Below are positions 1 to 64,000 of a stretch of 64,000 nt of DNA, one piece after another. This stretch comes from Natronomonas moolapensis 8.8.11 (lineage in GTDB: Archaea; Halobacteriota; Halobacteria; Halobacteriales; Haloarculaceae). The stretch lies in contig NC_020388.1 of the NCBI RefSeq assembly GCF_000591055.1, positions 1-64,000 of the forward strand, written 5' to 3'. The notes beneath the pieces were generated by a model. That model had not been told where the DNA came from, did no database searches, and saw only the letters and a list, made by a program, of their open reading frames with translations. Both the position numbers and the translations under genes were made by a program. The first letter of the stretch is position 1. The number at the start of each line of letters is the position of its first letter.

Positions 1-15
1 CCGACGATGCTTGAT

Positions 16-1092
16 TCACCTGTCGTCGTGGTCCTCGCCGATCCACTGCTCGGGGACCTGAATGACGTATCGGCCGTTCTCTTGGAGCGCAATGATGTAC
101 TCCTCGCGGTCGTACAGCTCCATTAGATTGAGTTCGTACTGGCCGGGATTGAGGATCTTGATCGATTCGAACTGATCGTTCAGCTGTTCGCGGAGATCTG
201 CTAAATCCGGCTCCTCGCCGGTCGGTTCGCTTACCACTTCGCCATCCACCGGGCGTTCGGAGCCGTCTGTCGGGGACGGGTCGGGACCGGCGGTCCCAGC
301 AGTATCGTCGGGACCCAAATCGGACGCTCCAACATCGATCGGCGTCTCGTTCGCCGTCTCGTCGAGTTCCGACTGTGAGACGACGTCCGAGCGAGCACTC
401 GCTTGAGCGAGGTCCTCGGCACTGTCGGATCGCCGGGCGTCGTCACGGCGGGCGTCGGCGTCGATAATCTCACCGTCCGCCGCCGAATCAGAAGCAGTAC
501 CGAGCGTGCTAGTATCGCTCTCGGTGTCGGAATCGGGGTCGATATCGGTGTCAGCACCGGTCGTGACTCCCTTATTTCGACTCGAGTGGGCGTTTTCGGC
601 CGGCTCCGATGCCGCGTTGCTCCAGTCGTCTGGCCACTCGGCTTCCGGATCGGGGGGAGACTCCGGAGGCGAGGAGTCGGGCGGACTCGGAGAAGGGGAG
701 TCGGGCGGACTCGGAGAAGGGGAGTCGGTGCTATCACGAGGGGCGGACGGCAGTGTATCATCTGACATAGTGGGCGTTTTACGATCCGACGAGACGAGAT
801 CACGGAGTTGCGTCGTCGCTCGCCCGACCGTTTCGGCGACTGACGATCTGTCGGAGTTCGGGGGGTCCTGACTCGGTGGTTCGGTCCCCGAGGGCTCGGG
901 CTTCCGGTCGGGGGGGGGAGACGATTGGGTGGTGGCCCCCTCGTCGTTCGGTGCATCGTCGAGGAAAGCGTCGGCGGTCGTTCCCGACGGCCTGAACTGG
1001 AACTTGTTGCCGCCGCAGTCCGGACAGCCCGATAGCATCTCCTTTGAGCCGTCCTCGAAAGTGTGGCCGCAACCGGTGCACTGGTGTGGCAT
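16..1092 (-). CDS. oapC: Origin-associated zinc-ribbon protein OapC
   Basis: This is a 358-residue protein with three parts. An N-terminal zinc ribbon has Cys 5/8 (CTGC) and Cys 23/26 (CPDC). A long Asp/Ser/Pro-rich linker (about residues 45-290) contains tandem PPDSPSPS units, matching a 24-bp DNA repeat near 673-722. A conserved C-terminal domain of about 65 residues ends IQVPEQWIGED. The layout fits the haloarchaeal OapC (DUF2072-like) family encoded beside the main replication origin. Its biochemical role is not established; the zinc ribbon suggests nucleic-acid or protein binding. It is the last gene of the leftward oapA-oapB-oapC unit. The linker's length and low complexity are typical of halophile disorder. 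Confidence 0.88.
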   Translation of the reverse strand: MPHQCTGCGHTFEDGSKEMLSGCPDCGGNKFQFRPSGTTADAFLDDAPNDEGATTQSSPPPDRKPEPSGTEPPSQDPPNSDRSSVAETVGRATTQLRDLVSSDRKTPTMSDDTLPSAPRDSTDSPSPSPPDSPSPSPPDSSPPESPPDPEAEWPDDWSNAASEPAENAHSSRNKGVTTGADTDIDPDSDTESDTSTLGTASDSAADGEIIDADARRDDARRSDSAEDLAQASARSDVVSQSELDETANETPIDVGASDLGPDDTAGTAGPDPSPTDGSERPVDGEVVSEPTGEEPDLADLREQLNDQFESIKILNPGQYELNLMELYDREEYIIALQENGRYVIQVPEQWIGEDHDDR

Positions 1093-1110
1093 AATAGTGG
1101 GTGTCGTAGG

Positions 1111-1258
1111 TGTGTGTCGTGGAAGTGGTGGTGTGGCGAGTGCGTGTCGTGGAAGTGGTGGTGTGGCGAGTGCGTGTCGTGGAAGTGGTGGTGTGGCGAG
1201 TGCGTGTCGTGGAAGTGGTGGTGTGGCGAGTGCGTGTCGTGGAAGTGGTGGTGTGGTC
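1111..1258. repeat. Five-copy 30-bp tandem repeat between oapB and oapC
   Basis: A 30-bp unit beginning TGCGTGTCGTGGAAGTGGTG is repeated five times head to tail without spacers; the first and last copies differ slightly at their edges. It fills most of the gap between the end of oapB and the start of oapC. If the operon is co-transcribed it becomes a C/A-rich, G-poor leader upstream of oapC. The absence of spacers rules out CRISPR. Confidence 0.95.
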
Positions 1259-1273
1259 GAGTCTGCCGAGTGT

Positions 1274-1729
1274 TCAGGTCCGAGTTATCAGCGTACTTAT
1301 GAGTTTCTCGTCCTTGTGGAGCGTTTCGATCCGGTTGGCCGGGCCGATGACCGTCAGTTTGTTGGGTTCGTCACGGCCCATGAGGCGTCCGAGCAGGCCA
1401 CTGTCGTTGCTCCCTTCGCCGGGGTAGCTTTCGATTTCGATACCCGTGAACCCGTCGGGGTTGATTTCGGACATCGTCACCTCGATGAGTTTGGACTCTT
1501 CTTCCGGATCGAGTCCCTGTTCTAAGATGACGATGTTGCCGTCGTGGACGCCGTCGAGGATGAGCCGGATCTTCTCCATGGTCCGCATTCCCTCGATTCG
1601 CTCGGCGCTTATCATATCGATCTGGATTCCATCGATGCTCGGGTCGTCGCCGGATTCGTCTCCAGGATCGGTCGGATCCCCGCCGGAAGCCGGATCGTTG
1701 CCGTCATCGTTTGCGGTTATTTCGGGCAT
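1274..1729 (-). CDS. oapB: Origin-associated protein OapB
   Basis: This 151-residue protein matches the archaeal OapB (DUF2073-like) family. An acidic, disordered N-terminus (about 1-32) is followed by a compact alpha/beta domain with IDMISAERIEGM and GNIVILEQGLDPEEESKLIE. The start at 1729 is chosen because it follows the oapA stop by four bases and removes 49 basic residues that look like out-of-frame readthrough. Molecular function is unknown. The tight spacing indicates translation coupled to oapA. It is unrelated to the bacterial OLE-RNA protein that shares the name. Confidence 0.87.
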   Translation of the reverse strand: MPEITANDDGNDPASGGDPTDPGDESGDDPSIDGIQIDMISAERIEGMRTMEKIRLILDGVHDGNIVILEQGLDPEEESKLIEVTMSEINPDGFTGIEIESYPGEGSNDSGLLGRLMGRDEPNKLTVIGPANRIETLHKDEKLISTLITRT

Positions 1730-1733
1730 TATA

Positions 1734-2375
1734 TCACCCGAAGTACTCCGCGATCTTGTCGTACACTTCGTCCATGTTGTCGCCCTCGAGCGCCGACAGT
1801 GGTACCGTTTCGTGTTGGGGGAACGCGTTCGCGATCTGCTGGACGTTCGCGTCCTCGAGATCGATCTTATTTGCAAAAATGAGCACCGGAAGGTTCTGGC
1901 TCTCGATGATTCCGATGAGCATCGTGTTGACCTGTGTGAACGGGTCTTCGACGGCGTCGAGGACGTAGATCACGCCGTCGACATCCTCGCGGAGCCAGTG
2001 CATCGCTTCGGCGACGCCTTCGGTGGCTTCTCTAGATCGGCGAACGGCGTCTTCCTTGTCGATGTCGTGTTCGAGAAACTCGTTGTAATCGACTTTCGTG
2101 GTGACACCAGGGGTATCAACCACGTCGATGGTGACGGATTTACCGTTGCGCTTGATTTCGACGTTCTCCTTGCGGCGGGCGCGACGGGTCTCGTGAGGGA
2201 CGTGACTCTCCGGTCCGACAGCGTCCCCGGTCCAGTCGCGGGTGATCCGGTTCGCCAACGTCGTTTTCCCGGCATTCGGTGGGCCGTAAATGCCGATTCG
2301 CTTCGGCTCGCTGCCCGCAAAGAGACTCGACGTAGCGCGGGAAATACTCGATTTGAGGCTTGTTAACAGTCCCAT
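1734..2375 (-). CDS. oapA: Origin-associated Era-like GTPase OapA
   Basis: This 213-residue P-loop GTPase has G1 GPPNAGKT near residue 30, G3 DTPG, G4 NKID and a G5-like SAL near the C-terminus, the usual order for TRAFAC-class GTPases. The start MGLLTSLKSS is preferred over the upstream ATG at 2447 because GGGAGG lies about 7 bp ahead of it and it matches the family N-terminus as I recall it. It is the first gene of oapABC, divergent from orc1 across the origin. The cellular role of OapA is not settled; a link to replication or ribosome assembly is inference. Confidence 0.88.
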   Translation of the reverse strand: MGLLTSLKSSISRATSSLFAGSEPKRIGIYGPPNAGKTTLANRITRDWTGDAVGPESHVPHETRRARRKENVEIKRNGKSVTIDVVDTPGVTTKVDYNEFLEHDIDKEDAVRRSREATEGVAEAMHWLREDVDGVIYVLDAVEDPFTQVNTMLIGIIESQNLPVLIFANKIDLEDANVQQIANAFPQHETVPLSALEGDNMDEVYDKIAEYFG

Positions 2376-2392
2376 ATCATCCTCCCACGGCC

Positions 2393-2413
2393 CCGATTTC
2401 GACTCGAAATCGG
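2393..2413. promoter_or_regulatory. Perfect inverted repeat ahead of oapA
   Basis: Arms CCGATTTCGA and TCGAAATCGG flank a single C, giving a perfect 10-bp inverted repeat. It ends 18 bp upstream of the oapA start, just outside the ribosome-binding site. It could be an operator or an mRNA hairpin controlling oapABC. No bound factor can be named. Confidence 0.6.
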
Positions 2414-2604
2414 AGTCGCTCTGCACGTAGTACCATACCGCGTTCACTTAACTGTGTGTCAGACGCCTGTCGGACGCGGCAGAGCGGCCCGAACGTCAAC
2501 TGGTCCGTTCGTTCGGAGGCAATCTCTGGCGTGATCTCCAGAGGCAATCCCCTGGCTTATCAAGATGCTCTATCACCCCGTCCAGTGAGCCGGCGGTGCT
2601 GTGC

Positions 2605-2652
2605 GCTTGTTCGCGCAGTGTAGAACGCACGCTTGTTCGCGCAGTGTAGAAC
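2605..2652. repeat. 22-bp direct repeat beside the origin
   Basis: Two identical copies of a 22-bp sequence (GCTTGTTCGCGCAGTG plus TAGAAC) occur with a 26-bp period just outside the left origin recognition box. They may be binding sites for an initiator or accessory factor. No other copies were noticed in the window. Confidence 0.85.
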
Positions 2653-2679
2653 ATAGAGTGCAGAGAGTGCACGCCGCGT

Positions 2680-2707
2680 CCCCCCATCCCCTTTGTTTCG
2701 GGTGGAA
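2680..2707 (-). promoter_or_regulatory. Origin recognition box (left)
   Basis: On the minus strand this reads TCCACCCGAAACAAAGGGG followed by ATGGGGGG. The GAAACAAAGGGG core with a G-string tail matches archaeal Orc1/Cdc6 recognition boxes. It is identical to the right-hand box and inverted relative to it. Confidence 0.9.
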
Positions 2708-2780
2708 CAGGACGAAGAGGAGTGGGGAGCGTGCAGCCTGGGGGCATAGAGCCGTTCACCCACAGGCTTCGATACGTCGC

Positions 2781-2945
2781 TAGTAAATCATTTTAGTAGA
2801 AATTAGTTATTGCTAGGACTGTAGGCTAGTTTACTTTTTTTTAGTTTTATTGAAGCTAAACGAATAAGCGAATACATATTATACTTTGTTATTTTCTAGT
2901 ACGGCTATGGTTGTGTTAGATGTGTAATAAATGTTTGCAATTTCA
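2781..2945. other. AT-rich putative DNA unwinding element
   Basis: About 165 bp, strikingly A+T rich in an otherwise G+C-rich window, sits between the two inverted origin recognition boxes. This is the expected position of a duplex unwinding element. No open reading frame is supported here. Confidence 0.8.
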
Positions 2946-2991
2946 ACGCCTCGTCTCTCGGTTTCTCCCCCCCCCCTCCCTTCTTTTACTC

Positions 2992-3017
2992 TCCACCCGA
3001 AACAAAGGGGATGGGGG
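2992..3017 (+). promoter_or_regulatory. Origin recognition box (right)
   Basis: This is an exact copy of the left box in opposite orientation, with core CCGAAACAAAGGGG and tail ATGGGGGG. A degenerate third copy on the minus strand (core TTGCACCCGAAAC) follows at about 3025-3044. Confidence 0.9.
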
Positions 3018-3311
3018 GTATCTTCCTCCGTTTCGGGTGCAACAACTGGAGACCGTCCAGCGATCTCTCTTAAGCTGCTTCCCCGTCCCCTGCTCCCCCA
3101 AGTTTGTCTTTTTATCCCTCTCGCCTGCCGTGTCTCTCCTCTTGCTACGACCCCCCACAGTTAATTTCCGATGTAATGAATTTCATTCGAAGCGAACTTT
3201 TGTTTCAGCGAACTTTCCCCGCTCTCCTACGGTAAACTCCCCTCACTTCCGTCTTCGTCACCCCTGGCCTACCGGTCAACCTCCACCCGTGGATATCCCC
3301 CGATGCGTCTC

Positions 3312-3388
3312 GGATACGTCTCGAATACGTCTCGAATACGCTCCAAATACGCTCCAAATACGCTCCAAATACGCTCCAAATACGCCTC
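3312..3388. repeat. Seven-copy 11-bp tandem repeat upstream of orc1
   Basis: Seven consecutive 11-bp units drift from GGATACGTCTC through GAATACGCTCC to AAATACGCTCC and AAATACGCCTC. The 11-bp period is close to one helical turn, so any bound protein would repeat on one face of the DNA. It lies between the origin core and the orc1 promoter region. Confidence 0.93.
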
Positions 3389-3531
3389 AACTACACCCGG
3401 AATCGAATCTATGATCTCGGCACTCGATGCGACATACTCTCTGGAATTCGGCTACCGAGCCGAGGTATGAAAAAACTTAATACCCTGTTCGACCATCGAT
3501 TCGACTGCATCAACTGGACAATAGATCCCTG

Positions 3532-3541
3532 TATATATATG
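3532..3541 (+). promoter_or_regulatory. Candidate orc1 TATA box
   Basis: TATATATATG lies 88-97 bp upstream of the orc1 start and would give a leader of roughly 65 nt. A second A/T-rich candidate (AAAACTTAATACC) lies at 3472-3484. The choice between them is open. Confidence 0.4.
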
Positions 3542-3628
3542 TACATTTGGCTTTCAGGGCCTGTACATCGCGCTTTCGGCCACCCCATGGGGACATTCCA
3601 GATGAAATAAGGGGGTAGTCAAACAACG

Positions 3629-5644
3629 ATGAAACACAACACCGGCAACGACACGCCCGGGAAAACAACCACCAGCCAAGACTACCGGCCCGACAAATCA
3701 AAAACAACCACCAGCCAAGACTACCGGGCGGAAAAACCAGCATCCGCCTCGAACACCAGCTCGGAATCGGACATCGATCCGAAACCGGGCACCGGCTTGG
3801 GATTGGACTCCGCGCCGACCCCCGACACCGGACGAAAGTCTGGCTCGGACCACCCCTCCGAGCGGACTTCGAATCGCGGCTTGGGTGAGTCCGACCTGTC
3901 GTCGCAGTCAGTTCGTTCTCCAGTTGAAACAAAGGGGTATCCAAGAGAAGATGAACCGACAGACGAGACGGGAGGGACAGACGAGACGGGAGGGACAGAC
4001 GAGACGGGAGGGACAGACGAGACGGGAGGGACAGACGAGACGGGAGGGACAGACGAGATGGGCAAGACAAACGAGATGGATGAGATGGACGAGACGGACC
4101 ACAACGAAAAACCAGCCGACGACGAAACCACCAGCACTGACACCCCGGACGGAACCGATAGCACCGTAGCGACCGATCGAATCGACGGCTTTTCGGGTGA
4201 TGTCGACCTCGACGACCTCGGCCTCGACGAGGAAGACGACGACAGTGAAACTGATGAGGCATCCCGGGGCCTCTTCGACGACCTCCTCGAGGGGGAACCG
4301 ATATTCGAAAACAAGGAGGTTCTCCGCCCGTCCTACACGCCTCACAAACTCCCCCATCGCGAGGAACAAATCAACAGCATGGCGACAATTCTCGTTACCG
4401 CACTCCGCGGCGATACCCCTTCTAACATCCTGATTTACGGCAAGACGGGGACCGGAAAGACGGCCAGCGCGAAGTTCGTCAGCGAGGAACTCGAGACGAC
4501 CTCACAAAAATACGAGGTCCCCTGTGAGGTCCAATACATAAATTGCGAGGTGACGGACACGCAGTACCGCGTTCTCGCACAACTCGCAAACAAGTTCATC
4601 GAGCAGAACGAGGCGTACATCGAGGGCCGTCTCGAGGAACTCGGCGAACGTCGCGACGCGGCGGCTGAGGACCCAACTGAACTCGACGGCACTGATTTCG
4701 GTAGCGTTGCGGCCGTCGAAAACGAGATTGCCACGCTCGAGGACGACCTCGAGGAGTTCGCCTCCGTCCCGATGACCGGCTGGCCGACTGACCGGGTCTA
4801 CTCGACGTTCTTCGACGCCGTCGACTACCACGAACGCGTCGTCGTCATTATGCTCGACGAGATCGACAAACTCGTCGAGAAGTCCGGCGACGACACGCTG
4901 TATAACCTCTCGCGGATGAACTCCGAACTCGACAACTCCCGGGTGTCGATAATGGGTATCTCCAACGATCTCAAGTTCACCGACTTTCTCGACCCACGAG
5001 TCAAATCCAGCCTCGGCGAGGAGGAGATCGTCTTCCCCCCCTACGATGCGACACAGCTCCGGGACATCCTCCAGCACCGCGCCGAGACAGCGTTCAAATC
5101 CGATACGCTCTCGGAGGACGTCATCCCCCTGTGTGCCGCCTTCGCCGCCCAAGAACACGGTGACGCCCGTCGAGCGCTCGACCTCCTCCGGACGGCGGGC
5201 GAACTCGCCGAGCGCGACCGGACGGAGACGGTCGAGGAAACCCACGTCCGGAAGGCTCAAGAGAAGATCGAACTCGACCGGGTCGTCGAGGTCGTTCGAA
5301 CGCTTCCCACGCAGTCGAAACTCGTCCTCTATGCGACGATCCTCTTGGAAAAAAACGGCGTCCACAACATCAACACGGGCGAAGTATTCAATATCTACAA
5401 GCGCCTCTGTGAGGAGATCGACGCCGACGTCCTGACCCAGCGCCGCGTCACCGACTTGATCAGCGAGCTCGACATGCTCGGCATCGTCAACGCCGTCGTG
5501 GTCTCGAAGGGTCGATACGGTCGGACGAAAGAGATCAACCTCTCTGTCCCCCTCGACGAAACGGAGGCGGTCCTGCTATCCGACTCCCGCGTGGGCCAAG
5601 TCGAGGACGCACAGCCGTTCGTGCAGGCGCGCTTCGATAACTGA
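3629..5644 (+). CDS. orc1: Orc1/Cdc6 replication initiator (origin-linked)
   Basis: This 671-residue initiator binds origin recognition boxes and loads the MCM helicase. An unusually long acidic N-terminal extension (about 1-230) includes five or six TDETGG repeats encoded by an 18-bp tandem repeat. An AAA+ module follows with Walker A GKTGTGKT at about 271 and Walker B VIMLDEID at about 406, then a C-terminal winged helix (about 575-660). A GGGGG stretch about 13-17 bp upstream could act as a weak ribosome-binding site. The gene is divergent from oapABC across oriC1. The extension makes it longer than the roughly 400-residue archaeal Cdc6 core, and an origin recognition box lies inside the coding sequence at 3918-3938. 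Confidence 0.95.
   Translation: MKHNTGNDTPGKTTTSQDYRPDKSKTTTSQDYRAEKPASASNTSSESDIDPKPGTGLGLDSAPTPDTGRKSGSDHPSERTSNRGLGESDLSSQSVRSPVETKGYPREDEPTDETGGTDETGGTDETGGTDETGGTDETGGTDEMGKTNEMDEMDETDHNEKPADDETTSTDTPDGTDSTVATDRIDGFSGDVDLDDLGLDEEDDDSETDEASRGLFDDLLEGEPIFENKEVLRPSYTPHKLPHREEQINSMATILVTALRGDTPSNILIYGKTGTGKTASAKFVSEELETTSQKYEVPCEVQYINCEVTDTQYRVLAQLANKFIEQNEAYIEGRLEELGERRDAAAEDPTELDGTDFGSVAAVENEIATLEDDLEEFASVPMTGWPTDRVYSTFFDAVDYHERVVVIMLDEIDKLVEKSGDDTLYNLSRMNSELDNSRVSIMGISNDLKFTDFLDPRVKSSLGEEEIVFPPYDATQLRDILQHRAETAFKSDTLSEDVIPLCAAFAAQEHGDARRALDLLRTAGELAERDRTETVEETHVRKAQEKIELDRVVEVVRTLPTQSKLVLYATILLEKNGVHNINTGEVFNIYKRLCEEIDADVLTQRRVTDLISELDMLGIVNAVVVSKGRYGRTKEINLSVPLDETEAVLLSDSRVGQVEDAQPFVQARFDN
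3918..3938 (+). promoter_or_regulatory. Origin-recognition-box-like site inside orc1
   Basis: CTCCAGTTGAAACAAAGGGG resembles the general archaeal ORB (TTCCA-TGGAAAC-AAGGGG type) and shares its GAAACAAAGGGG core with the two boxes in the origin. It encodes part of the disordered N-terminal extension of Orc1. Whether it is bound is unknown. Confidence 0.6.
3961..4062 (+). repeat. 18-bp coding tandem repeat in orc1
   Basis: An 18-bp unit (GACGAGACGGGAGGGACA) is repeated five times with a degenerate sixth, encoding TDETGG repeats in the Orc1 extension. The repeats are nearly identical at DNA level, which suggests recent expansion. Confidence 0.92.
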
Positions 5645-5830
5645 AACTGATCTGACTCCGCAAACGAGCGGGTGTCGCCCTACTGTCCCTCCCCATCCCG
5701 GTCCTTCGATCCGGACCTCGTCGACCTCCGCCCCCCGAAATCGATCGACGCGCCCACCACCGCCGTCCCGCCCCCGGGAAGTACTCGGCCCGTCGGAGAC
5801 CGGCGCGAACCGACCGGCAACAAACTGAAG

Positions 5831-5840
5831 AATTTAAATC
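5831..5840 (+). promoter_or_regulatory. TATA box for the 5862 micropeptide operon
   Basis: AATTTAAATC is centred about 26 bp upstream of the ATG at 5862, the spacing expected for a leaderless haloarchaeal transcript. It supports the small gene that follows as genuinely expressed. Confidence 0.6.
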
Positions 5841-5861
5841 GTCCGCGGCGAAACTCGAAGT

Positions 5862-5951
5862 ATGAATCACCCCTCGAAAATCGTCCTCGGTACCATCGGC
5901 CTCGCTGTCGTCGTCGGGCTCGTGTTGCTTGCCGGCCTCGCCGTCGCCTGA
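5862..5951 (+). CDS. 29-residue single-pass membrane micropeptide
   Basis: The translated peptide starts MNHPSKIVLG and continues as one hydrophobic helix of Val, Leu, Ala and Gly to the C-terminus. It has a well-placed TATA box, and its stop codon overlaps the next start (TGATG), indicating translational coupling to the 5951 gene. I do not recognise a family. It may be a small membrane anchor or regulatory peptide for its partner. A chance open reading frame is possible, but the promoter position and the overlap argue against it. Confidence 0.55.
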   Translation: MNHPSKIVLGTIGLAVVVGLVLLAGLAVA

Positions 5952-6754
5952 TGTTCGAGCAACGGCCGCTCTCCGGAGCGCTCGGCGAACTCCGAGACGA
6001 ACACGCCCCGGAGACGCTCGTCCTCGACGTTGAGCGGGACTTCGAGACGCTTCCGTCGGCTGTCGCCGAGAGCCTCCTCGCCGTTGTGGACGCCGTCGAC
6101 CCGACCGATTACGACGAATCGTGGGTCCCCGACGACGCCCCCGAATCCCTCCATCGACTCGCGGGCGAGGAGTTCACCGTCGGCGCGCCCGGCGACGGCG
6201 GCGTTGCGTGGACCAGACAGACCGATCCACCCATCGTCTTCGTCAAGCCCCGCCTCGGGGGCTCCCCGGCGGGGTTCGTCGACTTCCTCGTCGCCGAGGC
6301 CCTCGTCGAGGTCGGCCTCGGCGGCCCGGAACACTTCCTCGGGTTCTTTGCCGAGGAGTATCGCTCGCTCGCTGATGCGACCTCGCTCGGGTCGGCCGAC
6401 ACCTACCAACTCGCCGCCGCCCTCTTTGCTGCCTACACCGGCCGTTCGACGCGCCCCGTCTTTGCCGGCTGGACCGACACCGTCCCCGAGCTTCACGCCG
6501 AGTGGGTCGACGCTGGCGAGCGTCTCGAGCCCCGCCTCGGTGACCTCTCGCGGGACGTCGCCCTGGGCCGGACGGCTTTCCCGGACGCGGCCGAACTCGC
6601 CTGCAGTGCGATCAAACACGACGTCGAGGTCCCCACGCCGTTCGACGCGCTCGACACCGCCGCCTACGACCAGTACGGCGCTCCCTTCGCGGTCCAGTGG
6701 GCCGAGAAGACGTTCGACGCGCTCGACGGCGACGACGGCGATACCGGAGCGTAA
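5951..6754 (+). CDS. Haloarchaeal conserved protein of unknown function
   Basis: This 267-residue soluble acidic protein starts at the ATG overlapping the stop of the upstream micropeptide; the open frame runs further upstream but no better start is seen. It resembles a haloarchaea-restricted family that I recall as DUF7089, next to orc1 in related genomes, but I could not verify this. There is no signal peptide, no clear transmembrane helix, and no nucleotide- or metal-binding motif. It may share an operon with the micropeptide. No function is assigned. Confidence 0.75.
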   Translation: MFEQRPLSGALGELRDEHAPETLVLDVERDFETLPSAVAESLLAVVDAVDPTDYDESWVPDDAPESLHRLAGEEFTVGAPGDGGVAWTRQTDPPIVFVKPRLGGSPAGFVDFLVAEALVEVGLGGPEHFLGFFAEEYRSLADATSLGSADTYQLAAALFAAYTGRSTRPVFAGWTDTVPELHAEWVDAGERLEPRLGDLSRDVALGRTAFPDAAELACSAIKHDVEVPTPFDALDTAAYDQYGAPFAVQWAEKTFDALDGDDGDTGA

Positions 6755-7312
6755 ACTGCGGACGTATTTATGATGGGACCGATCTCCTGATTTCTCCGGG
6801 AGTTCTCGTGGTCCGGTTCGGGCGGATACGATCGAACCGCGGCCATTGGCCTTTTTTGGGCACATTTCCGTCTGTTTCGTGGGGAACACTCCACGCAGTA
6901 CACCTCGCGATGCCCCGCGGCCCCCACAGCCCCCACAGCCCCCGCAGCCGCCTCCGCGGGCCACACGCCTCCCCAACCGACTGCGCTGCTCGGTCGTTCG
7001 CGGTGCTCACTCCCTGCGCTGCTCATCCCTCGCACGTAGAATAGGCCGGCCCTCGGGGGTCGGCTCGCTCGCGCTCGCCGCCCGCCTCGGGCACGACTCC
7101 GAGCGCGCGCCACCGCATCACCTGAGTGAGATTGGGATCTATTTGAGTGAGATTGGGATCTATTTGAGTGAGATTGGGATCTATTTGAGTGAGATTGGGG
7201 TATATAACTGATCCCTTCGGCGTCGCGTCCGGGTCGACTCCGAACGCGGTCGATCCCTGCAGTCCCGAACGCGACCCATCCTCATTTATAAACGACCGAT
7301 CCCCGGCTACGG
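6755..7312. other. Gene-free region with repeats
   Basis: No supported gene lies here. It holds a short CCCCCACAG-type repeat (about 6921-6945), a G+C-rich low-complexity block (about 6945-7110) and the 21-bp tandem repeat at 7123-7204. It lies between two converging genes. A sequence near 6957 (GCGGGCCACACGCCTCCCC) recurs with two changes near 14610. Confidence 0.7.
7123..7204. repeat. Four-copy 21-bp tandem repeat
   Basis: The unit TGAGTGAGATTGGGATCTAT plus T occurs four times without spacers, the last copy diverging into GGGGTATATAA. It is A+T richer than its surroundings and lies in a convergent intergenic gap. It does not extend a real protein. Confidence 0.95.
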
Positions 7313-8095
7313 CTACTCGCCCGAAGCGACGACCCCGTCGACGAACCCGTCGATCGCGTCCGCCACGGCCGCGGCGTGCTCGACGTAACAGCACCGTTTC
7401 CCCTCGACGGCCTCGAAGTGTCCGTTCGGCAGTCCGTCGGCCAGCTTCTCGCCCGCGGCCGACGGCACGACGGGGTCGTCGACGCCGTGACAGACGAGCG
7501 CCGGCAGCGACAACTCATAGAGTGCTCCGGCCTCGAAACCCAAAGCGGCCTCGCAGTGACCCGACAGCGCCTCGCCGGTCGCGTCTTCTTCGCGCCGCCA
7601 CGTCGTGATCCGCCCGATCAGGTCCGTCTCGGTCAGAAACTGCTGGGTGAACGCGGCCGACAGCGAGCTCTCGAGGGCCGCCGGATCCGCCGGATGCAGC
7701 GCCGACAGCGCTGCTTTGTCGACCCGACTGCCCGAGGCCGCCACGCCGAGAAGCGACAGCGACCGCGCACGCCCGTACTCGCTGGCGTGCCGGAGTGCGA
7801 CCATCCCCCCGAGTCCCGCTCCGACGAGGTGGACGCGTCGAATCCCGGCGTCGGCGAGGACCGCCTCTACATCGGCCGCGAACCGATCGACCGTGTACGG
7901 TCCCGACGCTTCCGACCCGTCCGTTCCCCGCATCGCGTGGACGACCGTCCGGTACGGCCCCGCGAGTTTCGGGGCCTGCCAGCCCCACACCCACGGCCCG
8001 AACCCGACGTCGGGGAGAAACGCTACCGCAGGCCGATCGTTTCCCCCGGAGCACTCGTATCGGAGCGTCGCCCCTCCTTCGGTAACCGTCGGCAT
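7313..8095 (-). CDS. Alpha/beta hydrolase-fold protein lacking the nucleophile
   Basis: This 260-residue protein fits the alpha/beta hydrolase fold: an oxyanion-loop region (LPDVGFGPWVW), a nucleophile-elbow region, the acid-loop motif CHGVDDPVVP and a C-terminal EHAAAV histidine. The elbow reads VGAGLGGM, so the GxSxG serine is replaced by Gly at about residue 93. It may therefore be catalytically dead or use another residue. The start MPTVTEGG is set by family length; the frame is open well upstream, but that sequence is antisense to the neighbouring gene. It is divergent from the aminotransferase at 8201. Confidence 0.82.
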   Translation of the reverse strand: MPTVTEGGATLRYECSGGNDRPAVAFLPDVGFGPWVWGWQAPKLAGPYRTVVHAMRGTDGSEASGPYTVDRFAADVEAVLADAGIRRVHLVGAGLGGMVALRHASEYGRARSLSLLGVAASGSRVDKAALSALHPADPAALESSLSAAFTQQFLTETDLIGRITTWRREEDATGEALSGHCEAALGFEAGALYELSLPALVCHGVDDPVVPSAAGEKLADGLPNGHFEAVEGKRCCYVEHAAAVADAIDGFVDGVVASGE

Positions 8096-8200
8096 ACCGG
8101 AACCCACGCACCCGGACGTATAGCGCTTTTCGACGTACCCGCGAGCCCCTGGACGGTCGCGGATACACAGCGTTTTGCCTCCGACGACCGAACGCCGGAT

Positions 8201-9295
8201 ATGGACCCTGCCGCGCTCCGTGCGGACATTCCCGCCTGCGAGTCGTGTGCGTACCTGAACACCGGCGCCAGCGGCCCGAGTCCCCGATCCGTCGTCGAGG
8301 CTGTCACCGAAGCTCAGCGCCGACACGAGTTCGACGTCTGTGCGACGGACCACTACACCGCCGCCGCCGATCTGCTTGAGGAGGCCCGCGCGGCCGTCGC
8401 CGACCACGTCGGCGCTCGCCCGGCCGACATCGCCTTGGTCGCCTCGACCGGCGACGGGATCAGCCGGGTCGCCAACGCGATCGACTGGGAACCGGGCGAC
8501 CGGGTCGTCAACACAGATCTCGAACACCCCTCCGGGGTGTTGCCGTGGCGGCGGCTCGCTGAACAGGGCGTCGAGGTCACGACGCTTTCGTGCCCGGAGG
8601 GTCGCCTCCCGATGGACGCTTACCGCGAAGCGGTCGCGGACGCCAAACTCGTCTGTCTGAGCTCCGAGAGCTGGGTCCACGGCACCCGCCTCGCGGTCGA
8701 GCGCGCCGTCGAGGTCGCCCACGACGCCGGTGCACTCGTGGTTGTCGACTCGGTCCAGACCGTCGGCCAGCATCCGATCGACGTCACAGAGTGGGGTGCC
8801 GACGTCGTCTGTGCGTCGGGGCACAAGTGGCTGCTCGGGCCGTGGGGGGCCGGCTTCACCTACGTCAACCCCGACTCGATTGACTCGTTTCGTCCCCGCC
8901 ACATCGGCTACCGGAGCGTGACGGAGCCGAACGGCGAGGGTCTCGAGTACCACCCCGACGCGAGCCGGTTCGAGGTCTCGACGACCTCGGTCGCCCCCTA
9001 CGCCGGTCTAATCGAGGCGATCGAGACGATCGAGGCGGTCGGCCTCGAGGCGGTCGAGGCCCGAATCGAACGCCTCACGGACCGGCTCAAGGCTGGCCTC
9101 GCGGGTCGATTGGTATCGCCCCGCGAGTACGAATCCGGACTGGTCGTCTTCGAAGCCGACGACCCCGAGACGTTTCTCGCCCGGGCCGACGACGCCGGGC
9201 TCGTCGTCCGGGACCTGCCGTCCGGCGACGTCAGGGCGTCGGTCCACGCGTTCAATACGGCCGCCGAGGTCGACCGCCTCCTCGAGATGGCGTGA
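8201..9295 (+). CDS. PLP-dependent aminotransferase class V family protein
   Basis: This 364-residue fold-type I PLP enzyme resembles cysteine desulfurases and isopenicillin-N epimerases. Visible motifs are an N-terminal YLNTGASGPSP, the cofactor Asp in VVVDSVQTVGQH, and the PLP lysine in ASGHKWLLGPWG at about residue 209. No conserved cysteine loop of the SufS type is evident near the C-terminus, so desulfurase activity is doubtful. The start ATG at 8201 matches the family N-terminus, although the frame is open upstream. The substrate is unknown. Confidence 0.85.
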   Translation: MDPAALRADIPACESCAYLNTGASGPSPRSVVEAVTEAQRRHEFDVCATDHYTAAADLLEEARAAVADHVGARPADIALVASTGDGISRVANAIDWEPGDRVVNTDLEHPSGVLPWRRLAEQGVEVTTLSCPEGRLPMDAYREAVADAKLVCLSSESWVHGTRLAVERAVEVAHDAGALVVVDSVQTVGQHPIDVTEWGADVVCASGHKWLLGPWGAGFTYVNPDSIDSFRPRHIGYRSVTEPNGEGLEYHPDASRFEVSTTSVAPYAGLIEAIETIEAVGLEAVEARIERLTDRLKAGLAGRLVSPREYESGLVVFEADDPETFLARADDAGLVVRDLPSGDVRASVHAFNTAAEVDRLLEMA

Positions 9296-9382
9296 CCGTC
9301 GCGAGTGCCTCCCGGACCGGGGTACCCGCTTCCGACCGCTCGCACCGACCCGATTCGACGGACGGCGCGCTATTCGGTACCA

Positions 9383-9393
9383 CACTATAATTA
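9383..9393 (+). promoter_or_regulatory. TATA box for the 9420 zinc microprotein
   Basis: ACTATAATTAT is centred about 31 bp upstream of the ATG at 9420, consistent with a leaderless or near-leaderless transcript. Confidence 0.6.
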
Positions 9394-9419
9394 TGTGTAT
9401 TGCGCCCTTGGACGTAGGT

Positions 9420-9578
9420 ATGCCGGAATGTCAAAACTGCGGCGCGTTCGTGACGGCAGCGTACGCACGGGTCTTCACGCCGAACGGCGTCGAAAATCCG
9501 CGCGTCTGTCCACAGTGTGAGGACAAGATCCGAGACGGCTCAGACGTTCGCGAGGCGCGTTCGACCCGTCGCACGTAA
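9420..9578 (+). CDS. Small zinc-finger protein (DUF7563-like)
   Basis: This 52-residue protein has two CxxC knuckles, CQNC at residues 4-7 and CPQC near 32-35, joined by FVTAAYARVFTPNG and followed by a basic tail. It matches a haloarchaeal single-zinc-finger family that I recall as DUF7563. Such microproteins are common in haloarchaea and mostly uncharacterised. The ATG at 9420 is preferred over one at 9393 because it places the first knuckle at the N-terminus and fits the TATA position. A related 48-residue protein is at 13689. Confidence 0.85.
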   Translation: MPECQNCGAFVTAAYARVFTPNGVENPRVCPQCEDKIRDGSDVREARSTRRT

Positions 9579-9643
9579 TCGGCCGATCGATCCCGAGACC
9601 CGCCCGTCCGCTCTTTTGTGTCGATTTCGCTGCTTTTCGCATC

Positions 9644-9695
9644 TTTGCCGTACTGTTTTGCTCGTCCACATGTTTGCCGTACTGTTTCGCTCGTC
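9644..9695. repeat. 24-bp imperfect direct repeat
   Basis: Two copies of TTTGCCGTACTGTTTTGCTC plus GTCC, one mismatch apart, recur with a 28-bp period in the convergent gap between the two zinc microprotein genes. The T-rich segments could act in transcript termination. Confidence 0.8.
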
Positions 9696-9711
9696 CGTTC
9701 GCTCCCGCGCA

Positions 9712-9888
9712 TCACTCCGGCGACCACTCACAGGCGTCCCCGTAGACCAACTCCGACGCTTCGATGTGCGCCGACAGACACGCGTAGTTGCAGAACCCGC
9801 CGACCTCGACGCGCTCGCCGTCGGCCGTCTCCTCGACGTACACCGGATCGTACGCCGAGAGGTCGCTTCCGCAGTAGACACAGTCCAT
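9712..9888 (-). CDS. Small cysteine-rich zinc protein (DUF7576-like)
   Basis: This 58-residue protein carries CVYC near the N-terminus and FCNYACLSAH in the middle, a pattern of four Cys/His ligands for one zinc. It matches a haloarchaeal microprotein family that I recall as DUF7576. The start MDCVYCGSDL is preferred over the ATG seven codons upstream because related proteins begin with the knuckle. It is divergent from rpiA and has no assigned function. Confidence 0.8.
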   Translation of the reverse strand: MDCVYCGSDLSAYDPVYVEETADGERVEVGGFCNYACLSAHIEASELVYGDACEWSPE

Positions 9889-9946
9889 ATCTTGGCTTCC
9901 GACCCACACCAGAAATGCTTTTTCCGGCTCGGTCCGACGCCCGCAT

Positions 9947-10654
9947 ATGAAACGGTCCGGCGGAACCGACGCCGAAAAGCGCCGCGCCGGCGAACGCGCC
10001 GCTGCCGCCGTCTCCGACGGGGACGTCGTCGGCCTCGGGACCGGCTCGACGGCCGCCGCAGCGATCCGGGCGCTCGGTCGCCGCGTCGACTCGGGGCTCG
10101 ACGCGCGGGCGATCCCGACCTCACATCAGTCCCGGGCGCTCGCCCGCGAGGCGGGAATTCCGCTTCTCACTCTCGAGGAGGCGACCCCCGACCTCGCCAT
10201 CGACGGCGCCGACCGGATCGCGATCCCGGATCGCGACGGCTCCCCCGTCTTGATAAAAGGTGGCGGTGCGGCCCACACCCGCGAGAAACTCGTCGATTCG
10301 GCGGCCGAGCGGTTCCTCGTCGTCGCCGACTCGACCAAGCTCACAGACTGCCTCGATAGCCCGGTGCCCGTCGAAGTCCTTCCCGACGCCGTCCCGGTTG
10401 TCGAACGCCGGCTGTCGGCGCTCGGCGGCGACCCGACCCTTCGAGCGGCCGAGCGGAAGGACGGTCCCGTCGTGACCGACAACGGCAACCTCGTCATCGA
10501 CTGCGCGTTCGGCCCGGTCGACGACCCCGACTCGCTCGCGGCCGACATCGCCGCCCTACCGGGTGTTCTCGATCACGGGCTGTTCGTCGGTCTCGCCGAC
10601 GTGGTGTACGTCGGCACCGACGACGGCGTTGACGTGTATCGCTCCGGTGACTGA
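9947..10654 (+). CDS. rpiA: Ribose-5-phosphate isomerase A
   Basis: This 235-residue enzyme interconverts ribose 5-phosphate and ribulose 5-phosphate. Diagnostic motifs are the phosphate loop GLGTGSTAAAAI, the catalytic DGADRI region and KGGGAAHTREK with the active-site lysine, followed by VVADSTKL. Length and domain order are normal for RpiA. In haloarchaea it supplies ribose phosphate for nucleotide synthesis. It is followed about 90 bp downstream by the TnpB element, which does not interrupt it. Confidence 0.96.
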   Translation: MKRSGGTDAEKRRAGERAAAAVSDGDVVGLGTGSTAAAAIRALGRRVDSGLDARAIPTSHQSRALAREAGIPLLTLEEATPDLAIDGADRIAIPDRDGSPVLIKGGGAAHTREKLVDSAAERFLVVADSTKLTDCLDSPVPVEVLPDAVPVVERRLSALGGDPTLRAAERKDGPVVTDNGNLVIDCAFGPVDDPDSLAADIAALPGVLDHGLFVGLADVVYVGTDDGVDVYRSGD

Positions 10655-10743
10655 CCAAGCGTCGAGCGTTGCACTTTCGGTTTCACTTCCTTCTCGCCGT
10701 GTTTCGGCGTTCACGATACTCGCGGCGCTGACCGGGGCACCAT

Positions 10744-10830
10744 TGACATCCTCCTCCGCCTGAAGGCGGCGGAATCCCACGGCACCGCACCGCTGGATTG
10801 GGATATTAGGGTTTGCAGTCCACCACCTCT
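10744..10830 (-). ncRNA. Putative omega/reRNA region at the tnpB 3' end
   Basis: In characterised TnpB elements the guide RNA is derived from the 3' end of the tnpB transcript and the right terminal hairpin, with the guide lying just beyond the element tip. The matching part here is the tnpB 3' end plus the hairpin at 10756-10769. The guide would read leftward into the rpiA downstream flank. This is positional inference only. Confidence 0.3.
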
Positions 10831-12125
10831 GTCCGAGGTTGGAATCCTCGGGAGAGGTCATGAAGGTAGACTTCGGGCTGTGCCAACCAGCCGGTACTCC
10901 TATCCCCACCCAAATCGGGAGCAGACTCGGAGTTACTTTGCTTCAACTCGAGACGGATGTTCTCCGCCCCATTCACGTCAGCGTTGAACGCCGCGTCACA
11001 CGGCTCGCAGACATACAAGCCACGTTCGACACGCTGACTCTCGTCTTTTCTACCGCAGACGCAACACGTCTTGCTCGTGTCGCGCTCTGAGACCTCTACG
11101 ACTTCGACACCCTCGACTTTGGCCTTGTATTCGAGAATCGAGGTGAAGCGGTCGAACGCCCAGCCGTGCAGGTCGAGGTTCCCGTGCTTGCCCCAGTTCT
11201 TCGACTCGCCGTTGTCGTCTTCACGGACACCAGCGAGCTTCCCGATGTTGATACGCCCAACACTGTTCTCGATACATCGCTGGACGATGTGTTTCGCTAA
11301 CGAGTGGAAAAAGTGGGTGCGGCGCTCCGACCACTTCGCGTGGAGACGGGTCGCTTCTTCACCACCCGAGTCGTCGCACTTGGCGATTTCTTTCGGGAAG
11401 TAGTACCCGTCCTGTTTCAACCGGTTGCCGGGGTAGAGGTCAGCTTGCTCGGTGCTGTACGTGACCGCCGCGAAGTTACAGATGCCGAGGTCGATACCCG
11501 CTGTCTCGTTTCCGGGTGCGGTGGGTGTCTCGATTTCATCCTTACAGACGAGGTGCAGTTCCCAGCGCCTCTTTGCTTTGTCGTAGACGGCTCTGACCTG
11601 TTGTAGGTTCTCAACGGTGACACCGGGGCGCGTCTCGTATTCGACAAGGATGTACTCCCATGCTTTCGGGTGTTCCTTGTGATTCGCGCCCTTTGAGAGA
11701 CGGACACGGTTGTTGTTCGTGTCGTGTTTGATGCCGTTTTGCTTCCACGTCACGGTCGAACGCGGATGTTCCTCGTGGACGCGGTTGCCGTGGTCGTCGT
11801 AGTAGTTTTTTTTGCGGTAGCCGGGCGGATTCGCTCGATTATCAGACTTCCTCTTTTTGTACCACGAGTTGAAGGCTTCAGCGAGTTCCTCCAGAACGCG
11901 CTGACTGGACTGCGAGTGCAATCCCTTGTACTTTGAGTGACCTTTCAACTCGTCTTTGAGGTCGCTGTGGTCTGGAATCTCACCCGTATCATCCCACTTT
12001 TGTCGAGAGTGGTAATTAGCGACGTTCCAGAGTTTGCTGGCACTCCACCCGTGCCGGTCGAGCATCTCAGCCACTTGGTTGTGGTTGAGGATTTTCGCTC
12101 GGTGGGTTCGATGGATTTCCAGCAT
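10806..12125 (-). CDS. tnpB: RNA-guided endonuclease TnpB family protein
   Basis: This 439-residue protein has a helical/WED N-terminal half and a RuvC-like domain. RuvC-I Asp is in GIDLGICN, a zinc finger has CCVCG and CEPC knuckles, and RuvC-III Asp is in NADVNGAENI. The RuvC-II segment reads INIGKLAGVRED, with Gly where the best-studied TnpB enzymes have Glu; this may be a subfamily feature. The start at 12125 follows GAGG at about -12; an ATG seven codons upstream is also possible. The gene is full length with no frameshift. In related elements TnpB is an RNA-guided nuclease that promotes element retention. Confidence 0.92.
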   Translation of the reverse strand: MLEIHRTHRAKILNHNQVAEMLDRHGWSASKLWNVANYHSRQKWDDTGEIPDHSDLKDELKGHSKYKGLHSQSSQRVLEELAEAFNSWYKKRKSDNRANPPGYRKKNYYDDHGNRVHEEHPRSTVTWKQNGIKHDTNNNRVRLSKGANHKEHPKAWEYILVEYETRPGVTVENLQQVRAVYDKAKRRWELHLVCKDEIETPTAPGNETAGIDLGICNFAAVTYSTEQADLYPGNRLKQDGYYFPKEIAKCDDSGGEEATRLHAKWSERRTHFFHSLAKHIVQRCIENSVGRINIGKLAGVREDDNGESKNWGKHGNLDLHGWAFDRFTSILEYKAKVEGVEVVEVSERDTSKTCCVCGRKDESQRVERGLYVCEPCDAAFNADVNGAENIRLELKQSNSESAPDLGGDRSTGWLAQPEVYLHDLSRGFQPRTEVVDCKP

Positions 12126-12305
12126 TCTGAACGCCTCTATAATCACTTATACTTGTGTTTCTTGTAAAGGTTCGGTTTGAGAACGGTGGAATATCCAGCC
12201 GTGCTATCGGCGGTGGGTTGTGGAGGAGTTGTCGGATTCATCCTGCGGCTAAAGCCGCAGGTATTCTCCTTGCTCTCTATAAATAAAAACGCGTGACGGA
12301 CCGAC

Positions 12306-12473
12306 TTACAGGTCGCGCGGCTGAACCGTCTTCCGGTCGTTCTCCTCGGCACGGCGCGCGGCGTCCTCGAGCAGCTCCTCGACTTCGCCGTCGAGGGCGT
12401 CGTAGAAGTCCGAAGCGACGTTCATGTCATCGAGCGCTTCCTTCACAGCGGCTTTGACGATCAGGTCTGCCAT
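12306..12473 (-). CDS. DUF1931 histone-fold-like small protein
   Basis: This 55-residue protein (MADLIVKAAVKEALDD at the start, KTVQPRDL at the end) is highly charged and helical. It fits the DUF1931 family, whose structures show a histone-like fold; whether the halophile form binds DNA is not established. A TATA box about 29 bp upstream predicts a leaderless mRNA. It sits immediately beyond the 5' end of the TnpB element and is intact. It is easily missed because of its size. Confidence 0.88.
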   Translation of the reverse strand: MADLIVKAAVKEALDDMNVASDFYDALDGEVEELLEDAARRAEENDRKTVQPRDL

Positions 12474-12496
12474 ACAGTCGCCGGTTTTGCCGGGTT

Positions 12497-12510
12497 ACTT
12501 ATATACTTTC
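12497..12510 (-). promoter_or_regulatory. TATA box for the DUF1931 gene
   Basis: The minus strand reads GAAAGTATATAAGT, centred about 30 bp before the ATG at 12473. This is a strong archaeal TATA box with spacing for a leaderless transcript. Confidence 0.7.
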
Positions 12511-12535
12511 TCAAAAGGATGCGGTGTAGCAGCTT

Positions 12536-12667
12536 CTACCGCCCGTTTAGCGGGAGAGCTACTTTCCCGATTTTGCCCTCGACCCTGACGATATGTAATT
12601 GTTCCTCCGGGTCGTCGCCCGACCCCGGACCCGAGGTGACTCGCCGCTCTATCACTTCGCTCGTCAT
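12536..12667 (-). CDS. Possible 43-residue hypothetical protein
   Basis: This short frame starts MTSEVIERRVTSG and ends KVALPLNGR. Charge is mixed and the C-terminal half looks strand-rich (LHIVRVEGKIGKVAL). No ribosome-binding site or TATA box is convincing. It lies between the DUF1931 promoter and larB and could be spurious; there is no family I recognise. Confidence 0.33.
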   Translation of the reverse strand: MTSEVIERRVTSGPGSGDDPEEQLHIVRVEGKIGKVALPLNGR

Positions 12668-12759
12668 CCCGGCCCGCACCCGTCCGTCCTCCCCGGCAGT
12701 TGCCCCTCCCTTTCAGGTCGAGTCGACAGTTTCGTGCCCGTCGGCTCGAACACCGTCCC

Positions 12760-13527
12760 ATGCGTGACATCCTAGACGCCGTCGCCGCCGGCGAACTCCC
12801 CGCGGCCGTCGCCGAGGCCGAACTCCGCGGGTACGCAAGCACCGGTGCGGGCCGCTTCGACGCTGCCCGTACCGACCGAAGCGGGATCCCCGAGGCGATC
12901 CTCGTAGACGGCAAGACCCCCGAGGAGGCGGCGACGATGACCGCCGCAGCGGTCGAGACGACCGATAGCGCCCTCCTGACTCGCGTCACGCCCGACCACG
13001 CGGAGGCGTGCCGAGCCCGCATCGAGGGGCGATTTCCCGGCGCCGAACTCGCCCACGACGAGCGCGCTCGGACGATCGTCGTCCACGCCGACGGCTACGA
13101 ACCCCCGGAGCTGTCCGCGACCGCGACCGTTGTGACCGCCGGTACCTCGGACGCCCCCCCGGCCGGCGAGGCCGCGGTCGTACTCGAGGAACTCGGCGCG
13201 ACCGTCGACCGGATCGACGACGTCGGCGTCGCGGGGATCGCCCGCCTCTTCGATCGCCTCGAGGAGATCCGCGAGGCCGACGTCCTCGTCGTCGCCGCCG
13301 GACGCGAGGGCGCGCTCCCCACCGTGCTCGCGGGGCTGGTCGACGTCCCCTTGATCGGTCTCCCCGTATCGACGGGCTACGGCTACGGCGGTTCGGGTGA
13401 GGCCGCCCTCGCCGGGATGTTGCAGTCGTGTGCTCCGATCTTGGTCGTCAATATCGACGCCGGCTTCGCCGCCGGCGCACAGGCCGGCCTGATCGCCCGA
13501 TCGATCTCCACCGCCCGCCGGGCCTGA
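12760..13527 (+). CDS. larB: LarB-like nickel-pincer-nucleotide synthase
   Basis: This 255-residue protein has a helical N-terminal region and a PurE-like C-terminal domain (about 120-255) with VVTAGTSDAPPAGEAA, VAAGREGALPTVLAGL and STGYGYGGSGEAALAGML. LarB carboxylates and hydrolyses nicotinic acid adenine dinucleotide, the first step to the nickel-pincer cofactor of lactate racemase-type enzymes. The start at 12760 matches the family N-terminus. No larA, larC or larE lies in this window, so the partners are elsewhere or the protein has another role. Confidence 0.88.
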   Translation: MRDILDAVAAGELPAAVAEAELRGYASTGAGRFDAARTDRSGIPEAILVDGKTPEEAATMTAAAVETTDSALLTRVTPDHAEACRARIEGRFPGAELAHDERARTIVVHADGYEPPELSATATVVTAGTSDAPPAGEAAVVLEELGATVDRIDDVGVAGIARLFDRLEEIREADVLVVAAGREGALPTVLAGLVDVPLIGLPVSTGYGYGGSGEAALAGMLQSCAPILVVNIDAGFAAGAQAGLIARSISTARRA

Positions 13528-13688
13528 AACACGCGTTCGCTCCCCCCGCCCTTCGATGAGTCCCCGCTCCGCCTCACCGAACATTTCAACCCCGCGAATC
13601 CGGACGTTTGGTACCGTATAACGAGGATATTAGTGCCCAGAGGCCCTGTACGTATTCACAGACGAGGTGACCCCTCGTCGAGGACAGA

Positions 13689-13835
13689 ATGCCAAACTGT
13701 GATCACTGTGACGCGCACGTTTCGGATCGGTTCGCCCGGGTGTTCGCGGACGAGAGCGGACGCGTACGTGCGTGTCCGAACTGTTCGGCGAACGCCGGTA
13801 TCGCCGAGGTTTCGAGGGACCGCGCACACGAGTGA
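13689..13835 (+). CDS. 48-residue zinc-finger microprotein
   Basis: MPNCDHCDAHVSDRFARVF is followed by a second knuckle, CPNC. Spacing and sequence resemble the 52-residue protein at 9420, so the two look like paralogues of a DUF7563-like family. The stop codon falls inside the first copy of a 27-bp direct repeat (13813-13867), so the C-terminus may have been altered by the duplication. Function is unknown; one zinc per monomer is likely. Confidence 0.72.
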   Translation: MPNCDHCDAHVSDRFARVFADESGRVRACPNCSANAGIAEVSRDRAHE

Positions 13836-13867
13836 CGAGCCGAGGGACCGCGTACACGAGTGACGAG
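13813..13867. repeat. 27-bp direct repeat at a gene end
   Basis: Two copies of CGAGGGACCGCGCACACGAG plus TGACGAG, one mismatch apart, occur with a 28-bp period. The first includes the stop codon of the 13689 zinc microprotein. Confidence 0.9.
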
Positions 13868-14145
13868 TCGGTCGCCGCGAACCCCGAACCCCCAGGTACC
13901 ACACACGAGCAGCGGCCACCGTGCCGCCAGTGCCCCGATCACCGGGATCGACGTTCGATCCCGCTGTTGTCGATTCGAACTCGATACAGCCGCGTCTGTC
14001 GGCCGGAACCGACCGCCGTGTGCGCCCGAACCGGCTCGTCGGGGGCGATCCGTCAGGATCGGTCTGTCCGACTCCGACGGCATCGATCCGCCGAAGCCGC
14101 CCCGTTTCGCCGGTGTTTTTTGTTGCCGCGTCGAACCCCCGCTTG
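13836..14145. other. Intergenic stretch without a recognised gene
   Basis: Apart from the second repeat copy at its left edge, I see no gene, tRNA or strong promoter. A T-run (TGTTTTTTGTT, 14114-14124) could be a terminator or weak promoter element for the GIY-YIG gene that follows. Confidence 0.5.
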
Positions 14146-14466
14146 ATGTCCTCGGACGGCGGCCACTACGTGTACGTACTCGAGTGTGCCGACGGCTCTT
14201 TTTATACCGGCTACACGACCGATGTCGAACGCCGCGTCGCCGAACACGACGCCGGCAAGGGTGCCAAGTACACGCGCGGGCGGACCCCCGTGGAGCTTAT
14301 ATATACGGAGTCGTTCGGGAGCCGGCCGGCCGCGATGCGCCGCGAGCACGAGATCAAGACGCTCTCGCGGGCGCAAAAGGAGCGGCTGGTCCGAGACGTC
14401 GGCGGGGATTTCGGGCCGCCCGAGGATTCCGGGCCGCCCGAGGATTCCGGGACGCCCGAGAGGTGA
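14146..14466 (+). CDS. GIY-YIG nuclease family protein
   Basis: This 106-residue protein is a stand-alone GIY-YIG domain of the UPF0213/YhbQ type. It has [18 protein letters not shown] for the GIY-YIG strands, the catalytic-helix Arg in [11 protein letters not shown], and the metal-binding Glu in RREHEIKTL. The ATG at 14146 is preferred over open frame upstream because it begins just before the domain. The C-terminal tail contains near-identical GPPEDS repeats from an 18-bp DNA duplication. Cellular role of this subfamily is not settled; DNA-repair nuclease activity is plausible. Confidence 0.9.
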
Positions 14467-14683
14467 GCTGACACTGATGGACGAACTCAGATGAACCCGA
14501 CGCACGAGGAGCACGCCGTTCGTTTGTCCGTCAGCATGAGTCGTCGTCCGGTTGGCCGTGGCCCGATCGAGTAACACCCTTTTGCTCCGCCGCGGCTACG
14601 GCCGCCCCCGCGGGCCATACGCCTCCCCGACCGATTTACCGTGATCCTGTGGTTGATTTATAACCGGTGATCCTGTGGCTGGT

Positions 14684-15205
14684 CTACAGAACGAGCCGCT
14701 GACAGCTGCCACAGAGGTTCTCCTCCTTGACGTCGACCTCCCGAACGGTCGGCGAGAAGTTCATTACACACCGGGAGTTGTCGCAGTGTTCGAGCCCGAG
14801 CGTGTGGCCGATCTCGTGGACGACCTCCTTTCGGACCCGGTCGGCGAAGATGTCGGTCGCAGACCGTTCCGAGAAGCCGCCGTCCGAGGACGTCTGGAGG
14901 CGATACGTGGAGATGACAGAGCCGTTGCCAGATAGATACGCGAGCCCGAAGACGTAGTTCCGCCGGCGATAGTAGAGATCGTTTGCGGTGATGGCGATGT
15001 TCTTTTCGCCGCTACCCACCCGGCCGGCGAGTTCGATGAACTCCTCGGCGCGATACTGCTCGCGCCCGCTGTCGTAGGCACCCTCCGGGACGGGCTGGTT
15101 GTCGTGGATTGTCACCTCGCAGTCGTAGACGGAGCGCAGCCCGCTGGAGGCTTCCCGTTTTACCGCCGCGGGGAGATCGCCGACCGGCACGATATCGACG
15201 TGCAT
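14684..15205 (-). CDS. amzA: Archaemetzincin family zinc metalloprotease
   Basis: This 173-residue protein has the metzincin zinc motif HEIGHTLGLEHC followed by CDNSRCVMNFS with the Met-turn, and a further structural zinc site (CDNSRC and CGSC). Length and motif order are those of archaemetzincins. There is no signal peptide, so it acts inside the cell; the physiological substrate is unknown. It is divergent from the UPF0146 gene across about 40 bp. Confidence 0.94.
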   Translation of the reverse strand: MHVDIVPVGDLPAAVKREASSGLRSVYDCEVTIHDNQPVPEGAYDSGREQYRAEEFIELAGRVGSGEKNIAITANDLYYRRRNYVFGLAYLSGNGSVISTYRLQTSSDGGFSERSATDIFADRVRKEVVHEIGHTLGLEHCDNSRCVMNFSPTVREVDVKEENLCGSCQRLVL

Positions 15206-15244
15206 GGGAAAGCATTAGATACCGTTGCTGATAAACATCCCGAC

Positions 15245-15622
15245 GTGAACACCGCGCTCGTCGACCGGCTCTGCCGGTACGGTGCCCTCGTCGAGGTCGG
15301 CGTCGGCGTCCGCCCGTCCGTCGCGGTCGGACTGGCCGAACGGGACTGTCGCGTCGTCGCGACCGACGTCCACGAACGATCCGTTCCCGGGGCCGTCCGG
15401 TTCGTCCGCGACGACGTGACCGACCCCGACCTGTCGGTCTATCGGGGGGCCGACGCGGTGTACGCGCTGAACTGTCCACCGGAACTGCAACGTCCCCTCG
15501 CCGACGTCGCCGAGGCGGTCGGCACGGACTGTCTGTTCACAACTCTCGGCGGCGACCCGACGGTCGTCGACGCCGCTCCGGAAGCCCTTTCGCACGACAC
15601 GTTGTTTCGACTCAACACATGA
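15245..15622 (+). CDS. UPF0146 family protein
   Basis: This 125-residue protein has a Rossmann-like, SAM-methyltransferase-type core: [28 protein letters not shown] at the N-terminus, then [13 protein letters not shown]. It matches UPF0146, an archaeal family without an assigned activity. The GTG at 15245 is the most likely start; no ATG is in frame close by. The next gene (HAD) follows after 22 bp, suggesting co-transcription. Confidence 0.85.
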
Positions 15623-15644
15623 ACACACCGCTTGCATCCACAGT

Positions 15645-16514
15645 ATGAACGTCGACGCAGTCATCCTCGATGTCGATGGCGTATTGGTCGACGTCGCCGA
15701 CTCCTATCGGCGTGCTATCGTCGAATCCATCGAGTACGTCTACGGTGACACCATCGAGTACGACCACATCCAGCTGTTCAAGGACGCCGGCGGGTTCAAC
15801 AACGACTGGGAGCTGACGTACGCCGCCGCGTTGTACGTCCTCGCCCGCCGGGAGAACCCCGAGTTGAGCATCGGGACCTACACGGGCCTGATCGCCGCCT
15901 CCGGGGGCGGGCCGACGGCCGCCGAGACCGCTATCGCCGACGAACTCGACCCGGCCGCCCGCGAGCAGGTCCTCGCCGAGTGGGACTGCGGTCGGCTCCG
16001 GGACGTCTTCCAGCAACTCTATCTCGGCGGTGAGCTCTATCGCCGCCTCGAGGGCGGCGAGCCGGACCCCGACCTCGACCGACCGGGATTCATCGACGAC
16101 GAACCCGTATTGCTCGACTCGGACACCCGCGGACGACTCGAGGCGTGGCCCCTCGGCGTCATCACGGGGCGTCCGGCCGCCGAAGCCGACATCGCTCTCG
16201 ACCGCGTCGGCCTCGACATTCCGGAGGCACACCGCTTCACGATGGACGACTGGGAGGCCGGCAAACCCGATCCCGGCGCGCTCCTCACGCTCTCGGATCG
16301 CCTCGACGCCGACCGTCCGGTGTTCGTCGGCGACACGCTCGACGACATCCGGACGGTCACAAACGCGAACGAGGCGGATTCCTCCCGGACGCACCGCGGT
16401 GTCGGCGTCCTCACCGGCGGGCTCTCCGGCGAAGAGGGGCGCCGAAAGTACCGCAGCGCCGGCGCGGACGTCATCGTCGGGTCGATCAACGACCTCCCCG
16501 ACCTGCTGAACTGA
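15645..16514 (+). CDS. HAD-superfamily hydrolase (TIGR01548-like)
   Basis: This 289-residue phosphatase-fold protein has motif [14 protein letters not shown], a helical cap domain (about 30-160), motif II VITGRP, the motif III lysine in [10 protein letters not shown], and motif [11 protein letters not shown]. It resembles the HAD subfamily IA group TIGR01548. The substrate is unknown. Tight spacing to UPF0146 suggests a shared transcript. Confidence 0.9.
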
Positions 16515-16630
16515 GGGGGCGTCCCCGAGCCGTGTCATCTACTTTTCGGGGCAACTTTCCCCACTCACACGCTCGGGGCAACCCTATCCGGTCACGCAAC
16601 CGTTAATCCGCGCTTGCCCGAGATACGGGT

Positions 16631-17299
16631 ATGCGAATCGCACTTCTCGGCGGCACTGGCGACATCGGGGCCGGACTCGCACTCCGGTTCGGCCGCGACA
16701 CGGACCACGAACTCCTCGTCGGCTCACGCGACCCCGAAAAGGCTCGGACGAGCGCAGACGAGTACGGGACCGAACTCGAAGACCGCGGCCTCGACGCGGC
16801 GATCAAGGGCTTCGAGAACGCGATGGCGGCCGACCGCGCCGACGTAGTCGTGTTGGCGGTCCCCGCCTACCACCTCGTCGACACGGTCGAGGCAATCGCG
16901 GATCGCCTCGGCCCCGACACCGTCCTCGTCTCGCCGGCCGTCGGGATGAAACGCGACGAGTCGGGCTTTCATTACAACCGCCCCGGAGCCGGCAGCGTCG
17001 CCGCCCTCGCCGCGGAGGCGAAACCCGACGGGGTCCCCCTGATCGGTGCCTTCCATAACCTCCCCGCGGGCGGGCTTGCGGACCTCGACCGGGACTTCGA
17101 GTGGGACACGCTCGTCTTCGGCGACGACGCGGACGCCAAATCGACGGTGATCGACCTCGCCGACGAGATCAGGGGGCTCCGTCCACTCGACGTCGGCGGG
17201 CTGGACAACGCCGCCGAGGTCGAGTCGGTCACGCCGCTTTTGATCAACGTCGCGATGGAAAACGGCGGTCTCCACGACCTCGGCGTGCAGTTCCGGTAG
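16631..17299 (+). CDS. npdG: F420-dependent NADP reductase
   Basis: This 222-residue NADPH:coenzyme F420 oxidoreductase is expected to move hydride between F420H2 and NADP+. The N-terminal Rossmann motif reads LLGGTGDIGAGLALRF, followed by GSRDPEKA for the NADP phosphate, and VVVLAVPAYH and GAFHNLPA in the F420 side. Haloarchaea make F420, and NpdG-type proteins are common in them. The start at 16631 gives a normal N-terminus. It is monocistronic, convergent with prsW. Confidence 0.93.
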   Translation: MRIALLGGTGDIGAGLALRFGRDTDHELLVGSRDPEKARTSADEYGTELEDRGLDAAIKGFENAMAADRADVVVLAVPAYHLVDTVEAIADRLGPDTVLVSPAVGMKRDESGFHYNRPGAGSVAALAAEAKPDGVPLIGAFHNLPAGGLADLDRDFEWDTLVFGDDADAKSTVIDLADEIRGLRPLDVGGLDNAAEVESVTPLLINVAMENGGLHDLGVQFR

Positions 17300-17326
17300 C
17301 CGGGCGCACGCCCGCGGCTAGACCGT

Positions 17327-18376
17327 CTATCGTGTTTCGGCGTCGAACTCCGCGAGTTCCGAGTCGAACCTGTCGGACCCCTCGGGCGTATCGTGGCTCC
17401 GCCGGTACGCTGTCTCGTACCGCTTGAGCTTCCGGTAGAGGATATAAAAGAAGACGCCCTGATAGACGAAGACGAACCCGAGAAACAACACGAGGACCGG
17501 GACGCCCGGCACGAGCAGGCTGACGATTCCCGGTACCAACCCGACGAGAGTGTTGTACGTCGCGTGGATGAACGCCGCGATGAGAAGCCCCTTGGCGACG
17601 ATGGGACCGGCGTTCTCGCGGTTGAATTTCGCCAACCCGAGGTAATACCCCGCAAACGCCGAGTAGACGACGTGTCCCGGTCCAGCTAGTCCCCGTACGG
17701 CGGTGATCTGTCCGCCCGCCTGGAGGGTCTCCGCGAACCCGTCGACGACTCCGACCCCGCTCGATATCAGGATCGACGCCGGCGTCTGGAGGTTCTGGGT
17801 GATATAAAGAACGTTTTCGATGGCGGCGAAACCCAGCCCCGCGACTGCCCCGTAGACCGCGCCGTCGACGACCGAGTCGAATCGCGAATCCCGGTAGGGG
17901 TACAACCAGACCGCAAGCAGTTTCACCGACTCCTCGACGGGGCCGACGACGAGATAAAAAAACAGGACGAGTCCGAAGAGCGGAAACACCTGCAGGAAGC
18001 CGAACACGCTGTTGATGACCGCGGCGAAGCCCGCGAACAGCACCGAGAGAATGAACGTGACGACGAGCAGTGACGGTGGCTCTTTCGTCGTGATGTCCGT
18101 TCGGTAGATGTACAGCGCCAAGAACCCAGCCGGAATGATCGAGAGCCCGCCCAACGCGAGAATGAACGGATCCTCGATAATGAGTCCCCCGGTGCCGCTC
18201 GCCACGAAGATCACAAGGAAAATTAACAGGCCGAGACCGACCAGGACCCGCCGACCCGCCCGGACGACGCCGCGGTGGGTCCGGATCGCCAGCCGATCCA
18301 GCGCCGTCCGTGGCTCCCAGGAGGCGATGTCGTAGAGGTCCTCGTCGTCGGTCCGTGCGTCGACCGGGTCCTTCAT
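17327..18376 (-). CDS. PrsW-family intramembrane metalloprotease
   Basis: This 349-residue polytopic membrane protein has a cytoplasmic-type N-terminal segment (about 1-40) followed by eight or nine hydrophobic helices. PrsW motifs are visible: EES-K in VGPVEESVKLLAVW, the second Glu in GLGFAAIENVLY, and a histidine in FIHATYNTLVG. Bacterial PrsW cleaves anti-sigma factors; archaea lack those, so the substrate here is unknown. The tail after the last helix is acidic. Confidence 0.9.
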   Translation of the reverse strand: MKDPVDARTDDEDLYDIASWEPRTALDRLAIRTHRGVVRAGRRVLVGLGLLIFLVIFVASGTGGLIIEDPFILALGGLSIIPAGFLALYIYRTDITTKEPPSLLVVTFILSVLFAGFAAVINSVFGFLQVFPLFGLVLFFYLVVGPVEESVKLLAVWLYPYRDSRFDSVVDGAVYGAVAGLGFAAIENVLYITQNLQTPASILISSGVGVVDGFAETLQAGGQITAVRGLAGPGHVVYSAFAGYYLGLAKFNRENAGPIVAKGLLIAAFIHATYNTLVGLVPGIVSLLVPGVPVLVLFLGFVFVYQGVFFYILYRKLKRYETAYRRSHDTPEGSDRFDSELAEFDAETR

Positions 18377-18586
18377 GTCCGATGCTCGCGCGGCGTACCC
18401 CTAACTGTTTGGCCCGTTGTGGGGTCTCGACCCACGTCCGTGGCGGCCGTGCTGTCCTGGAGTGCGCTCGCAGCGACTGTCTCTCCCCTGTTCCTCCGGC
18501 CCGTTGTGACCCACCTTACTTCCGCTGTGAGTCCCCCTCCGAGCCGAAGCCGGGACGCTTTCGGTCCCCGGTCCCGAACGCCCCCT

Positions 18587-18706
18587 ATGCACTTCGATCA
18601 ACGCACCCGGGCGGCGCTCCGTGCGTTCGCCCCCGACACCGAGTTGACGCTCGGGGCGACCGTCCACGACCGGGTCCGCTTCGCCGCCGCCCCCGGAGCG
18701 CTATGA
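18587..18706 (+). CDS. Possible 39-residue coupled leader ORF of FAU-1
   Basis: MHFDQRTRAALRAF begins a short frame whose stop overlaps the FAU-1 start in an ATGA arrangement. Small proteins with a similar N-terminus are, as I recall, encoded upstream of this gene in other haloarchaea but are longer, so this copy may be truncated. Its role may be translational coupling. No clear TATA box or ribosome-binding site was seen. Confidence 0.42.
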   Translation: MHFDQRTRAALRAFAPDTELTLGATVHDRVRFAAAPGAL

Positions 18707-20115
18707 GCGCGAACGTCCGTATCCGTGGGATCTATACCACGGCGCTCACCGAACTGCTCCGCGAGGACTACGACGTCGTCGCCGCCTCACCCCCGATACG
18801 CGAGCGCTTCGGGGAGCCATTCGAGGTCGACGTCGCGGACGCGACGGTCCGGACGACCGACGACCGCGAGGGCGTCGGCGTCGCCGGCACGGACGCCGCC
18901 GTTTCGGAACTGCGCGAGCGACTCGGGTCGGTCGGCCGCGACACGCTCGCGTGGGACGCCACCGCACCGGCCGGCGCGGTGTTCCGTGGCGAGGTGACGG
19001 AGACGCTCGGCTCCGGTGCGGTCGTCGAGTTGGGATCGGTCGACGGCGAGTCGGTCTCGGGGTTTCTTCCCTACGACCGGGTCGAGGGTTACGTCGACGA
19101 GGGCGACCGCTATCGCCTGCAGGTCGCCTCGGCGGAGCCGCCCTGGAGTGACGACCGGCCGATGCTGGCCCGCGAGTTGCGGCTCCCCGGCGGCCTCGTC
19201 GAACTCCGGCGGGGTGACGGCGGGGCGATGACAGAGACCGCTCGGCTGGCCGACATCCTCCCGGTCGACCCACTCGAGGGGTGGACGCCACGGTGGTCGA
19301 AATCGGCCGACGACGCCTCTCTCGACGCGATGGCGAGTGCTCTCGAACGAGCCAACGAGCGCGCGGCGGCGGTGATGGATGCGATCGCCACGGCTGACGA
19401 CGCCACGGGTCGTATTGCTGCCCCCGTCTCGGGCGCGTGGGTGTGGTTCGGCCGAGAGAGCCGCTTCGAGCTCGATTCGGTCCGCCGGCGGGTCGAGACG
19501 ACGATGGCGGGCCACCACCGGACGAAGGCCGCAACGGCGGCCGCGAGTTCGGCCGTGGACTTCGTCGAGGCGCTCTGTGGCCCCGACGCCGAGAGCGCGG
19601 CCGACGACGCCGACGTCGACTTCCCGTTCGACGTCGTCACCCGGCAGTTCGGCCCGCAATCGGGCGATTCGGTCGCCATCCGGCACGGAAAACCCGCGGG
19701 CCGGACGATCACGCTCGGCCGCGGCGAGGTCACCGAGCACGACCCGACGGGCTCGATCACCGTCGAGCGCGAGATGTCGGGCGGCGGCAGCTACGATGCC
19801 CTCGGCGTCGACAGAGTCGCGGGCGACGTCGCGACGACTACGTTCGTCGAGGGCCGGTGGTGGTACGCGACGGTTTATAAAGGATCGGGGGGCGAGCGCC
19901 GCGGCACCTACGTCAACGTCTGTACGCCCGTCGAGATATTTCCGCGGGCGGTCAGATACGTCGACCTCCACGTCGACGTGGTGAAAGGGCCCGACGGCGC
20001 CGTCGAACGGGTCGACGACGACGAACTCGACGCCGCCGTCGAGGCCGGACGGGTCCCCGGGGCGCTCGCCGACCGCGCCCGCGAGGTCGCCGCCTCCATC
20101 GAGAACGTTTTATAA
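18703..20115 (+). CDS. FAU-1 family RNA-binding protein / ribonuclease
   Basis: This 470-residue protein has an S1-like N-terminal barrel (about 80-160, FLPYDRVEGYVDEGD), a central helical region and a C-terminal DUF402 domain (about 320-455, with RWWYATVYKG and FPRAVRYVDLHVDVVKG). It matches archaeal FAU-1, reported to be an RNA-binding RNase E/G-like protein in Pyrococcus. The start is the ATG overlapping the stop of the 39-residue frame; a long upstream extension of the frame is not used. Confidence 0.9.
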   Translation: MSANVRIRGIYTTALTELLREDYDVVAASPPIRERFGEPFEVDVADATVRTTDDREGVGVAGTDAAVSELRERLGSVGRDTLAWDATAPAGAVFRGEVTETLGSGAVVELGSVDGESVSGFLPYDRVEGYVDEGDRYRLQVASAEPPWSDDRPMLARELRLPGGLVELRRGDGGAMTETARLADILPVDPLEGWTPRWSKSADDASLDAMASALERANERAAAVMDAIATADDATGRIAAPVSGAWVWFGRESRFELDSVRRRVETTMAGHHRTKAATAAASSAVDFVEALCGPDAESAADDADVDFPFDVVTRQFGPQSGDSVAIRHGKPAGRTITLGRGEVTEHDPTGSITVEREMSGGGSYDALGVDRVAGDVATTTFVEGRWWYATVYKGSGGERRGTYVNVCTPVEIFPRAVRYVDLHVDVVKGPDGAVERVDDDELDAAVEAGRVPGALADRAREVAASIENVL

Positions 20116-20135
20116 ATAGCTCCGCCTCGGGTCGC

Positions 20136-21278
20136 CTACTCGATCTCGTCTTCGAGTTCGATGTCGGCGCTCTCGATCTCGAGGTCGACGTCGCCGCTTT
20201 CGCTCCCCGCGGCGAGTTCCTCGATGCTATCGATGCCGAGCAACTCGCGCGTTTCGCCGTCGAATCCCAGCGACTCCAGTTCCGTCCCGCCGGTCGCCGC
20301 GTCGCTGCCGGTGAGGTGTTTGCCGTAGCGGCTCAAAAGCGAGGTCATCTCCTGGGGCAACACGAACGTCGTCGATTCGCCCTTGCCGATCTCCTCGAGC
20401 GTCTCCATCCCCCGTTCGATGATCGCACGTTCGCCCATCGATTCGGCGGATTTCGCACGCAGGACCGTCGAGATCGCTTCGCCCTGTGCCTCGAGGACGC
20501 TCGCTTGCTTTTCGCCCTGTGCCTCGAGGATGTTGGCTTGCTTGTCGCCCTCCGCCGTCTCGATGGCGGAGCGGCGTTCGCCCTGTGCCTCGAGGATCAT
20601 CGCGCGGCGCTTTCGCTCGGCGGAACTTTGCTGTTCCATCGCCCGTTTGACGTCCGTCGAGGGGTTGACCTCTCTGACCTCGACGGCCTCGACCCGGACG
20701 CCCCACTCGTCGGTCGGCCCCTCGAGTTCACGCTGGATGCGGCGGTTGATCCGCTCGCGCTTCGAGAGCGTCTCGTCGAGTTCCATATCGCCCAACACGG
20801 CCCGCAGCGTCGTCTGGGCGAGGTTCGAGGTCGCCCGCTTGTAATCGTCGACCTCCAGGAACGCCCGCTTTGCGTTCATCACCTTGATGTAGACGACGGC
20901 GTCGGCGACCACCGGGGAGTTGTCCTCCGTGATCGCCTCCTGACGCGGGACGTCGATCGTCTGGGTCCGCATGTCGAAGGGGTAGGTCCGGGAGACGAAC
21001 GGCGGCACGAAGTGGATCCCGGGCTCGAGGAGTTCGCGGAACTCGCCGAACACCGTCAGCGCCTCCTTCTCGTAGGCCTCGACGATCTCGACGGCGCTGG
21101 AGACGGCGGCGGCGGCGACGAAAAGCAGCGCCAGTCCGGCGATCACGAGCGGGTCGAACTCGATAACGCCGAACGCGAACCCCGCCCCGACGGCGAAGAG
21201 CGCAAAGAGGGCGACCGACGCGCGCGTGGAGAGTCCCGCGCTCTTCCGGCCGAGTTCGCGGGCGGCACTGTCTGACAT
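20136..21278 (-). CDS. SPFH/band 7 (stomatin-like) membrane protein
   Basis: This 380-residue protein has two N-terminal hydrophobic helices (about 20-65), a band-7 domain (about 70-240) with PGIHFVPPFV and RTQTIDVPRQEAIT, then a heptad-rich coiled coil (about 225-285) with repeated LEAQGE units, and an acidic tail. SPFH proteins assemble in membranes and often partner an NfeD protein; none is adjacent. A role in membrane microdomains or protease regulation is family-level inference. Confidence 0.93.
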   Translation of the reverse strand: MSDSAARELGRKSAGLSTRASVALFALFAVGAGFAFGVIEFDPLVIAGLALLFVAAAAVSSAVEIVEAYEKEALTVFGEFRELLEPGIHFVPPFVSRTYPFDMRTQTIDVPRQEAITEDNSPVVADAVVYIKVMNAKRAFLEVDDYKRATSNLAQTTLRAVLGDMELDETLSKRERINRRIQRELEGPTDEWGVRVEAVEVREVNPSTDVKRAMEQQSSAERKRRAMILEAQGERRSAIETAEGDKQANILEAQGEKQASVLEAQGEAISTVLRAKSAESMGERAIIERGMETLEEIGKGESTTFVLPQEMTSLLSRYGKHLTGSDAATGGTELESLGFDGETRELLGIDSIEELAAGSESGDVDLEIESADIELEDEIE

Positions 21279-21408
21279 AATTCACTGTTGGCGTCGGCGG
21301 TACTTGAACCCACGGCGCGGCCCGGGCCGACGGCCGTCGAATCCACGACGCCACGTCGGATCTCCCGAGGACACAAACTATACTTCTCGAACCCCAAACG
21401 AGGACCGT

Positions 21409-21606
21409 ATGCAATTCAGCCTCCCCGTCTCGCTCGGCGCGTTGCTCGCCGTCGTCGTCGTGGGCGTTGCTGGCCTCGTCGGCAGCGATATGATGCCCCT
21501 CGAGACGACGCTCATGATGGTCGCCCCCTCGATGCTCGTCTTCGGTGTCCTCGCGTTCGCACTCGGGATGAAACACGGCGAGTACCGCGCCGCCGCCGTC
21601 CGATAG
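21409..21606 (+). CDS. Two-helix membrane protein (DUF7333-like)
   Basis: This 65-residue protein has two hydrophobic helices, SLGALLAVVVVGVAGLVG and an APSMLVFGVLAFALG segment, with a short MKHGEYR tail. It matches a haloarchaeal family that I recall as DUF7333. An A/T-rich promoter element (ACTATACTTC) sits about 30 bp upstream. Function unknown. It is divergent from the SPFH gene. Confidence 0.78.
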   Translation: MQFSLPVSLGALLAVVVVGVAGLVGSDMMPLETTLMMVAPSMLVFGVLAFALGMKHGEYRAAAVR

Positions 21607-21636
21607 GGCCCGGAGTCGGACGCAACGCCTGGCTGT

Positions 21637-22992
21637 CTACGTCCTCGCCGCCTCGAAGTCCTCGCCGACGGCGAGAAACAGCCCGACCCCGACGAGCCCG
21701 ATCGCCGTCGATCCGGCGAAGGCGGCCCGCGGGGAGACGGCGTATATCGCGCCGCCGATGGCCGCCGAGGGGATCACGACCGCGTTTCTGAGGAGGTAGT
21801 ACGACCCCGTCACTCGACCCCCGGTTCCGGCCTCGGCCGGGCCGACGATGAGCGCCTTGTGGGCCGGCAGCCCCGCAAACCGGAGCCCAGAGAACGCAAA
21901 CAGCGCCGCCAGCACGGCGGCGTTTTCGGGGGCGTTTATCAAGAGAACCGGGAAGACGGCGTAGACGGCGAACCCGAGGGCGACGACCGGCTTCAGCCCG
22001 ACGCGGCGCGAGAGCCGCGAGACCGGCAGCATGACGGCGAGCGCGACGAGCATCTCGATCGCGAGCAACACGCCGAAGTACGCGTCCGGCGAGAGCCGCC
22101 CGACGACCGGCAGCCGGACGCCGACCGCGAGGAACTCCGTCACGACGATGACAAAAAAGACGTACACCATTCCGTTTGCGAAGCGGACGAGCGTGTCGGC
22201 GGCGAGCAGCGGCCGCAACGCCGGTGGCATCGCCCGTAGATCCTCGAGGATCGTCGAGACGCCCTCGAAGGACTTCCCGAGGCTGTCCTCGCCCGCGTCG
22301 TAGAGAACGTGCTGGGCGAGCGTCGCTCCGAGCCCGAACGCCGCGGCGACGGCGAGCAGCACGCGGAAGCCGGTTTCGAAGGCGAACCCGGAGAGGACGC
22401 CGGCCGCCAACAGCGGCCCGAGGAGAAACGCCGTCCGGCGGAACGTCTCGGTGCTCGCGAAGCCGGTCGCCAGCCGATCGGGTTCGAGGGCCTGTTTGAC
22501 GACCGCGAACGTCGCCCCGAGACCGAAGGACTTCCAGGCCTGTGCGAGCGCGAGCCCGAGGAAGATGCCGACCGGGATCGAGGCGGGCTCGAGCCACCCG
22601 ACGACGACCGCCTGCCCGAGGAGCTCGACCGTCGTTCCGACTGGGGGGACGGCGACGACGCCGAACGCGTCCGCGAACAACCAGACCACGAACCCGAGTG
22701 TCGACGCCAGCCCGAACAGCGTCAGCGCGACCCGCGATCCGATCCGATCGGAGAGCGCCCCGCCCGGGTAGGGGTAGACCGCCCCGATCAGGTTGCCGAA
22801 CGTGCCGAAGAGCCCGATGGCGACCGCCCCAGCCCCGAGTACCGACATGTACCGCGGGACGTACCGACTCGTCATCTGGAAACCGAGGCTGAACGCGAAC
22901 ATCGCAACGGAGAGGACGAGGACGTCGCGCTCGAGCGCCAGGAACGTCCCCAACAACGCACGGACCCCCTCGCGCCCGCCGGCGTCTTCCAT
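21637..22992 (-). CDS. Major facilitator superfamily transporter
   Basis: This 451-residue protein has about twelve hydrophobic segments. The first cytoplasmic loop carries GGALSDRIGSR, the MFS signature between helices 2 and 3, with a related motif (SRLSRRVG) in the second half. The two halves are joined by a charged loop near 215-235. Substrate unknown; it looks like a drug/efflux-type MFS, but sequence alone does not decide. It is probably monocistronic. Confidence 0.9.
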   Translation of the reverse strand: MEDAGGREGVRALLGTFLALERDVLVLSVAMFAFSLGFQMTSRYVPRYMSVLGAGAVAIGLFGTFGNLIGAVYPYPGGALSDRIGSRVALTLFGLASTLGFVVWLFADAFGVVAVPPVGTTVELLGQAVVVGWLEPASIPVGIFLGLALAQAWKSFGLGATFAVVKQALEPDRLATGFASTETFRRTAFLLGPLLAAGVLSGFAFETGFRVLLAVAAAFGLGATLAQHVLYDAGEDSLGKSFEGVSTILEDLRAMPPALRPLLAADTLVRFANGMVYVFFVIVVTEFLAVGVRLPVVGRLSPDAYFGVLLAIEMLVALAVMLPVSRLSRRVGLKPVVALGFAVYAVFPVLLINAPENAAVLAALFAFSGLRFAGLPAHKALIVGPAEAGTGGRVTGSYYLLRNAVVIPSAAIGGAIYAVSPRAAFAGSTAIGLVGVGLFLAVGEDFEAART

Positions 22993-23058
22993 ATGCCCTC
23001 TCGGTCCGTCGAAAGAATAAAGCCCCGCCGTCCCGCCCCGGTCCGGACGCGCGCTAAC

Positions 23059-24108
23059 TTATAAATCCGCGCCCACCGCGTCCTCGATCGAGTCGATCCC
23101 GTCGCGCTCGAGCCGCTCGAGCAGCCCCCGGTTGATGTCGCGGGCGATCGAGGGGCCCTCGTAGACCAACCCGGTGTACAACTGTACGAGGCTGGCGCCG
23201 GCCCTGATCTTCTCGTAGGCCCCCTCGGCGTCCGTGACGCCGCCGACGCCGACGACCGGCTTCTCGGTCCGCTCGGCGATGAAACGGATCAGTTGGGTCG
23301 ACTCGTCCTCGATCGGCTTCCCGGAGAGTCCGCCCGTCTCGTCGGCGTGTTCGCCCCGGAGCCACGGCGGGCGGCCAGTCGTCGTGTTCGTCGCGATGAC
23401 GCCGTCCAGATCGAGGTCCTCGACGACGCCGAGGGCGTCCTCGACGGCCGCCTCGGTGAGGTCGGGAGAGAGCTTCACGAGCAGCGGATCTGCGCCGGCA
23501 TCGGCGAGCGTCCCGAGGATCGACTCCAGGCGGTCGCGCTGTTGGAGCTCCCGGAGCCCGGGTGTGTTCGGCGAGGAGACGTTGACGACGAAGTACTCGC
23601 CCGCACCGACTCGTTCGAACGTGTACAGGTAATCCTCCTCGGCGTCCTCGTTCGGTGTCGATTTGGACTTCCCGATGTTGACCCCGATCGGGACCCGACA
23701 GTCGGCCTCCGCGAGGCGCTCGCCGACGACGTCAGCGCCGTCGTTGTTGAACCCCATCCGGTTTATCAGGGCGTCGTTGTCGGGGAGTCGGAACAGTCGC
23801 GGGCGTGGGTTACCGGCCTGCGGTTCGGCGGTCACACCGCCGACCTCGACGTGGCCGAAGCCGAGCGCAGCCAGGGCCGCCGGCGCGGTGGCGTTCTTGT
23901 CGAACCCGGCGGCGACGCCGATTGGATTCGGGAACGCACACCCGAGCGTTTCCACCCGGAGCCTCGGGTCGACGACGGTGTAGCGGTCGGCGACGACGCG
24001 CTCCAGGGGCGTCCCCTGTATCGCCTCGAGGAGCCGGTGGCCGAGCCCGTGGGCCGTCTCGGCGTCGATTTCAAAAAAGAGTGGCTTGAGGAGGTCATAC
24101 AGTGTCAT
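23059..24108 (-). CDS. pyrD: Dihydroorotate dehydrogenase (quinone), class 2
   Basis: This 349-residue FMN enzyme oxidises dihydroorotate to orotate in pyrimidine synthesis, passing electrons to membrane quinone. The N-terminal helical segment (MTLYDLLKPLFFEIDAE) marks class 2. Key motifs are AAGFDKNA, RMGFNNDG, the catalytic serine in VNVSSPNTPGL, TNTTTGRP and GVGGVTDAEGAYEKI. The ATG at 24108 is chosen because it starts the conserved membrane-binding segment; one at 24129 adds seven residues. Confidence 0.96.
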   Translation of the reverse strand: MTLYDLLKPLFFEIDAETAHGLGHRLLEAIQGTPLERVVADRYTVVDPRLRVETLGCAFPNPIGVAAGFDKNATAPAALAALGFGHVEVGGVTAEPQAGNPRPRLFRLPDNDALINRMGFNNDGADVVGERLAEADCRVPIGVNIGKSKSTPNEDAEEDYLYTFERVGAGEYFVVNVSSPNTPGLRELQQRDRLESILGTLADAGADPLLVKLSPDLTEAAVEDALGVVEDLDLDGVIATNTTTGRPPWLRGEHADETGGLSGKPIEDESTQLIRFIAERTEKPVVGVGGVTDAEGAYEKIRAGASLVQLYTGLVYEGPSIARDINRGLLERLERDGIDSIEDAVGADL

Positions 24109-24168
24109 CGGTCGGATGGGGTCGTGCAACGGTGTTAAACGCCGCGGTCCCGGCGGCGTCCTCGCAGA

Positions 24169-24366
24169 CTACAGGTCGTGTTCGACGTCGTCCGTATCGG
24201 CCTTTTGGATGATGATCTTCCCGTCGCGGACCCGGACGAACACCTCGTCGCCGATGCTCATACCCGCGACGGCTAGCTCGTCCTCGTGGAGGTTCACGTG
24301 GACGTTGTGATACTCGCCCTGATCGTCCTTGGCCCCGCTTGGGCTGAGCGTCTTCTTTCGCACCAT
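24169..24366 (-). CDS. AbrB/SpoVT-like small protein
   Basis: This 65-residue protein (MVRKKTLSPSG start) has a core HVNLHEDELAVAGMSIGDEV and FVRVRDGKIIIQKAD, the strand-loop-strand pattern of AbrB/SpoVT swapped-hairpin DNA-binding domains. It is conserved in haloarchaea. A role as transcription regulator or antitoxin-like protein is possible; no toxin gene lies next to it. The start is chosen at the conserved MVRKKT; ATG codons lie upstream. Confidence 0.72.
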   Translation of the reverse strand: MVRKKTLSPSGAKDDQGEYHNVHVNLHEDELAVAGMSIGDEVFVRVRDGKIIIQKADTDDVEHDL

Positions 24367-24574
24367 CGCGTTGTGTTGGGTCGTTCGCCACACGGGATAC
24401 ATAAGTGTACCGTGCGAGACGCCGCCCCGCTGCGTTTTGCCGACCGAAGACGAGACCCGGGAGCGTTCTTCGCCCGGAACGCCGAGGCGTCCCTATCGGG
24501 GCGCCGGTCGCTCCAAATTCGCCCCCTCTGGCTGAAATATACGCGAAAAACCCGTGCCAGGGGGTCGACCTCGG

Positions 24575-24587
24575 GGTTATATTTATA
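24575..24587 (+). promoter_or_regulatory. Promoter of the MC1 gene
   Basis: GTTATATTTATAT is a strong A/T-rich TATA element about 40-50 bp upstream of the start, giving a leader of about 20 nt that contains GGAGGA at about -12. The combination of TATA box and ribosome-binding site suggests strong expression. Confidence 0.6.
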
Positions 24588-24624
24588 TTGACGTGTGTGC
24601 AGAAATCACACGGAGGACACAACT

Positions 24625-24936
24625 ATGGCATCTGACGACGACACACGGAACTTCGCGCTGCGGGAGAACGCCGGCGACGAGACCAGCGTTTTTTCCGGTC
24701 GGACGCCGAGACAGGCGGCGCTGAAGGCGGCGCGACGGCTCGACCCCGCAGAAAGCGAGGACGTCGCCGACCGAACCGAACTCCGACTCCGGGAGAAGGG
24801 AACAAAAAAGGTCCACATCTACGAGGGATGGGCGTGGGAAGAGACGGCTCCCGACGATAGTCCCGACTGGATGCCCGAAGAAATAACGGAAGCGAACGTC
24901 TCGAAGCAGGGAATCAAACACCTAGAGGAACTGTAG
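24625..24936 (+). CDS. Non-histone chromosomal protein MC1
   Basis: This 103-residue protein resembles MC1 of methanogens and haloarchaea, which binds and bends DNA as a monomer. Diagnostic stretches are TRNFALRENAGDETSVFSG, RQAALKAARR, LRLREKGTKKVHIYEG and PDWMPEEITEANV. Compared with the methanogen protein it is more acidic, as expected in high salt. A strong promoter and ribosome-binding site precede it. It lies upstream of the rRNA operon. Confidence 0.93.
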   Translation: MASDDDTRNFALRENAGDETSVFSGRTPRQAALKAARRLDPAESEDVADRTELRLREKGTKKVHIYEGWAWEETAPDDSPDWMPEEITEANVSKQGIKHLEEL

Positions 24937-25536
24937 CCGGCCCGAATCCGAGGATCGCTCCACATCGGGGGTACGCGGGAGCCGTGCGGTCAGAGCGTAT
25001 CGCTTCGAGACGATCCGTCAGCCTCCGCCCTCTCGCCGCCCACCGCCGGAACCACCCCGAGGACCGGAACCGATATGACGACCGCGGCGGTACCGTGGGT
25101 GCGCGGCAACTCACCCGGCCGGACCGCGCACGCACGCGCATAGGATGATGGGCCGACTTCCACCCGCGCAACATCCATTACCGATCTCGTTCCGACTCGC
25201 ATACCACGCCGTTCGGTCCTCCCGAGAGCCGCTTGAACCGTTCGTTCGCCCAGCGACGCGACACCGCCCCGGGCGAGGGGCCTCCCGTCACTACCGACGC
25301 TCGTACGTTCATCACTGCGTCGGTTGGCGGCCTGTGTGTTGGAACTCGTCCCGTTAGTGTTCGTTCGTTGAACTATCTGTGGTGACACTTCCCGTGGATC
25401 CGCGCGCGATCGGTCGCCGATCGGTCCCCCGAGGCCGGCCACCGCATCGAAACGGGAGCTCGATCTCCGGGAGAATGCCACGAGTGGAGATCACACGCCC
25501 CGAGCGGCATGAACTCCCGTGACGAAGCGGCCTCAC
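24937..25536. other. Gene-free region upstream of rRNA promoters
   Basis: About 600 bp with open frames on both strands but no codon pattern, promoter or family match I trust. It may contain distal rRNA promoter elements. I see no tRNA or repeat. Confidence 0.5.
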
Positions 25537-25560
25537 TTCGACGGGCTTAATATGTCGACT
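25537..25560 (+). promoter_or_regulatory. Distal rRNA promoter-like box (P1)
   Basis: TTCGACGGGCTTAATATGTC has the TTCGACGSSCTTAA core of the three downstream boxes, placed about 170 bp further upstream. It is the most diverged copy. Confidence 0.6.
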
Positions 25561-25708
25561 CCCATCGAATGGAATGCGAACGACGCGGGGCACGACGCCC
25601 CGGCGGGACGGCCCTTCGGGTCGTCTCGTTCCGAGTTCACACCACACGCTGTGGTACCCGAACGGTGCCCCCCGAATCCGGAACGACCGGACAACTCGGT
25701 GGCTCCGT

Positions 25709-25740
25709 TTCGACGCCCTTAAGTATAACAGGGCACTCGG
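25709..25740 (+). promoter_or_regulatory. rRNA promoter P2
   Basis: TTCGACGCCCTTAAGTATAA followed by CAGGGCACTCGG is one of a tandem series. The TTCGACGCC-TTAA motif is the classical haloarchaeal rRNA promoter (BRE/TATA). Confidence 0.85.
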
Positions 25741-25788
25741 GTTGAAATACGCGGAACGGGCCGGAACCGCATTCCGGCGCCGCTCCGA

Positions 25789-25821
25789 ATCCGACGCCCT
25801 TAAGTGTAACAGGGCACTCGG
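25789..25821 (+). promoter_or_regulatory. rRNA promoter P3
   Basis: TCCGACGCCCTTAAGTGTAA followed by CAGGGCACTCGG is nearly identical to P2 and lies about 80 bp downstream, so the two arose by duplication. Confidence 0.85.
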
Positions 25822-25866
25822 ATTGAAGTACGAAAGGCGACCCGGACTCCGTTCGGTTCGCCTCTG

Positions 25867-25900
25867 ATTCGACGCCCTTATGCGTATGAGGGCGTTGGTC
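25867..25900 (+). promoter_or_regulatory. rRNA promoter P4 (proximal)
   Basis: TTCGACGCCCTTATGCGTAT followed by GAGGGCG, again about 80 bp on and about 300 bp before the 16S gene. It diverges after the TATA core. Confidence 0.8.
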
Positions 25901-26054
25901 AAAGACACGACGTGGTCGAGGCCGGTTCGAAGCCGACCTCGCTCACGGATCGACGTAATCCGGTGGGTTTATGACCCATCGCGGGTTACTGTTAGATCCG
26001 AAGGAAATGAGGATTCCACCCCTGCGGTCCGCCGTATAGATGGGATCTGATGTT

Positions 26055-26085
26055 AGCCTTGGCAGTTCGGTGACACTCGGTCGGT
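26055..26085 (+). other. 5' arm of the 16S processing stem
   Basis: AGCCTTGGCAGTTC and CTCGGTCGGTC pair with 27710-27741 downstream of 16S, leaving an internal bulge between helices, as in archaeal bulge-helix-bulge sites cut by the tRNA splicing endonuclease. Confidence 0.8.
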
Positions 26086-26180
26086 CCGATTGTCATCGAT
26101 TGCCGATAGTATGGTACACACCTGTTTCAGGTGTGTCCCGCCAAACCCTCCCCGAGCTGGGTAACAAGTTCGGGGAACAC

Positions 26181-27650
<1,470 letters not shown>

Positions 27651-27709
27651 GTCCGGGACTGAGGCTTCGGCCTCAGCCCACCTTTGGCGATCTATCGGCG
27701 TCGGTGCGC

Positions 27710-27741
27710 GACCGACCGAGCACCTTTGAACTGTCAAGGCT
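27710..27741 (+). other. 3' arm of the 16S processing stem
   Basis: GACCGACCGAG and GAACTGTCAAGGCT pair with 26055-26085 to enclose the 16S gene; the intervening CACCTTT contributes the bulge. Confidence 0.8.
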
Positions 27742-27748
27742 GATGGTA

Positions 27749-27820
27749 GGGCCCATAGCTCAGCGGTAGAGTGCCTCCTTTGCAAGGAGGATGCCCTGGG
27801 TTCGAATCCCAGTGGGTCCA
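27749..27820 (+). tRNA. tRNA-Ala (TGC)
   Basis: A 72-nt tRNA in the 16S-23S spacer, typical for archaea. The acceptor stem GGGCCCA pairs with TGGGTCC; the anticodon loop TTTGCAA holds TGC at 27781-27783; the T arm has GGTTCGAATCC. CCA is not encoded. Confidence 0.97.
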
Positions 27821-27965
27821 TCTCACGTACCCGATCCGAACCGTGTCCCTTAAGTGGGAAACGCGGCTCGTTCGGGTACGAAGAACCGATGCACCACTCC
27901 GTGCAAGCGCGAGTGGGAAGGGTGGACACAGATCCGCAGTCAACGGATGTGTGTATGAGACCGTG

Positions 27966-28007
27966 TGTACATGCGATCCAGACGCTCACTGGACCCGTTT
28001 CATCGGG
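27966..28007 (+). other. 5' arm of the 23S processing stem
   Basis: TGTACATGCGATCCAG and GGACCCGTTTCATCGGG pair with 30958-30999, leaving a central bulge, to form the bulge-helix-bulge substrate that releases pre-23S. Confidence 0.85.
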
Positions 28008-28029
28008 TTTATGAGCGATCTATCATTAC

Positions 28030-30942
<2,913 letters not shown>

Positions 30943-30957
30943 CATTCCATCGCTCCG

Positions 30958-30999
30958 CCCGATGAAGCGGGTCCGGGCGTAAACTGGATCGCATGTACA
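30958..30999 (+). other. 3' arm of the 23S processing stem
   Basis: CCCGATGAAGCGGGTCC and CTGGATCGCATGTACA complement 27966-28007, closing the 23S precursor helix. Confidence 0.85.
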
Positions 31000-31071
31000 G
31001 ACGACAACACCACCGGTGTTGGACGTCGGGGAGTACTATCCCCGTCAGTGGTTCGATTCCACGAACCGGCA

Positions 31072-31194
31072 TTAAGGCGGCCACAGCGGCGGGGCGACTC
31101 CCGTACCCATCCCGAACACGGAAGATAAGCCCGCCAGCGTTCCAGCGAGTACTGGAGTGCGCGAGCCTCTGGGAAACCTGGTTCGCCGCCTACC
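31072..31194 (+). rRNA. rrf: 5S ribosomal RNA
   Basis: TTAAGGCGGCC at the 5' end pairs with GGTTCGCCGCCTA near the 3' end; the conserved CCCGTACCCATCCCGAAC and AAGATAAGCCC are present. Length is about 123 nt. It lies about 130 bp downstream of 23S in the same operon. Confidence 0.95.
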
Positions 31195-31205
31195 ATTCAT
31201 TCAAA

Positions 31206-31237
31206 CCCCACACAGCACGTGCTGTGTGGGGTTTTTT
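31206..31237 (+). terminator. Palindromic terminator after 5S
   Basis: A perfect 26-bp palindrome (CCCCACACAGCAC and its complement) is followed directly by six T residues, about 12 bp after 5S. This looks like a bacterial intrinsic terminator; archaeal termination needs mainly the T-run, so the hairpin may instead stabilise the 3' end. Confidence 0.75.
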
Positions 31238-31309
31238 GTATTTATACCGGGGACGCCCCCGGCTAGCTACCGCTACGCTTAAATCGCCGTCTCCGTTAGG
31301 AACGGACGC

Positions 31310-31385
31310 GCCAAGGTGGCAGAGTCTGGCCTTACGCGGTTGCCTGCAGAGCAGCTATACGCCGGTTCAAATCCGGCCCTTGGCT
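31310..31385 (+). tRNA. tRNA-Cys (GCA)
   Basis: The acceptor stem GCCAAGG pairs with CCTTGGC; the anticodon loop CTGCAGA holds GCA at 31346-31348; the T arm has GGTTCAAATCC. A promoter-like TTAAAT lies about 30 bp upstream (31278-31283). CCA is not encoded. Confidence 0.93.
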
Positions 31386-32118
31386 CTCGACGCTGTCCGA
31401 GCGGACTACGTCCCGGCGTGTGTGTTCTCAGCGTCGGTACGTCCGGAATACGACATACCGCCTCGACTCAGGGGCCGGTCTCGTCGGATTCGACCGTGCC
31501 GCCGTAGCAGAGAACCAACGCGTCGCAGCTCGTTCGGTTGCCGAGTATCTGGGGTCGATGTCGAATACAGTCCCTCCCAGCGGGCGGTCCTGTCCCGACA
31601 GCGGTGCGTCGCCGTCGGCCTTCGATAGCGTCAAGCGCACTTCGGGATCGTTCCTCGCACATCGGGGTTCGGATAGCACTTGTGCGTCGAGTGCGCCGGC
31701 GTACCGTTCGAACCGAACTCGTCGTCGTCCTGCTCGACCGCGAGTACGCGCCAGAGGCCCCCTCGACCGGCGCACGGCACCAGGTCGCGGCCCCCGATTG
31801 TGCCCGCGGTGCTGCTCGGCTACTTGGAAAACGAAAGAAGTCGATGGCGGCGGGAGGGCAGTCCTCCACCGGCCCTGTCACATTCGAGTTTCGGCAGGCG
31901 AGCTACCGCGGCTCCGCATCCCGTGGTAGAACGCCGAGGGGTGTGCCTGAGGTGGCTCGTCGCCGCGCCCGGAGGTCCGTGGTTCGATTCCCCGGAAATC
32001 GCGGTGCTGTTGGCGTGATACTCCCCGGAAGCCCTTTGCTCCTCACGTCCGTTTTCCGTGGCTCACTCGGTTCGCCACGACGTTTCGCTCGCGTGCGCTC
32101 GCGAAACCGCCACAAAAA
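31386..32118. other. 733-bp region without a recognisable gene
   Basis: Open frames occur on both strands but none has a convincing start, family or halophile-like acidic composition; their translations are Arg/Ser-rich, as expected for shadow frames. One frame near 31680 has a CVEC knuckle but no second. A tRNA-like T-arm (GGTTCGATTCCCC) at about 31983 lacks the rest of a cloverleaf. It may be a decayed gene or an uncharacterised RNA. Confidence 0.5.
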
Positions 32119-32199
32119 CGCCGGGACAGGGATTTGAACCCTGGATCCCTGAGGGAACACGCTTTCCAGGCGTGCGCCTTACCACTCGGCCATCCCGGC
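32119..32199 (-). tRNA. tRNA-Ser (GGA)
   Basis: On the minus strand the acceptor GCCGGGA pairs with TCCCGGC; the anticodon loop CTGGAAA holds GGA; a long variable arm (TTCCCTCAGGGAT) identifies a class II tRNA-Ser; the T arm has GGTTCAAATCC. A TTTTAAAC box lies about 30 bp upstream (32227-32234). Confidence 0.93.
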
Positions 32200-32255
32200 T
32201 CAACAGAAGATACCGGAGTCGGCCGTTTAAAAGCTTCGCGTTCGGCGGGGGCGTG

Positions 32256-32483
32256 TCACTCGTCCGCATCGGGCCGCCGCCCGGCGACGCCGAGTCGGCG
32301 CTCGAGGTAGCCGCTGCTCGCGGCCGCCACAGCGAAGACCGCAAGCGTCACAGCAGTTACCGGGGGGACGCCCAGGAACGTCCCCCCGAGGAGGAGATAC
32401 AGCCCGTGGGCGACGAGAAACGAGAACGCGCCGACGAGGCCCCAAAGCAGCGCCGAGCGACGGCGAGGCGTCACGAATGGCAT
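32256..32483 (-). CDS. Two-helix small membrane protein
   Basis: This 75-residue protein has a basic N-terminus (VTPRRRSAL), two hydrophobic helices (LLWGLVGAFSFLVAHGLYLLL and a VTAVTLAVFAVAAASSG stretch, shown in part) and a polar tail. I do not recognise the family with certainty; it looks like a haloarchaeal integral membrane protein. It ends close to tRNA-Ser and lies 25 bp downstream of ridA, so co-transcription is possible. Confidence 0.65.
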   Translation of the reverse strand: MPFVTPRRRSALLWGLVGAFSFLVAHGLYLLLGGTFLGVPPVTAVTLAVFAVAAASSGYLERRLGVAGRRPDADE

Positions 32484-32508
32484 CCGATTGGGTCGGCGAT
32501 TCGTCGGC

Positions 32509-32892
32509 TCACGGCCGCGTCGCGACCGCTTCGATCTCGACGGCCATCCCGAGCGGGAGCGCGCCGGCCTGTACCGCCGACCGGGCCGGCGGCTCGCTCT
32601 CGAAGTAGCTGGCGTACACCTCGTTCATCGCCTCGAAGTCGTCGATGTCGGCGAGATAGACGGTCGTTTTGAGGACGTTCCCGAAGTCCGTTCCGGCCGC
32701 CTCGAGCACGGCGGCGAGGTTGTCGAGCGCTCGTTCGGTCTGGACCGCGATCGGTTCCCCGGAGAGTGGATCGCCGTCGGGGGTCAACGCGATCTGGCCG
32801 GCGGTAAAGACGAGGTCGCCGTCGGTCGTCGCCTGGCTGTATGCCCCGGCCGCGGGCGGGCCGTCGTCGGTGTGGATCGTCTCCTTGCCCAT
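32509..32892 (-). CDS. ridA: RidA family enamine/imine deaminase
   Basis: This 127-residue protein is expected to hydrolyse reactive 2-aminoacrylate and related imines. Family marks are GAYSQATTDGDLVFTAGQIA, TTVYLADIDDFEAMNEVY and the C-terminal PARSAVQAGALPLGMAVEIE, which keeps the substrate-binding Arg and Glu of the active RidA group. A TATA box 26 bp upstream predicts a leaderless mRNA. Confidence 0.94.
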   Translation of the reverse strand: MGKETIHTDDGPPAAGAYSQATTDGDLVFTAGQIALTPDGDPLSGEPIAVQTERALDNLAAVLEAAGTDFGNVLKTTVYLADIDDFEAMNEVYASYFESEPPARSAVQAGALPLGMAVEIEAVATRP

Positions 32893-32913
32893 AAAACGGT
32901 TTCCGGCGCGCGC

Positions 32914-32924
32914 TATTATAAAAG
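32914..32924 (-). promoter_or_regulatory. TATA box for ridA
   Basis: The minus strand reads CTTTTATAATA, centred about 26-27 bp before the ridA ATG, fitting leaderless transcription. Confidence 0.65.
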
Positions 32925-33087
32925 CCGGGCGTCCCCGTCGCCGTGTTGTGCGACCTCCATTTCGTCTGGAACCCGATACCGCGTTGGCATACGCGACAGC
33001 GACACGCCGACCGGTAACGGCGTATAGACGGGCTCTCAGATTGCGTTCCTGTATCGCTCGGCGGTGTTCGACCGGAAGCGAAGGGGT

Positions 33088-35472
33088 TCACTCGACCGCG
33101 ACGACGCGGCGGTCCCTGATCGGGTGAAGCGGGAGTTCCGGGAAGCTAACCTCGACCTCGTAGGTGAGTTCTTCCGTGTCACCGCCGAAGACGCCGACCG
33201 GGACGGTCGTCTCGCCGAGATACCGCGTCGTCTCCGACATCTCGACGTCGTTGACCGTCACCCGAACCCCCGCGGGCGCTCCCTCGCCGGCGTTTCGGAC
33301 GGTGACTTCGGCCATCGTGTTTTCGCCTTCGGGAACCGCTTCGGGCATCCCCTCCCACTCGATAGCGACGCCCGGCAACGCCCGCGCCTGCTCGAGGACC
33401 CGTTCGGCGACGCCCTCCGAGAGGCCGGCGTCGATCAGTCCCTCGACGCCGACACGCCGGATGTCGGCGGGGTCGACGAGCCCCGCCTTCGCGAGTTTGC
33501 TCGCCCGCCCCGAACCGATTCCGCCGACCGCGACCAGTCCGACCGCCTCCTCGCCGACCCCGTGTTCGAGACGGGCCTCGATCCGCCGGACGAGGTTCGC
33601 GTCCCGCGGCGAGGCGAACCGTTCACAGAAGGCCCGCAGTGCAGCCAACAGCCGCAGGGCGTTCTGCCGGATGACCCACGCGTCGCTTTGGAGCTCGGCA
33701 GGCGTCGTTCCGTCCATGCCGGCCCGGAGGATGGCGAGCACCTTCCGGTTCCCGGGCTCTAAGTCGTCGCCCTCGCCGGCGAGAACGGCCCCGAACGTCT
33801 CGCGTTCGTCGCGGCGCGCCGAGACGCTGTCGAACGCCGTCGCGTCGGCGACGGTCCGGAGGGCGGCCGCCCCACCGAGATCCGGGGTGTCGCTGTCGGC
33901 GGCGCGTTCACACAGCGCGTGAAACGACGCGGCGGTGTCGAGGCGGAGATAGAACTGCGAGGTGAGCCGACCGAGCGTCGTCGGCTCGATTTCGAGGCCC
34001 GACTGATCGACGAACCCACCGTCGACGAGGCGTTCGAGCGTCGCCGAGACCCGATCACGGAGTGAGTCGGGGTCGTCGTAGTGCTCCGGCGCGCTTGCCG
34101 CCCGGGCGTAGTAGAACGTCGTCTCGAGCCACCCCATTACGTCCTCGATGTCGTCGACCACGCCGAGGGCGATTTCGGCGTTCAGATGCGCGTCGAGTTC
34201 GCCGGCCAGCCGCGACTCGATCGGCTTGCCGTCCTCGAGTAACTGCCGGTAGCGCCCCGCGTCCGAGCCATCACAGACGACGTGTGCGTACCCGGCGTCG
34301 TCGTAGCCCGGCCGCCCGGCGCGACCGAGCATCTGGAGGATGTCGAGGGGACTCATGTCGACTTCGCCCTCGAGGGGGTCGTGCAGCTTCGTGTCGCGGA
34401 TGACGACACACCGCGCCGGGAGGTTGACGCCCCACGCCAGCGTCGAGGTCGAAAACAGCAGCTGTATCTCACCGCTTTTGAACCAGTCTTCGACGCGGTC
34501 TTTGTCCCCCTTCGAGAGCCCTGCGTGGTGGAAGCCGACACCGTCGACGACCGACTGCCGAAGCGTGTCGTTTTGTAACTCCTGGGCGTCTGTGTGGAAG
34601 TCGTACTCGCCGCGCGAGCCGATCTCGACGTCGCGTTCGGCGATCACGTCTCGCGCCTTCTCGGCGGCTCGCACCGTGTCCTGCCGCGAGGCGACGAACA
34701 CCAGCGCCTGTCCGCCGTCCTCGATGTGTGGTTGTGCGAGATCCAACGCCCGGTAGAGCCGGCGGTACTTGTCGGCGAAGGCGTTGTCGCCGTGGGCGTA
34801 CGTCTCGACCGTCGCCGACAGCGGGACGGGCCGATAGGACTCCCCGAAGCGAAAGGTACACGCCTCGGGCGCGTCGAGCCACTCGGCGACGTCGCCGACG
34901 TTTCGCATCGTCGCCGACAGGGCGACGACCCGCGGCTCACAGAGCCGCCTGAGACGCGATATCGTCACTTCGAGGACGGCCCCTCGCTGGTCCGAATCGA
35001 GCAGGTGGACCTCGTCGATGACACAGCAGTCGACGTCGGTAACGAAGGCGTACCGCGGCGAGTCGTGTTTTCTCGTCGCCGAGTCGGCCTTTTCCGGCGT
35101 CATCACGAGGATGTCCGCCCCCTCGGCCCGGCGGGGGTTGAGATCGCGTTCGCCGGTGACGACGTACACCGAGTAGCCCAGCGCCTCGAAGCGCTCCCAC
35201 TCGGATTCCTTCTCGTTGGTCAGCGCCCGAAGCGGCGCGAGAAACAGCGCGGTGCCGCCCGACTCGAGTGTCCGACAGATCGCGGCCTCCGCGAGCGCCG
35301 TTTTTCCGCTCGCAGTCGGCGCGCTGACGACGACGTTGTCGTCGGACTCGAGGATGGCGGGCAACGCCGCGGCTTGCATCCGGTTGAACGATTCGAAGGG
35401 GAACGCGTCGGCGAACGCCGGCAGCACGTCCGCGACAGCGGCACCCGCCTCGTATTCCGTGCGACCTGCCAC
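33088..35472 (-). CDS. Ski2/Brr2-type superfamily 2 helicase
   Basis: This 794-residue helicase has Walker A APTASGKT near residue 54, motif II VIDEVHLLD, motif III LSATM, motif VI QMLGRAGRPGYD, a winged-helix region, a Sec63-type helical segment with HhH elements (about 600-700) and a C-terminal beta domain. It resembles Hel308 and Brr2. Hel308 acts on stalled replication forks; this may be the haloarchaeal paralogue whose role is less clear. Motif spacing is normal and it appears complete. It is divergent from lipA. Confidence 0.92.
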   Translation of the reverse strand: MAGRTEYEAGAAVADVLPAFADAFPFESFNRMQAAALPAILESDDNVVVSAPTASGKTALAEAAICRTLESGGTALFLAPLRALTNEKESEWERFEALGYSVYVVTGERDLNPRRAEGADILVMTPEKADSATRKHDSPRYAFVTDVDCCVIDEVHLLDSDQRGAVLEVTISRLRRLCEPRVVALSATMRNVGDVAEWLDAPEACTFRFGESYRPVPLSATVETYAHGDNAFADKYRRLYRALDLAQPHIEDGGQALVFVASRQDTVRAAEKARDVIAERDVEIGSRGEYDFHTDAQELQNDTLRQSVVDGVGFHHAGLSKGDKDRVEDWFKSGEIQLLFSTSTLAWGVNLPARCVVIRDTKLHDPLEGEVDMSPLDILQMLGRAGRPGYDDAGYAHVVCDGSDAGRYRQLLEDGKPIESRLAGELDAHLNAEIALGVVDDIEDVMGWLETTFYYARAASAPEHYDDPDSLRDRVSATLERLVDGGFVDQSGLEIEPTTLGRLTSQFYLRLDTAASFHALCERAADSDTPDLGGAAALRTVADATAFDSVSARRDERETFGAVLAGEGDDLEPGNRKVLAILRAGMDGTTPAELQSDAWVIRQNALRLLAALRAFCERFASPRDANLVRRIEARLEHGVGEEAVGLVAVGGIGSGRASKLAKAGLVDPADIRRVGVEGLIDAGLSEGVAERVLEQARALPGVAIEWEGMPEAVPEGENTMAEVTVRNAGEGAPAGVRVTVNDVEMSETTRYLGETTVPVGVFGGDTEELTYEVEVSFPELPLHPIRDRRVVAVE

Positions 35473-35588
35473 GGGCGGAGGGGGGGCTGCCGAGCGTATA
35501 GGCGTTTCCGTCGCGGGCGGGGTGTCTGGAGGGGGCCGGAGCCGACACCGGCGCGTACGTTTTTATTCCGGGATCCGAACGACTACGT

Positions 35589-36527
35589 ATGGGGCGTCGT
35601 CGCAAACCCGAATGGCTAACGAGCCGGCCGCCGAGCGGCGAGCGGTTCGCCGAAATCAAGCGGACGCTGCGGGACCGAGACCTCCATACGGTCTGTGAAG
35701 CGGCCAACTGTCCGAATCTCGGCGACTGTTGGAGCGGTCGCGACGGTCCCGGGACGGCGACGTTCATGTTGCTGGGCGAGCGCTGCTCGCGAGGGTGTAA
35801 CTTCTGTGACGTCGAGACCGGCGGGATGGGCCCCCTCGATTCCGAAGAGCCCGAGAACGTCGCGAGCGCGGCCGCGGAGATCGGTCTCGACTACGTGGTG
35901 TTGACTTCCGTCGACCGCGACGACCTCCCGGACGGCGGGTCGAGCCACTTCGCCGCCACGATCCGGGAAATAAAACGCCTCGATCCCGGGATTCTCGTCG
36001 AGGCGTTGATCCCCGACTTTCGGGGCGACGCGGAGGCGATCGATCGGATCGTCGACGCCGGAGCCGACGTGATCGCACACAACGTCGAGACGGTCGATCG
36101 ACTCCAGTGGCCGGTCCGGGATCGCCGCGCCGGCTACGAACAGTCGCTGTCGGTGCTCGAACGGGTCGCCGACGCGCCCGACGTCCACACGAAAACGAGT
36201 CTGATGCTCGGGGTCGGGGAGTACGACCACGAGGTGTATCGGACGCTGTCGGACCTCCGGGCGGTCGGCGTCGACGTCGTGACGTTCGGCCAGTATCTCC
36301 AGCCCTCCCGGTCGCACCTGGAGGTCTTCGAGTACGTCCACCCGGACGTCTTCGACGTCTGGAAGACCGTCGCCGAGGAGGAGTTCGGCTTTCTGTACTG
36401 TGCGTCGGGACCGATGGTTCGGTCGTCGTTCAAGGCCGGTGAGCTATTCCTCGAGGCGCTGGTCCGGGACGGAGCCGATCCGGCGTCGGCCAGGGTAGTG
36501 GCGGAGCAGCACGGGACTGCCGAATGA
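35589..36527 (+). CDS. lipA: Lipoyl synthase
   Basis: This 312-residue radical SAM enzyme inserts two sulfurs into protein-bound octanoyl groups. The auxiliary cluster motif is CEAANCPNLGDC, the SAM cluster motif is CSRGCNFC, and the C-terminal RSSFKAGE matches the RSSY/F serine ligand motif. Length is normal. Lipoylated targets in haloarchaea are 2-oxoacid dehydrogenases and glycine cleavage; lipB/lplA is not in this window. A TTTTTATT element lies about 30 bp upstream. Confidence 0.96.
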   Translation: MGRRRKPEWLTSRPPSGERFAEIKRTLRDRDLHTVCEAANCPNLGDCWSGRDGPGTATFMLLGERCSRGCNFCDVETGGMGPLDSEEPENVASAAAEIGLDYVVLTSVDRDDLPDGGSSHFAATIREIKRLDPGILVEALIPDFRGDAEAIDRIVDAGADVIAHNVETVDRLQWPVRDRRAGYEQSLSVLERVADAPDVHTKTSLMLGVGEYDHEVYRTLSDLRAVGVDVVTFGQYLQPSRSHLEVFEYVHPDVFDVWKTVAEEEFGFLYCASGPMVRSSFKAGELFLEALVRDGADPASARVVAEQHGTAE

Positions 36528-36546
36528 GCCTCCGATGTGGGGCGGC

Positions 36547-36966
36547 TCAGGCCGTCGTCCCTGTCCCCGCTTCCGTTTCGGACCCCGGCTCCCACCGGTA
36601 CTTGATCGTCGGCGTCCCGTCGAATCGCGGGCCGGGGCCGCAGCGTTCGAACGCCGCCCGTTCGGCGGCGACCTGCGTCGCGTCGTCGGCCTCCATCGCC
36701 AGTAACTCGACGGTCATGCCCTCTCGGGCGGCAAAGCGCGTCGGTTCGGCGAGTAGCGTCTCACACAGCTCAGCGTCGCCTTCCAGTTGTGTCACGTGGA
36801 CGGTCGCGTTCTCGGCGTCGTAGCTGACGAACCCCTCGACGGTCCCGTCGGTGTCGGCGACCCGAACCGTCCGGTCGTGGATGAGGTTCCGCATTACGTC
36901 CGTCGGCGAACCGGTCAGCGCCGCCAGCCGGTCGGCGTCGGCCTCGACGGCGTCCCGTACGTTCAT
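36547..36966 (-). CDS. GNAT-fold-like haloarchaeal protein
   Basis: This 139-residue protein starts like a GNAT acetyltransferase (MNVRDAVEADADRLAALTG, VRVADTDGTVEGFVSYD, ATVHVTQLEG). The acetyl-CoA loop (Q/R-x-x-G-x-G/A) is absent; that place reads GDAELCETLLAEP. It may have lost catalysis or bind another ligand. Convergent with lipA. Function unknown. Confidence 0.7.
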   Translation of the reverse strand: MNVRDAVEADADRLAALTGSPTDVMRNLIHDRTVRVADTDGTVEGFVSYDAENATVHVTQLEGDAELCETLLAEPTRFAAREGMTVELLAMEADDATQVAAERAAFERCGPGPRFDGTPTIKYRWEPGSETEAGTGTTA

Positions 36967-37195
36967 GCGACCGTGTAACGCGGTGAGGATGAAGAACGTT
37001 TCGCGGCGGGCGGTCGTCGATCATCCCAGAGCGCGCTTTCGGGGCGACCGCCGGACGTCTCCGCAGTGGCGATCGGGCGGTGCGTGAAACCGCCAGACGA
37101 GACGGGAATCGAGTTCCCGGGAGAGATGAACACCGTTATTTCCCGGGCCCGGCAACGGGGGGTATGAGCTACCACACGGGTCAGCAGGTGAACGG

Positions 37196-38380
37196 ATGCG
37201 CGTAGTCGCCAAGTTCGGCGGAACGAGCCTCGGGAACGGCGACCGCGTCAACCGGGCTGCCGACTCGATCGCCGCCGCAGTCAACGAGGGCCACGAGGTC
37301 GCCGTCGTCGCGAGCGCGATGGGGTCGACGACCGACTTCCTGCTCGATGCGATCACGTTCGAGGCCGACGAGGCCGACGAGGCCGAGATCGTCTCGATGG
37401 GCGAGCGGACCTCCGTCCGGATGCTGAAAGCCGCCCTCGGTGCCCGCGGGATCGACGCGAAGTTCCTCGAACCCGGCACCGAGGAGTGGCCAGTCATCAC
37501 CGACGAGCACGGTCAAGTCGACGTCGAGGAGACCCAGCGCCGGGCCAAACAGCTCGCCGCCGACATGGCCGCCGAGGGGTACGTCCCCGTCGCCACGGGC
37601 TTTCTCGCACAGGACCACGCGGGCAACGTCACGACGCTCGGTCGCGGCGGCTCCGACACGACCGCCGTCATGCTCGGCAACTACATGAGCGCCGACGAAG
37701 TCGTCATCATCACCGACGTCGAAGGCGTCATGACGGGCGACCCCCGCGTGGTCGAGGGCGCGCGCAACGTCGGGGAAATCACCGTCGACGAACTTCGGAA
37801 TCTCTCGTTCCGCGGTGCGGAGGTCGTCGCCCCGTCGGCGCTGTCGTACAAGACCGGCGACATGACCGTCAGGGTCGCCCACTACCAACACGGCGACCTC
37901 CTGCAGGGCGGGACCACGATCGAGGGGCAGTTTCAAAACCTCATCGACATGCGCGAAAAGCCGCTCGCGTGTCTGACTGCGGCCGGGCGCGCGATCAGGA
38001 ACTCGCCCGGGATTCTCTCGGACCTCTCTGACGTCCTCACCGACGCCGACATCAACGTCGACGCCGTCGCGAGTGGGATGGACTCGGTGTCGTTCTACGT
38101 CGACGAGGGCGTCGCCGAGCGCGCCGAGAACGTCCTCCACCAGGCGGTCATCGACCTCGAGGAACTCTCGAGCGTTACCGTCGACGACGACATCGCGGTC
38201 ATCAGGATCACCGGCGGCGAACTCCCGAATCAGTCCGGCATCCTCGAAGAGATCATCGCCCCGCTCGCGACCGAACACATCAACATCCAGGACCTGATCA
38301 CAAGCGCGACCTCGATTTCGGTGTTCCTCGAGTGGGACGACCGCGAGCAGGCCCTCGAGATCATCCAGGACGCAATTTAG
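37196..38380 (+). CDS. lysC: Aspartate kinase
   Basis: This 394-residue enzyme phosphorylates aspartate, the first step to lysine, threonine and methionine. The catalytic half has VAKFGGTSLG, SMGERTSVRM, GRGGSDTTAVMLG and ITDVEGVMTGDPR. The C-terminal half (about 255-394) holds two ACT domains (NSPGILSDLSDVL and LPNQSGILEEII), expected to bind an amino-acid inhibitor. It is a monofunctional aspartokinase, with no homoserine dehydrogenase fusion. The SLOG gene follows after about 40 bp. Confidence 0.95.
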   Translation: MRVVAKFGGTSLGNGDRVNRAADSIAAAVNEGHEVAVVASAMGSTTDFLLDAITFEADEADEAEIVSMGERTSVRMLKAALGARGIDAKFLEPGTEEWPVITDEHGQVDVEETQRRAKQLAADMAAEGYVPVATGFLAQDHAGNVTTLGRGGSDTTAVMLGNYMSADEVVIITDVEGVMTGDPRVVEGARNVGEITVDELRNLSFRGAEVVAPSALSYKTGDMTVRVAHYQHGDLLQGGTTIEGQFQNLIDMREKPLACLTAAGRAIRNSPGILSDLSDVLTDADINVDAVASGMDSVSFYVDEGVAERAENVLHQAVIDLEELSSVTVDDDIAVIRITGGELPNQSGILEEIIAPLATEHINIQDLITSATSISVFLEWDDREQALEIIQDAI

Positions 38381-38422
38381 CCAGCCGGCCGGGTTTATTT
38401 TTCTCGCGCGCGACGTCCGTCC

Positions 38423-38881
38423 ATGCGAGTCGCCGTCATCGGTGGATCGACGATCGACGAAAGAACCGAAGAGACCGCGCGCCGTCTCGGTCGCCTGCTC
38501 GGCGAGCGCGGCCATACTGTCGTCTGCGGCGGGTTGGGCGGCGTTATGAGGGCCGTCTGCGAGGGCGCGACCCGGGCCGGCGCGGAGACAGTCGGCATCC
38601 TCCCGGGCGAGGACCCCGCGGCCGCCAACAAATGGGTGTCGACGCCGATCGCCACCGGCCTCGGCAACGCCCGCAACGTCCTCGTGGCGCTCAACGGCGA
38701 GGGCGTCGTCGCGGTCGACGGCGCGACCGGCACCCTCTCGGAGATCGGCCACGCGCTGGATTTCGGCCGGCCCGTGGCGGGACTCGCGGCCCACGACCCC
38801 GGTCTCGAGGGATTCGAGGCGACCGAGACGCCGACGGAGGCGATCGAGTACGTCGAGCGCGCGGCGTCCGGGGCGGCCTGA
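38423..38881 (+). CDS. SLOG/LOG-like TIGR00725 family protein
   Basis: This 152-residue Rossmann-type protein has AVIGGSTIDERTEETA, VVCGGLGGVMRAVCEGA and GATGTLSEIGHAL, matching TIGR00725, a relative of the LOG nucleoside-phosphate hydrolases and of DprA-type ligand-binding SLOG domains. The canonical PGGxGTxxE of cytokinin-activating LOGs is altered to DGATGTLSE, so phosphohydrolase activity is uncertain. Possible co-transcription with lysC. Confidence 0.85.
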   Translation: MRVAVIGGSTIDERTEETARRLGRLLGERGHTVVCGGLGGVMRAVCEGATRAGAETVGILPGEDPAAANKWVSTPIATGLGNARNVLVALNGEGVVAVDGATGTLSEIGHALDFGRPVAGLAAHDPGLEGFEATETPTEAIEYVERAASGAA

Positions 38882-38973
38882 ACCGCGATCGGGCTCGGCT
38901 GGACGACGCCCCGGCCGCCAGCAGCGCCGGCCGCGAACACGGGACATTTGAACGCGCCCCCACTACACCCGGT

Positions 38974-40884
38974 ATGTCCGACGATCAGGGAGGCTTCGAG
39001 GACGTCCGCGAGAGCCTCGATGGCCACCCGATCCGGAGCCTCCTGGCGTACGCCCGCCCGTACTGGCTGCGGTTGGGGGCCGGGGTCTCGGCGTCGTTTC
39101 TGACGCGCTTTGCGAGACTCGTGCCGCCGATCGTCGTCGCGACCGCGATCGACCGCGTCGTGTTGGGCTCGGGAGAGCCGGGACTTCTGGCCCGGGCGGG
39201 GATCGTCCCTCCCGGCGAGATCGCCGGCGAGGCGGCCCGGATCGCGCTGCTCGAACGACTCGTCGTTATCGCGGTGGTGGCGTATCTCCTCCGCTCCGTG
39301 ACCCGTTTCGCCTCGCGGTACCTGCTGCAGTCGACCGCCCAGAAGGTCCAGCGGGACCTCCGAAACGACACGTACGACCACATCCAGCACCTCTCGATGG
39401 ACTTCTTCGTCTCCCATCAGACCGGCGGGATGATGTCGATCCTCAACAGCGACATCAACCGCTTAGAGCAGTTTCTCAACACGGAGTTCCGCCAGTTGAT
39501 CCGCGTCGTCGCGACGGTCGGGGGCATCTCGGTCGTCCTCTGGATCTACTCCCCGAAACTGGCGCTCATCGCGCTCGCACCGGTGCCGATCATCGGCCTC
39601 GCGAGCGGCCTCTTTCTCAACTGGATCGAGCCCCGGTACAAATCGATCCGGGAAACGGTCGCGCGATTGAACACGCGCCTGGAGAACAACATCGGCGGCA
39701 CCGCGGTGATCAAGGCGTTCAACCGCCACGCCTTCGAGCGCCAACGGGTCGCCGCACAGAGCCAGACCTACCACGACGAGAAGGTGGCGGCGCTTCGGAT
39801 CCGGCGGGCCTTCTTCGCCTCGCTCCGGCTGACGACCGGCGTCGTCTTCGTGCTCGTCCTCTATGTCGGCGGACGGGACATCATCCTCGGGACCCCCGGC
39901 GCGCTGTCGGCCGGTGCGTTTGCGCTGTTCTTTTTGTATCTCCGCCGGCTCTACTCGCCGATGCGTCGGGTCGGCAAGTCCGCGAACAAGTACCAACTCG
40001 CGAAATCCAGTGCCGAGCGGGTCTTCGGGCTGCTCGGCAAGGAGCCGACGGTGGCCGAACCCGACGAGCCCCACGTCCCGGAACGGGTCCGCGGCGACGT
40101 CGCCTTCGAGGACGTGACGTTCGGCTACGGGGACCGCGACCCCGTGATCCGGGGCGTCTCACTGGACGTGCCCGCAGGGACGACCGTCGGGCTCGCGGGG
40201 CCAACCGGCGCGGGGAAATCGACGCTTTTGAAGCTGCTTCCCCGGTTCCACGACGTCGACTCCGGGCGGGTCGCCGTCGACGGCGTCGACGTCCGCGAGT
40301 ACAGCCTCCGAGCGCTCAGAGCGGGGATCGCGATCGTCGAACAGAACCCCTACCTGTTCTCCGGGACGGTCGCGGAGAACATCGCCTACGGCGACCACGA
40401 GACTCTCGAGGCCGAGTGGACGGACGAGACCACCCCCAGTGATGCCCGCGAACGCATCGTCGAGGCCGCGACGGCCGCCGAGGCCCACGAATTCATCAGC
40501 GAGTTGCCGGAGGGGTACGACACCCTGGTCGGCGAGCGTGGGGTGAAGCTCTCGGGCGGCCAGCGCCAACGCCTCGCCATCGCGCGGGCGCTGCTCAATG
40601 ACCCCTCGATCATCGTCTTCGACGAGGCGACGAGCGACGTCGACACCGAGACCGAAGAACTCATTCAAAAGAGCTTGGATCGGCTCATCGAGGACCGAAC
40701 CGCCTTCGTCATCGCCCACCGCCTGTCGACGATTCAGGGGGCCGACCGCATCGTCGTCATGGATGACGGCGAAATCGTCGAGTCGGGGACCCACGACGAG
40801 TTGCTCGACGACGACGGCGAGTACGCGGCGCTGTGGCGGGCCCAGGCCGACTCGGGGGCGTCGGTTCGCCCGATCGGCGAGTGA
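38974..40884 (+). CDS. ABC exporter (fused membrane and ATPase domains)
   Basis: This 636-residue protein has an N-terminal six-helix ABC transmembrane domain (about 25-350) and a C-terminal ATPase with Walker [11 protein letters not shown]-loop [10 protein letters not shown], signature LSGGQRQR, Walker [13 protein letters not shown] and switch IAHRLSTI. The fused layout is that of type IV half-transporters that act as dimers to export lipids, drugs or peptides. Substrate unknown. The start at 38974 is the first ATG that gives an acidic N-terminus ([11 protein letters not shown]). Confidence 0.94.
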
Positions 40885-40954
40885 GCAACGAATACTGCGT
40901 CCTACATTTCGACCGAAATATAAAAAATCTGAAACTAAGTCAGGCTAGCAGGAG

Positions 40955-41671
40955 CTACGACTCTTCGGTGAAGCGCTCGGCGCCCGACTCGACGATATCG
41001 TAGGCTTCCTCCGCCGGTCCGATCCCGTTCGTGACCACGTCCGGGTCGTCCTCGAGGTTCTTGTAGGTCTTGAAGAACTCCTCGATCTCCGCGCGTTCGT
41101 GTTCCGGGATGTCCTCTCTGGACTCGACGTGGTCGAGTCGTGGTTCGTCGACGGGCTTGGCGACGATCTTGTCGTCGTCCTCGCCGTCGTCGAGCATCCG
41201 GAGTACGCCGACCGGTTGCACCTCGAGGACGGTGCCGGGCAACAGCGGGTCCTCGAGCAACACCAATACGTCGAGCGGATCGCCGTCGCCGGCGTTCGTC
41301 TGCGGGATGAATCCGTATCCGCCGGGGTATCGGACCTCGCTGTGGAGCATCCGATCGAGTATAATCCCCGGAATCTCCTGACGGTACTCGTATTTGATCC
41401 GCGACCCCATCGGGATCGTCTGGACTCCCATGAACGTCTCGGGAACGGAGCCGTTTTCGAAGTCCTGTTCGACGTCGGTCACCAAGTTCAGTGGTCCTGT
41501 CATAGATTGCGTGTGAACGTTCTGTACCGGCGATGCGTCGGCTCCGGCAGCGGGTGTCGACGAGGCCCCCGCAGTCAGGGAGCCGAGGCCGACGAGGCCG
41601 ACACCCTGCAGCAGCGAGCGTCGACCCATCGTACCGGAGCGTGCGTGGTCGCTGTCTGACCTATCAGACAT
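40955..41671 (-). CDS. Tat-exported inorganic pyrophosphatase (family I)
   Basis: This 238-residue protein has a twin-arginine signal peptide (MGRRSLLQGVG, Arg 17-18, hydrophobic to about 40), then a family I pyrophosphatase core. It keeps the metal ligands in DGDPLDVLVL and DDGEDDDKIV, IKYEY, YPGGYGFIPQ and the FFKTYKNLE signature. Usual soluble pyrophosphatases are cytoplasmic and lack any leader. There is no lipobox Cys, so it should be released or cell-wall associated. The start at 41671 is set by the signal; a longer frame begins at 41749. Exported pyrophosphate hydrolysis is inferred, perhaps for phosphate scavenging. Confidence 0.85.
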   Translation of the reverse strand: MSDRSDSDHARSGTMGRRSLLQGVGLVGLGSLTAGASSTPAAGADASPVQNVHTQSMTGPLNLVTDVEQDFENGSVPETFMGVQTIPMGSRIKYEYRQEIPGIILDRMLHSEVRYPGGYGFIPQTNAGDGDPLDVLVLLEDPLLPGTVLEVQPVGVLRMLDDGEDDDKIVAKPVDEPRLDHVESREDIPEHERAEIEEFFKTYKNLEDDPDVVTNGIGPAEEAYDIVESGAERFTEES

Positions 41672-41824
41672 CGTTTTATTCAGGTGCGAGCTGACACATG
41701 GCCGTTTATAATAGGGGTCTGTTCGGCTATGTGGGCTATGTTCGACCACGTACGTGTCTTTAGATAACGTCGCTTCGGCGGCCGCGCTGCCGATACAGCC
41801 GATTCTCCCCTGCGACAGCCGGGC

Positions 41825-42088
41825 TCACAGCGTCTCGTCGGGGTCGTATCGCTCCCGGACACGCTCGACCTCGTCGGCGTAGTGGTCGCGCGTGTCCTCG
41901 TCCCCGACGGAGTCGATCCGGTCGGCGTCGACCTCGATGGCGGCCGTTATTTCCTTCGAACGGAGCAGTTGTACGCTGAAGTGCTTCACCACGCAGTGGG
42001 CCCCGTCTGGCGTCGCGTAGACGAGCTCGACGAGGGACTCGTCGCCGTACTCGCGCTCGACGAGCCACAGGCGTTCGGTATCGGACAT
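41825..42088 (-). CDS. Conserved haloarchaeal hypothetical protein
   Basis: This 87-residue acidic protein (MSDTERLWLVERE start, VKHFSVQLLRSKEITAAIEV in the middle) has a small alpha/beta appearance with several YGDE-type turns. I recognise it only as a haloarchaeal family without function. It has no membrane or metal motif. It is not in an obvious operon. Confidence 0.7.
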   Translation of the reverse strand: MSDTERLWLVEREYGDESLVELVYATPDGAHCVVKHFSVQLLRSKEITAAIEVDADRIDSVGDEDTRDHYADEVERVRERYDPDETL

Positions 42089-42248
42089 GGGCGTTCGTGG
42101 GGTCGCGGGCGGTTTGTAGCTGCCGCTCCCCGGCGATGGCCAGACCGCCCGACGCCTTGGCGGCCGACGGGGCCGGACTGACGTCCAGTTGTCCCCCGTT
42201 TACTCACAACAAACACGTCGCTCAAAACGGTGTGTTATATACGGGCGA

Positions 42249-43547
42249 TCACAGTCGGTCGAGGAACCGATCGAAGGCCCCCGAATCGGCGTGGACGTGC
42301 GCGTAGGTGCCGAGCGTCCGGTGTTCGGTCAGGCCGTCCTTCTTGTCGACGATCCCGTCGCCGCGCTCGACGTCGAAGGCGAACGTCGCGTCGGGGGCGA
42401 CGTCGGCCTCGGAGTAGTGGAACTCGTGGCCGCGGACTGTCGTCCCGGTATCGGCGGTGAGCGCGTCGTTTCGGGCGCGCAACTCCACGTGGTCGAGCGC
42501 CTGATATCGGTCGCACATCTGCACGTCGGCGGGGAGGACACCGGCCATCCGGTGGGTCCGCCCGTCGGTGTCCGTCAGCGTCTCCGCGAGCGCCATCAGG
42601 CCGCCGCACTCCCCGAGGACGGCCAGTCCATCGGCGGCCCGCTCGCCGAGCTCTCCGAGGGTGCCGCCCGCGGCCAGTGCCCCGCCGTGGAGTTCCGGGT
42701 AGCCGCCGGGGAGGTAGACGCCGTCGCAGGCCGGCAACGGGTCGCCCGCGACGGGCGAAAACGTGACGACCGACGCCCGCTCGCGGAGGCGCTCGACCGT
42801 CGCGGGGTATTTAAAACAGAACGCCCCGTCGTCCGCAACGGCGACAGTCGCGTCCGTCCCGGAACCCGACGGGCGGGTCCCTCCCGGGCGGGGCGGCTCG
42901 CGGGCGACCCCGACGAGCCGTTCGATGTCGACGTGCTCGCTCGCCTCCCGAAGGGTGTCGGTGTCGACTGGGGCCTCCGCGCCCATGTGGAGCCCGAGGT
43001 GGCGCTCGGGGATCGAAAGCTCCGACAGAGGCGGAATCCGCCCCAGGTACGCGAGCCCCTCCGGCAGCGCCTCGCGGATGCCGTCCGCGTGGCGGCCGCC
43101 GTGGGCGCGCTGGGCGAGGACGCCGACGACGTCTATGTCCCGGTCGGCCTCGTCGGCGTATGCCTCGAACCCCAGCGCCGTCGCGGCGACGCTCTCCATG
43201 CCCGCTTTCGCGTCGACGACGAGGACGACGGGCAACCCGAGCGTCTCCGCGACGGCCGCTGTCGAGGTCGTCCCGTCGTAGAGGCCCATCATCCCCTCGA
43301 CGACGCAGACGTCGCCCGACCCGCGCCAGTAGTTGCGGCGACAGCCTTCGTCCCCGGAGAGCCACGGGTCGAGGCTCCGGGACGGCCGATCGCAGACGAC
43401 GGCGTGGTGGCTCGGATCGATGAAGTCCGGGCCGGCCTTCGCGGGCTGGGGGTCGTAGCCGGCGCGCTTCAGCCCGGACAGGACCGAGAGGGCGGCGACC
43501 GTTTTTCCGACACCCGAGGCCGTCCCGGCGAGGACGACACCCTTCAT
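42249..43547 (-). CDS. cbiA: Cobyrinate a,c-diamide synthase
   Basis: This 432-residue enzyme (CbiA/CobB) amidates the a and c side chains of the corrin ring using glutamine and ATP. The N-terminal dethiobiotin-synthetase-like ATPase has [10 protein letters not shown] and [12 protein letters not shown]; the C-terminal glutaminase has the nucleophile in [13 protein letters not shown] and GHEFHYSE. It starts inside the end of cobT (ATGA overlap), so the two are coupled. A TATA-like TTATATAC lies just downstream of its stop and belongs to the other strand. Confidence 0.94.
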
Positions 43548-44593
43548 AACGCCGGCACCTCCCGGTCGGCCTCCGCCAGCAGCCGATCGTACACGTCGCG
43601 GACGCCCGATCGAACGTCGGCCATCGGTACCGACGCCCGCTCGGCCAGCGCCAGCGCCCCGCCCATCCCGACGCCCTCCTTGGCCTCGCCGGCGTTGTAG
43701 GCGGCCATGGCCGGGTGGTCGTCGGTGAACCCGGGATCGGTGACAGTTACCGACAGCTCCAAGCCGTCGGCGGCCCGATCGAGGTCGATAGAGGGATCCT
43801 CGGCGACGAACGAGGTCGTCGCGAGCGACAGCCGCCGGTCGTACCCGCCGTGTCGGAGGCAGGCAGCGGCGGCGACGAGTTGGGTGCCGCCGGCCAGCGT
43901 CACCGCAGTGTCGGTCTCGAGGGCGCCGGCGGCCAGCCCCGAGACGACCGCGAGGGCTGGATCACCCGCGCGACGCAGCGCGACGGTCGGTTCGCCGGCG
44001 GCGTCGCCGGGCGACAGACCCGAAGCAGCGAGGGACTCGGCGACGACTTCGCGTTTCAACCCCAGGGGGTTCTCCGGCAGCGACGACGAGACGACCCCCG
44101 CCTCGGCCGCGTCCCCGGCCGGCCCCAGGACGTCGACCTCTCCGAGCGCGGTCAACACGCCGAGTGCGGTCGTCGTCCCGCCCGGGACCGTCTCGGCGAC
44201 GAACAGCTCGTCATCGGGGAGCGCCCGGCCGAACTGGCGGGCGGCGGCGAACGCTCCCGGCGCGGACGGGACCGGATCCGGCTCGCGGATGTCGTCCCCG
44301 GCGTTGGCCCCGACGGTGACAGTCGGGGCGCCGGTCGGCTCGGCGACCCCGGCGTCGACGACCGTCGTCTCGAGGCCGAGCCGTTCGACGACCGCCCGGG
44401 TGACGACGGCTGGCGTCGGACAGCCGGTCGGCGAGACGGGGACGACCGGGGACCGGACGGTGCGCCCGTAGGTCAGGATCTCGCTGTCGGCGCTCGGCGT
44501 GTGGATCATGAGTTCGGGGTCGGCTCCCGCCGCGCTAATGCCGTCGATCTCGGCGGTGCGGGTGGTCCCGGCACAGAGGACGAGTCGCGTCAT
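43544..44593 (-). CDS. cobT: CobT-like nicotinate-nucleotide phosphoribosyltransferase (UPF0284)
   Basis: This 349-residue protein matches the archaeal CobT/UPF0284 family, which activates the lower-ligand base of cobalamin. Visible stretches are [50 protein letters not shown] and [17 protein letters not shown]. The start at 44593 (MTRLVL) follows the family; ATG 44608 adds five residues. It overlaps cbiA by 4 bp. Identity of the lower-ligand base used here is unknown. Confidence 0.9.
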
Positions 44594-44714
44594 TGCCCCG
44601 TGTTCCACACAGGCGGACTTGAACCCCTCGGACGGGGAGGCCGCAACGCGGGCCGGAGCGTCGGGCGTGTACGGCCGCAGTCCGGCGATCGCCTCGACAG
44701 CCCGGCCGCGTCGA

Positions 44715-45734
44715 TCAAACTCGACGGATCACCCGGAGGGCGGCGAGACCGCCGAGCACGACGACGAACCAGTAACTCGTCAGCCGGTAGATCGTCGTGA
44801 CCGCGAGCGCGTCGGCGGTCGAAAGCGCGGTGAGCGCGGTCAACAGCGCGACGAGCGTCCCCTCGATGGCGGCGAGTCCGCCCGGCAGCGGCGCTGACCC
44901 GGCGATGACAGACACCGGAACGAGAAAACAGACGAGCAGGATCGAGACTGGCGTCCCCAGCGCGAGCCCTGAAAAATACAGCGGGATCGCAAAGAGGACC
45001 CACCCGACGTAGCCGAAGACGACCGCCACGACGAGCGCCCGTGGGGCCGCTGTGATCACCTCGAGGGACTCATAGAGGCTGTCGATCCGGTCACGTGCCG
45101 ACGGGATCGAGAGCCACGAGGTCCGACGCGCGAACGGACCAAGGGCCCACAGTACGGCGTCCCGAAGCCGCCCGCGAACTCGCCAGCCGACGACCGTCGC
45201 GAACGGGAGCGCGACCGCGAGCGAAACAAGCACGACCGCGAACCGTTTTATTACTCCCGAGACCTGTGCGGTAAAGAGCAGATACCCGAGACCGACCAAT
45301 CCGACGGTAAAGAAGGGCACGAGCCGGATCAAATCCGCAGTGACGACGCTTGCAAGGCTCTGTTCGTACGTCGCCTCGGTGTCCCGCGAGAGGACGTACG
45401 CGATGAACGGCTCCCCGCCCGCCTGCCCCATCGGGGTCACGTAGTTCGCAAACGTCGCGGCGACGAAGGTCACGACGAGCTTCCGGTACGGGACCGAAAC
45501 GCCCGCTGCGGAGAGGACGGCCTGCCAGGTCTTGGTCCACGCCGCCAGACACAGCATCGATGAAAGACACGCGAGAAGGACCCACCCGGGACGGGCCGTC
45601 CGGAGCCGCGAGAGGGTCCGCTCCCACCCGACGCCGACGACTAACAGCCCCACGAGAGCCATCGCGACCGCGAACCCCAACAGCGTCTTCAGGAACCGTC
45701 CGCGCGTGGTTCCCGCGGGCGTCCATTCAGGCAT
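44715..45734 (-). CDS. UPF0104/LPG-synthase-TM family flippase-like protein
   Basis: This 339-residue membrane protein has about eight hydrophobic segments. Landmarks are the N-terminal [31 protein letters not shown] and [19 protein letters not shown], the core of the UPF0104/AglD-C-terminal family thought to move lipid-linked sugars or lysyl-lipids. It lies 21 bp downstream of a GT2 glycosyltransferase, so a role in surface polysaccharide or lipid export is likely but unproven. Confidence 0.88.
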
Positions 45735-45755
45735 CGGCGTTGTGAACCGGAGGCG

Positions 45756-47030
45756 TCACGCGCCCGTCTTTGTGACCTGATACCACTCGCCGCCCCAGGT
45801 GAACGCGTACTCGAAGGCCGCCTTGACCGTCAGGATTCCGTGACCCAGGTACACGAGGGGAACGAACGCCAGCGTCCAGGACGGGCGGCCGATCCGGCCC
45901 TCGAGCGCGTCGCGGCTCCAGACGCCGAGGATCACCGCTAGGATCGACCCGAACGGGAGGAGGACGCTTCCCGGGTCGATCAGCGTCAAAAAGAGCACGT
46001 GCGAGGCGAGCATCAACAGCGTGCCGCCGGCGAGGAGGGCACCAACGGCCCGACCGACGGCGACGGCGTCCGTGAGGCCGCGGGGCCCTTCGAGTGCCTC
46101 CCGAAGGCGCACGTGGACGACCTGTACGTGGCCGATCCGCCAGCGCTTGCGCTGGCCCCAGAGGTCACGCAGGGTGTGTGGCGCCTCCATAGAACTCGTA
46201 CACCGGCGGTTCTGTGCGACCGTGAGGTCGGCGCGGTGACACTGATGCGAGAAGTAGATATCCTCGGTCAGCACGTCCGCGTACCCCCCGACCGCGTCGA
46301 AAGCTGCCCGAGTGAACCCGGTCGCGGAGCTCTGACAGTGGGTAAACCCGACGAACTCCCCGATCAAGTAAGCCGACTGCACGACCACGCGTTCGCAGTA
46401 GGCGAGCGTCTCGATCGCTCCGGTCGGTCGGGGGATTCGCCGCCCTTGGAAGACGTCCGCCCCGTCGAGAAGCGCTCCCATCGCGGTGCCGACGAACCCC
46501 GCCGAGGCACGTTCGTCGGCGTCGAAGACGACGAAGTGATCCGCGTCGCTGTGCTCGACCGCGCAGTTGATCGCGGTCGCCTTCGACCCCGGGCGGTCGT
46601 TGAGGAGGCACTCGACCGACCCGTAGCGCGCGGCGAGCTCCGTCGCGCGCGCTCGGGTCCGATCGTCGTCCGGTTCGACGACGACCGCGATCTCGAGGGG
46701 ATCGTAGTTGTTTTGCAGGAGGCTGGTGACGCTCTCGTCTACGACGCTGGCGTCCCTGTAGGCGGGCACGATCGCTTGCACCGGCGGACCGGACGCGATC
46801 CGATCGCCGGTATCGCTCCGCCAGACGTCGTAGACGAGCAGAAAGCCCGTAAACGCGACCGCAACGGTGAACAGCCCGACGTAGACGGCCCCTTCGACGA
46901 AGACGACGACGAAGAGCGGCTGGACGGCGACCGTCCAGATGTCCCCGCCCGTGGCGAAGCCAACGACGAGAAGCGCGGCGATCCCGAGCCACGTTCCGGC
47001 GTTTTCGGCGATGCGGTCGAGTCCCGGCAT
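45756..47030 (-). CDS. Membrane glycosyltransferase family 2
   Basis: This 424-residue processive-type glycosyltransferase has two N-terminal helices, a GT-A domain with VQAIVPAYRDA, the metal-binding DADERAS, a TED catalytic-base motif in VLTEDIYFSH and the QRKRW (QxxRW) motif, then three C-terminal helices. The layout matches BcsA/hyaluronan-type synthases. It pairs with the UPF0104 gene downstream and is divergent from a sulfatase-like gene, suggesting surface glycan synthesis. Product unknown. Confidence 0.9.
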   Translation of the reverse strand: MPGLDRIAENAGTWLGIAALLVVGFATGGDIWTVAVQPLFVVVFVEGAVYVGLFTVAVAFTGFLLVYDVWRSDTGDRIASGPPVQAIVPAYRDASVVDESVTSLLQNNYDPLEIAVVVEPDDDRTRARATELAARYGSVECLLNDRPGSKATAINCAVEHSDADHFVVFDADERASAGFVGTAMGALLDGADVFQGRRIPRPTGAIETLAYCERVVVQSAYLIGEFVGFTHCQSSATGFTRAAFDAVGGYADVLTEDIYFSHQCHRADLTVAQNRRCTSSMEAPHTLRDLWGQRKRWRIGHVQVVHVRLREALEGPRGLTDAVAVGRAVGALLAGGTLLMLASHVLFLTLIDPGSVLLPFGSILAVILGVWSRDALEGRIGRPSWTLAFVPLVYLGHGILTVKAAFEYAFTWGGEWYQVTKTGA

Positions 47031-47113
47031 TATACTCTGGTTTTATTTCCCTTCCAATATTTAAACTACCGCAATCCGATCCGTTTCGGGGTGCCGATAG
47101 GGCTCCGCTGGGC

Positions 47114-47160
47114 ACCGTCTTCTCTCGTCTTCGTGTACCGTCTTCTCTCGTCTTCGTGTA
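47114..47160. repeat. 23-bp direct repeat in a divergent promoter region
   Basis: Two adjacent copies of ACCGTCTTCTCTCGTCTTCG plus TGT lie between the glycosyltransferase and the sulfatase-like gene. They may be a duplicated operator or a replication slip. Confidence 0.9.
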
Positions 47161-47226
47161 CCGTCCTCTTTGTCCTCGCGCATCCGTTCCGATACGTAAT
47201 TGACGCCGAAGCACCCACAGACGCGC

Positions 47227-48138
47227 ATGGGATTCGACGACTGGGTCTCCGTCTCCGCCGAAAAGATCCGGAAAAAAGGGGCCGAGGGGCTCGGTGACGT
47301 CGCCTACGACCTCTACGCCGGCCTGTGGTGGCTTGCCTGGCCGCTTCCGCGCGGAACGAACGTCTACGAGCGCGAGTGGGACCTCCTCGTCATCCTCGAC
47401 GCCTGTCGCGTCGACCTCCTCCGATCGGTCGCCGACGAGTACGAGTTCCTCGGCGACATCGAGCGCGTCGAGTCGGTCGGCAGTATGTCGAAGGAGTGGA
47501 TGGCGAAGACGTTCACCGACGAGTACGCCGACGAGGTGGCCGAGACGGCATACGTCACGAGCAACGTCTTCTCGGAGCGGATACTCGATGGCGACCGCTT
47601 CGGGACCTTCGAGGAGGTGTGGCGCGACGGGTGGGACGAGGCGGCTGGCACCGTCCTCCCGCGGACGATGACGGACCGCGCGATCCAGACCGCCCGCCAG
47701 GACGATCCCGACCGGTTGATTGTCCACTACGTCCAGCCACATCACCCGTTCGTCGGCCTCGATTTGGGGTTCGACGCCGATCCGTTCGGCCCGGCGCTCT
47801 CCGACACCGTCGTCGACGCGCTCCGGAAGGACAAAATCGACCGGGAGACGTTCTGGGACGCCTACCAGGACAACCTCCGGTTGGTCCTCGACGACCTCGA
47901 ACTCCTGCTCTCGAACGTCGACGCCGACCGCGTCGCGATCACGGCCGACCACGGCGACGCTCTCGGCGAGTGGGGGATCTACGATCACCCCGTCGGCTGT
48001 CTGCACCCCGCGGTTCGGACAGTGCCGTGGACGACCACGACCGCGACCGACCGCGAAACGCACGACCCCGAGATCGACCGCGAAACCGGCGACTCCGACG
48101 TCGAGGACCGCCTCCAGGCGCTAGGATACGTGGGATAG
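47227..48138 (+). CDS. Sulfatase-like/alkaline phosphatase superfamily protein
   Basis: This 303-residue protein has the metal-binding start LLVILDACRVDLL and a C-terminal ITADHGDALGEWGIYDHP, as in sulfatases and phosphopentomutases. The sulfatase C/S-x-P-x-R motif is absent, so true sulfatase activity is unlikely; a phosphotransferase on glycans or lipids is possible. The start at 47227 (MGFDDW) avoids an unsupported N-terminal extension. It is divergent from the GT2/flippase pair. Confidence 0.82.
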   Translation: MGFDDWVSVSAEKIRKKGAEGLGDVAYDLYAGLWWLAWPLPRGTNVYEREWDLLVILDACRVDLLRSVADEYEFLGDIERVESVGSMSKEWMAKTFTDEYADEVAETAYVTSNVFSERILDGDRFGTFEEVWRDGWDEAAGTVLPRTMTDRAIQTARQDDPDRLIVHYVQPHHPFVGLDLGFDADPFGPALSDTVVDALRKDKIDRETFWDAYQDNLRLVLDDLELLLSNVDADRVAITADHGDALGEWGIYDHPVGCLHPAVRTVPWTTTTATDRETHDPEIDRETGDSDVEDRLQALGYVG

Positions 48139-48163
48139 GACGGATTTACAATGGTGACCGCGG

Positions 48164-48907
48164 CTACCGCCGGACGACGAACACCGACAGATCAGAAAAG
48201 GCCGTCTCCTCCCGGGAGTCGACGTCGGCGGCCAGCTCCGACAGCGACGTGTGCGTGATCGCTTCGTCGTCGTGGGTCAGCCGCTCGCAGACGAGCGCCT
48301 CGTGGTCCGACGCGCCCGCCCCGAGCAGCCGGGCCGCAATCCGCTCGGGCATCCAATCGAACGGCCGGGGGAGAACGAGCAGGTGCCGGTCGCCGACGTC
48401 GCGTTCGAGCCGTTCGAGGTCGGCCTCGATCGGACCGCTCTTGTGGAGGGTGACGAACGTCGTCTCCTCCATCGGCGTCCGCGCCCGCGAGGCGGCGATC
48501 TGCAGCGATGAAATCCCGGGAATCACCTCGACGGGCGCGTCGACGGCCGACTCGACCTTGCCGACGAACTGGTAGCCGGAGTGGTTCGGATCGCCCATCA
48601 GCACCGCCGTCCCACGTTCGCCACCGGCGACGCGGTCTCCGAACTCGGCGAGGACCTCGGGCTCGTCGTCGTAGCCGCAGGTCAACGCGTCGCCGGTGAT
48701 CTCGCTCTCGACGAACTCGACGACGGTCCCGAAGCCGACGACGACGTCGGCATCGCGGATGGCCCGCACACCCCGCGGGGTGAGATACTCGGGGTCCCCG
48801 GGGCCGATCCCGACGGCGCACACCGGATCGGTGTCGGATGCGGCGGCTTCCGGGCGTTCGGCCGCGAACGCCCCCGGATCGTCCGGGAACTCGACGCCGT
48901 CCGTCAT
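48164..48907 (-). CDS. cbiE: Cobalt-precorrin-7 (C5)-methyltransferase
   Basis: This 247-residue SAM-dependent tetrapyrrole methylase has an acidic lead (about 1-27), then VCAVGIGPGDPEYLTPRG, ADVVVGFGT, MGDPNHSGYQFVGKV and PGISSLQIAAS. It methylates corrin C5 in the late steps of the anaerobic pathway; the separate C15 enzyme CbiT is not in the window. Its start overlaps the cbiC stop (ATGA), indicating coupling. Confidence 0.9.
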   Translation of the reverse strand: MTDGVEFPDDPGAFAAERPEAAASDTDPVCAVGIGPGDPEYLTPRGVRAIRDADVVVGFGTVVEFVESEITGDALTCGYDDEPEVLAEFGDRVAGGERGTAVLMGDPNHSGYQFVGKVESAVDAPVEVIPGISSLQIAASRARTPMEETTFVTLHKSGPIEADLERLERDVGDRHLLVLPRPFDWMPERIAARLLGAGASDHEALVCERLTHDDEAITHTSLSELAADVDSREETAFSDLSVFVVRR

Positions 48908-49617
48908 CGCTTCACCTCCACGTCGCCCTCGCGCGCGTCGCTCGCGACGTGGACCAACTCGTTCGTCAGCCCGGCGGCGAGGCCACTGCCGCCGCGGCGG
49001 CCGACGTTCGTGATCGCCGGTACGCCGTGTTCGGCGCAGACCTCCCGGATCCGCTCTCGGCTCTCGGCAGCCTTGACGAAGCCGACCGGCGTGGCCACGA
49101 CGACGGCCGGGCGGGTCCCCTGTTCGATGCAGTCGGCGAGCGAGAGCGCCGCCGTGGGGGCGTTGCCGATCGTCGCAATCGCGCCGTCGTAGACGCCCTC
49201 GCGGTCGAGTTCGAGCACCGACGCGGCGGTCCGCGTCATCCCGGTCTCGGCGGCCAACTCCGCGCCGTTCCCGATCGCCTTCCGGACCGGGCAGTCGTGG
49301 CCCCGCCCCGTGATGCCCGCTTTGACCATCGTGATGTCCGTGACGATCGGGCGCTCCTCGAGGACGGCCCGAGCGCCGACCCGCACCGGTTCGGACTCGT
49401 CCGCGCCGGTGAACCGCATCAGGTACTGGAACTCCGAGTCGCCGGTCGCGTGGACGGACTTCGCGCGGATCCGGTCGGCGAGCGTCTCCTGGGGAACCAA
49501 CTCGTGGACCCGATCCATGCTGGTCTCGGCGATCTCCATCGCGTTCGACGTCGTCGCCCCGAGGTCGGCGTACGCCTCGAAGTCGTCCCCGTCGTCGTCC
49601 GCTCGCTCAGTCGTCAT
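48904..49617 (-). CDS. cbiC: Cobalt-precorrin-8 methylmutase
   Basis: This 237-residue enzyme moves a methyl from C11 to C12 to form cobyrinate. Characteristic stretches are EDDGDDFEAYADLG lead-in, FTGADESEPVRVG, ITMVKAGITGRGHDC with the catalytic histidine, IGNAPTAALSLADCIE and ATPVGFVKAAESRE. It overlaps the cobN end by 11 bp and the cbiE start by 4 bp, so the three form one unit. Confidence 0.93.
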   Translation of the reverse strand: MTTERADDDGDDFEAYADLGATTSNAMEIAETSMDRVHELVPQETLADRIRAKSVHATGDSEFQYLMRFTGADESEPVRVGARAVLEERPIVTDITMVKAGITGRGHDCPVRKAIGNGAELAAETGMTRTAASVLELDREGVYDGAIATIGNAPTAALSLADCIEQGTRPAVVVATPVGFVKAAESRERIREVCAEHGVPAITNVGRRGGSGLAAGLTNELVHVASDAREGDVEVKR

Positions 49618-52600
49618 CGCCGGTCACCCCCCCGACCACGTCCGGGTTGGACGAACGCTCCTCTATGTCACCGTCGACCCGGAGGTTGAGGTCGGTCAAC
49701 CGCTCTTCGGTCTCGTCGTCGGCGTCCCAGAGGCCGCGTTCGATCGCCTCCAGTAGGGTGTCCGTGATCGACTCGAGCGCCCAGGGGTTCACATCGCGCA
49801 TCCACTCCTGTCGGTCCTCGTCGAAGGCGTACTTCTCGGCGACGGCCTCCCAGAGGGTGTCGCTGACGACGCCGGTCGTCGCGTCCCAGCCCAGCGTCAC
49901 GTCGACAGTCTGTGAGAGATCGCCCGCGCCCTTGTAGCCGTGTTCCTCCATGGAGTCGAGCCACTCGGGGTTCAATACGCGGGCGCGCATCGCCTTCCGG
50001 ACTTTTTCTTCGTTGGTGTACACCGAGACGTTGTCAGGGTCCGAGGAGTCGCCGACGTAGGAGGCCGGCTCTTCACCGGAGACCTCCGCGACGGCGGTGA
50101 TGAAACCGCCGTGGAAGGCGTACCAATCGGAGGAGTCGAACTCGTCCTGTTCCATCGTGTCCTCGATCTTGACGGTCGCGTCGACGCTGCCGAGCCGCCG
50201 ACGGAAGGCGTCGTGATCCTCGCTCACCCGCCCTCGGGAGCCGAGCGCGTAGCCACCCCACTGGACGTACACCTCCGCCAGATCGGAGCGATCCTCCCAG
50301 TTGCCCTCGTCGACGGCCTTGTTCGTGCCCGCGCCGTAGCCGCCCGGTCGGGTGGTAAAGACCCGCGGCATCGCGGCATCGCGTGCCGCCTCGGGCTCTA
50401 GCCCCTCGGCTTTCAGTTCCTCTGTCTCCTCCTCGACGTGTTTCTTGACGTAGTTCATCTCGTGTGGTTCATCGAGGTCGACGACCGCCTCGACCGCGTC
50501 GTGGACGACCCCTGCCGCCTGCGGGAAGGCGTCCCGGAACAGCCCAGAGACGCGGGTCGTCGCGTCGATCCGCGGGCGACCCAACTCCCCGAGGGCGATC
50601 GGCTCGACGTCGTCGATCCGGCCCGCGTCGGTCCAGACCGGTTCGACGCCCATCAGCGCGAGCACCTGCGCGATCGTCTCCCCGCGCGTGCGAACCGTCG
50701 GGGTTCCCCAGGCGACGACGCCGATCTCCTCGGGGTACTCCCCCGCCTCGCTGTGGTGGCGTTCGAGCGTCCCCTCCGCGACCTCCCGGCCGACCGCCCA
50801 GGCCGACTTCGCGGGGATCTTCCGGGGGTCGAGCGTGTAGAAGTTCCGTCCCGTCGGCAGCAAGTCGACGCCACCGCGGGTGGGCGCACCGGAGCCACCC
50901 GGCGGGACGTACTCGCCGTTCAACGCGTCCGCCGTCCGCGGTATCTCCGTTTCGGCCCCGCGAACGCGGGGGGCGGCCTCCTCACAGATGTACGCGAGCG
51001 CCGCCCGTAGGTCGTCGTGGGCGCCCCCCTGTACCCGGGCGTCGCCGAGTGCGTCGACGTCAACGACCATGAGGTTCATCGTCGTCTCGTCGCCGGGACC
51101 GGCGTCGGGTTCGGCTTCGGGCACGTCGAAGTCGTGACCGGCGAGTGTCTCGACCAACTCGACGCTCAGTTCGTGGACTTCGTCGGCGGCTTGTGAGTAC
51201 GTCATCCCAAGCGTCTCGTCGTACTCGCCGGGCGAGTCGAGCATCGTCCCGTAGTCGATGCCGAGCACGCCCGCGACCGACTCCCGCAGCGACGGTGCGC
51301 CGGGGTTCTCGAGCCGCGTCAGCGCGATCAGGTACTCGACGAGGCGATCGTCCTCCGGCGGTTCGCCAAGCGTGTGCAGGCCCATCCGGATCTGGGTCGT
51401 CTTCACGTCCGTCAGGTAGGCGTGGACGCGCTCTACGAGCTCGTCGATCGGCACGTCGTCGCCGGAGACCTCGCCGTCCGCGAGCGTCGTCCCCGCTTCC
51501 TCGGGACCGCGGACGTCGGCCCGCTCGTCGATGCTCCCTTCGATCCCCAACTCGACGGCGAGGTCCAACTCGTCGATCGCCTCCCGGAGGAGCTGTTCGA
51601 CCGCCTCGCCGGCCTCGCTGCCGGCCTCGCGGTACTGGTCGGCGAGTTCCTCCAGCTCCGCGAGGTCGTCGTAGGTGCCAGCCTCGGCCATCGGCGGCGT
51701 GAGGTAGTCGACGACGGCGGCGTACGACCGGCGCTTGGCCTGCGTCCCCTCGCCGGGGTTGTTGACGATGTAGGGGTAGACGTTCGGCAGGTCCGCCACG
51801 AGCGCGTCCGGCGCGCTCTCGGCGTCGAGGCCGACGGTCTTGCCGGGCAACCACTCCAGGGAGCCGTGCGTGCCGAGGTGGACGACCGCGTCGGCGGCGA
51901 ACTCCTCGCGGAGCCATTTATAAAAGGCGTAGTAGTCGTGGGGCGGCTGGAGGTCGGAGTCGTGATACACCTTCGAGGGATCCATCCCGAACCCGCGGGG
52001 CGGCTGGACCGTCACGAGGACGTTGCCGAACGCCGCGCCGGGGATCGCGAAAGGGCGCTCGGGGGGGTCGCCCCACTCCTCGAGCACGTTCTCGCGGAAC
52101 CCGGCGTCGGCCTCAGTCCACCACTCGGCGTACTGCTCGGTGGAAACGACGTCGACGGAGAGGTCGCGAACGTCCTCGGGGGCGACCCACCGGTCGTCCA
52201 GCGTCAACTGCGAGGTGAGCGTCCCGATCAGTTCCTCGCCCGAATCCGGGAACCGACCGCCGAGGTCGTAGTCCCGCGTCCGCAGTTCCGACAGCAGGTT
52301 CACCGTCGACTCGGGCGAGTCGAGGCCGAAAGCGGTGCCGATGCCGTCGTCGCTCGGCGGGTAGTTGTGCAGCACGACCGCCACGTTCTTCTCGTCGTTC
52401 GGGGTGTAGCGCAACTCGGCCCAGTTGACCGCCAGCGAGGCGGCGTGTTCGATCCGGTCTTCGATCGGGAAGTGCTGTTTCGGCGCGGAACCGATGCCGG
52501 CCTCGTCGTCGGTGCGTTCTTTCCCGGAGATCGGATGGGTGATGACGTTGCCGTCGAACTCCGGCAGCGCGACCGAAAGGGCGAGTTCGAAGCCCATCAC

Positions 52601-53485
52601 GCCCGTATCGCTGGCGTCGTACCGCGACCGCGAGCGCATCGTTGTCACTGTCTGGATCACCGGGACGCCGAGCCGCTTCAGGAACACCGTCTCGGCGTCG
52701 CCGCCCTCGTCGTTCGCGTCGCGGCCCCGCTCGGCCATCGACAGCGAGAACATGAACGACGAGCAGACCGCGTCGACGAGCGATTCGCCCGCCTCGTTCG
52801 TGAGCCAGTTGTCGACGACCCACTCGGCATCCTCTTGCTCCTCGGAGTCGGTGACGGGGTTACAAAACACCGGCAGCGCGTTCGCCCCTTCGGCCTCGAT
52901 GGCTCGAACCAACGCGTCGACGTAGCGGGTGTTCTCGTGGGTCCAGTGGGACTCGTAGAACCAGACGGCGACGGTCGGCCGGCCGTCGTCGAGGGCCGCG
53001 TAGAGCTCTTCGACGGACGCGCCCGGATGATCGGGGTGATACACCCCTTCGGTTGGCAGCGCAACGGGATCGTCGTACTCGGGGCTCTCCGGCGTGAACC
53101 GGTCGGTCAGATACCGGACGCAGTTCGCCAGGTTGGCGCTGCCGCCGCGCTCGAGGTACGCCGAGACAGTCTCCCGGACGCTTCCGGGGACGGTCGTGTC
53201 CTCGACGGCGAAGGCGTCGCCGGTCGCCTTGACGACGACCGGAATCCCGGCCTCGTAGCAGCGATCGAGCGCGCGATCGTAGCCGGGCATGCTGTCCTGG
53301 TCGCCGTGAAGCCACAGGACGACGACGTCACAGCCGGCCAGTTCCTCACAGAACGCCTCGACGGCCTCCGGCTCGTCGAGGTCGCTCTCGGATCGAGCGA
53401 CGAGGTCGGCGTCGACCTCGCCGGCGGCGCGGGCGAGCGCGCCCAATTCGTTTTCGGTCGCGGTGTAGAGTCCGACGGTTGCCAT
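49607..53485 (-). CDS. cobN: Cobaltochelatase-type large subunit CobN
   Basis: This 1,292-residue protein resembles CobN/BchH, the large metallochelatase subunit that binds the tetrapyrrole. The signature HLGTHGSLEWLPGK lies near residue 545; GTPTVRTRGETIAQ and GLHTLGEPP are further conserved blocks. The start at 53485 is the first Met of the family N-terminus (MATVGLYTATENE); the frame continues far upstream but there it is antisense to the chelatase subunit at 53520. It leads cobN-cbiC-cbiE, divergent from chlID with about 34 bp between starts. Confidence 0.95.
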   Translation of the reverse strand: MATVGLYTATENELGALARAAGEVDADLVARSESDLDEPEAVEAFCEELAGCDVVVLWLHGDQDSMPGYDRALDRCYEAGIPVVVKATGDAFAVEDTTVPGSVRETVSAYLERGGSANLANCVRYLTDRFTPESPEYDDPVALPTEGVYHPDHPGASVEELYAALDDGRPTVAVWFYESHWTHENTRYVDALVRAIEAEGANALPVFCNPVTDSEEQEDAEWVVDNWLTNEAGESLVDAVCSSFMFSLSMAERGRDANDEGGDAETVFLKRLGVPVIQTVTTMRSRSRYDASDTGVMGFELALSVALPEFDGNVITHPISGKERTDDEAGIGSAPKQHFPIEDRIEHAASLAVNWAELRYTPNDEKNVAVVLHNYPPSDDGIGTAFGLDSPESTVNLLSELRTRDYDLGGRFPDSGEELIGTLTSQLTLDDRWVAPEDVRDLSVDVVSTEQYAEWWTEADAGFRENVLEEWGDPPERPFAIPGAAFGNVLVTVQPPRGFGMDPSKVYHDSDLQPPHDYYAFYKWLREEFAADAVVHLGTHGSLEWLPGKTVGLDAESAPDALVADLPNVYPYIVNNPGEGTQAKRRSYAAVVDYLTPPMAEAGTYDDLAELEELADQYREAGSEAGEAVEQLLREAIDELDLAVELGIEGSIDERADVRGPEEAGTTLADGEVSGDDVPIDELVERVHAYLTDVKTTQIRMGLHTLGEPPEDDRLVEYLIALTRLENPGAPSLRESVAGVLGIDYGTMLDSPGEYDETLGMTYSQAADEVHELSVELVETLAGHDFDVPEAEPDAGPGDETTMNLMVVDVDALGDARVQGGAHDDLRAALAYICEEAAPRVRGAETEIPRTADALNGEYVPPGGSGAPTRGGVDLLPTGRNFYTLDPRKIPAKSAWAVGREVAEGTLERHHSEAGEYPEEIGVVAWGTPTVRTRGETIAQVLALMGVEPVWTDAGRIDDVEPIALGELGRPRIDATTRVSGLFRDAFPQAAGVVHDAVEAVVDLDEPHEMNYVKKHVEEETEELKAEGLEPEAARDAAMPRVFTTRPGGYGAGTNKAVDEGNWEDRSDLAEVYVQWGGYALGSRGRVSEDHDAFRRRLGSVDATVKIEDTMEQDEFDSSDWYAFHGGFITAVAEVSGEEPASYVGDSSDPDNVSVYTNEEKVRKAMRARVLNPEWLDSMEEHGYKGAGDLSQTVDVTLGWDATTGVVSDTLWEAVAEKYAFDEDRQEWMRDVNPWALESITDTLLEAIERGLWDADDETEERLTDLNLRVDGDIEERSSNPDVVGGVTGDDD

Positions 53486-53519
53486 AAGTTTGATAAACTC
53501 CGTTTGTGTTAAAACAACT

Positions 53520-55649
53520 GTGTTTGATCTCGCCGACGATAAAAGCGTTTCCACGCCGTTCGGGGCGGTGGTGGGCCAACGCCAATTGAAGCAGGCACTT
53601 CTGTGTGTCACCGCCGACGACGGCCTCGACGGCCTGCTCGTGACCGGCGAGAAGGGGACCGCCAAATCGACGCTCGTCCGCGGTCTCGCGGGACTGCTGC
53701 CCGACCAACGCGCTATCGCGGACTGCCCGTACGGCTGTCCGCCCGACGACCGGAGCCGGCAGTGTCGCGACTGTCGCGACCGGGCGACGGTTCCCGTCGA
53801 GACGCGGGCCGTGCCGCTCGTCACCCTCCCGCTCGGCGCGAGCCGGGACCGCGTCGTGGGGACGCTTTCGGTCTCGGACGCCCTGTCGGGGGAGGCGACG
53901 TTCGAGCCCGGGCTGCTAGCGCGGGCCAACCGCGGACTGCTGTACGTCGACGAGGTGAACCTCCTCGACGACCACCTCGTCGACGTGTTGCTCGATGCGG
54001 CCGCCTCGGGAGTCAACCGGGTCGAGCGCGACGGCGTCAGCCGGACCCATCCCGCCGAGTTCACGCTCGTCGGGACGATGAATCCCGAGGAGGGCGACCT
54101 CCGGCCGCAACTGCGGGACCGCTTTGCGCTCTCTGTCGAGGTCGAGGGCGAACGCGACGTCTCCGACCGGGTCGCCATCATCGACGACGACCTCCGCGAC
54201 GGCCGGCCCGAGGAGGCCGACGACGACACCGACGCCCACCGCCGGCGGTTGCGGCGCGCCCGCGAGACGATCGAGTCGGTCGCGCTGACGGACGAACAAA
54301 AGCGGGAGATCGCCGAACTCTGTCTCGAGGCCGGCGTCGACGGCCACCGCGCCGACATCGCGACCGCCCGGGCCGCGCGGGCGCTCGCCGCCCTCGACGG
54401 TCGGCCGACGGTCGTACGAGACGACATCCGGACGGCGGCGTCGTTCGCGCTCGGCCACCGGATGCGCTCGACGCCCTTCGAGGACGCCCCGGACGCCGAC
54501 GACGTGATCGACGACCACCTCGAGGACGAGGGCGAAAACGAACAGGAGGGCGGCGACGCCGAGTCGTCCGAGGACGATGCCGGGGACGGCTCGGAGGCGG
54601 AGGGACCCGGGGACGGCGACGGGGAGGCCACAGCGGGCAGCGACGGCGGCGGTGACGACGCCGCGGACGGCGACGAGTCCGAGAGTCGAGACGGCGACGG
54701 ATCCGACTCCGAGAGGGGTCCCGATGACGGCGACACGCCCGGCGACCACGACGGGAGCGACCGGACGCCGACCGAGGCCGGGTCGGAGCCCTCCGAAGAG
54801 GACGACGGGAGCGCGGACGGCCCCGACGGGGACGACGCCGACACGGACGAGGCGGAGCCGGCGACGCCGCTCGTCCCCGGCCAGTCGGTCGATCCGGCGG
54901 AGGGGGCCGCCGCGCCCGACGTCGACGCGCCCGAAACGGACCGGGGAGACGGCTCCGGGCGCGCCGAGTCGACGCCGTCGACCCGAAACGAGGGGGTCAG
55001 CGTCCGGACGGAGCGGGCCGACGCCGGCGGCGGCATCGACGCCGCCGCGTCGGTCCGGGCCGCCGCGACCCGGGGCCGCGACCGCGTCGAATCGCGGGAC
55101 CTCCGGCGGTCGGTTCGCTCGGGGGCCGGCGAGGCGCTCGTCGTCTTCGCCGTCGACGCGAGCGCCTCGATGCGCCCCGCGATGGCGGCGACGAAGGGCG
55201 TCACGCTCGAACTGTTAGAGGACGCCTACACCGAACGCGACAGCGTGTCGGTCGTCGCGTTCGCGGGCGAGGACGCGGAGGTGTTGCTCCCGCCGACCGA
55301 TTCCGTCACGCTCGCGGCGCGACACCTCAAGGAGCTGCCGACCGGTGACCGGACGCCACTGCCGGCCGGGCTCCGGACGACCGCGGAAGTGATCGACCGG
55401 GTCGACCCCGAGGCCGCCGTCGCCGTCGTCGTCTCGGACGGCCGGGCCAACGCCGCCGCGAACCCGACCGCGGACACCCGGGCGGCCGCCGAGGCGCTCG
55501 CGGCGACCGGCACCCGGGTGGTCTGCGTCGAGGCGGGCGACGAGCGCGGCCTGCTGGCCGACGTCGCCTCGGCGACCGGCGGCACGCTGTTGGATCTCGA
55601 CGCCCTGACCGCCGACCGTGTCGAGCGCGAACTCGCGGACTCGCGGTAG
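53520..55649 (+). CDS. Fused ChlI/ChlD-type magnesium/cobalt chelatase subunit
   Basis: This 709-residue protein joins an AAA+ ATPase (Walker A TGEKGTAKST, Walker B GLLYVDEVNLLDD) to a long Asp/Gly/Glu-rich linker (about 330-510) and a C-terminal von Willebrand A domain with the MIDAS motif DASAS. In BchI/BchD and CobS/CobT these parts are separate subunits; here one chain carries both. It should drive CobN. The GTG at 53520 begins the family-like VFDLADDKS; a TTG at 53490 would add ten residues. It is co-oriented with cbtB-cbtA. Confidence 0.93.
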   Translation: MFDLADDKSVSTPFGAVVGQRQLKQALLCVTADDGLDGLLVTGEKGTAKSTLVRGLAGLLPDQRAIADCPYGCPPDDRSRQCRDCRDRATVPVETRAVPLVTLPLGASRDRVVGTLSVSDALSGEATFEPGLLARANRGLLYVDEVNLLDDHLVDVLLDAAASGVNRVERDGVSRTHPAEFTLVGTMNPEEGDLRPQLRDRFALSVEVEGERDVSDRVAIIDDDLRDGRPEEADDDTDAHRRRLRRARETIESVALTDEQKREIAELCLEAGVDGHRADIATARAARALAALDGRPTVVRDDIRTAASFALGHRMRSTPFEDAPDADDVIDDHLEDEGENEQEGGDAESSEDDAGDGSEAEGPGDGDGEATAGSDGGGDDAADGDESESRDGDGSDSERGPDDGDTPGDHDGSDRTPTEAGSEPSEEDDGSADGPDGDDADTDEAEPATPLVPGQSVDPAEGAAAPDVDAPETDRGDGSGRAESTPSTRNEGVSVRTERADAGGGIDAAASVRAAATRGRDRVESRDLRRSVRSGAGEALVVFAVDASASMRPAMAATKGVTLELLEDAYTERDSVSVVAFAGEDAEVLLPPTDSVTLAARHLKELPTGDRTPLPAGLRTTAEVIDRVDPEAAVAVVVSDGRANAAANPTADTRAAAEALAATGTRVVCVEAGDERGLLADVASATGGTLLDLDALTADRVERELADSR

Positions 55650-55683
55650 GGGCGACTCCCAGAGGTCCGGGACCGACCCAAAG

Positions 55684-55705
55684 TTTTACAACCTCAGTTG
55701 TAGAA
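55684..55705 (+). promoter_or_regulatory. Palindrome upstream of cbtB
   Basis: TACAACCTCAGTTGTA is a perfect 6-4-6 inverted repeat within TTTTACAAC...GTTGTAGAA. It lies about 20-35 bp before the cbtB start, where it would overlap or abut the promoter, so it is a candidate operator for a cobalt- or cobalamin-responsive repressor. A loosely similar TTTGTGTTAAAACAAC lies between cobN and chlID. Confidence 0.5.
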
Positions 55706-55720
55706 AGCCAAATATAATTT

Positions 55721-55906
55721 ATGAGCACGAACGAAACCGTCGGGGACCGACTCGACGTCGTCCGAACCGAACTGACAGCCACACAGATCGCCGCGGGACT
55801 CGCCTTCGGCACCGCGATCGTCTTTGCGCTCATGTTCGTCCAGGAACCGCTCGTCCACGAGTCGATGCACAACTTCCGCCACGCCGCCGGCATCACCTGC
55901 CACTGA
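55721..55906 (+). CDS. cbtB: Cobalt transporter subunit CbtB
   Basis: This 61-residue protein has one transmembrane helix (about 22-42) and a C-terminal HESMHNFRHAAGITCH tail with His and Cys residues suited to metal binding. It matches CbtB, the small subunit predicted from comparative genomics to work with CbtA in cobalt uptake. A palindrome sits upstream and cbtA follows after 3 bp. Confidence 0.92.
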   Translation: MSTNETVGDRLDVVRTELTATQIAAGLAFGTAIVFALMFVQEPLVHESMHNFRHAAGITCH

Positions 55907-55909
55907 CGG

Positions 55910-56632
55910 ATGATCGCCGACTACCTTCGACGCGGCGTCGCCGCGGGGGGTGTCGCCGGGATCGGCTATGGGCTATACATGGCGCTCGTCGGCAACCCTC
56001 TCAGCGCGTACGTCGAACACGCGGCCCACGACCACACTCACGGCGGCGGCGGACCCGTCTCGGAGGCGACGACAGCCGCCGTCAGCGCCGGCAGCGGGCT
56101 GTTGTGGGCGATCCTGCTCGGCGGTGTCTTCGCTGTTGCGCTGTACCTCCTCGAACCGGCACTGCCGGGGTCGGCAACCGCCCGATCGTACGTTCTCGCC
56201 GGAGCCGGGTTCCTGACAGTCTCCGGTGTCCCGTGGCTGGCGCTGCCGCCCGCCGCGCCCGGGGCGATCCATCAGTACCCGATCGGCGCCAGGATGCGAG
56301 CCTACGTCGGATTGATGTTCCTCGGCGCGATCACAGCCGCGGCGGCCGTCCTCGCGTACAAGCGGGCGGGCAGACGCCACGTCGGTCTCGGGGTCGTCGC
56401 CGGCGCGGTGCCCGTCCTGCTCGTCGCCGTGGTCCTCGCCGTCGCCGCGCCGACGGTGACGACGTACCCCGACCACCCCGCCGACCTCGTCGCCGCCTAT
56501 CAGGGGTTGGCGGTCCTGACGCAGGCCGGAATCTGGGTCCTCGTCGCCGGGGCGTTCAACGCGCTGTCCCGCCGGAGACCGGGAGCCGAAAACGAATCGA
56601 CCCACGCGAGCGACGAGGCGCTCGTCGGGTGA
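55910..56632 (+). CDS. cbtA: Cobalt transporter subunit CbtA
   Basis: This 240-residue membrane protein has about six hydrophobic helices. A His-rich loop (HAAHDHTHGG) lies after the first helix, and the IHQYPIGARMRAY segment is typical of CbtA. With CbtB it forms a predicted cobalt importer. Start is the ATG 3 bp after cbtB. Placement next to the chelatase genes supports cobalt supply for cobalamin. Confidence 0.9.
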   Translation: MIADYLRRGVAAGGVAGIGYGLYMALVGNPLSAYVEHAAHDHTHGGGGPVSEATTAAVSAGSGLLWAILLGGVFAVALYLLEPALPGSATARSYVLAGAGFLTVSGVPWLALPPAAPGAIHQYPIGARMRAYVGLMFLGAITAAAAVLAYKRAGRRHVGLGVVAGAVPVLLVAVVLAVAAPTVTTYPDHPADLVAAYQGLAVLTQAGIWVLVAGAFNALSRRRPGAENESTHASDEALVG

Positions 56633-56671
56633 GACGGAGATGAACCGACGGATACCCCGGAGTGCTCGCCC

Positions 56672-56992
56672 GTGAAACGACGCACCGAGAAACAGACGAC
56701 CCGGCTGGCCGCGCACGTCTTCGTCTGCGTGAACGACCGCGACTCCGAGTACGCCTGCTGTGCTGACGCCGGCGGCGAGGAGACCGCCACCGCCGTCAAG
56801 GAGTGGCTGCGGGATCGAGACGCCTTCTGGTCGCCGGTCGGCGTCTCGACGACGGACTGTCTCGGCCTCTGTAGCGAGGCCGGCACCGCGATCACGATCC
56901 AACCGCGCGACGAGTGGTTTGCCGAGGTTCGCCCCGAAGACGTCGACGACCTCCTGAGCGAGGCGTTCGGCCCGGACGCCGACCGGGTCTGA
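56672..56992 (+). CDS. Thioredoxin-like [2Fe-2S] ferredoxin-domain protein
   Basis: This 106-residue protein has HVFVCVNDRDSEYACC and, later, TTDCLGLCSEAG, the four-Cys pattern of thioredoxin-fold [2Fe-2S] ferredoxins. Such proteins are often fused to or encoded beside cobalamin CbiX or chelatase genes. A GTG at 56672 is the likely start. Redox support for corrin ring handling or for cobalt reduction is inferred from the neighbours only. Confidence 0.82.
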   Translation: MKRRTEKQTTRLAAHVFVCVNDRDSEYACCADAGGEETATAVKEWLRDRDAFWSPVGVSTTDCLGLCSEAGTAITIQPRDEWFAEVRPEDVDDLLSEAFGPDADRV

Positions 56993-57078
56993 CGGCGAGC
57001 GCCTCGGCCGACGGGGGCGGTGGACCGGCGTTTCGCCGGTTCCAGACGACTCTTTCGCCCCGGCCTCGAAGGGGACAT

Positions 57079-57540
57079 ATGGACCTCGATCGGTTCGCGG
57101 CCGACACGCCCGACGACGACGCGCCCGGGGCGGGGCGCGTCTGTGTCGTCGCGACGCAACCGGCGACGTTCGAGCGGTGTCGGGACGGATTCTACCCCGC
57201 GCCGCGGTCCTACGACCGGACCCGAGCCGACTTCGAGTATCTCGCCTTCTATCGAACCGCGCCGGTCTCCGCGATCACCCACTACGCACGGGTGCGGGAC
57301 CGAACCGAACAGGTTCGGGGCGACCCGGGGCCGATGGCCGCTGACGACTGGGCGGCGCTCATCGACCCGTTCTCCGAGGAACGCGTGGTCGTCGTGTTCG
57401 GGTTCGACTCGCTCGTGCCCCTCGACGCGCCCGTCGACAACGACGGCCACGGCGTCCGGGGAGCGTGGTACTGCACGGTCGAGGACCTCCGTCGCTCCGG
57501 GACGCTCTCGGCGCTTTCCGAGCGCGCGGAGACGTCGTGA
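57079..57540 (+). CDS. Unassigned cobalamin-cluster protein
   Basis: This 153-residue protein (MDLDRFAADTPDDDA start) has CVVATQPATFERCRDGFYPAP, YLAFYRTAPVSAITHYARV and RVVVVFGFDSLVPL. It resembles proteins annotated only as conserved cobalamin operon proteins in haloarchaea, as I recall, and I can assign no fold. It is co-oriented with the ferredoxin gene at a distance of about 86 bp. A role in cobalt or corrin handling is a guess from position. Confidence 0.72.
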   Translation: MDLDRFAADTPDDDAPGAGRVCVVATQPATFERCRDGFYPAPRSYDRTRADFEYLAFYRTAPVSAITHYARVRDRTEQVRGDPGPMAADDWAALIDPFSEERVVVVFGFDSLVPLDAPVDNDGHGVRGAWYCTVEDLRRSGTLSALSERAETS

Positions 57541-57613
57541 GGAACGCACGCCGGGTGGTCCGCCTTCGGGCCGCACCCGCGGCCTTAACTATCGGTGCGC
57601 GCAACCCGAGACA

Positions 57614-59056
57614 GTGATCGAACTCGAAGGAACCCACACGACGGCACGGGTGTTGACCGACGACGAGGGGCTCGTCGAGGGGAACGTCCTCGACCAACTC
57701 GAGGACCTCGTCGACCACCCTGCGTTCACCGAGCCGATCCGGATGATGCCCGACGCCCACGTCGGTGCGGGGGCGCCGGTCGGCTTTACGATGCCGCTGG
57801 GCGATCGGATCGTCCCGAACATCGTCGGTGTCGACGTCGGCTGTGGGATGGCGGCGTTCGAACTCGGCGACGAGTTGCCGCTCTCGGACGCCGACCGCGA
57901 GGCGGCGGTTCGAAACGCCGTTCCGATGGGACGGTCCGTCCACGCCTACGACGACGCGCCGCACCTCGTGAACGAGTTCCCCTTCGAGCGCGCTACCCGC
58001 GTCTTCGAGCGTTTCGACGACGCCCACGCGGCGCGGTTCGGCGAACGGATCGACCCCGGATTCGACTTCGATGGCTACGACAGTACGTACTTCAATTCGC
58101 TCTGTGGGCGCGTCCTCGCCGACCAACGACAGGGGATGGGGCACGTCATCAAAAGCGCCGGCACGCTCGGCGGCGGCAACCACTTCGTCGAGTTCGCCCG
58201 CTCGCGGGCCAGCGGGCGCTACTGGCTCGTCGTCCACAGCGGGTCGCGGTACCTCGGCAAATCGGTCGCGGAGTTCTGGCAGGGCCGGGCCAGCGACTAC
58301 CGCTCCGCGGACCGGATCCGCGAGGCTATCCCCGACTCGGACTACGAGTTCCTGAAGTTCGACCCCGAGGCCGTCGGCGACCGCGAACTCCACGCCTGGG
58401 TCACCGGCGGCATGGGCGAGTCCCACCTCCGAAAAAAGGCGATCCGGGCGGCCTTCGACGGGAGCGAGATCGAACGGGCCTTCGAGCGCCTCTCGCGGCC
58501 GACGGCCGACGTCGAGACCCGGAGCGACGACCTCGATTACCTCGAGGGACGGGAGGCTCACGGCTACTACGTCGACATGCTGTTCGCCCAGCAGTACGCC
58601 CGCTGGAACCGAACGCTGATCGGCGAGGCGATCTGTTCGGCGCTCGGCGTCGAGCCGATCGACTCGTTTCAGTCGATCCACAACTACATCGACTTCCGAG
58701 ACTTGACTGTCCGCAAGGGTGCGACGCCGGCCAGGGAAGGCCAGCGGGTCGTCGTCCCGTTGAACATGGCCGAGGGGTCGATCATCGCGTCGGGGCGGGG
58801 CAACGACGCCTACCACCGGAGCGCCCCCCACGGTGCCGGCCGGACGATGAGCCGCGGGGAGGCCTTCGAGACGGTCGAGATGGCGGAGTTCGAGACCGCG
58901 ATGGCAGGCGTCTACTCCGAGTCGGTCGTCGACGGCGTCCGCGACGAGGCCCCGATGGCGTACAAACCCGCCGACGCCATCGCCGACGCGCTCGAACCGA
59001 CCGCGGCGATCACCGATCGGCTCGATCCCGTCCACAACCTCAAAAGCGTCGAGTGA
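57614..59056 (+). CDS. RtcB-family RNA ligase (short variant)
   Basis: This 480-residue protein has RtcB metal and nucleotide sites: MMPDAHVGAGAPVGFT, GVDVGCGM with the metal-binding Cys, GTLGGGNHF, and the guanylylated histidine in SAPHGAGRTMSRG. RtcB joins 2',3'-cyclic phosphate and 5'-OH RNA ends using GTP, as in tRNA splicing and rRNA circularisation. The N-terminus differs from the classical archaeal RtcB as I recall it, so this may be a second paralogue. The GTG start at 57614 gives MIELEGTHTTARV. Confidence 0.9.
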   Translation: MIELEGTHTTARVLTDDEGLVEGNVLDQLEDLVDHPAFTEPIRMMPDAHVGAGAPVGFTMPLGDRIVPNIVGVDVGCGMAAFELGDELPLSDADREAAVRNAVPMGRSVHAYDDAPHLVNEFPFERATRVFERFDDAHAARFGERIDPGFDFDGYDSTYFNSLCGRVLADQRQGMGHVIKSAGTLGGGNHFVEFARSRASGRYWLVVHSGSRYLGKSVAEFWQGRASDYRSADRIREAIPDSDYEFLKFDPEAVGDRELHAWVTGGMGESHLRKKAIRAAFDGSEIERAFERLSRPTADVETRSDDLDYLEGREAHGYYVDMLFAQQYARWNRTLIGEAICSALGVEPIDSFQSIHNYIDFRDLTVRKGATPAREGQRVVVPLNMAEGSIIASGRGNDAYHRSAPHGAGRTMSRGEAFETVEMAEFETAMAGVYSESVVDGVRDEAPMAYKPADAIADALEPTAAITDRLDPVHNLKSVE

Positions 59057-59073
59057 ACTGAAATCGGAGGCGG

Positions 59074-60180
59074 TCAGCTGAAGTACGTCGCGAGGCGCTC
59101 GGCGGCCTCGGCCGCCCGCGGCGTCACCACGGCGAACCGGAACCACGACGCCCGCGAGTCGCCGAAGGCGTCCCCCGGCATCCCGGCGACGCCGGCCTCG
59201 TCGATCAACTGTTCGGCGTTCTCGAGCGTCCCCGGGTAGCCCTCGAAGCGCGCCATCACGTAGAACCCTCCCTGTGGGCGAGTGTACGCCGCACCCGCGT
59301 CGTCGAGGGCGTCACAGAACGTCGCGATCCGGTCGCCGAGGCGGTCGCGGTTGTGCTCGTAGTACGACTCCGGCGTCGCCTCTATGGCGTCGAGCACGGC
59401 TCGCTGGGCCGGCCGCGATCCGGCGACGTTGACGAGCATGTGTCGGGTCCGCACCGCGTCGGCGAGCCGCTCGGGGAAGATCCCGTAGCCGACCCGAAAC
59501 CCCGTGATCGCCATCGACTTCGAGAACGCGTTCGTGACGACGACGCTCTCCGAGTCGACGGCGAGGGCGCTCCCGAATGCCCCCTCGTCGTAGACGAATC
59601 GCTCGTACACCTCGTCGGATATCAACAGCGCGTCGTGTTCGTCGGCGACGGCGGCGAGCTCGCGCTTCAACGCCTCGCCGTAGACGGCTCCCGTCGGGTT
59701 GTTCGGCGAGTTGACGACGATGGCGGCGGTGTCCTCGCCCGCCGCCCGCCGGACCGCCGCGGGAGCGAGCGTCCCGTCGGGTTCGACCGGGACGAACTGG
59801 GGGGTGCCGCCGAGCATCCGGGTCCGCTTGTGGTAGTACGGGTACACCGGATCGGCCATGACGATCTCCCCGCCGGACCCGGTTTCGAGCGCGGTCGCCA
59901 TCGCCAGGTAGTTCGCCTCGGCCGTGCCGTTGGTGATGACGACGCGCTCCGTGCCGACGTCGTGGCGCTCGGCGAGGGTCGCCCGGAGGTCATATAGCCC
60001 CTCGCTGGGCGGGTACTGGAACGTCTCGACCGACCCTTCGGCGTACCGCTGTAGCCCGCTCCGGATCGCTTCGGGCGGTTCCCAGTCGGGGTTCCCCGAG
60101 ACCATGTCGACGACGTCGCGGTCGGCGTCGGCCGCGTACTCCATCATGTGAAAGAAAGGCGGCCGCTCGTAGTCGTCCAT
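59074..60180 (-). CDS. Class I/II PLP-dependent aminotransferase
   Basis: This 368-residue enzyme has VSGNPDWEPPEAI, the Asn/Pro of VVNSPNNPTGAVYG, LISDEVYERFVYD, the PLP lysine in TNAFSKSMAITGFRVGYG and the Arg in RFAVVTPRA. These mark fold-type I aspartate/aromatic aminotransferases; the amino-acid substrate is not determined. The start MDDYERPPFF at 60180 is used instead of one eight codons upstream. Confidence 0.92.
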   Translation of the reverse strand: MDDYERPPFFHMMEYAADADRDVVDMVSGNPDWEPPEAIRSGLQRYAEGSVETFQYPPSEGLYDLRATLAERHDVGTERVVITNGTAEANYLAMATALETGSGGEIVMADPVYPYYHKRTRMLGGTPQFVPVEPDGTLAPAAVRRAAGEDTAAIVVNSPNNPTGAVYGEALKRELAAVADEHDALLISDEVYERFVYDEGAFGSALAVDSESVVVTNAFSKSMAITGFRVGYGIFPERLADAVRTRHMLVNVAGSRPAQRAVLDAIEATPESYYEHNRDRLGDRIATFCDALDDAGAAYTRPQGGFYVMARFEGYPGTLENAEQLIDEAGVAGMPGDAFGDSRASWFRFAVVTPRAAEAAERLATYFS

Positions 60181-60231
60181 ACGCCGGATTCGGCGGGGTC
60201 CCACGTCGGTCTGTCGCTTCGGAAGGACTGC

Positions 60232-60963
60232 TCAAAACGTGTACGCGAGCATGACCTCGTCGACGTAGTCGTCGCCGATCGTGTAGTGGTCCTTCCTGAC
60301 GCCCTCCGTCTCCCAGCCCCGGTTTTCCAAGAAATCGAGCGCCTCGTCGTTCGTGGTCGGAACGCTGTTGTACACCTTCCGGTAGCCGTTGGCCTCGGCC
60401 CACTCCAGCGCCCGCTCGACGAGTCGGCTCCCGACGCCGCGCCCCTGGAACGCCTCCTGGACGCCGACCGTCAGTTGGGCCGTGCTCTTGAGTTTGTCCA
60501 GTTGGGGCAGATCGAGGTGGGACCACCCGACGACGTCGCCCTCGACTGTTGCGACAAAAAAGACGCGCGATTCAGCGGTGTTGTGACGGTTGACCGCGTC
60601 CTCGTACAGGAGTTGCTCGGCGATCGACTCGGCGACGATGTAGGTGTCCTCGGCGGTCACGTCCCGGATCGTGTCGATCAATCCCTCGAAATCGGACTGC
60701 CTCGCCGGGCGGACGACGTACTCGAAGCCGTCACTCGAGTACGCCTCGACGGAGCCGACCTCCAAGGCGACCCGCAGCGTCCCGCCGTCGTCCTCGAGGT
60801 ACCCGCGATCCTTCAGCTGCTTGAGTGCGTCCTGGAACGTCTCGGGCGGCAACGAGGTCACCGTTCGCACCCGGTGGCGAGCCGCCGTTCCGTGTCGCTC
60901 GACGTAGCGGTAGATCTCCTCGCCGGCCTCGGTTTCGAACGTGGGCCGCTCGGACGTCTCCAT
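60232..60963 (-). CDS. Winged-helix plus GNAT acetyltransferase fusion
   Basis: This 243-residue protein has an N-terminal winged-helix-like domain (about 1-78, EEIYRYVERHGTAARHRV then LKDRGYLEDDGGTLRVAL) and a C-terminal GNAT domain with VGVQEAFQGRGVGSRLVERA, the acetyl-CoA loop QGRGVG. The fusion suggests an enzyme whose activity or expression is tied to DNA or ligand sensing. Start at 60963 (METSERPTFE). A CTATAAGG element lies about 30 bp upstream. Substrate unknown. Confidence 0.87.
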   Translation of the reverse strand: METSERPTFETEAGEEIYRYVERHGTAARHRVRTVTSLPPETFQDALKQLKDRGYLEDDGGTLRVALEVGSVEAYSSDGFEYVVRPARQSDFEGLIDTIRDVTAEDTYIVAESIAEQLLYEDAVNRHNTAESRVFFVATVEGDVVGWSHLDLPQLDKLKSTAQLTVGVQEAFQGRGVGSRLVERALEWAEANGYRKVYNSVPTTNDEALDFLENRGWETEGVRKDHYTIGDDYVDEVMLAYTF

Positions 60964-61019
60964 GTGGACTCCCACGCCCACAGGCCCCTTATAGGTTGGC
61001 GCGTGTTGACACGGTACGT

Positions 61020-62048
61020 TCAGTCGTCGGCCGTGGCCCGATCGCTTCCGGTCCCGTTCGACAGCGGCGTCCGCTCGACGACCGTCCCGTCGTAGGTCGG
61101 GTACTGCTCGACGATCTCGCCCTTTTGAACGTCGCCCTCCTCGACCATCTCCTCTAGGAGCCACCACGCCAACTCGACGTGCTCGGACTTGACGGCGTAG
61201 AACTCCTCGGGGACGCCGAGTTCGCGGAGTCGGGCTTCACTCGTCCAGGCTTTCCCGTAGACGAGGGTGCCGTCGTCGGTGGTCTCGTCGAACGCCCGGC
61301 CCACGGTCTCGGCCATCCGCTTGAGCCGCGAGCGGTGCTGGGCGGCGTCCTTGAACACGCTCGTACAGAAATACACCTTCTCGTGGTCGCCCATCTCTTC
61401 GAGGATGTCGTGAGAGCCCTCGACGGCGCTCATGTGGTCTTCTTTCAGTTCGAAGCCCGCCTCCTGCATCCGACGGTAGTTGCCGTCGGACATCTCGAAC
61501 TCGTTGATGTTACAGAACTCGGCCGCGCCCTCGTCGAGGAACTCCAGGAACTCGGGTTCGGCACGGATACCGGGGATCTCGAAGGCGGGGGTGAGTCCCT
61601 CCTCGCGGGCGACGTGGAGGATCTCCTCCCACTCGGTGCCGTGTAGCTCGCCCCACTGCTCCAGCGGGGGGTGAAACCGGATCTCGTCGAGGCCGGCCTC
61701 CGACAGTCGCCGCATGTTCTCGCGGCCGCCCGTAATTCCGGTGTAGAGGTGGGTGTGGTGGTCCTCGCCGAACTCCTCTTTCAGGAGCCGCAGGTACCGA
61801 CAGGTCCGCTCCATCGCCTCCTGTGGTTCGCCGCCGGTGATCGAGGTGCCGAGGGCGTCCATCCGCTTGGCCGCCTCGATGACGTCTGCGTCGCTCTCGA
61901 CGGGCCGCTCGTTGGCGTACACCTGCGTGACGTTCTTTCGGTTCTCGCCGAGCGGGCAATAGAAACAGTCACGCTGGTCGCAGTAGCCGTAGACGAAAAG
62001 CACCATCTTTCCCCCCTTGGCACACTGCTCGCAGCCCTTCGATATCAT
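61020..62048 (-). CDS. Radical SAM protein (COG2108-like) with CX4CX2C cluster motif
   Basis: This 342-residue protein starts MISKGCEQCAKGGK (Cys 6 and 9), followed by YGYCDQRDCFYCPLGEN with Cys 23, 28 and 31, that is CX4CX2C rather than the usual CX3CX2C. GTSITGGEPQEA is the radical SAM GGE motif. It matches my memory of an archaeal family annotated as radical SAM/PFL-activase-related (COG2108). The C-terminal region has no SPASM-type Cys cluster. Reaction unknown. Confidence 0.88.
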   Translation of the reverse strand: MISKGCEQCAKGGKMVLFVYGYCDQRDCFYCPLGENRKNVTQVYANERPVESDADVIEAAKRMDALGTSITGGEPQEAMERTCRYLRLLKEEFGEDHHTHLYTGITGGRENMRRLSEAGLDEIRFHPPLEQWGELHGTEWEEILHVAREEGLTPAFEIPGIRAEPEFLEFLDEGAAEFCNINEFEMSDGNYRRMQEAGFELKEDHMSAVEGSHDILEEMGDHEKVYFCTSVFKDAAQHRSRLKRMAETVGRAFDETTDDGTLVYGKAWTSEARLRELGVPEEFYAVKSEHVELAWWLLEEMVEEGDVQKGEIVEQYPTYDGTVVERTPLSNGTGSDRATADD

Positions 62049-62126
62049 TCGTTGCCCACGTTTGAGCGCCGAGGCTCAAAAGTCGTGCGTTCCGCCGATC
62101 CCGGGATCGGGCTACGCCGGCGTCCC

Positions 62127-62564
62127 TCAGAGTTCCTCGAAGAACGTCTCGACGAACTCACCGGTGTCCTCGACGATCGACGCCCAGACGTCGTTCTCGG
62201 GCGCGATCCCGACGAGGCGGGCGATCTTCATAATCGAGACGTGATACACTCGCTGGAGGCCGGGCTCCTCCTGCCAGATCACGAAGTTGCAGGGAAACAG
62301 CGCACCCTGCTTGAGCGTCTCGTCGAGCGCCCGGTCGGCCATATCGGGGTTGCACGCGCCGAGCACGTAGTAGGGATCGCGGTCGGCGTCGACCTTCTCG
62401 TTGAGCAACTCCGAGGGCGAAAACTCCACGGGGACGCCGAACCCGGCCGCCTCGGCCGTCTCCCGGACGTGTTCGATCGCCGCCTCGTGGGCCATCTCCA
62501 GGGTGGCCTCCTTCTCACCGATGTCTGTGGGGTCGATCTCCGCCGGGTCGAACGCGAGTGTCAT
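62127..62564 (-). CDS. DUF302 family protein
   Basis: This 145-residue protein (MTLAFDPAEIDPTDIG start) has ACNPDMADRALDETLKQGALFPCNFVI and VYHVSIMKIARLVG, the DUF302 pattern. DUF302 proteins are small alpha/beta dimers without a proven activity. An upstream ATG at 62648 would add an Arg/Gly-rich leader and is not used. It lies about 78 bp upstream of the radical SAM gene. Confidence 0.85.
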   Translation of the reverse strand: MTLAFDPAEIDPTDIGEKEATLEMAHEAAIEHVRETAEAAGFGVPVEFSPSELLNEKVDADRDPYYVLGACNPDMADRALDETLKQGALFPCNFVIWQEEPGLQRVYHVSIMKIARLVGIAPENDVWASIVEDTGEFVETFFEEL

Positions 62565-62712
62565 ACCCGATGGTGGTTCCCGGAGCGCAAAACCATTGGG
62601 GCCTCGGGGCGTCCCGACCGGGCACCCGCCCCGATGTCCGGGTCGCACCGACCGCGTGCAGTTGCCGTCCCGATGTCGCGGTCGGCGTCGAGACCGACCG
62701 GGGTGGCGTCCG

Positions 62713-63105
62713 TTATACGTTGTCGGGCGTCTCGGCGTCGTCCTCGACGGCGCGTTTCATCGACTCGCGGCGGGATTTCGCGTCGCGGCCGGTACACTCC
62801 AACAGAAAGTCGTTTTTGGCGTCGTTGGCGTCGCCCGCCGAATCCACGTCGCCGGTCTCCATCAGCGACTCGAGGTCGCGCTCCTCGAAGTGGACGGCGA
62901 GTTTGTCCTTCTTTCCGGAGTACGACACTGCGCCCGCGACGATCCGGGTGAACACCGGATTGTCCGGGTCGCCGACGACGTACAGGTCGCTGTCGTTGAA
63001 CTCCTCGGTGCCGGTGATCGGTCCGAAGTATTCCTCGACGGTCGCCTCCAGGTCGGGGACGCGCTCCTCTAAATACTCCCCGCGTCGCATCTTGTACTCT
63101 TCCAT
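62713..63105 (-). CDS. DUF5611-like protein
   Basis: This 130-residue protein (MEEYKMRRGEYLEERVPDLE start) has EYFGPITGTEEFNDSDLYVV and VAGAVSYSGKKDKLAVHFEE. It matches a haloarchaeal family that I recall as DUF5611. No enzymatic motif. Start at 63105 is the family start. It follows the zinc-ribbon gene after 25 bp and is probably co-transcribed with it. Confidence 0.85.
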   Translation of the reverse strand: MEEYKMRRGEYLEERVPDLEATVEEYFGPITGTEEFNDSDLYVVGDPDNPVFTRIVAGAVSYSGKKDKLAVHFEERDLESLMETGDVDSAGDANDAKNDFLLECTGRDAKSRRESMKRAVEDDAETPDNV

Positions 63106-63130
63106 ACCGGGGGTATCGGAATCCGGGGGT

Positions 63131-63940
63131 TTACTGGTTTCGTTCGGCCTCCAGCCACGCGCCACAGTCCGGGCAGGGATCGCCGGCCCGATACCCCGAG
63201 TCGGCCTCGACCCGGAACGAACAGTCGGGACAGGCAATCGCCCCCTCCGGTACCGTGATCCCCGACAGCGACTCCTCCCCGGGGGGCGGCGTCTCCGCCG
63301 GACCCTCGGCGCCGACGCTGTCGGCGGCGTCCGCGTTCGCGCTCGTGCCTGCGTTCGTGCCCCCGGCGCCTCCGGGCCACTCGCCGGGTTTTCGCTCGGC
63401 CGGGTCCACGTCTTCGCCGCCGTCGCCGTCGTCGGTTAGAATCTCGGCGTCCTCCGCATCCGGATCCGGGGGTCCCCCGGAGTCGGTGTTCTCGCCTACG
63501 TCTGCGTCCGCGTTCGGGTCGGGCGCTGTGGACGACGCCGTCGGTCCGTCGGTCCCGAACTCGTCCGACGCCGCGGTTCCGGGCGGGGTCGCATCGATCC
63601 CTCCCTCGTCCGGGTCCGCCTTTCCCTCCGCCGCACCGACGCCGCTGCGTTCGACCGCGCTGGCGATGCCGCTGTCGGCGTCCGACCCGTTCGAGTCCGC
63701 ACCCGCCTCTCGCTCCCTCCCGTCCGACTCGGACCCCGATTCGGCCTCGAGGCCGACGTCCGAGGCGTCGACGACGGCTGCGACCTCCGTGCTCTCGGAG
63801 ACGACGCGTTCCGTACCGCAGCGGCGACAGCGTTCGACCTCCCGCTCGGTAGTGATCACCTCGCTGCCCTGTTCTTCGCGCTCGCGCTCTACCCCGGCGT
63901 CCTCGAACGTGTGGCCGAGGAGCGAACATTGGAGTCCCAT
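63131..63940 (-). CDS. Two-ended zinc-ribbon protein (DUF7093-like)
   Basis: This 269-residue protein has an N-terminal half-ribbon (MGLQCSLLGH, CRRCGTERVV), a very acidic disordered middle (about 70-215) and a C-terminal zinc ribbon (CPDCSF and CPDCGAW). Its plan mirrors OapC at the other end of the window: ribbon, acidic linker, second domain. It matches a haloarchaeal family that I recall as DUF7093. The start at 63940 (MGLQCS) is preferred. A TATA box lies about 30 bp upstream. Confidence 0.82.
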   Translation of the reverse strand: MGLQCSLLGHTFEDAGVEREREEQGSEVITTEREVERCRRCGTERVVSESTEVAAVVDASDVGLEAESGSESDGREREAGADSNGSDADSGIASAVERSGVGAAEGKADPDEGGIDATPPGTAASDEFGTDGPTASSTAPDPNADADVGENTDSGGPPDPDAEDAEILTDDGDGGEDVDPAERKPGEWPGGAGGTNAGTSANADAADSVGAEGPAETPPPGEESLSGITVPEGAIACPDCSFRVEADSGYRAGDPCPDCGAWLEAERNQ

Positions 63941-63964
63941 TATCGACACGTGACCGTGACGAAT

Positions 63965-63975
63965 GTATAAAACTT
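63965..63975 (-). promoter_or_regulatory. TATA box for the 63940 gene
   Basis: The minus strand reads GTTTTATACAT at about 25-35 bp before the ATG at 63940, consistent with a leaderless transcript. Confidence 0.65.
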
Positions 63976-64000
63976 GAGTCCCGCCTCCACGGGTTCGAGC

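Follow-up and report, generated by a model that had tools for sequence, protein, structure and literature searches.

A divergent additional inorganic pyrophosphatase of family I, bearing a predicted Tat leader, in Natronomonas moolapensis and five other haloarchaea

Besides its cytoplasmic enzyme, Natronomonas moolapensis encodes a divergent second inorganic pyrophosphatase (PPase) of family I, which probably is exported through the Tat pathway as a soluble protein and hydrolyzes external pyrophosphate. Family I PPases are treated as cytoplasmic housekeeping enzymes. The gene lies in the first 64 kb of the single-contig 2.91 Mb genome, and this whole stretch of DNA is referred to below as the window. 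The features assigned to the gene are collected in Table 1.

Table 1. Coordinates of the PPase gene and its features in the window.
Feature	Position	Strand	Basis
TATA box TATTATAAA, 42 nt upstream of the ATG	41705..41713	(-)	
CDS (ATG start, 238 aa) of the predicted exported family I PPase	40955..41671	(-)	
Predicted Tat signal peptide, approximately residues 1-44	41540..41671	(-)	Sequence rules and homologous leaders
Twin-arginine codons R17-R18	41618..41623	(-)	Invariant across six homologues
Met57, alternative downstream start giving a cytoplasmic protein, judged not to be used	41501..41503	(-)	
Family I PPase catalytic domain, residues 85-234	40970..41419	(-)	PF00719 match and fold
Codon 85, Thr where E. 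coli has Glu20	41417..41419	(-)	Alignment
Metal-binding signature DGDPLDV, residues 129-135	41267..41287	(-)	Fits D[SGDN]D[PE][LIVMF]D[LIVMGAG]

Enzyme family and fold

The first-pass annotation described this reading frame as an inorganic pyrophosphatase gene, and its extent, strand, and ATG start are correct. The enzyme assignment was borne out as well, and membership in family I is certain. The protein matches PF00719 with an E-value of 1.1e-49 and 168.6 bits (cut-off 23.5), and each of its closest relatives of known structure is a family I PPase. An AlphaFold2 model was built with 28 window and locus sequences. It is confident from approximately residue 61 onwards (10-residue block means of 81-97) and of low confidence before that; among the matches listed, all its PDB matches are PPases, with a target-normalized TM of about 0.82-0.92. 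Residues 129-134 (DGDPLD) satisfy the signature D[SGDN]D[PE][LIVMF]D, the pattern used for DGDPLD and its longer form DGDPLDV being taken from previous work (PMC2916918). Against the inorganic diphosphatase model NF002317 (PRK01250), the protein reaches 142.7 bits, below the required 200, and is a relative, not an equivalog, of that model. Cysteine counts vary among the enzymes compared: the window protein (P0001) has none, the five relatives introduced below (L004, L046-L049) have one each, located in the catalytic domain, and each of the three canonical cytoplasmic enzymes counted has two.

A conserved twin-arginine leader

Residues 15-44 of the window protein read MGRRSLLQGVGLVGLGSLTAGASSTPAAGA. 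The n-region contains the motif GRRSLLQ, R17-R18 are followed by 26 uncharged residues of mild hydrophobicity, and a candidate signal-peptidase site, AGA, is found at residues 42-44, where the leader would be cleaved. A lipobox cysteine 12-21 residues after the twin arginine, the distance given by the published rule (PMC2945643), is absent, as is any cysteine in the whole window protein. The twin-arginine leader that had been proposed for this protein is thus real by sequence rules, and homologues in five other genomes conserve it as well. In all six proteins, the RR pair precedes an uncharged stretch, and conservation of the leader is seen at the protein level, with RR, L21, G23, and G25 invariant. 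Among the upstream extensions of 48 canonical haloarchaeal PPase frames, none carries a comparable RR motif, and of the window's 380 ATG-led open stretches, 11 do (about 3%); the predicted Tat leader exceeds chance expectation.

The TATA box appears well placed ahead of the leader start. The motif TATTATAAA occurs once on the minus strand of the 64-kb window, and in the five relatives this motif or an A+T box resembling it precedes the leader start at a comparable distance. Predicted export is well supported by the conservation of the leader together with this promoter position.

Tat has been termed the predominant secretion route in haloarchaea (PMC2910488) and carries 39-55% of their secreted proteins (PMC2945643). 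Since it is their main, ordinary route, a Tat leader is uninformative on cofactor loading, and the earlier suggestion that the enzyme acquires its cofactor before Tat export is unsupported. Three TatC matches were found in this genome. They are located at G000:C1:313895-316987, approximately 3 kb apart at most, and two of them share one long minus-strand open frame.

A clade of leader-bearing enzymes

Surveying the Halobacteria across roughly 520 distinct genomes, we found a second, leader-bearing PPase in five further genomes (G209, G280, G319, G298, and G306), all from one other family. The clade is thus rare, occurring in 6 of the roughly 520 haloarchaeal genomes, and its members span several genera and two families; no leader-bearing PPase was found in the other searched genomes of N. 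moolapensis's own genus or family. The profile search of the order was read by matches per genome only, as canonical enzymes also passed its cut-off. One apparent two-copy genome, G185, was rejected, its two matches being a single canonical gene read in two frames at the same locus. This canonical PPase (contig C23:13212-13837; L035, L039) appears to be interrupted, close to an ambiguous base of the assembly, by a frameshift or a sequencing error.

The five relatives are 45-50% identical to the window protein and share with it the leader-plus-enzyme layout and the upstream A+T box, but they have other neighbor genes, and two of them retain Glu20. In a tree of 53 catalytic domains, from which the leaders were removed, the six proteins form one group (support 100/96), and the canonical haloarchaeal enzymes form a separate one (100/97). 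The six also group together (100/98) in a second tree that includes bacterial exported enzymes. Judging from these trees, the six exported-type enzymes share an ancestry apart from the canonical cytoplasmic enzyme; long branches leave both the root and the placement with respect to bacteria uncertain.

Canonical and bacterial counterparts

A canonical cytoplasmic PPase occurs in nearly every haloarchaeon, and an intact copy (L001) is also encoded in the N. moolapensis genome. It resembles the window protein in its family I fold, at 14 of 15 active-site positions, and in an overall identity of 47%, but it has no leader, carries Glu at position 20, and belongs to the separate canonical clade.

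Scanning genome contigs outside the haloarchaea yielded cytoplasmic-type enzymes and one exported Streptomyces enzyme. Like the window protein, the enzymes of Streptomyces hainanensis (L044) and Klebsiella pneumoniae (WXJ01781.1; L084) are family I PPases behind an N-terminal signal peptide, as judged by eye; unlike it, they have Sec-type-looking leaders without RR and keep Glu20. The two bacterial enzymes form their own clade (100/98), and a common origin with the haloarchaeal exported PPases is neither shown nor rejected (p-AU 0.23). Almost no literature on secreted or periplasmic family I PPases was found, although a surface location has been suggested for the Mycoplasma suis enzyme (PMC2916918). 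Because exported-looking family I PPases exist in Klebsiella and Streptomyces, export of such an enzyme is not new in itself; what is new is a Tat-type archaeal branch with a variable Glu20 position. The 5.37 Mb K. pneumoniae record that contains L084 (CP125156.1) is labeled "plasmid unnamed2" but, judging from its size, looks like a chromosome, and the exported-looking inorganic diphosphatase in it adjoins adhP.

A variable Glu20 position in the active site

The active site was compared with the E. coli PPase, using a reference sequence identical to 1faj. The positions checked were E20, E98, and thirteen others that are invariant in all six clade members (K29, E31, R43, Y51, Y55, D65, D67, D70, D97, D102, K104, Y141, and K142). 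The catalytic core, previously described as looking intact, is not fully so: 14 of these 15 positions are kept in the window protein, counting as kept the E98 position, which is Asp here as in the canonical haloarchaeal enzymes. The part of the claim that did not stand concerns E20, which is replaced by Thr85. Among the relatives, this position is Glu in G209 and G298, Val in G280 and G319, and Ala in G306, whereas every canonical haloarchaeal and outgroup sequence examined has Glu. Many further positions that are fixed in the canonical enzymes also vary within the six-member clade.

In E. coli PPase, Glu20 belongs to the charged residues that line the active site, and conservative changes at this residue lower but do not abolish activity. 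Published activities of Glu20 variants were not found in the open literature searched. Threonine at this position may lower the activity of the window enzyme, which we nevertheless expect to be catalytically competent, since the other catalytic residues are retained in all six proteins. The clade thereby offers a natural test of how far Glu20 is needed.

Alternative readings

The replacements at the Glu20 position lend themselves to another reading, in which the protein is exported but is a poor pyrophosphatase, its loss of Glu20 reflecting relaxed selection, a changed substrate (tripolyphosphate or some other phosphoanhydride, for instance), or a role in binding. Four of the six enzymes (T, V, V, and A) have lost a glutamate that is otherwise universal among the sequences examined, and the variation at canonically fixed positions points in the same direction. 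The invariance of the 13 other catalytic and metal-binding residues would, however, be unexpected for dead enzymes, and we regard this reading as rather unlikely, though it deserves to be kept in mind. Speculative, and in our view doubtful, is the proposal that the exported clade has departed from the standard active site: with its Glu20 position free to vary, it would work outside the cell in brine, either through an altered arrangement of metals or protons or by acting on another condensed phosphate, such as short polyphosphate, and would supply phosphorus in this way.

Two further readings concern the leader. An exported, active enzyme might not be released but stay anchored in the membrane by a signal peptide that is not cleaved off. 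In lipobox mutants of Haloferax, unprocessed Tat signals can anchor proteins in the membrane (PMC2945643), and in the relatives from G319 and G298 a scripted scan detected no AxA-like site downstream of the h-region. The window protein, in contrast, has AGA sites after its h-region and no lipobox cysteine, which makes anchoring improbable here. Translation from Met57, close to where canonical enzymes start, would instead yield a second cytoplasmic pyrophosphatase of 182 aa and leave the upstream frame untranslated. The G+C content at the second codon position (0.62-0.64 in the leader and 0.34 in the body) did not discriminate whether the leader is coding: the high value fits a signal sequence rich in Ala, Gly, and Ser, but it would fit non-coding DNA as well. 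A start downstream of the RR pair had been named in the first-pass annotation as the outcome that would undo the export prediction. Although Met57 is a possible start, no TATA box was seen in the 60 nt preceding it, while TATA boxes precede the leader start, and the leader is retained as protein in the relatives. A start at Met57 is therefore very improbable.

Proposed function

According to the favored reading of a soluble exported pyrophosphatase, the divergent enzyme would be made in the cytoplasm with its Tat signal, fold there, and be exported in folded form to the S-layer space or the brine. Outside the cell, it would split pyrophosphate into two phosphates with the help of divalent metal, which is plentiful there, and would add to the cytoplasmic enzyme without replacing it. 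The cell might draw phosphate from pyrophosphate or short polyphosphate in its surroundings, or the enzyme might clear pyrophosphate released by other external enzymes. Phosphate scavenging, which had been put forward from the start, is plausible but, with no phosphate gene found beside the PPase gene, a weak proposal.

Haloferax volcanii grows on exogenous polyphosphate (PMC13318637), and external condensed phosphates are therefore a realistic substrate class for haloarchaea. Counting against the external enzyme are the Thr at the Glu20 position, the lack of phosphate genes adjoining it or among the identified neighbors of its relatives (see below), and the failure to find the polyphosphate-degrading activity of H. 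volcanii in its medium (PMC13318637). A search for nucleotide pyrophosphatase/phosphodiesterases, a possible source of external pyrophosphate, gave one strong match. The conserved exported archaeal branch and its bacterial counterparts suggest that it pays some microbes to degrade pyrophosphate or short polyphosphate outside the cell, and the clade ties into how haloarchaea use external polyphosphate.

Genomic context

In the window, the PPase gene seems to stand alone, under a putative promoter of its own. Upstream on the same strand lie an 87-aa ORF, a cobyrinic acid a,c-diamide synthase, and a CobT-like protein, and genes for an ABC exporter, a SLOG protein, and an aspartate kinase converge from the other side. 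No phosphate gene was found adjoining the window PPase, nor were phosphate-related genes found among the identified neighbors of the five relatives. Pho-boxes have been reported in Halobacterium salinarum (PMC6560208). A conserved operon partner was considered and rejected, as the neighbors differ in the 16-17 kb around the five homologues; they include a cupin (G280 and G319), CofD (G209), TctA (G298), and an amine oxidoreductase (G306). The 87-aa ORF just upstream of the PPase gene (41828-42088, minus strand) has no Pfam or NCBIfam match. Next to each other at 42252-44605 (minus strand) are the cobyrinic acid a,c-diamide synthase (CobB/CbiA) and the CobT-like protein, the latter without a Pfam match at 0.001 but with a strong NCBIfam match to a model named "hypothetical protein".
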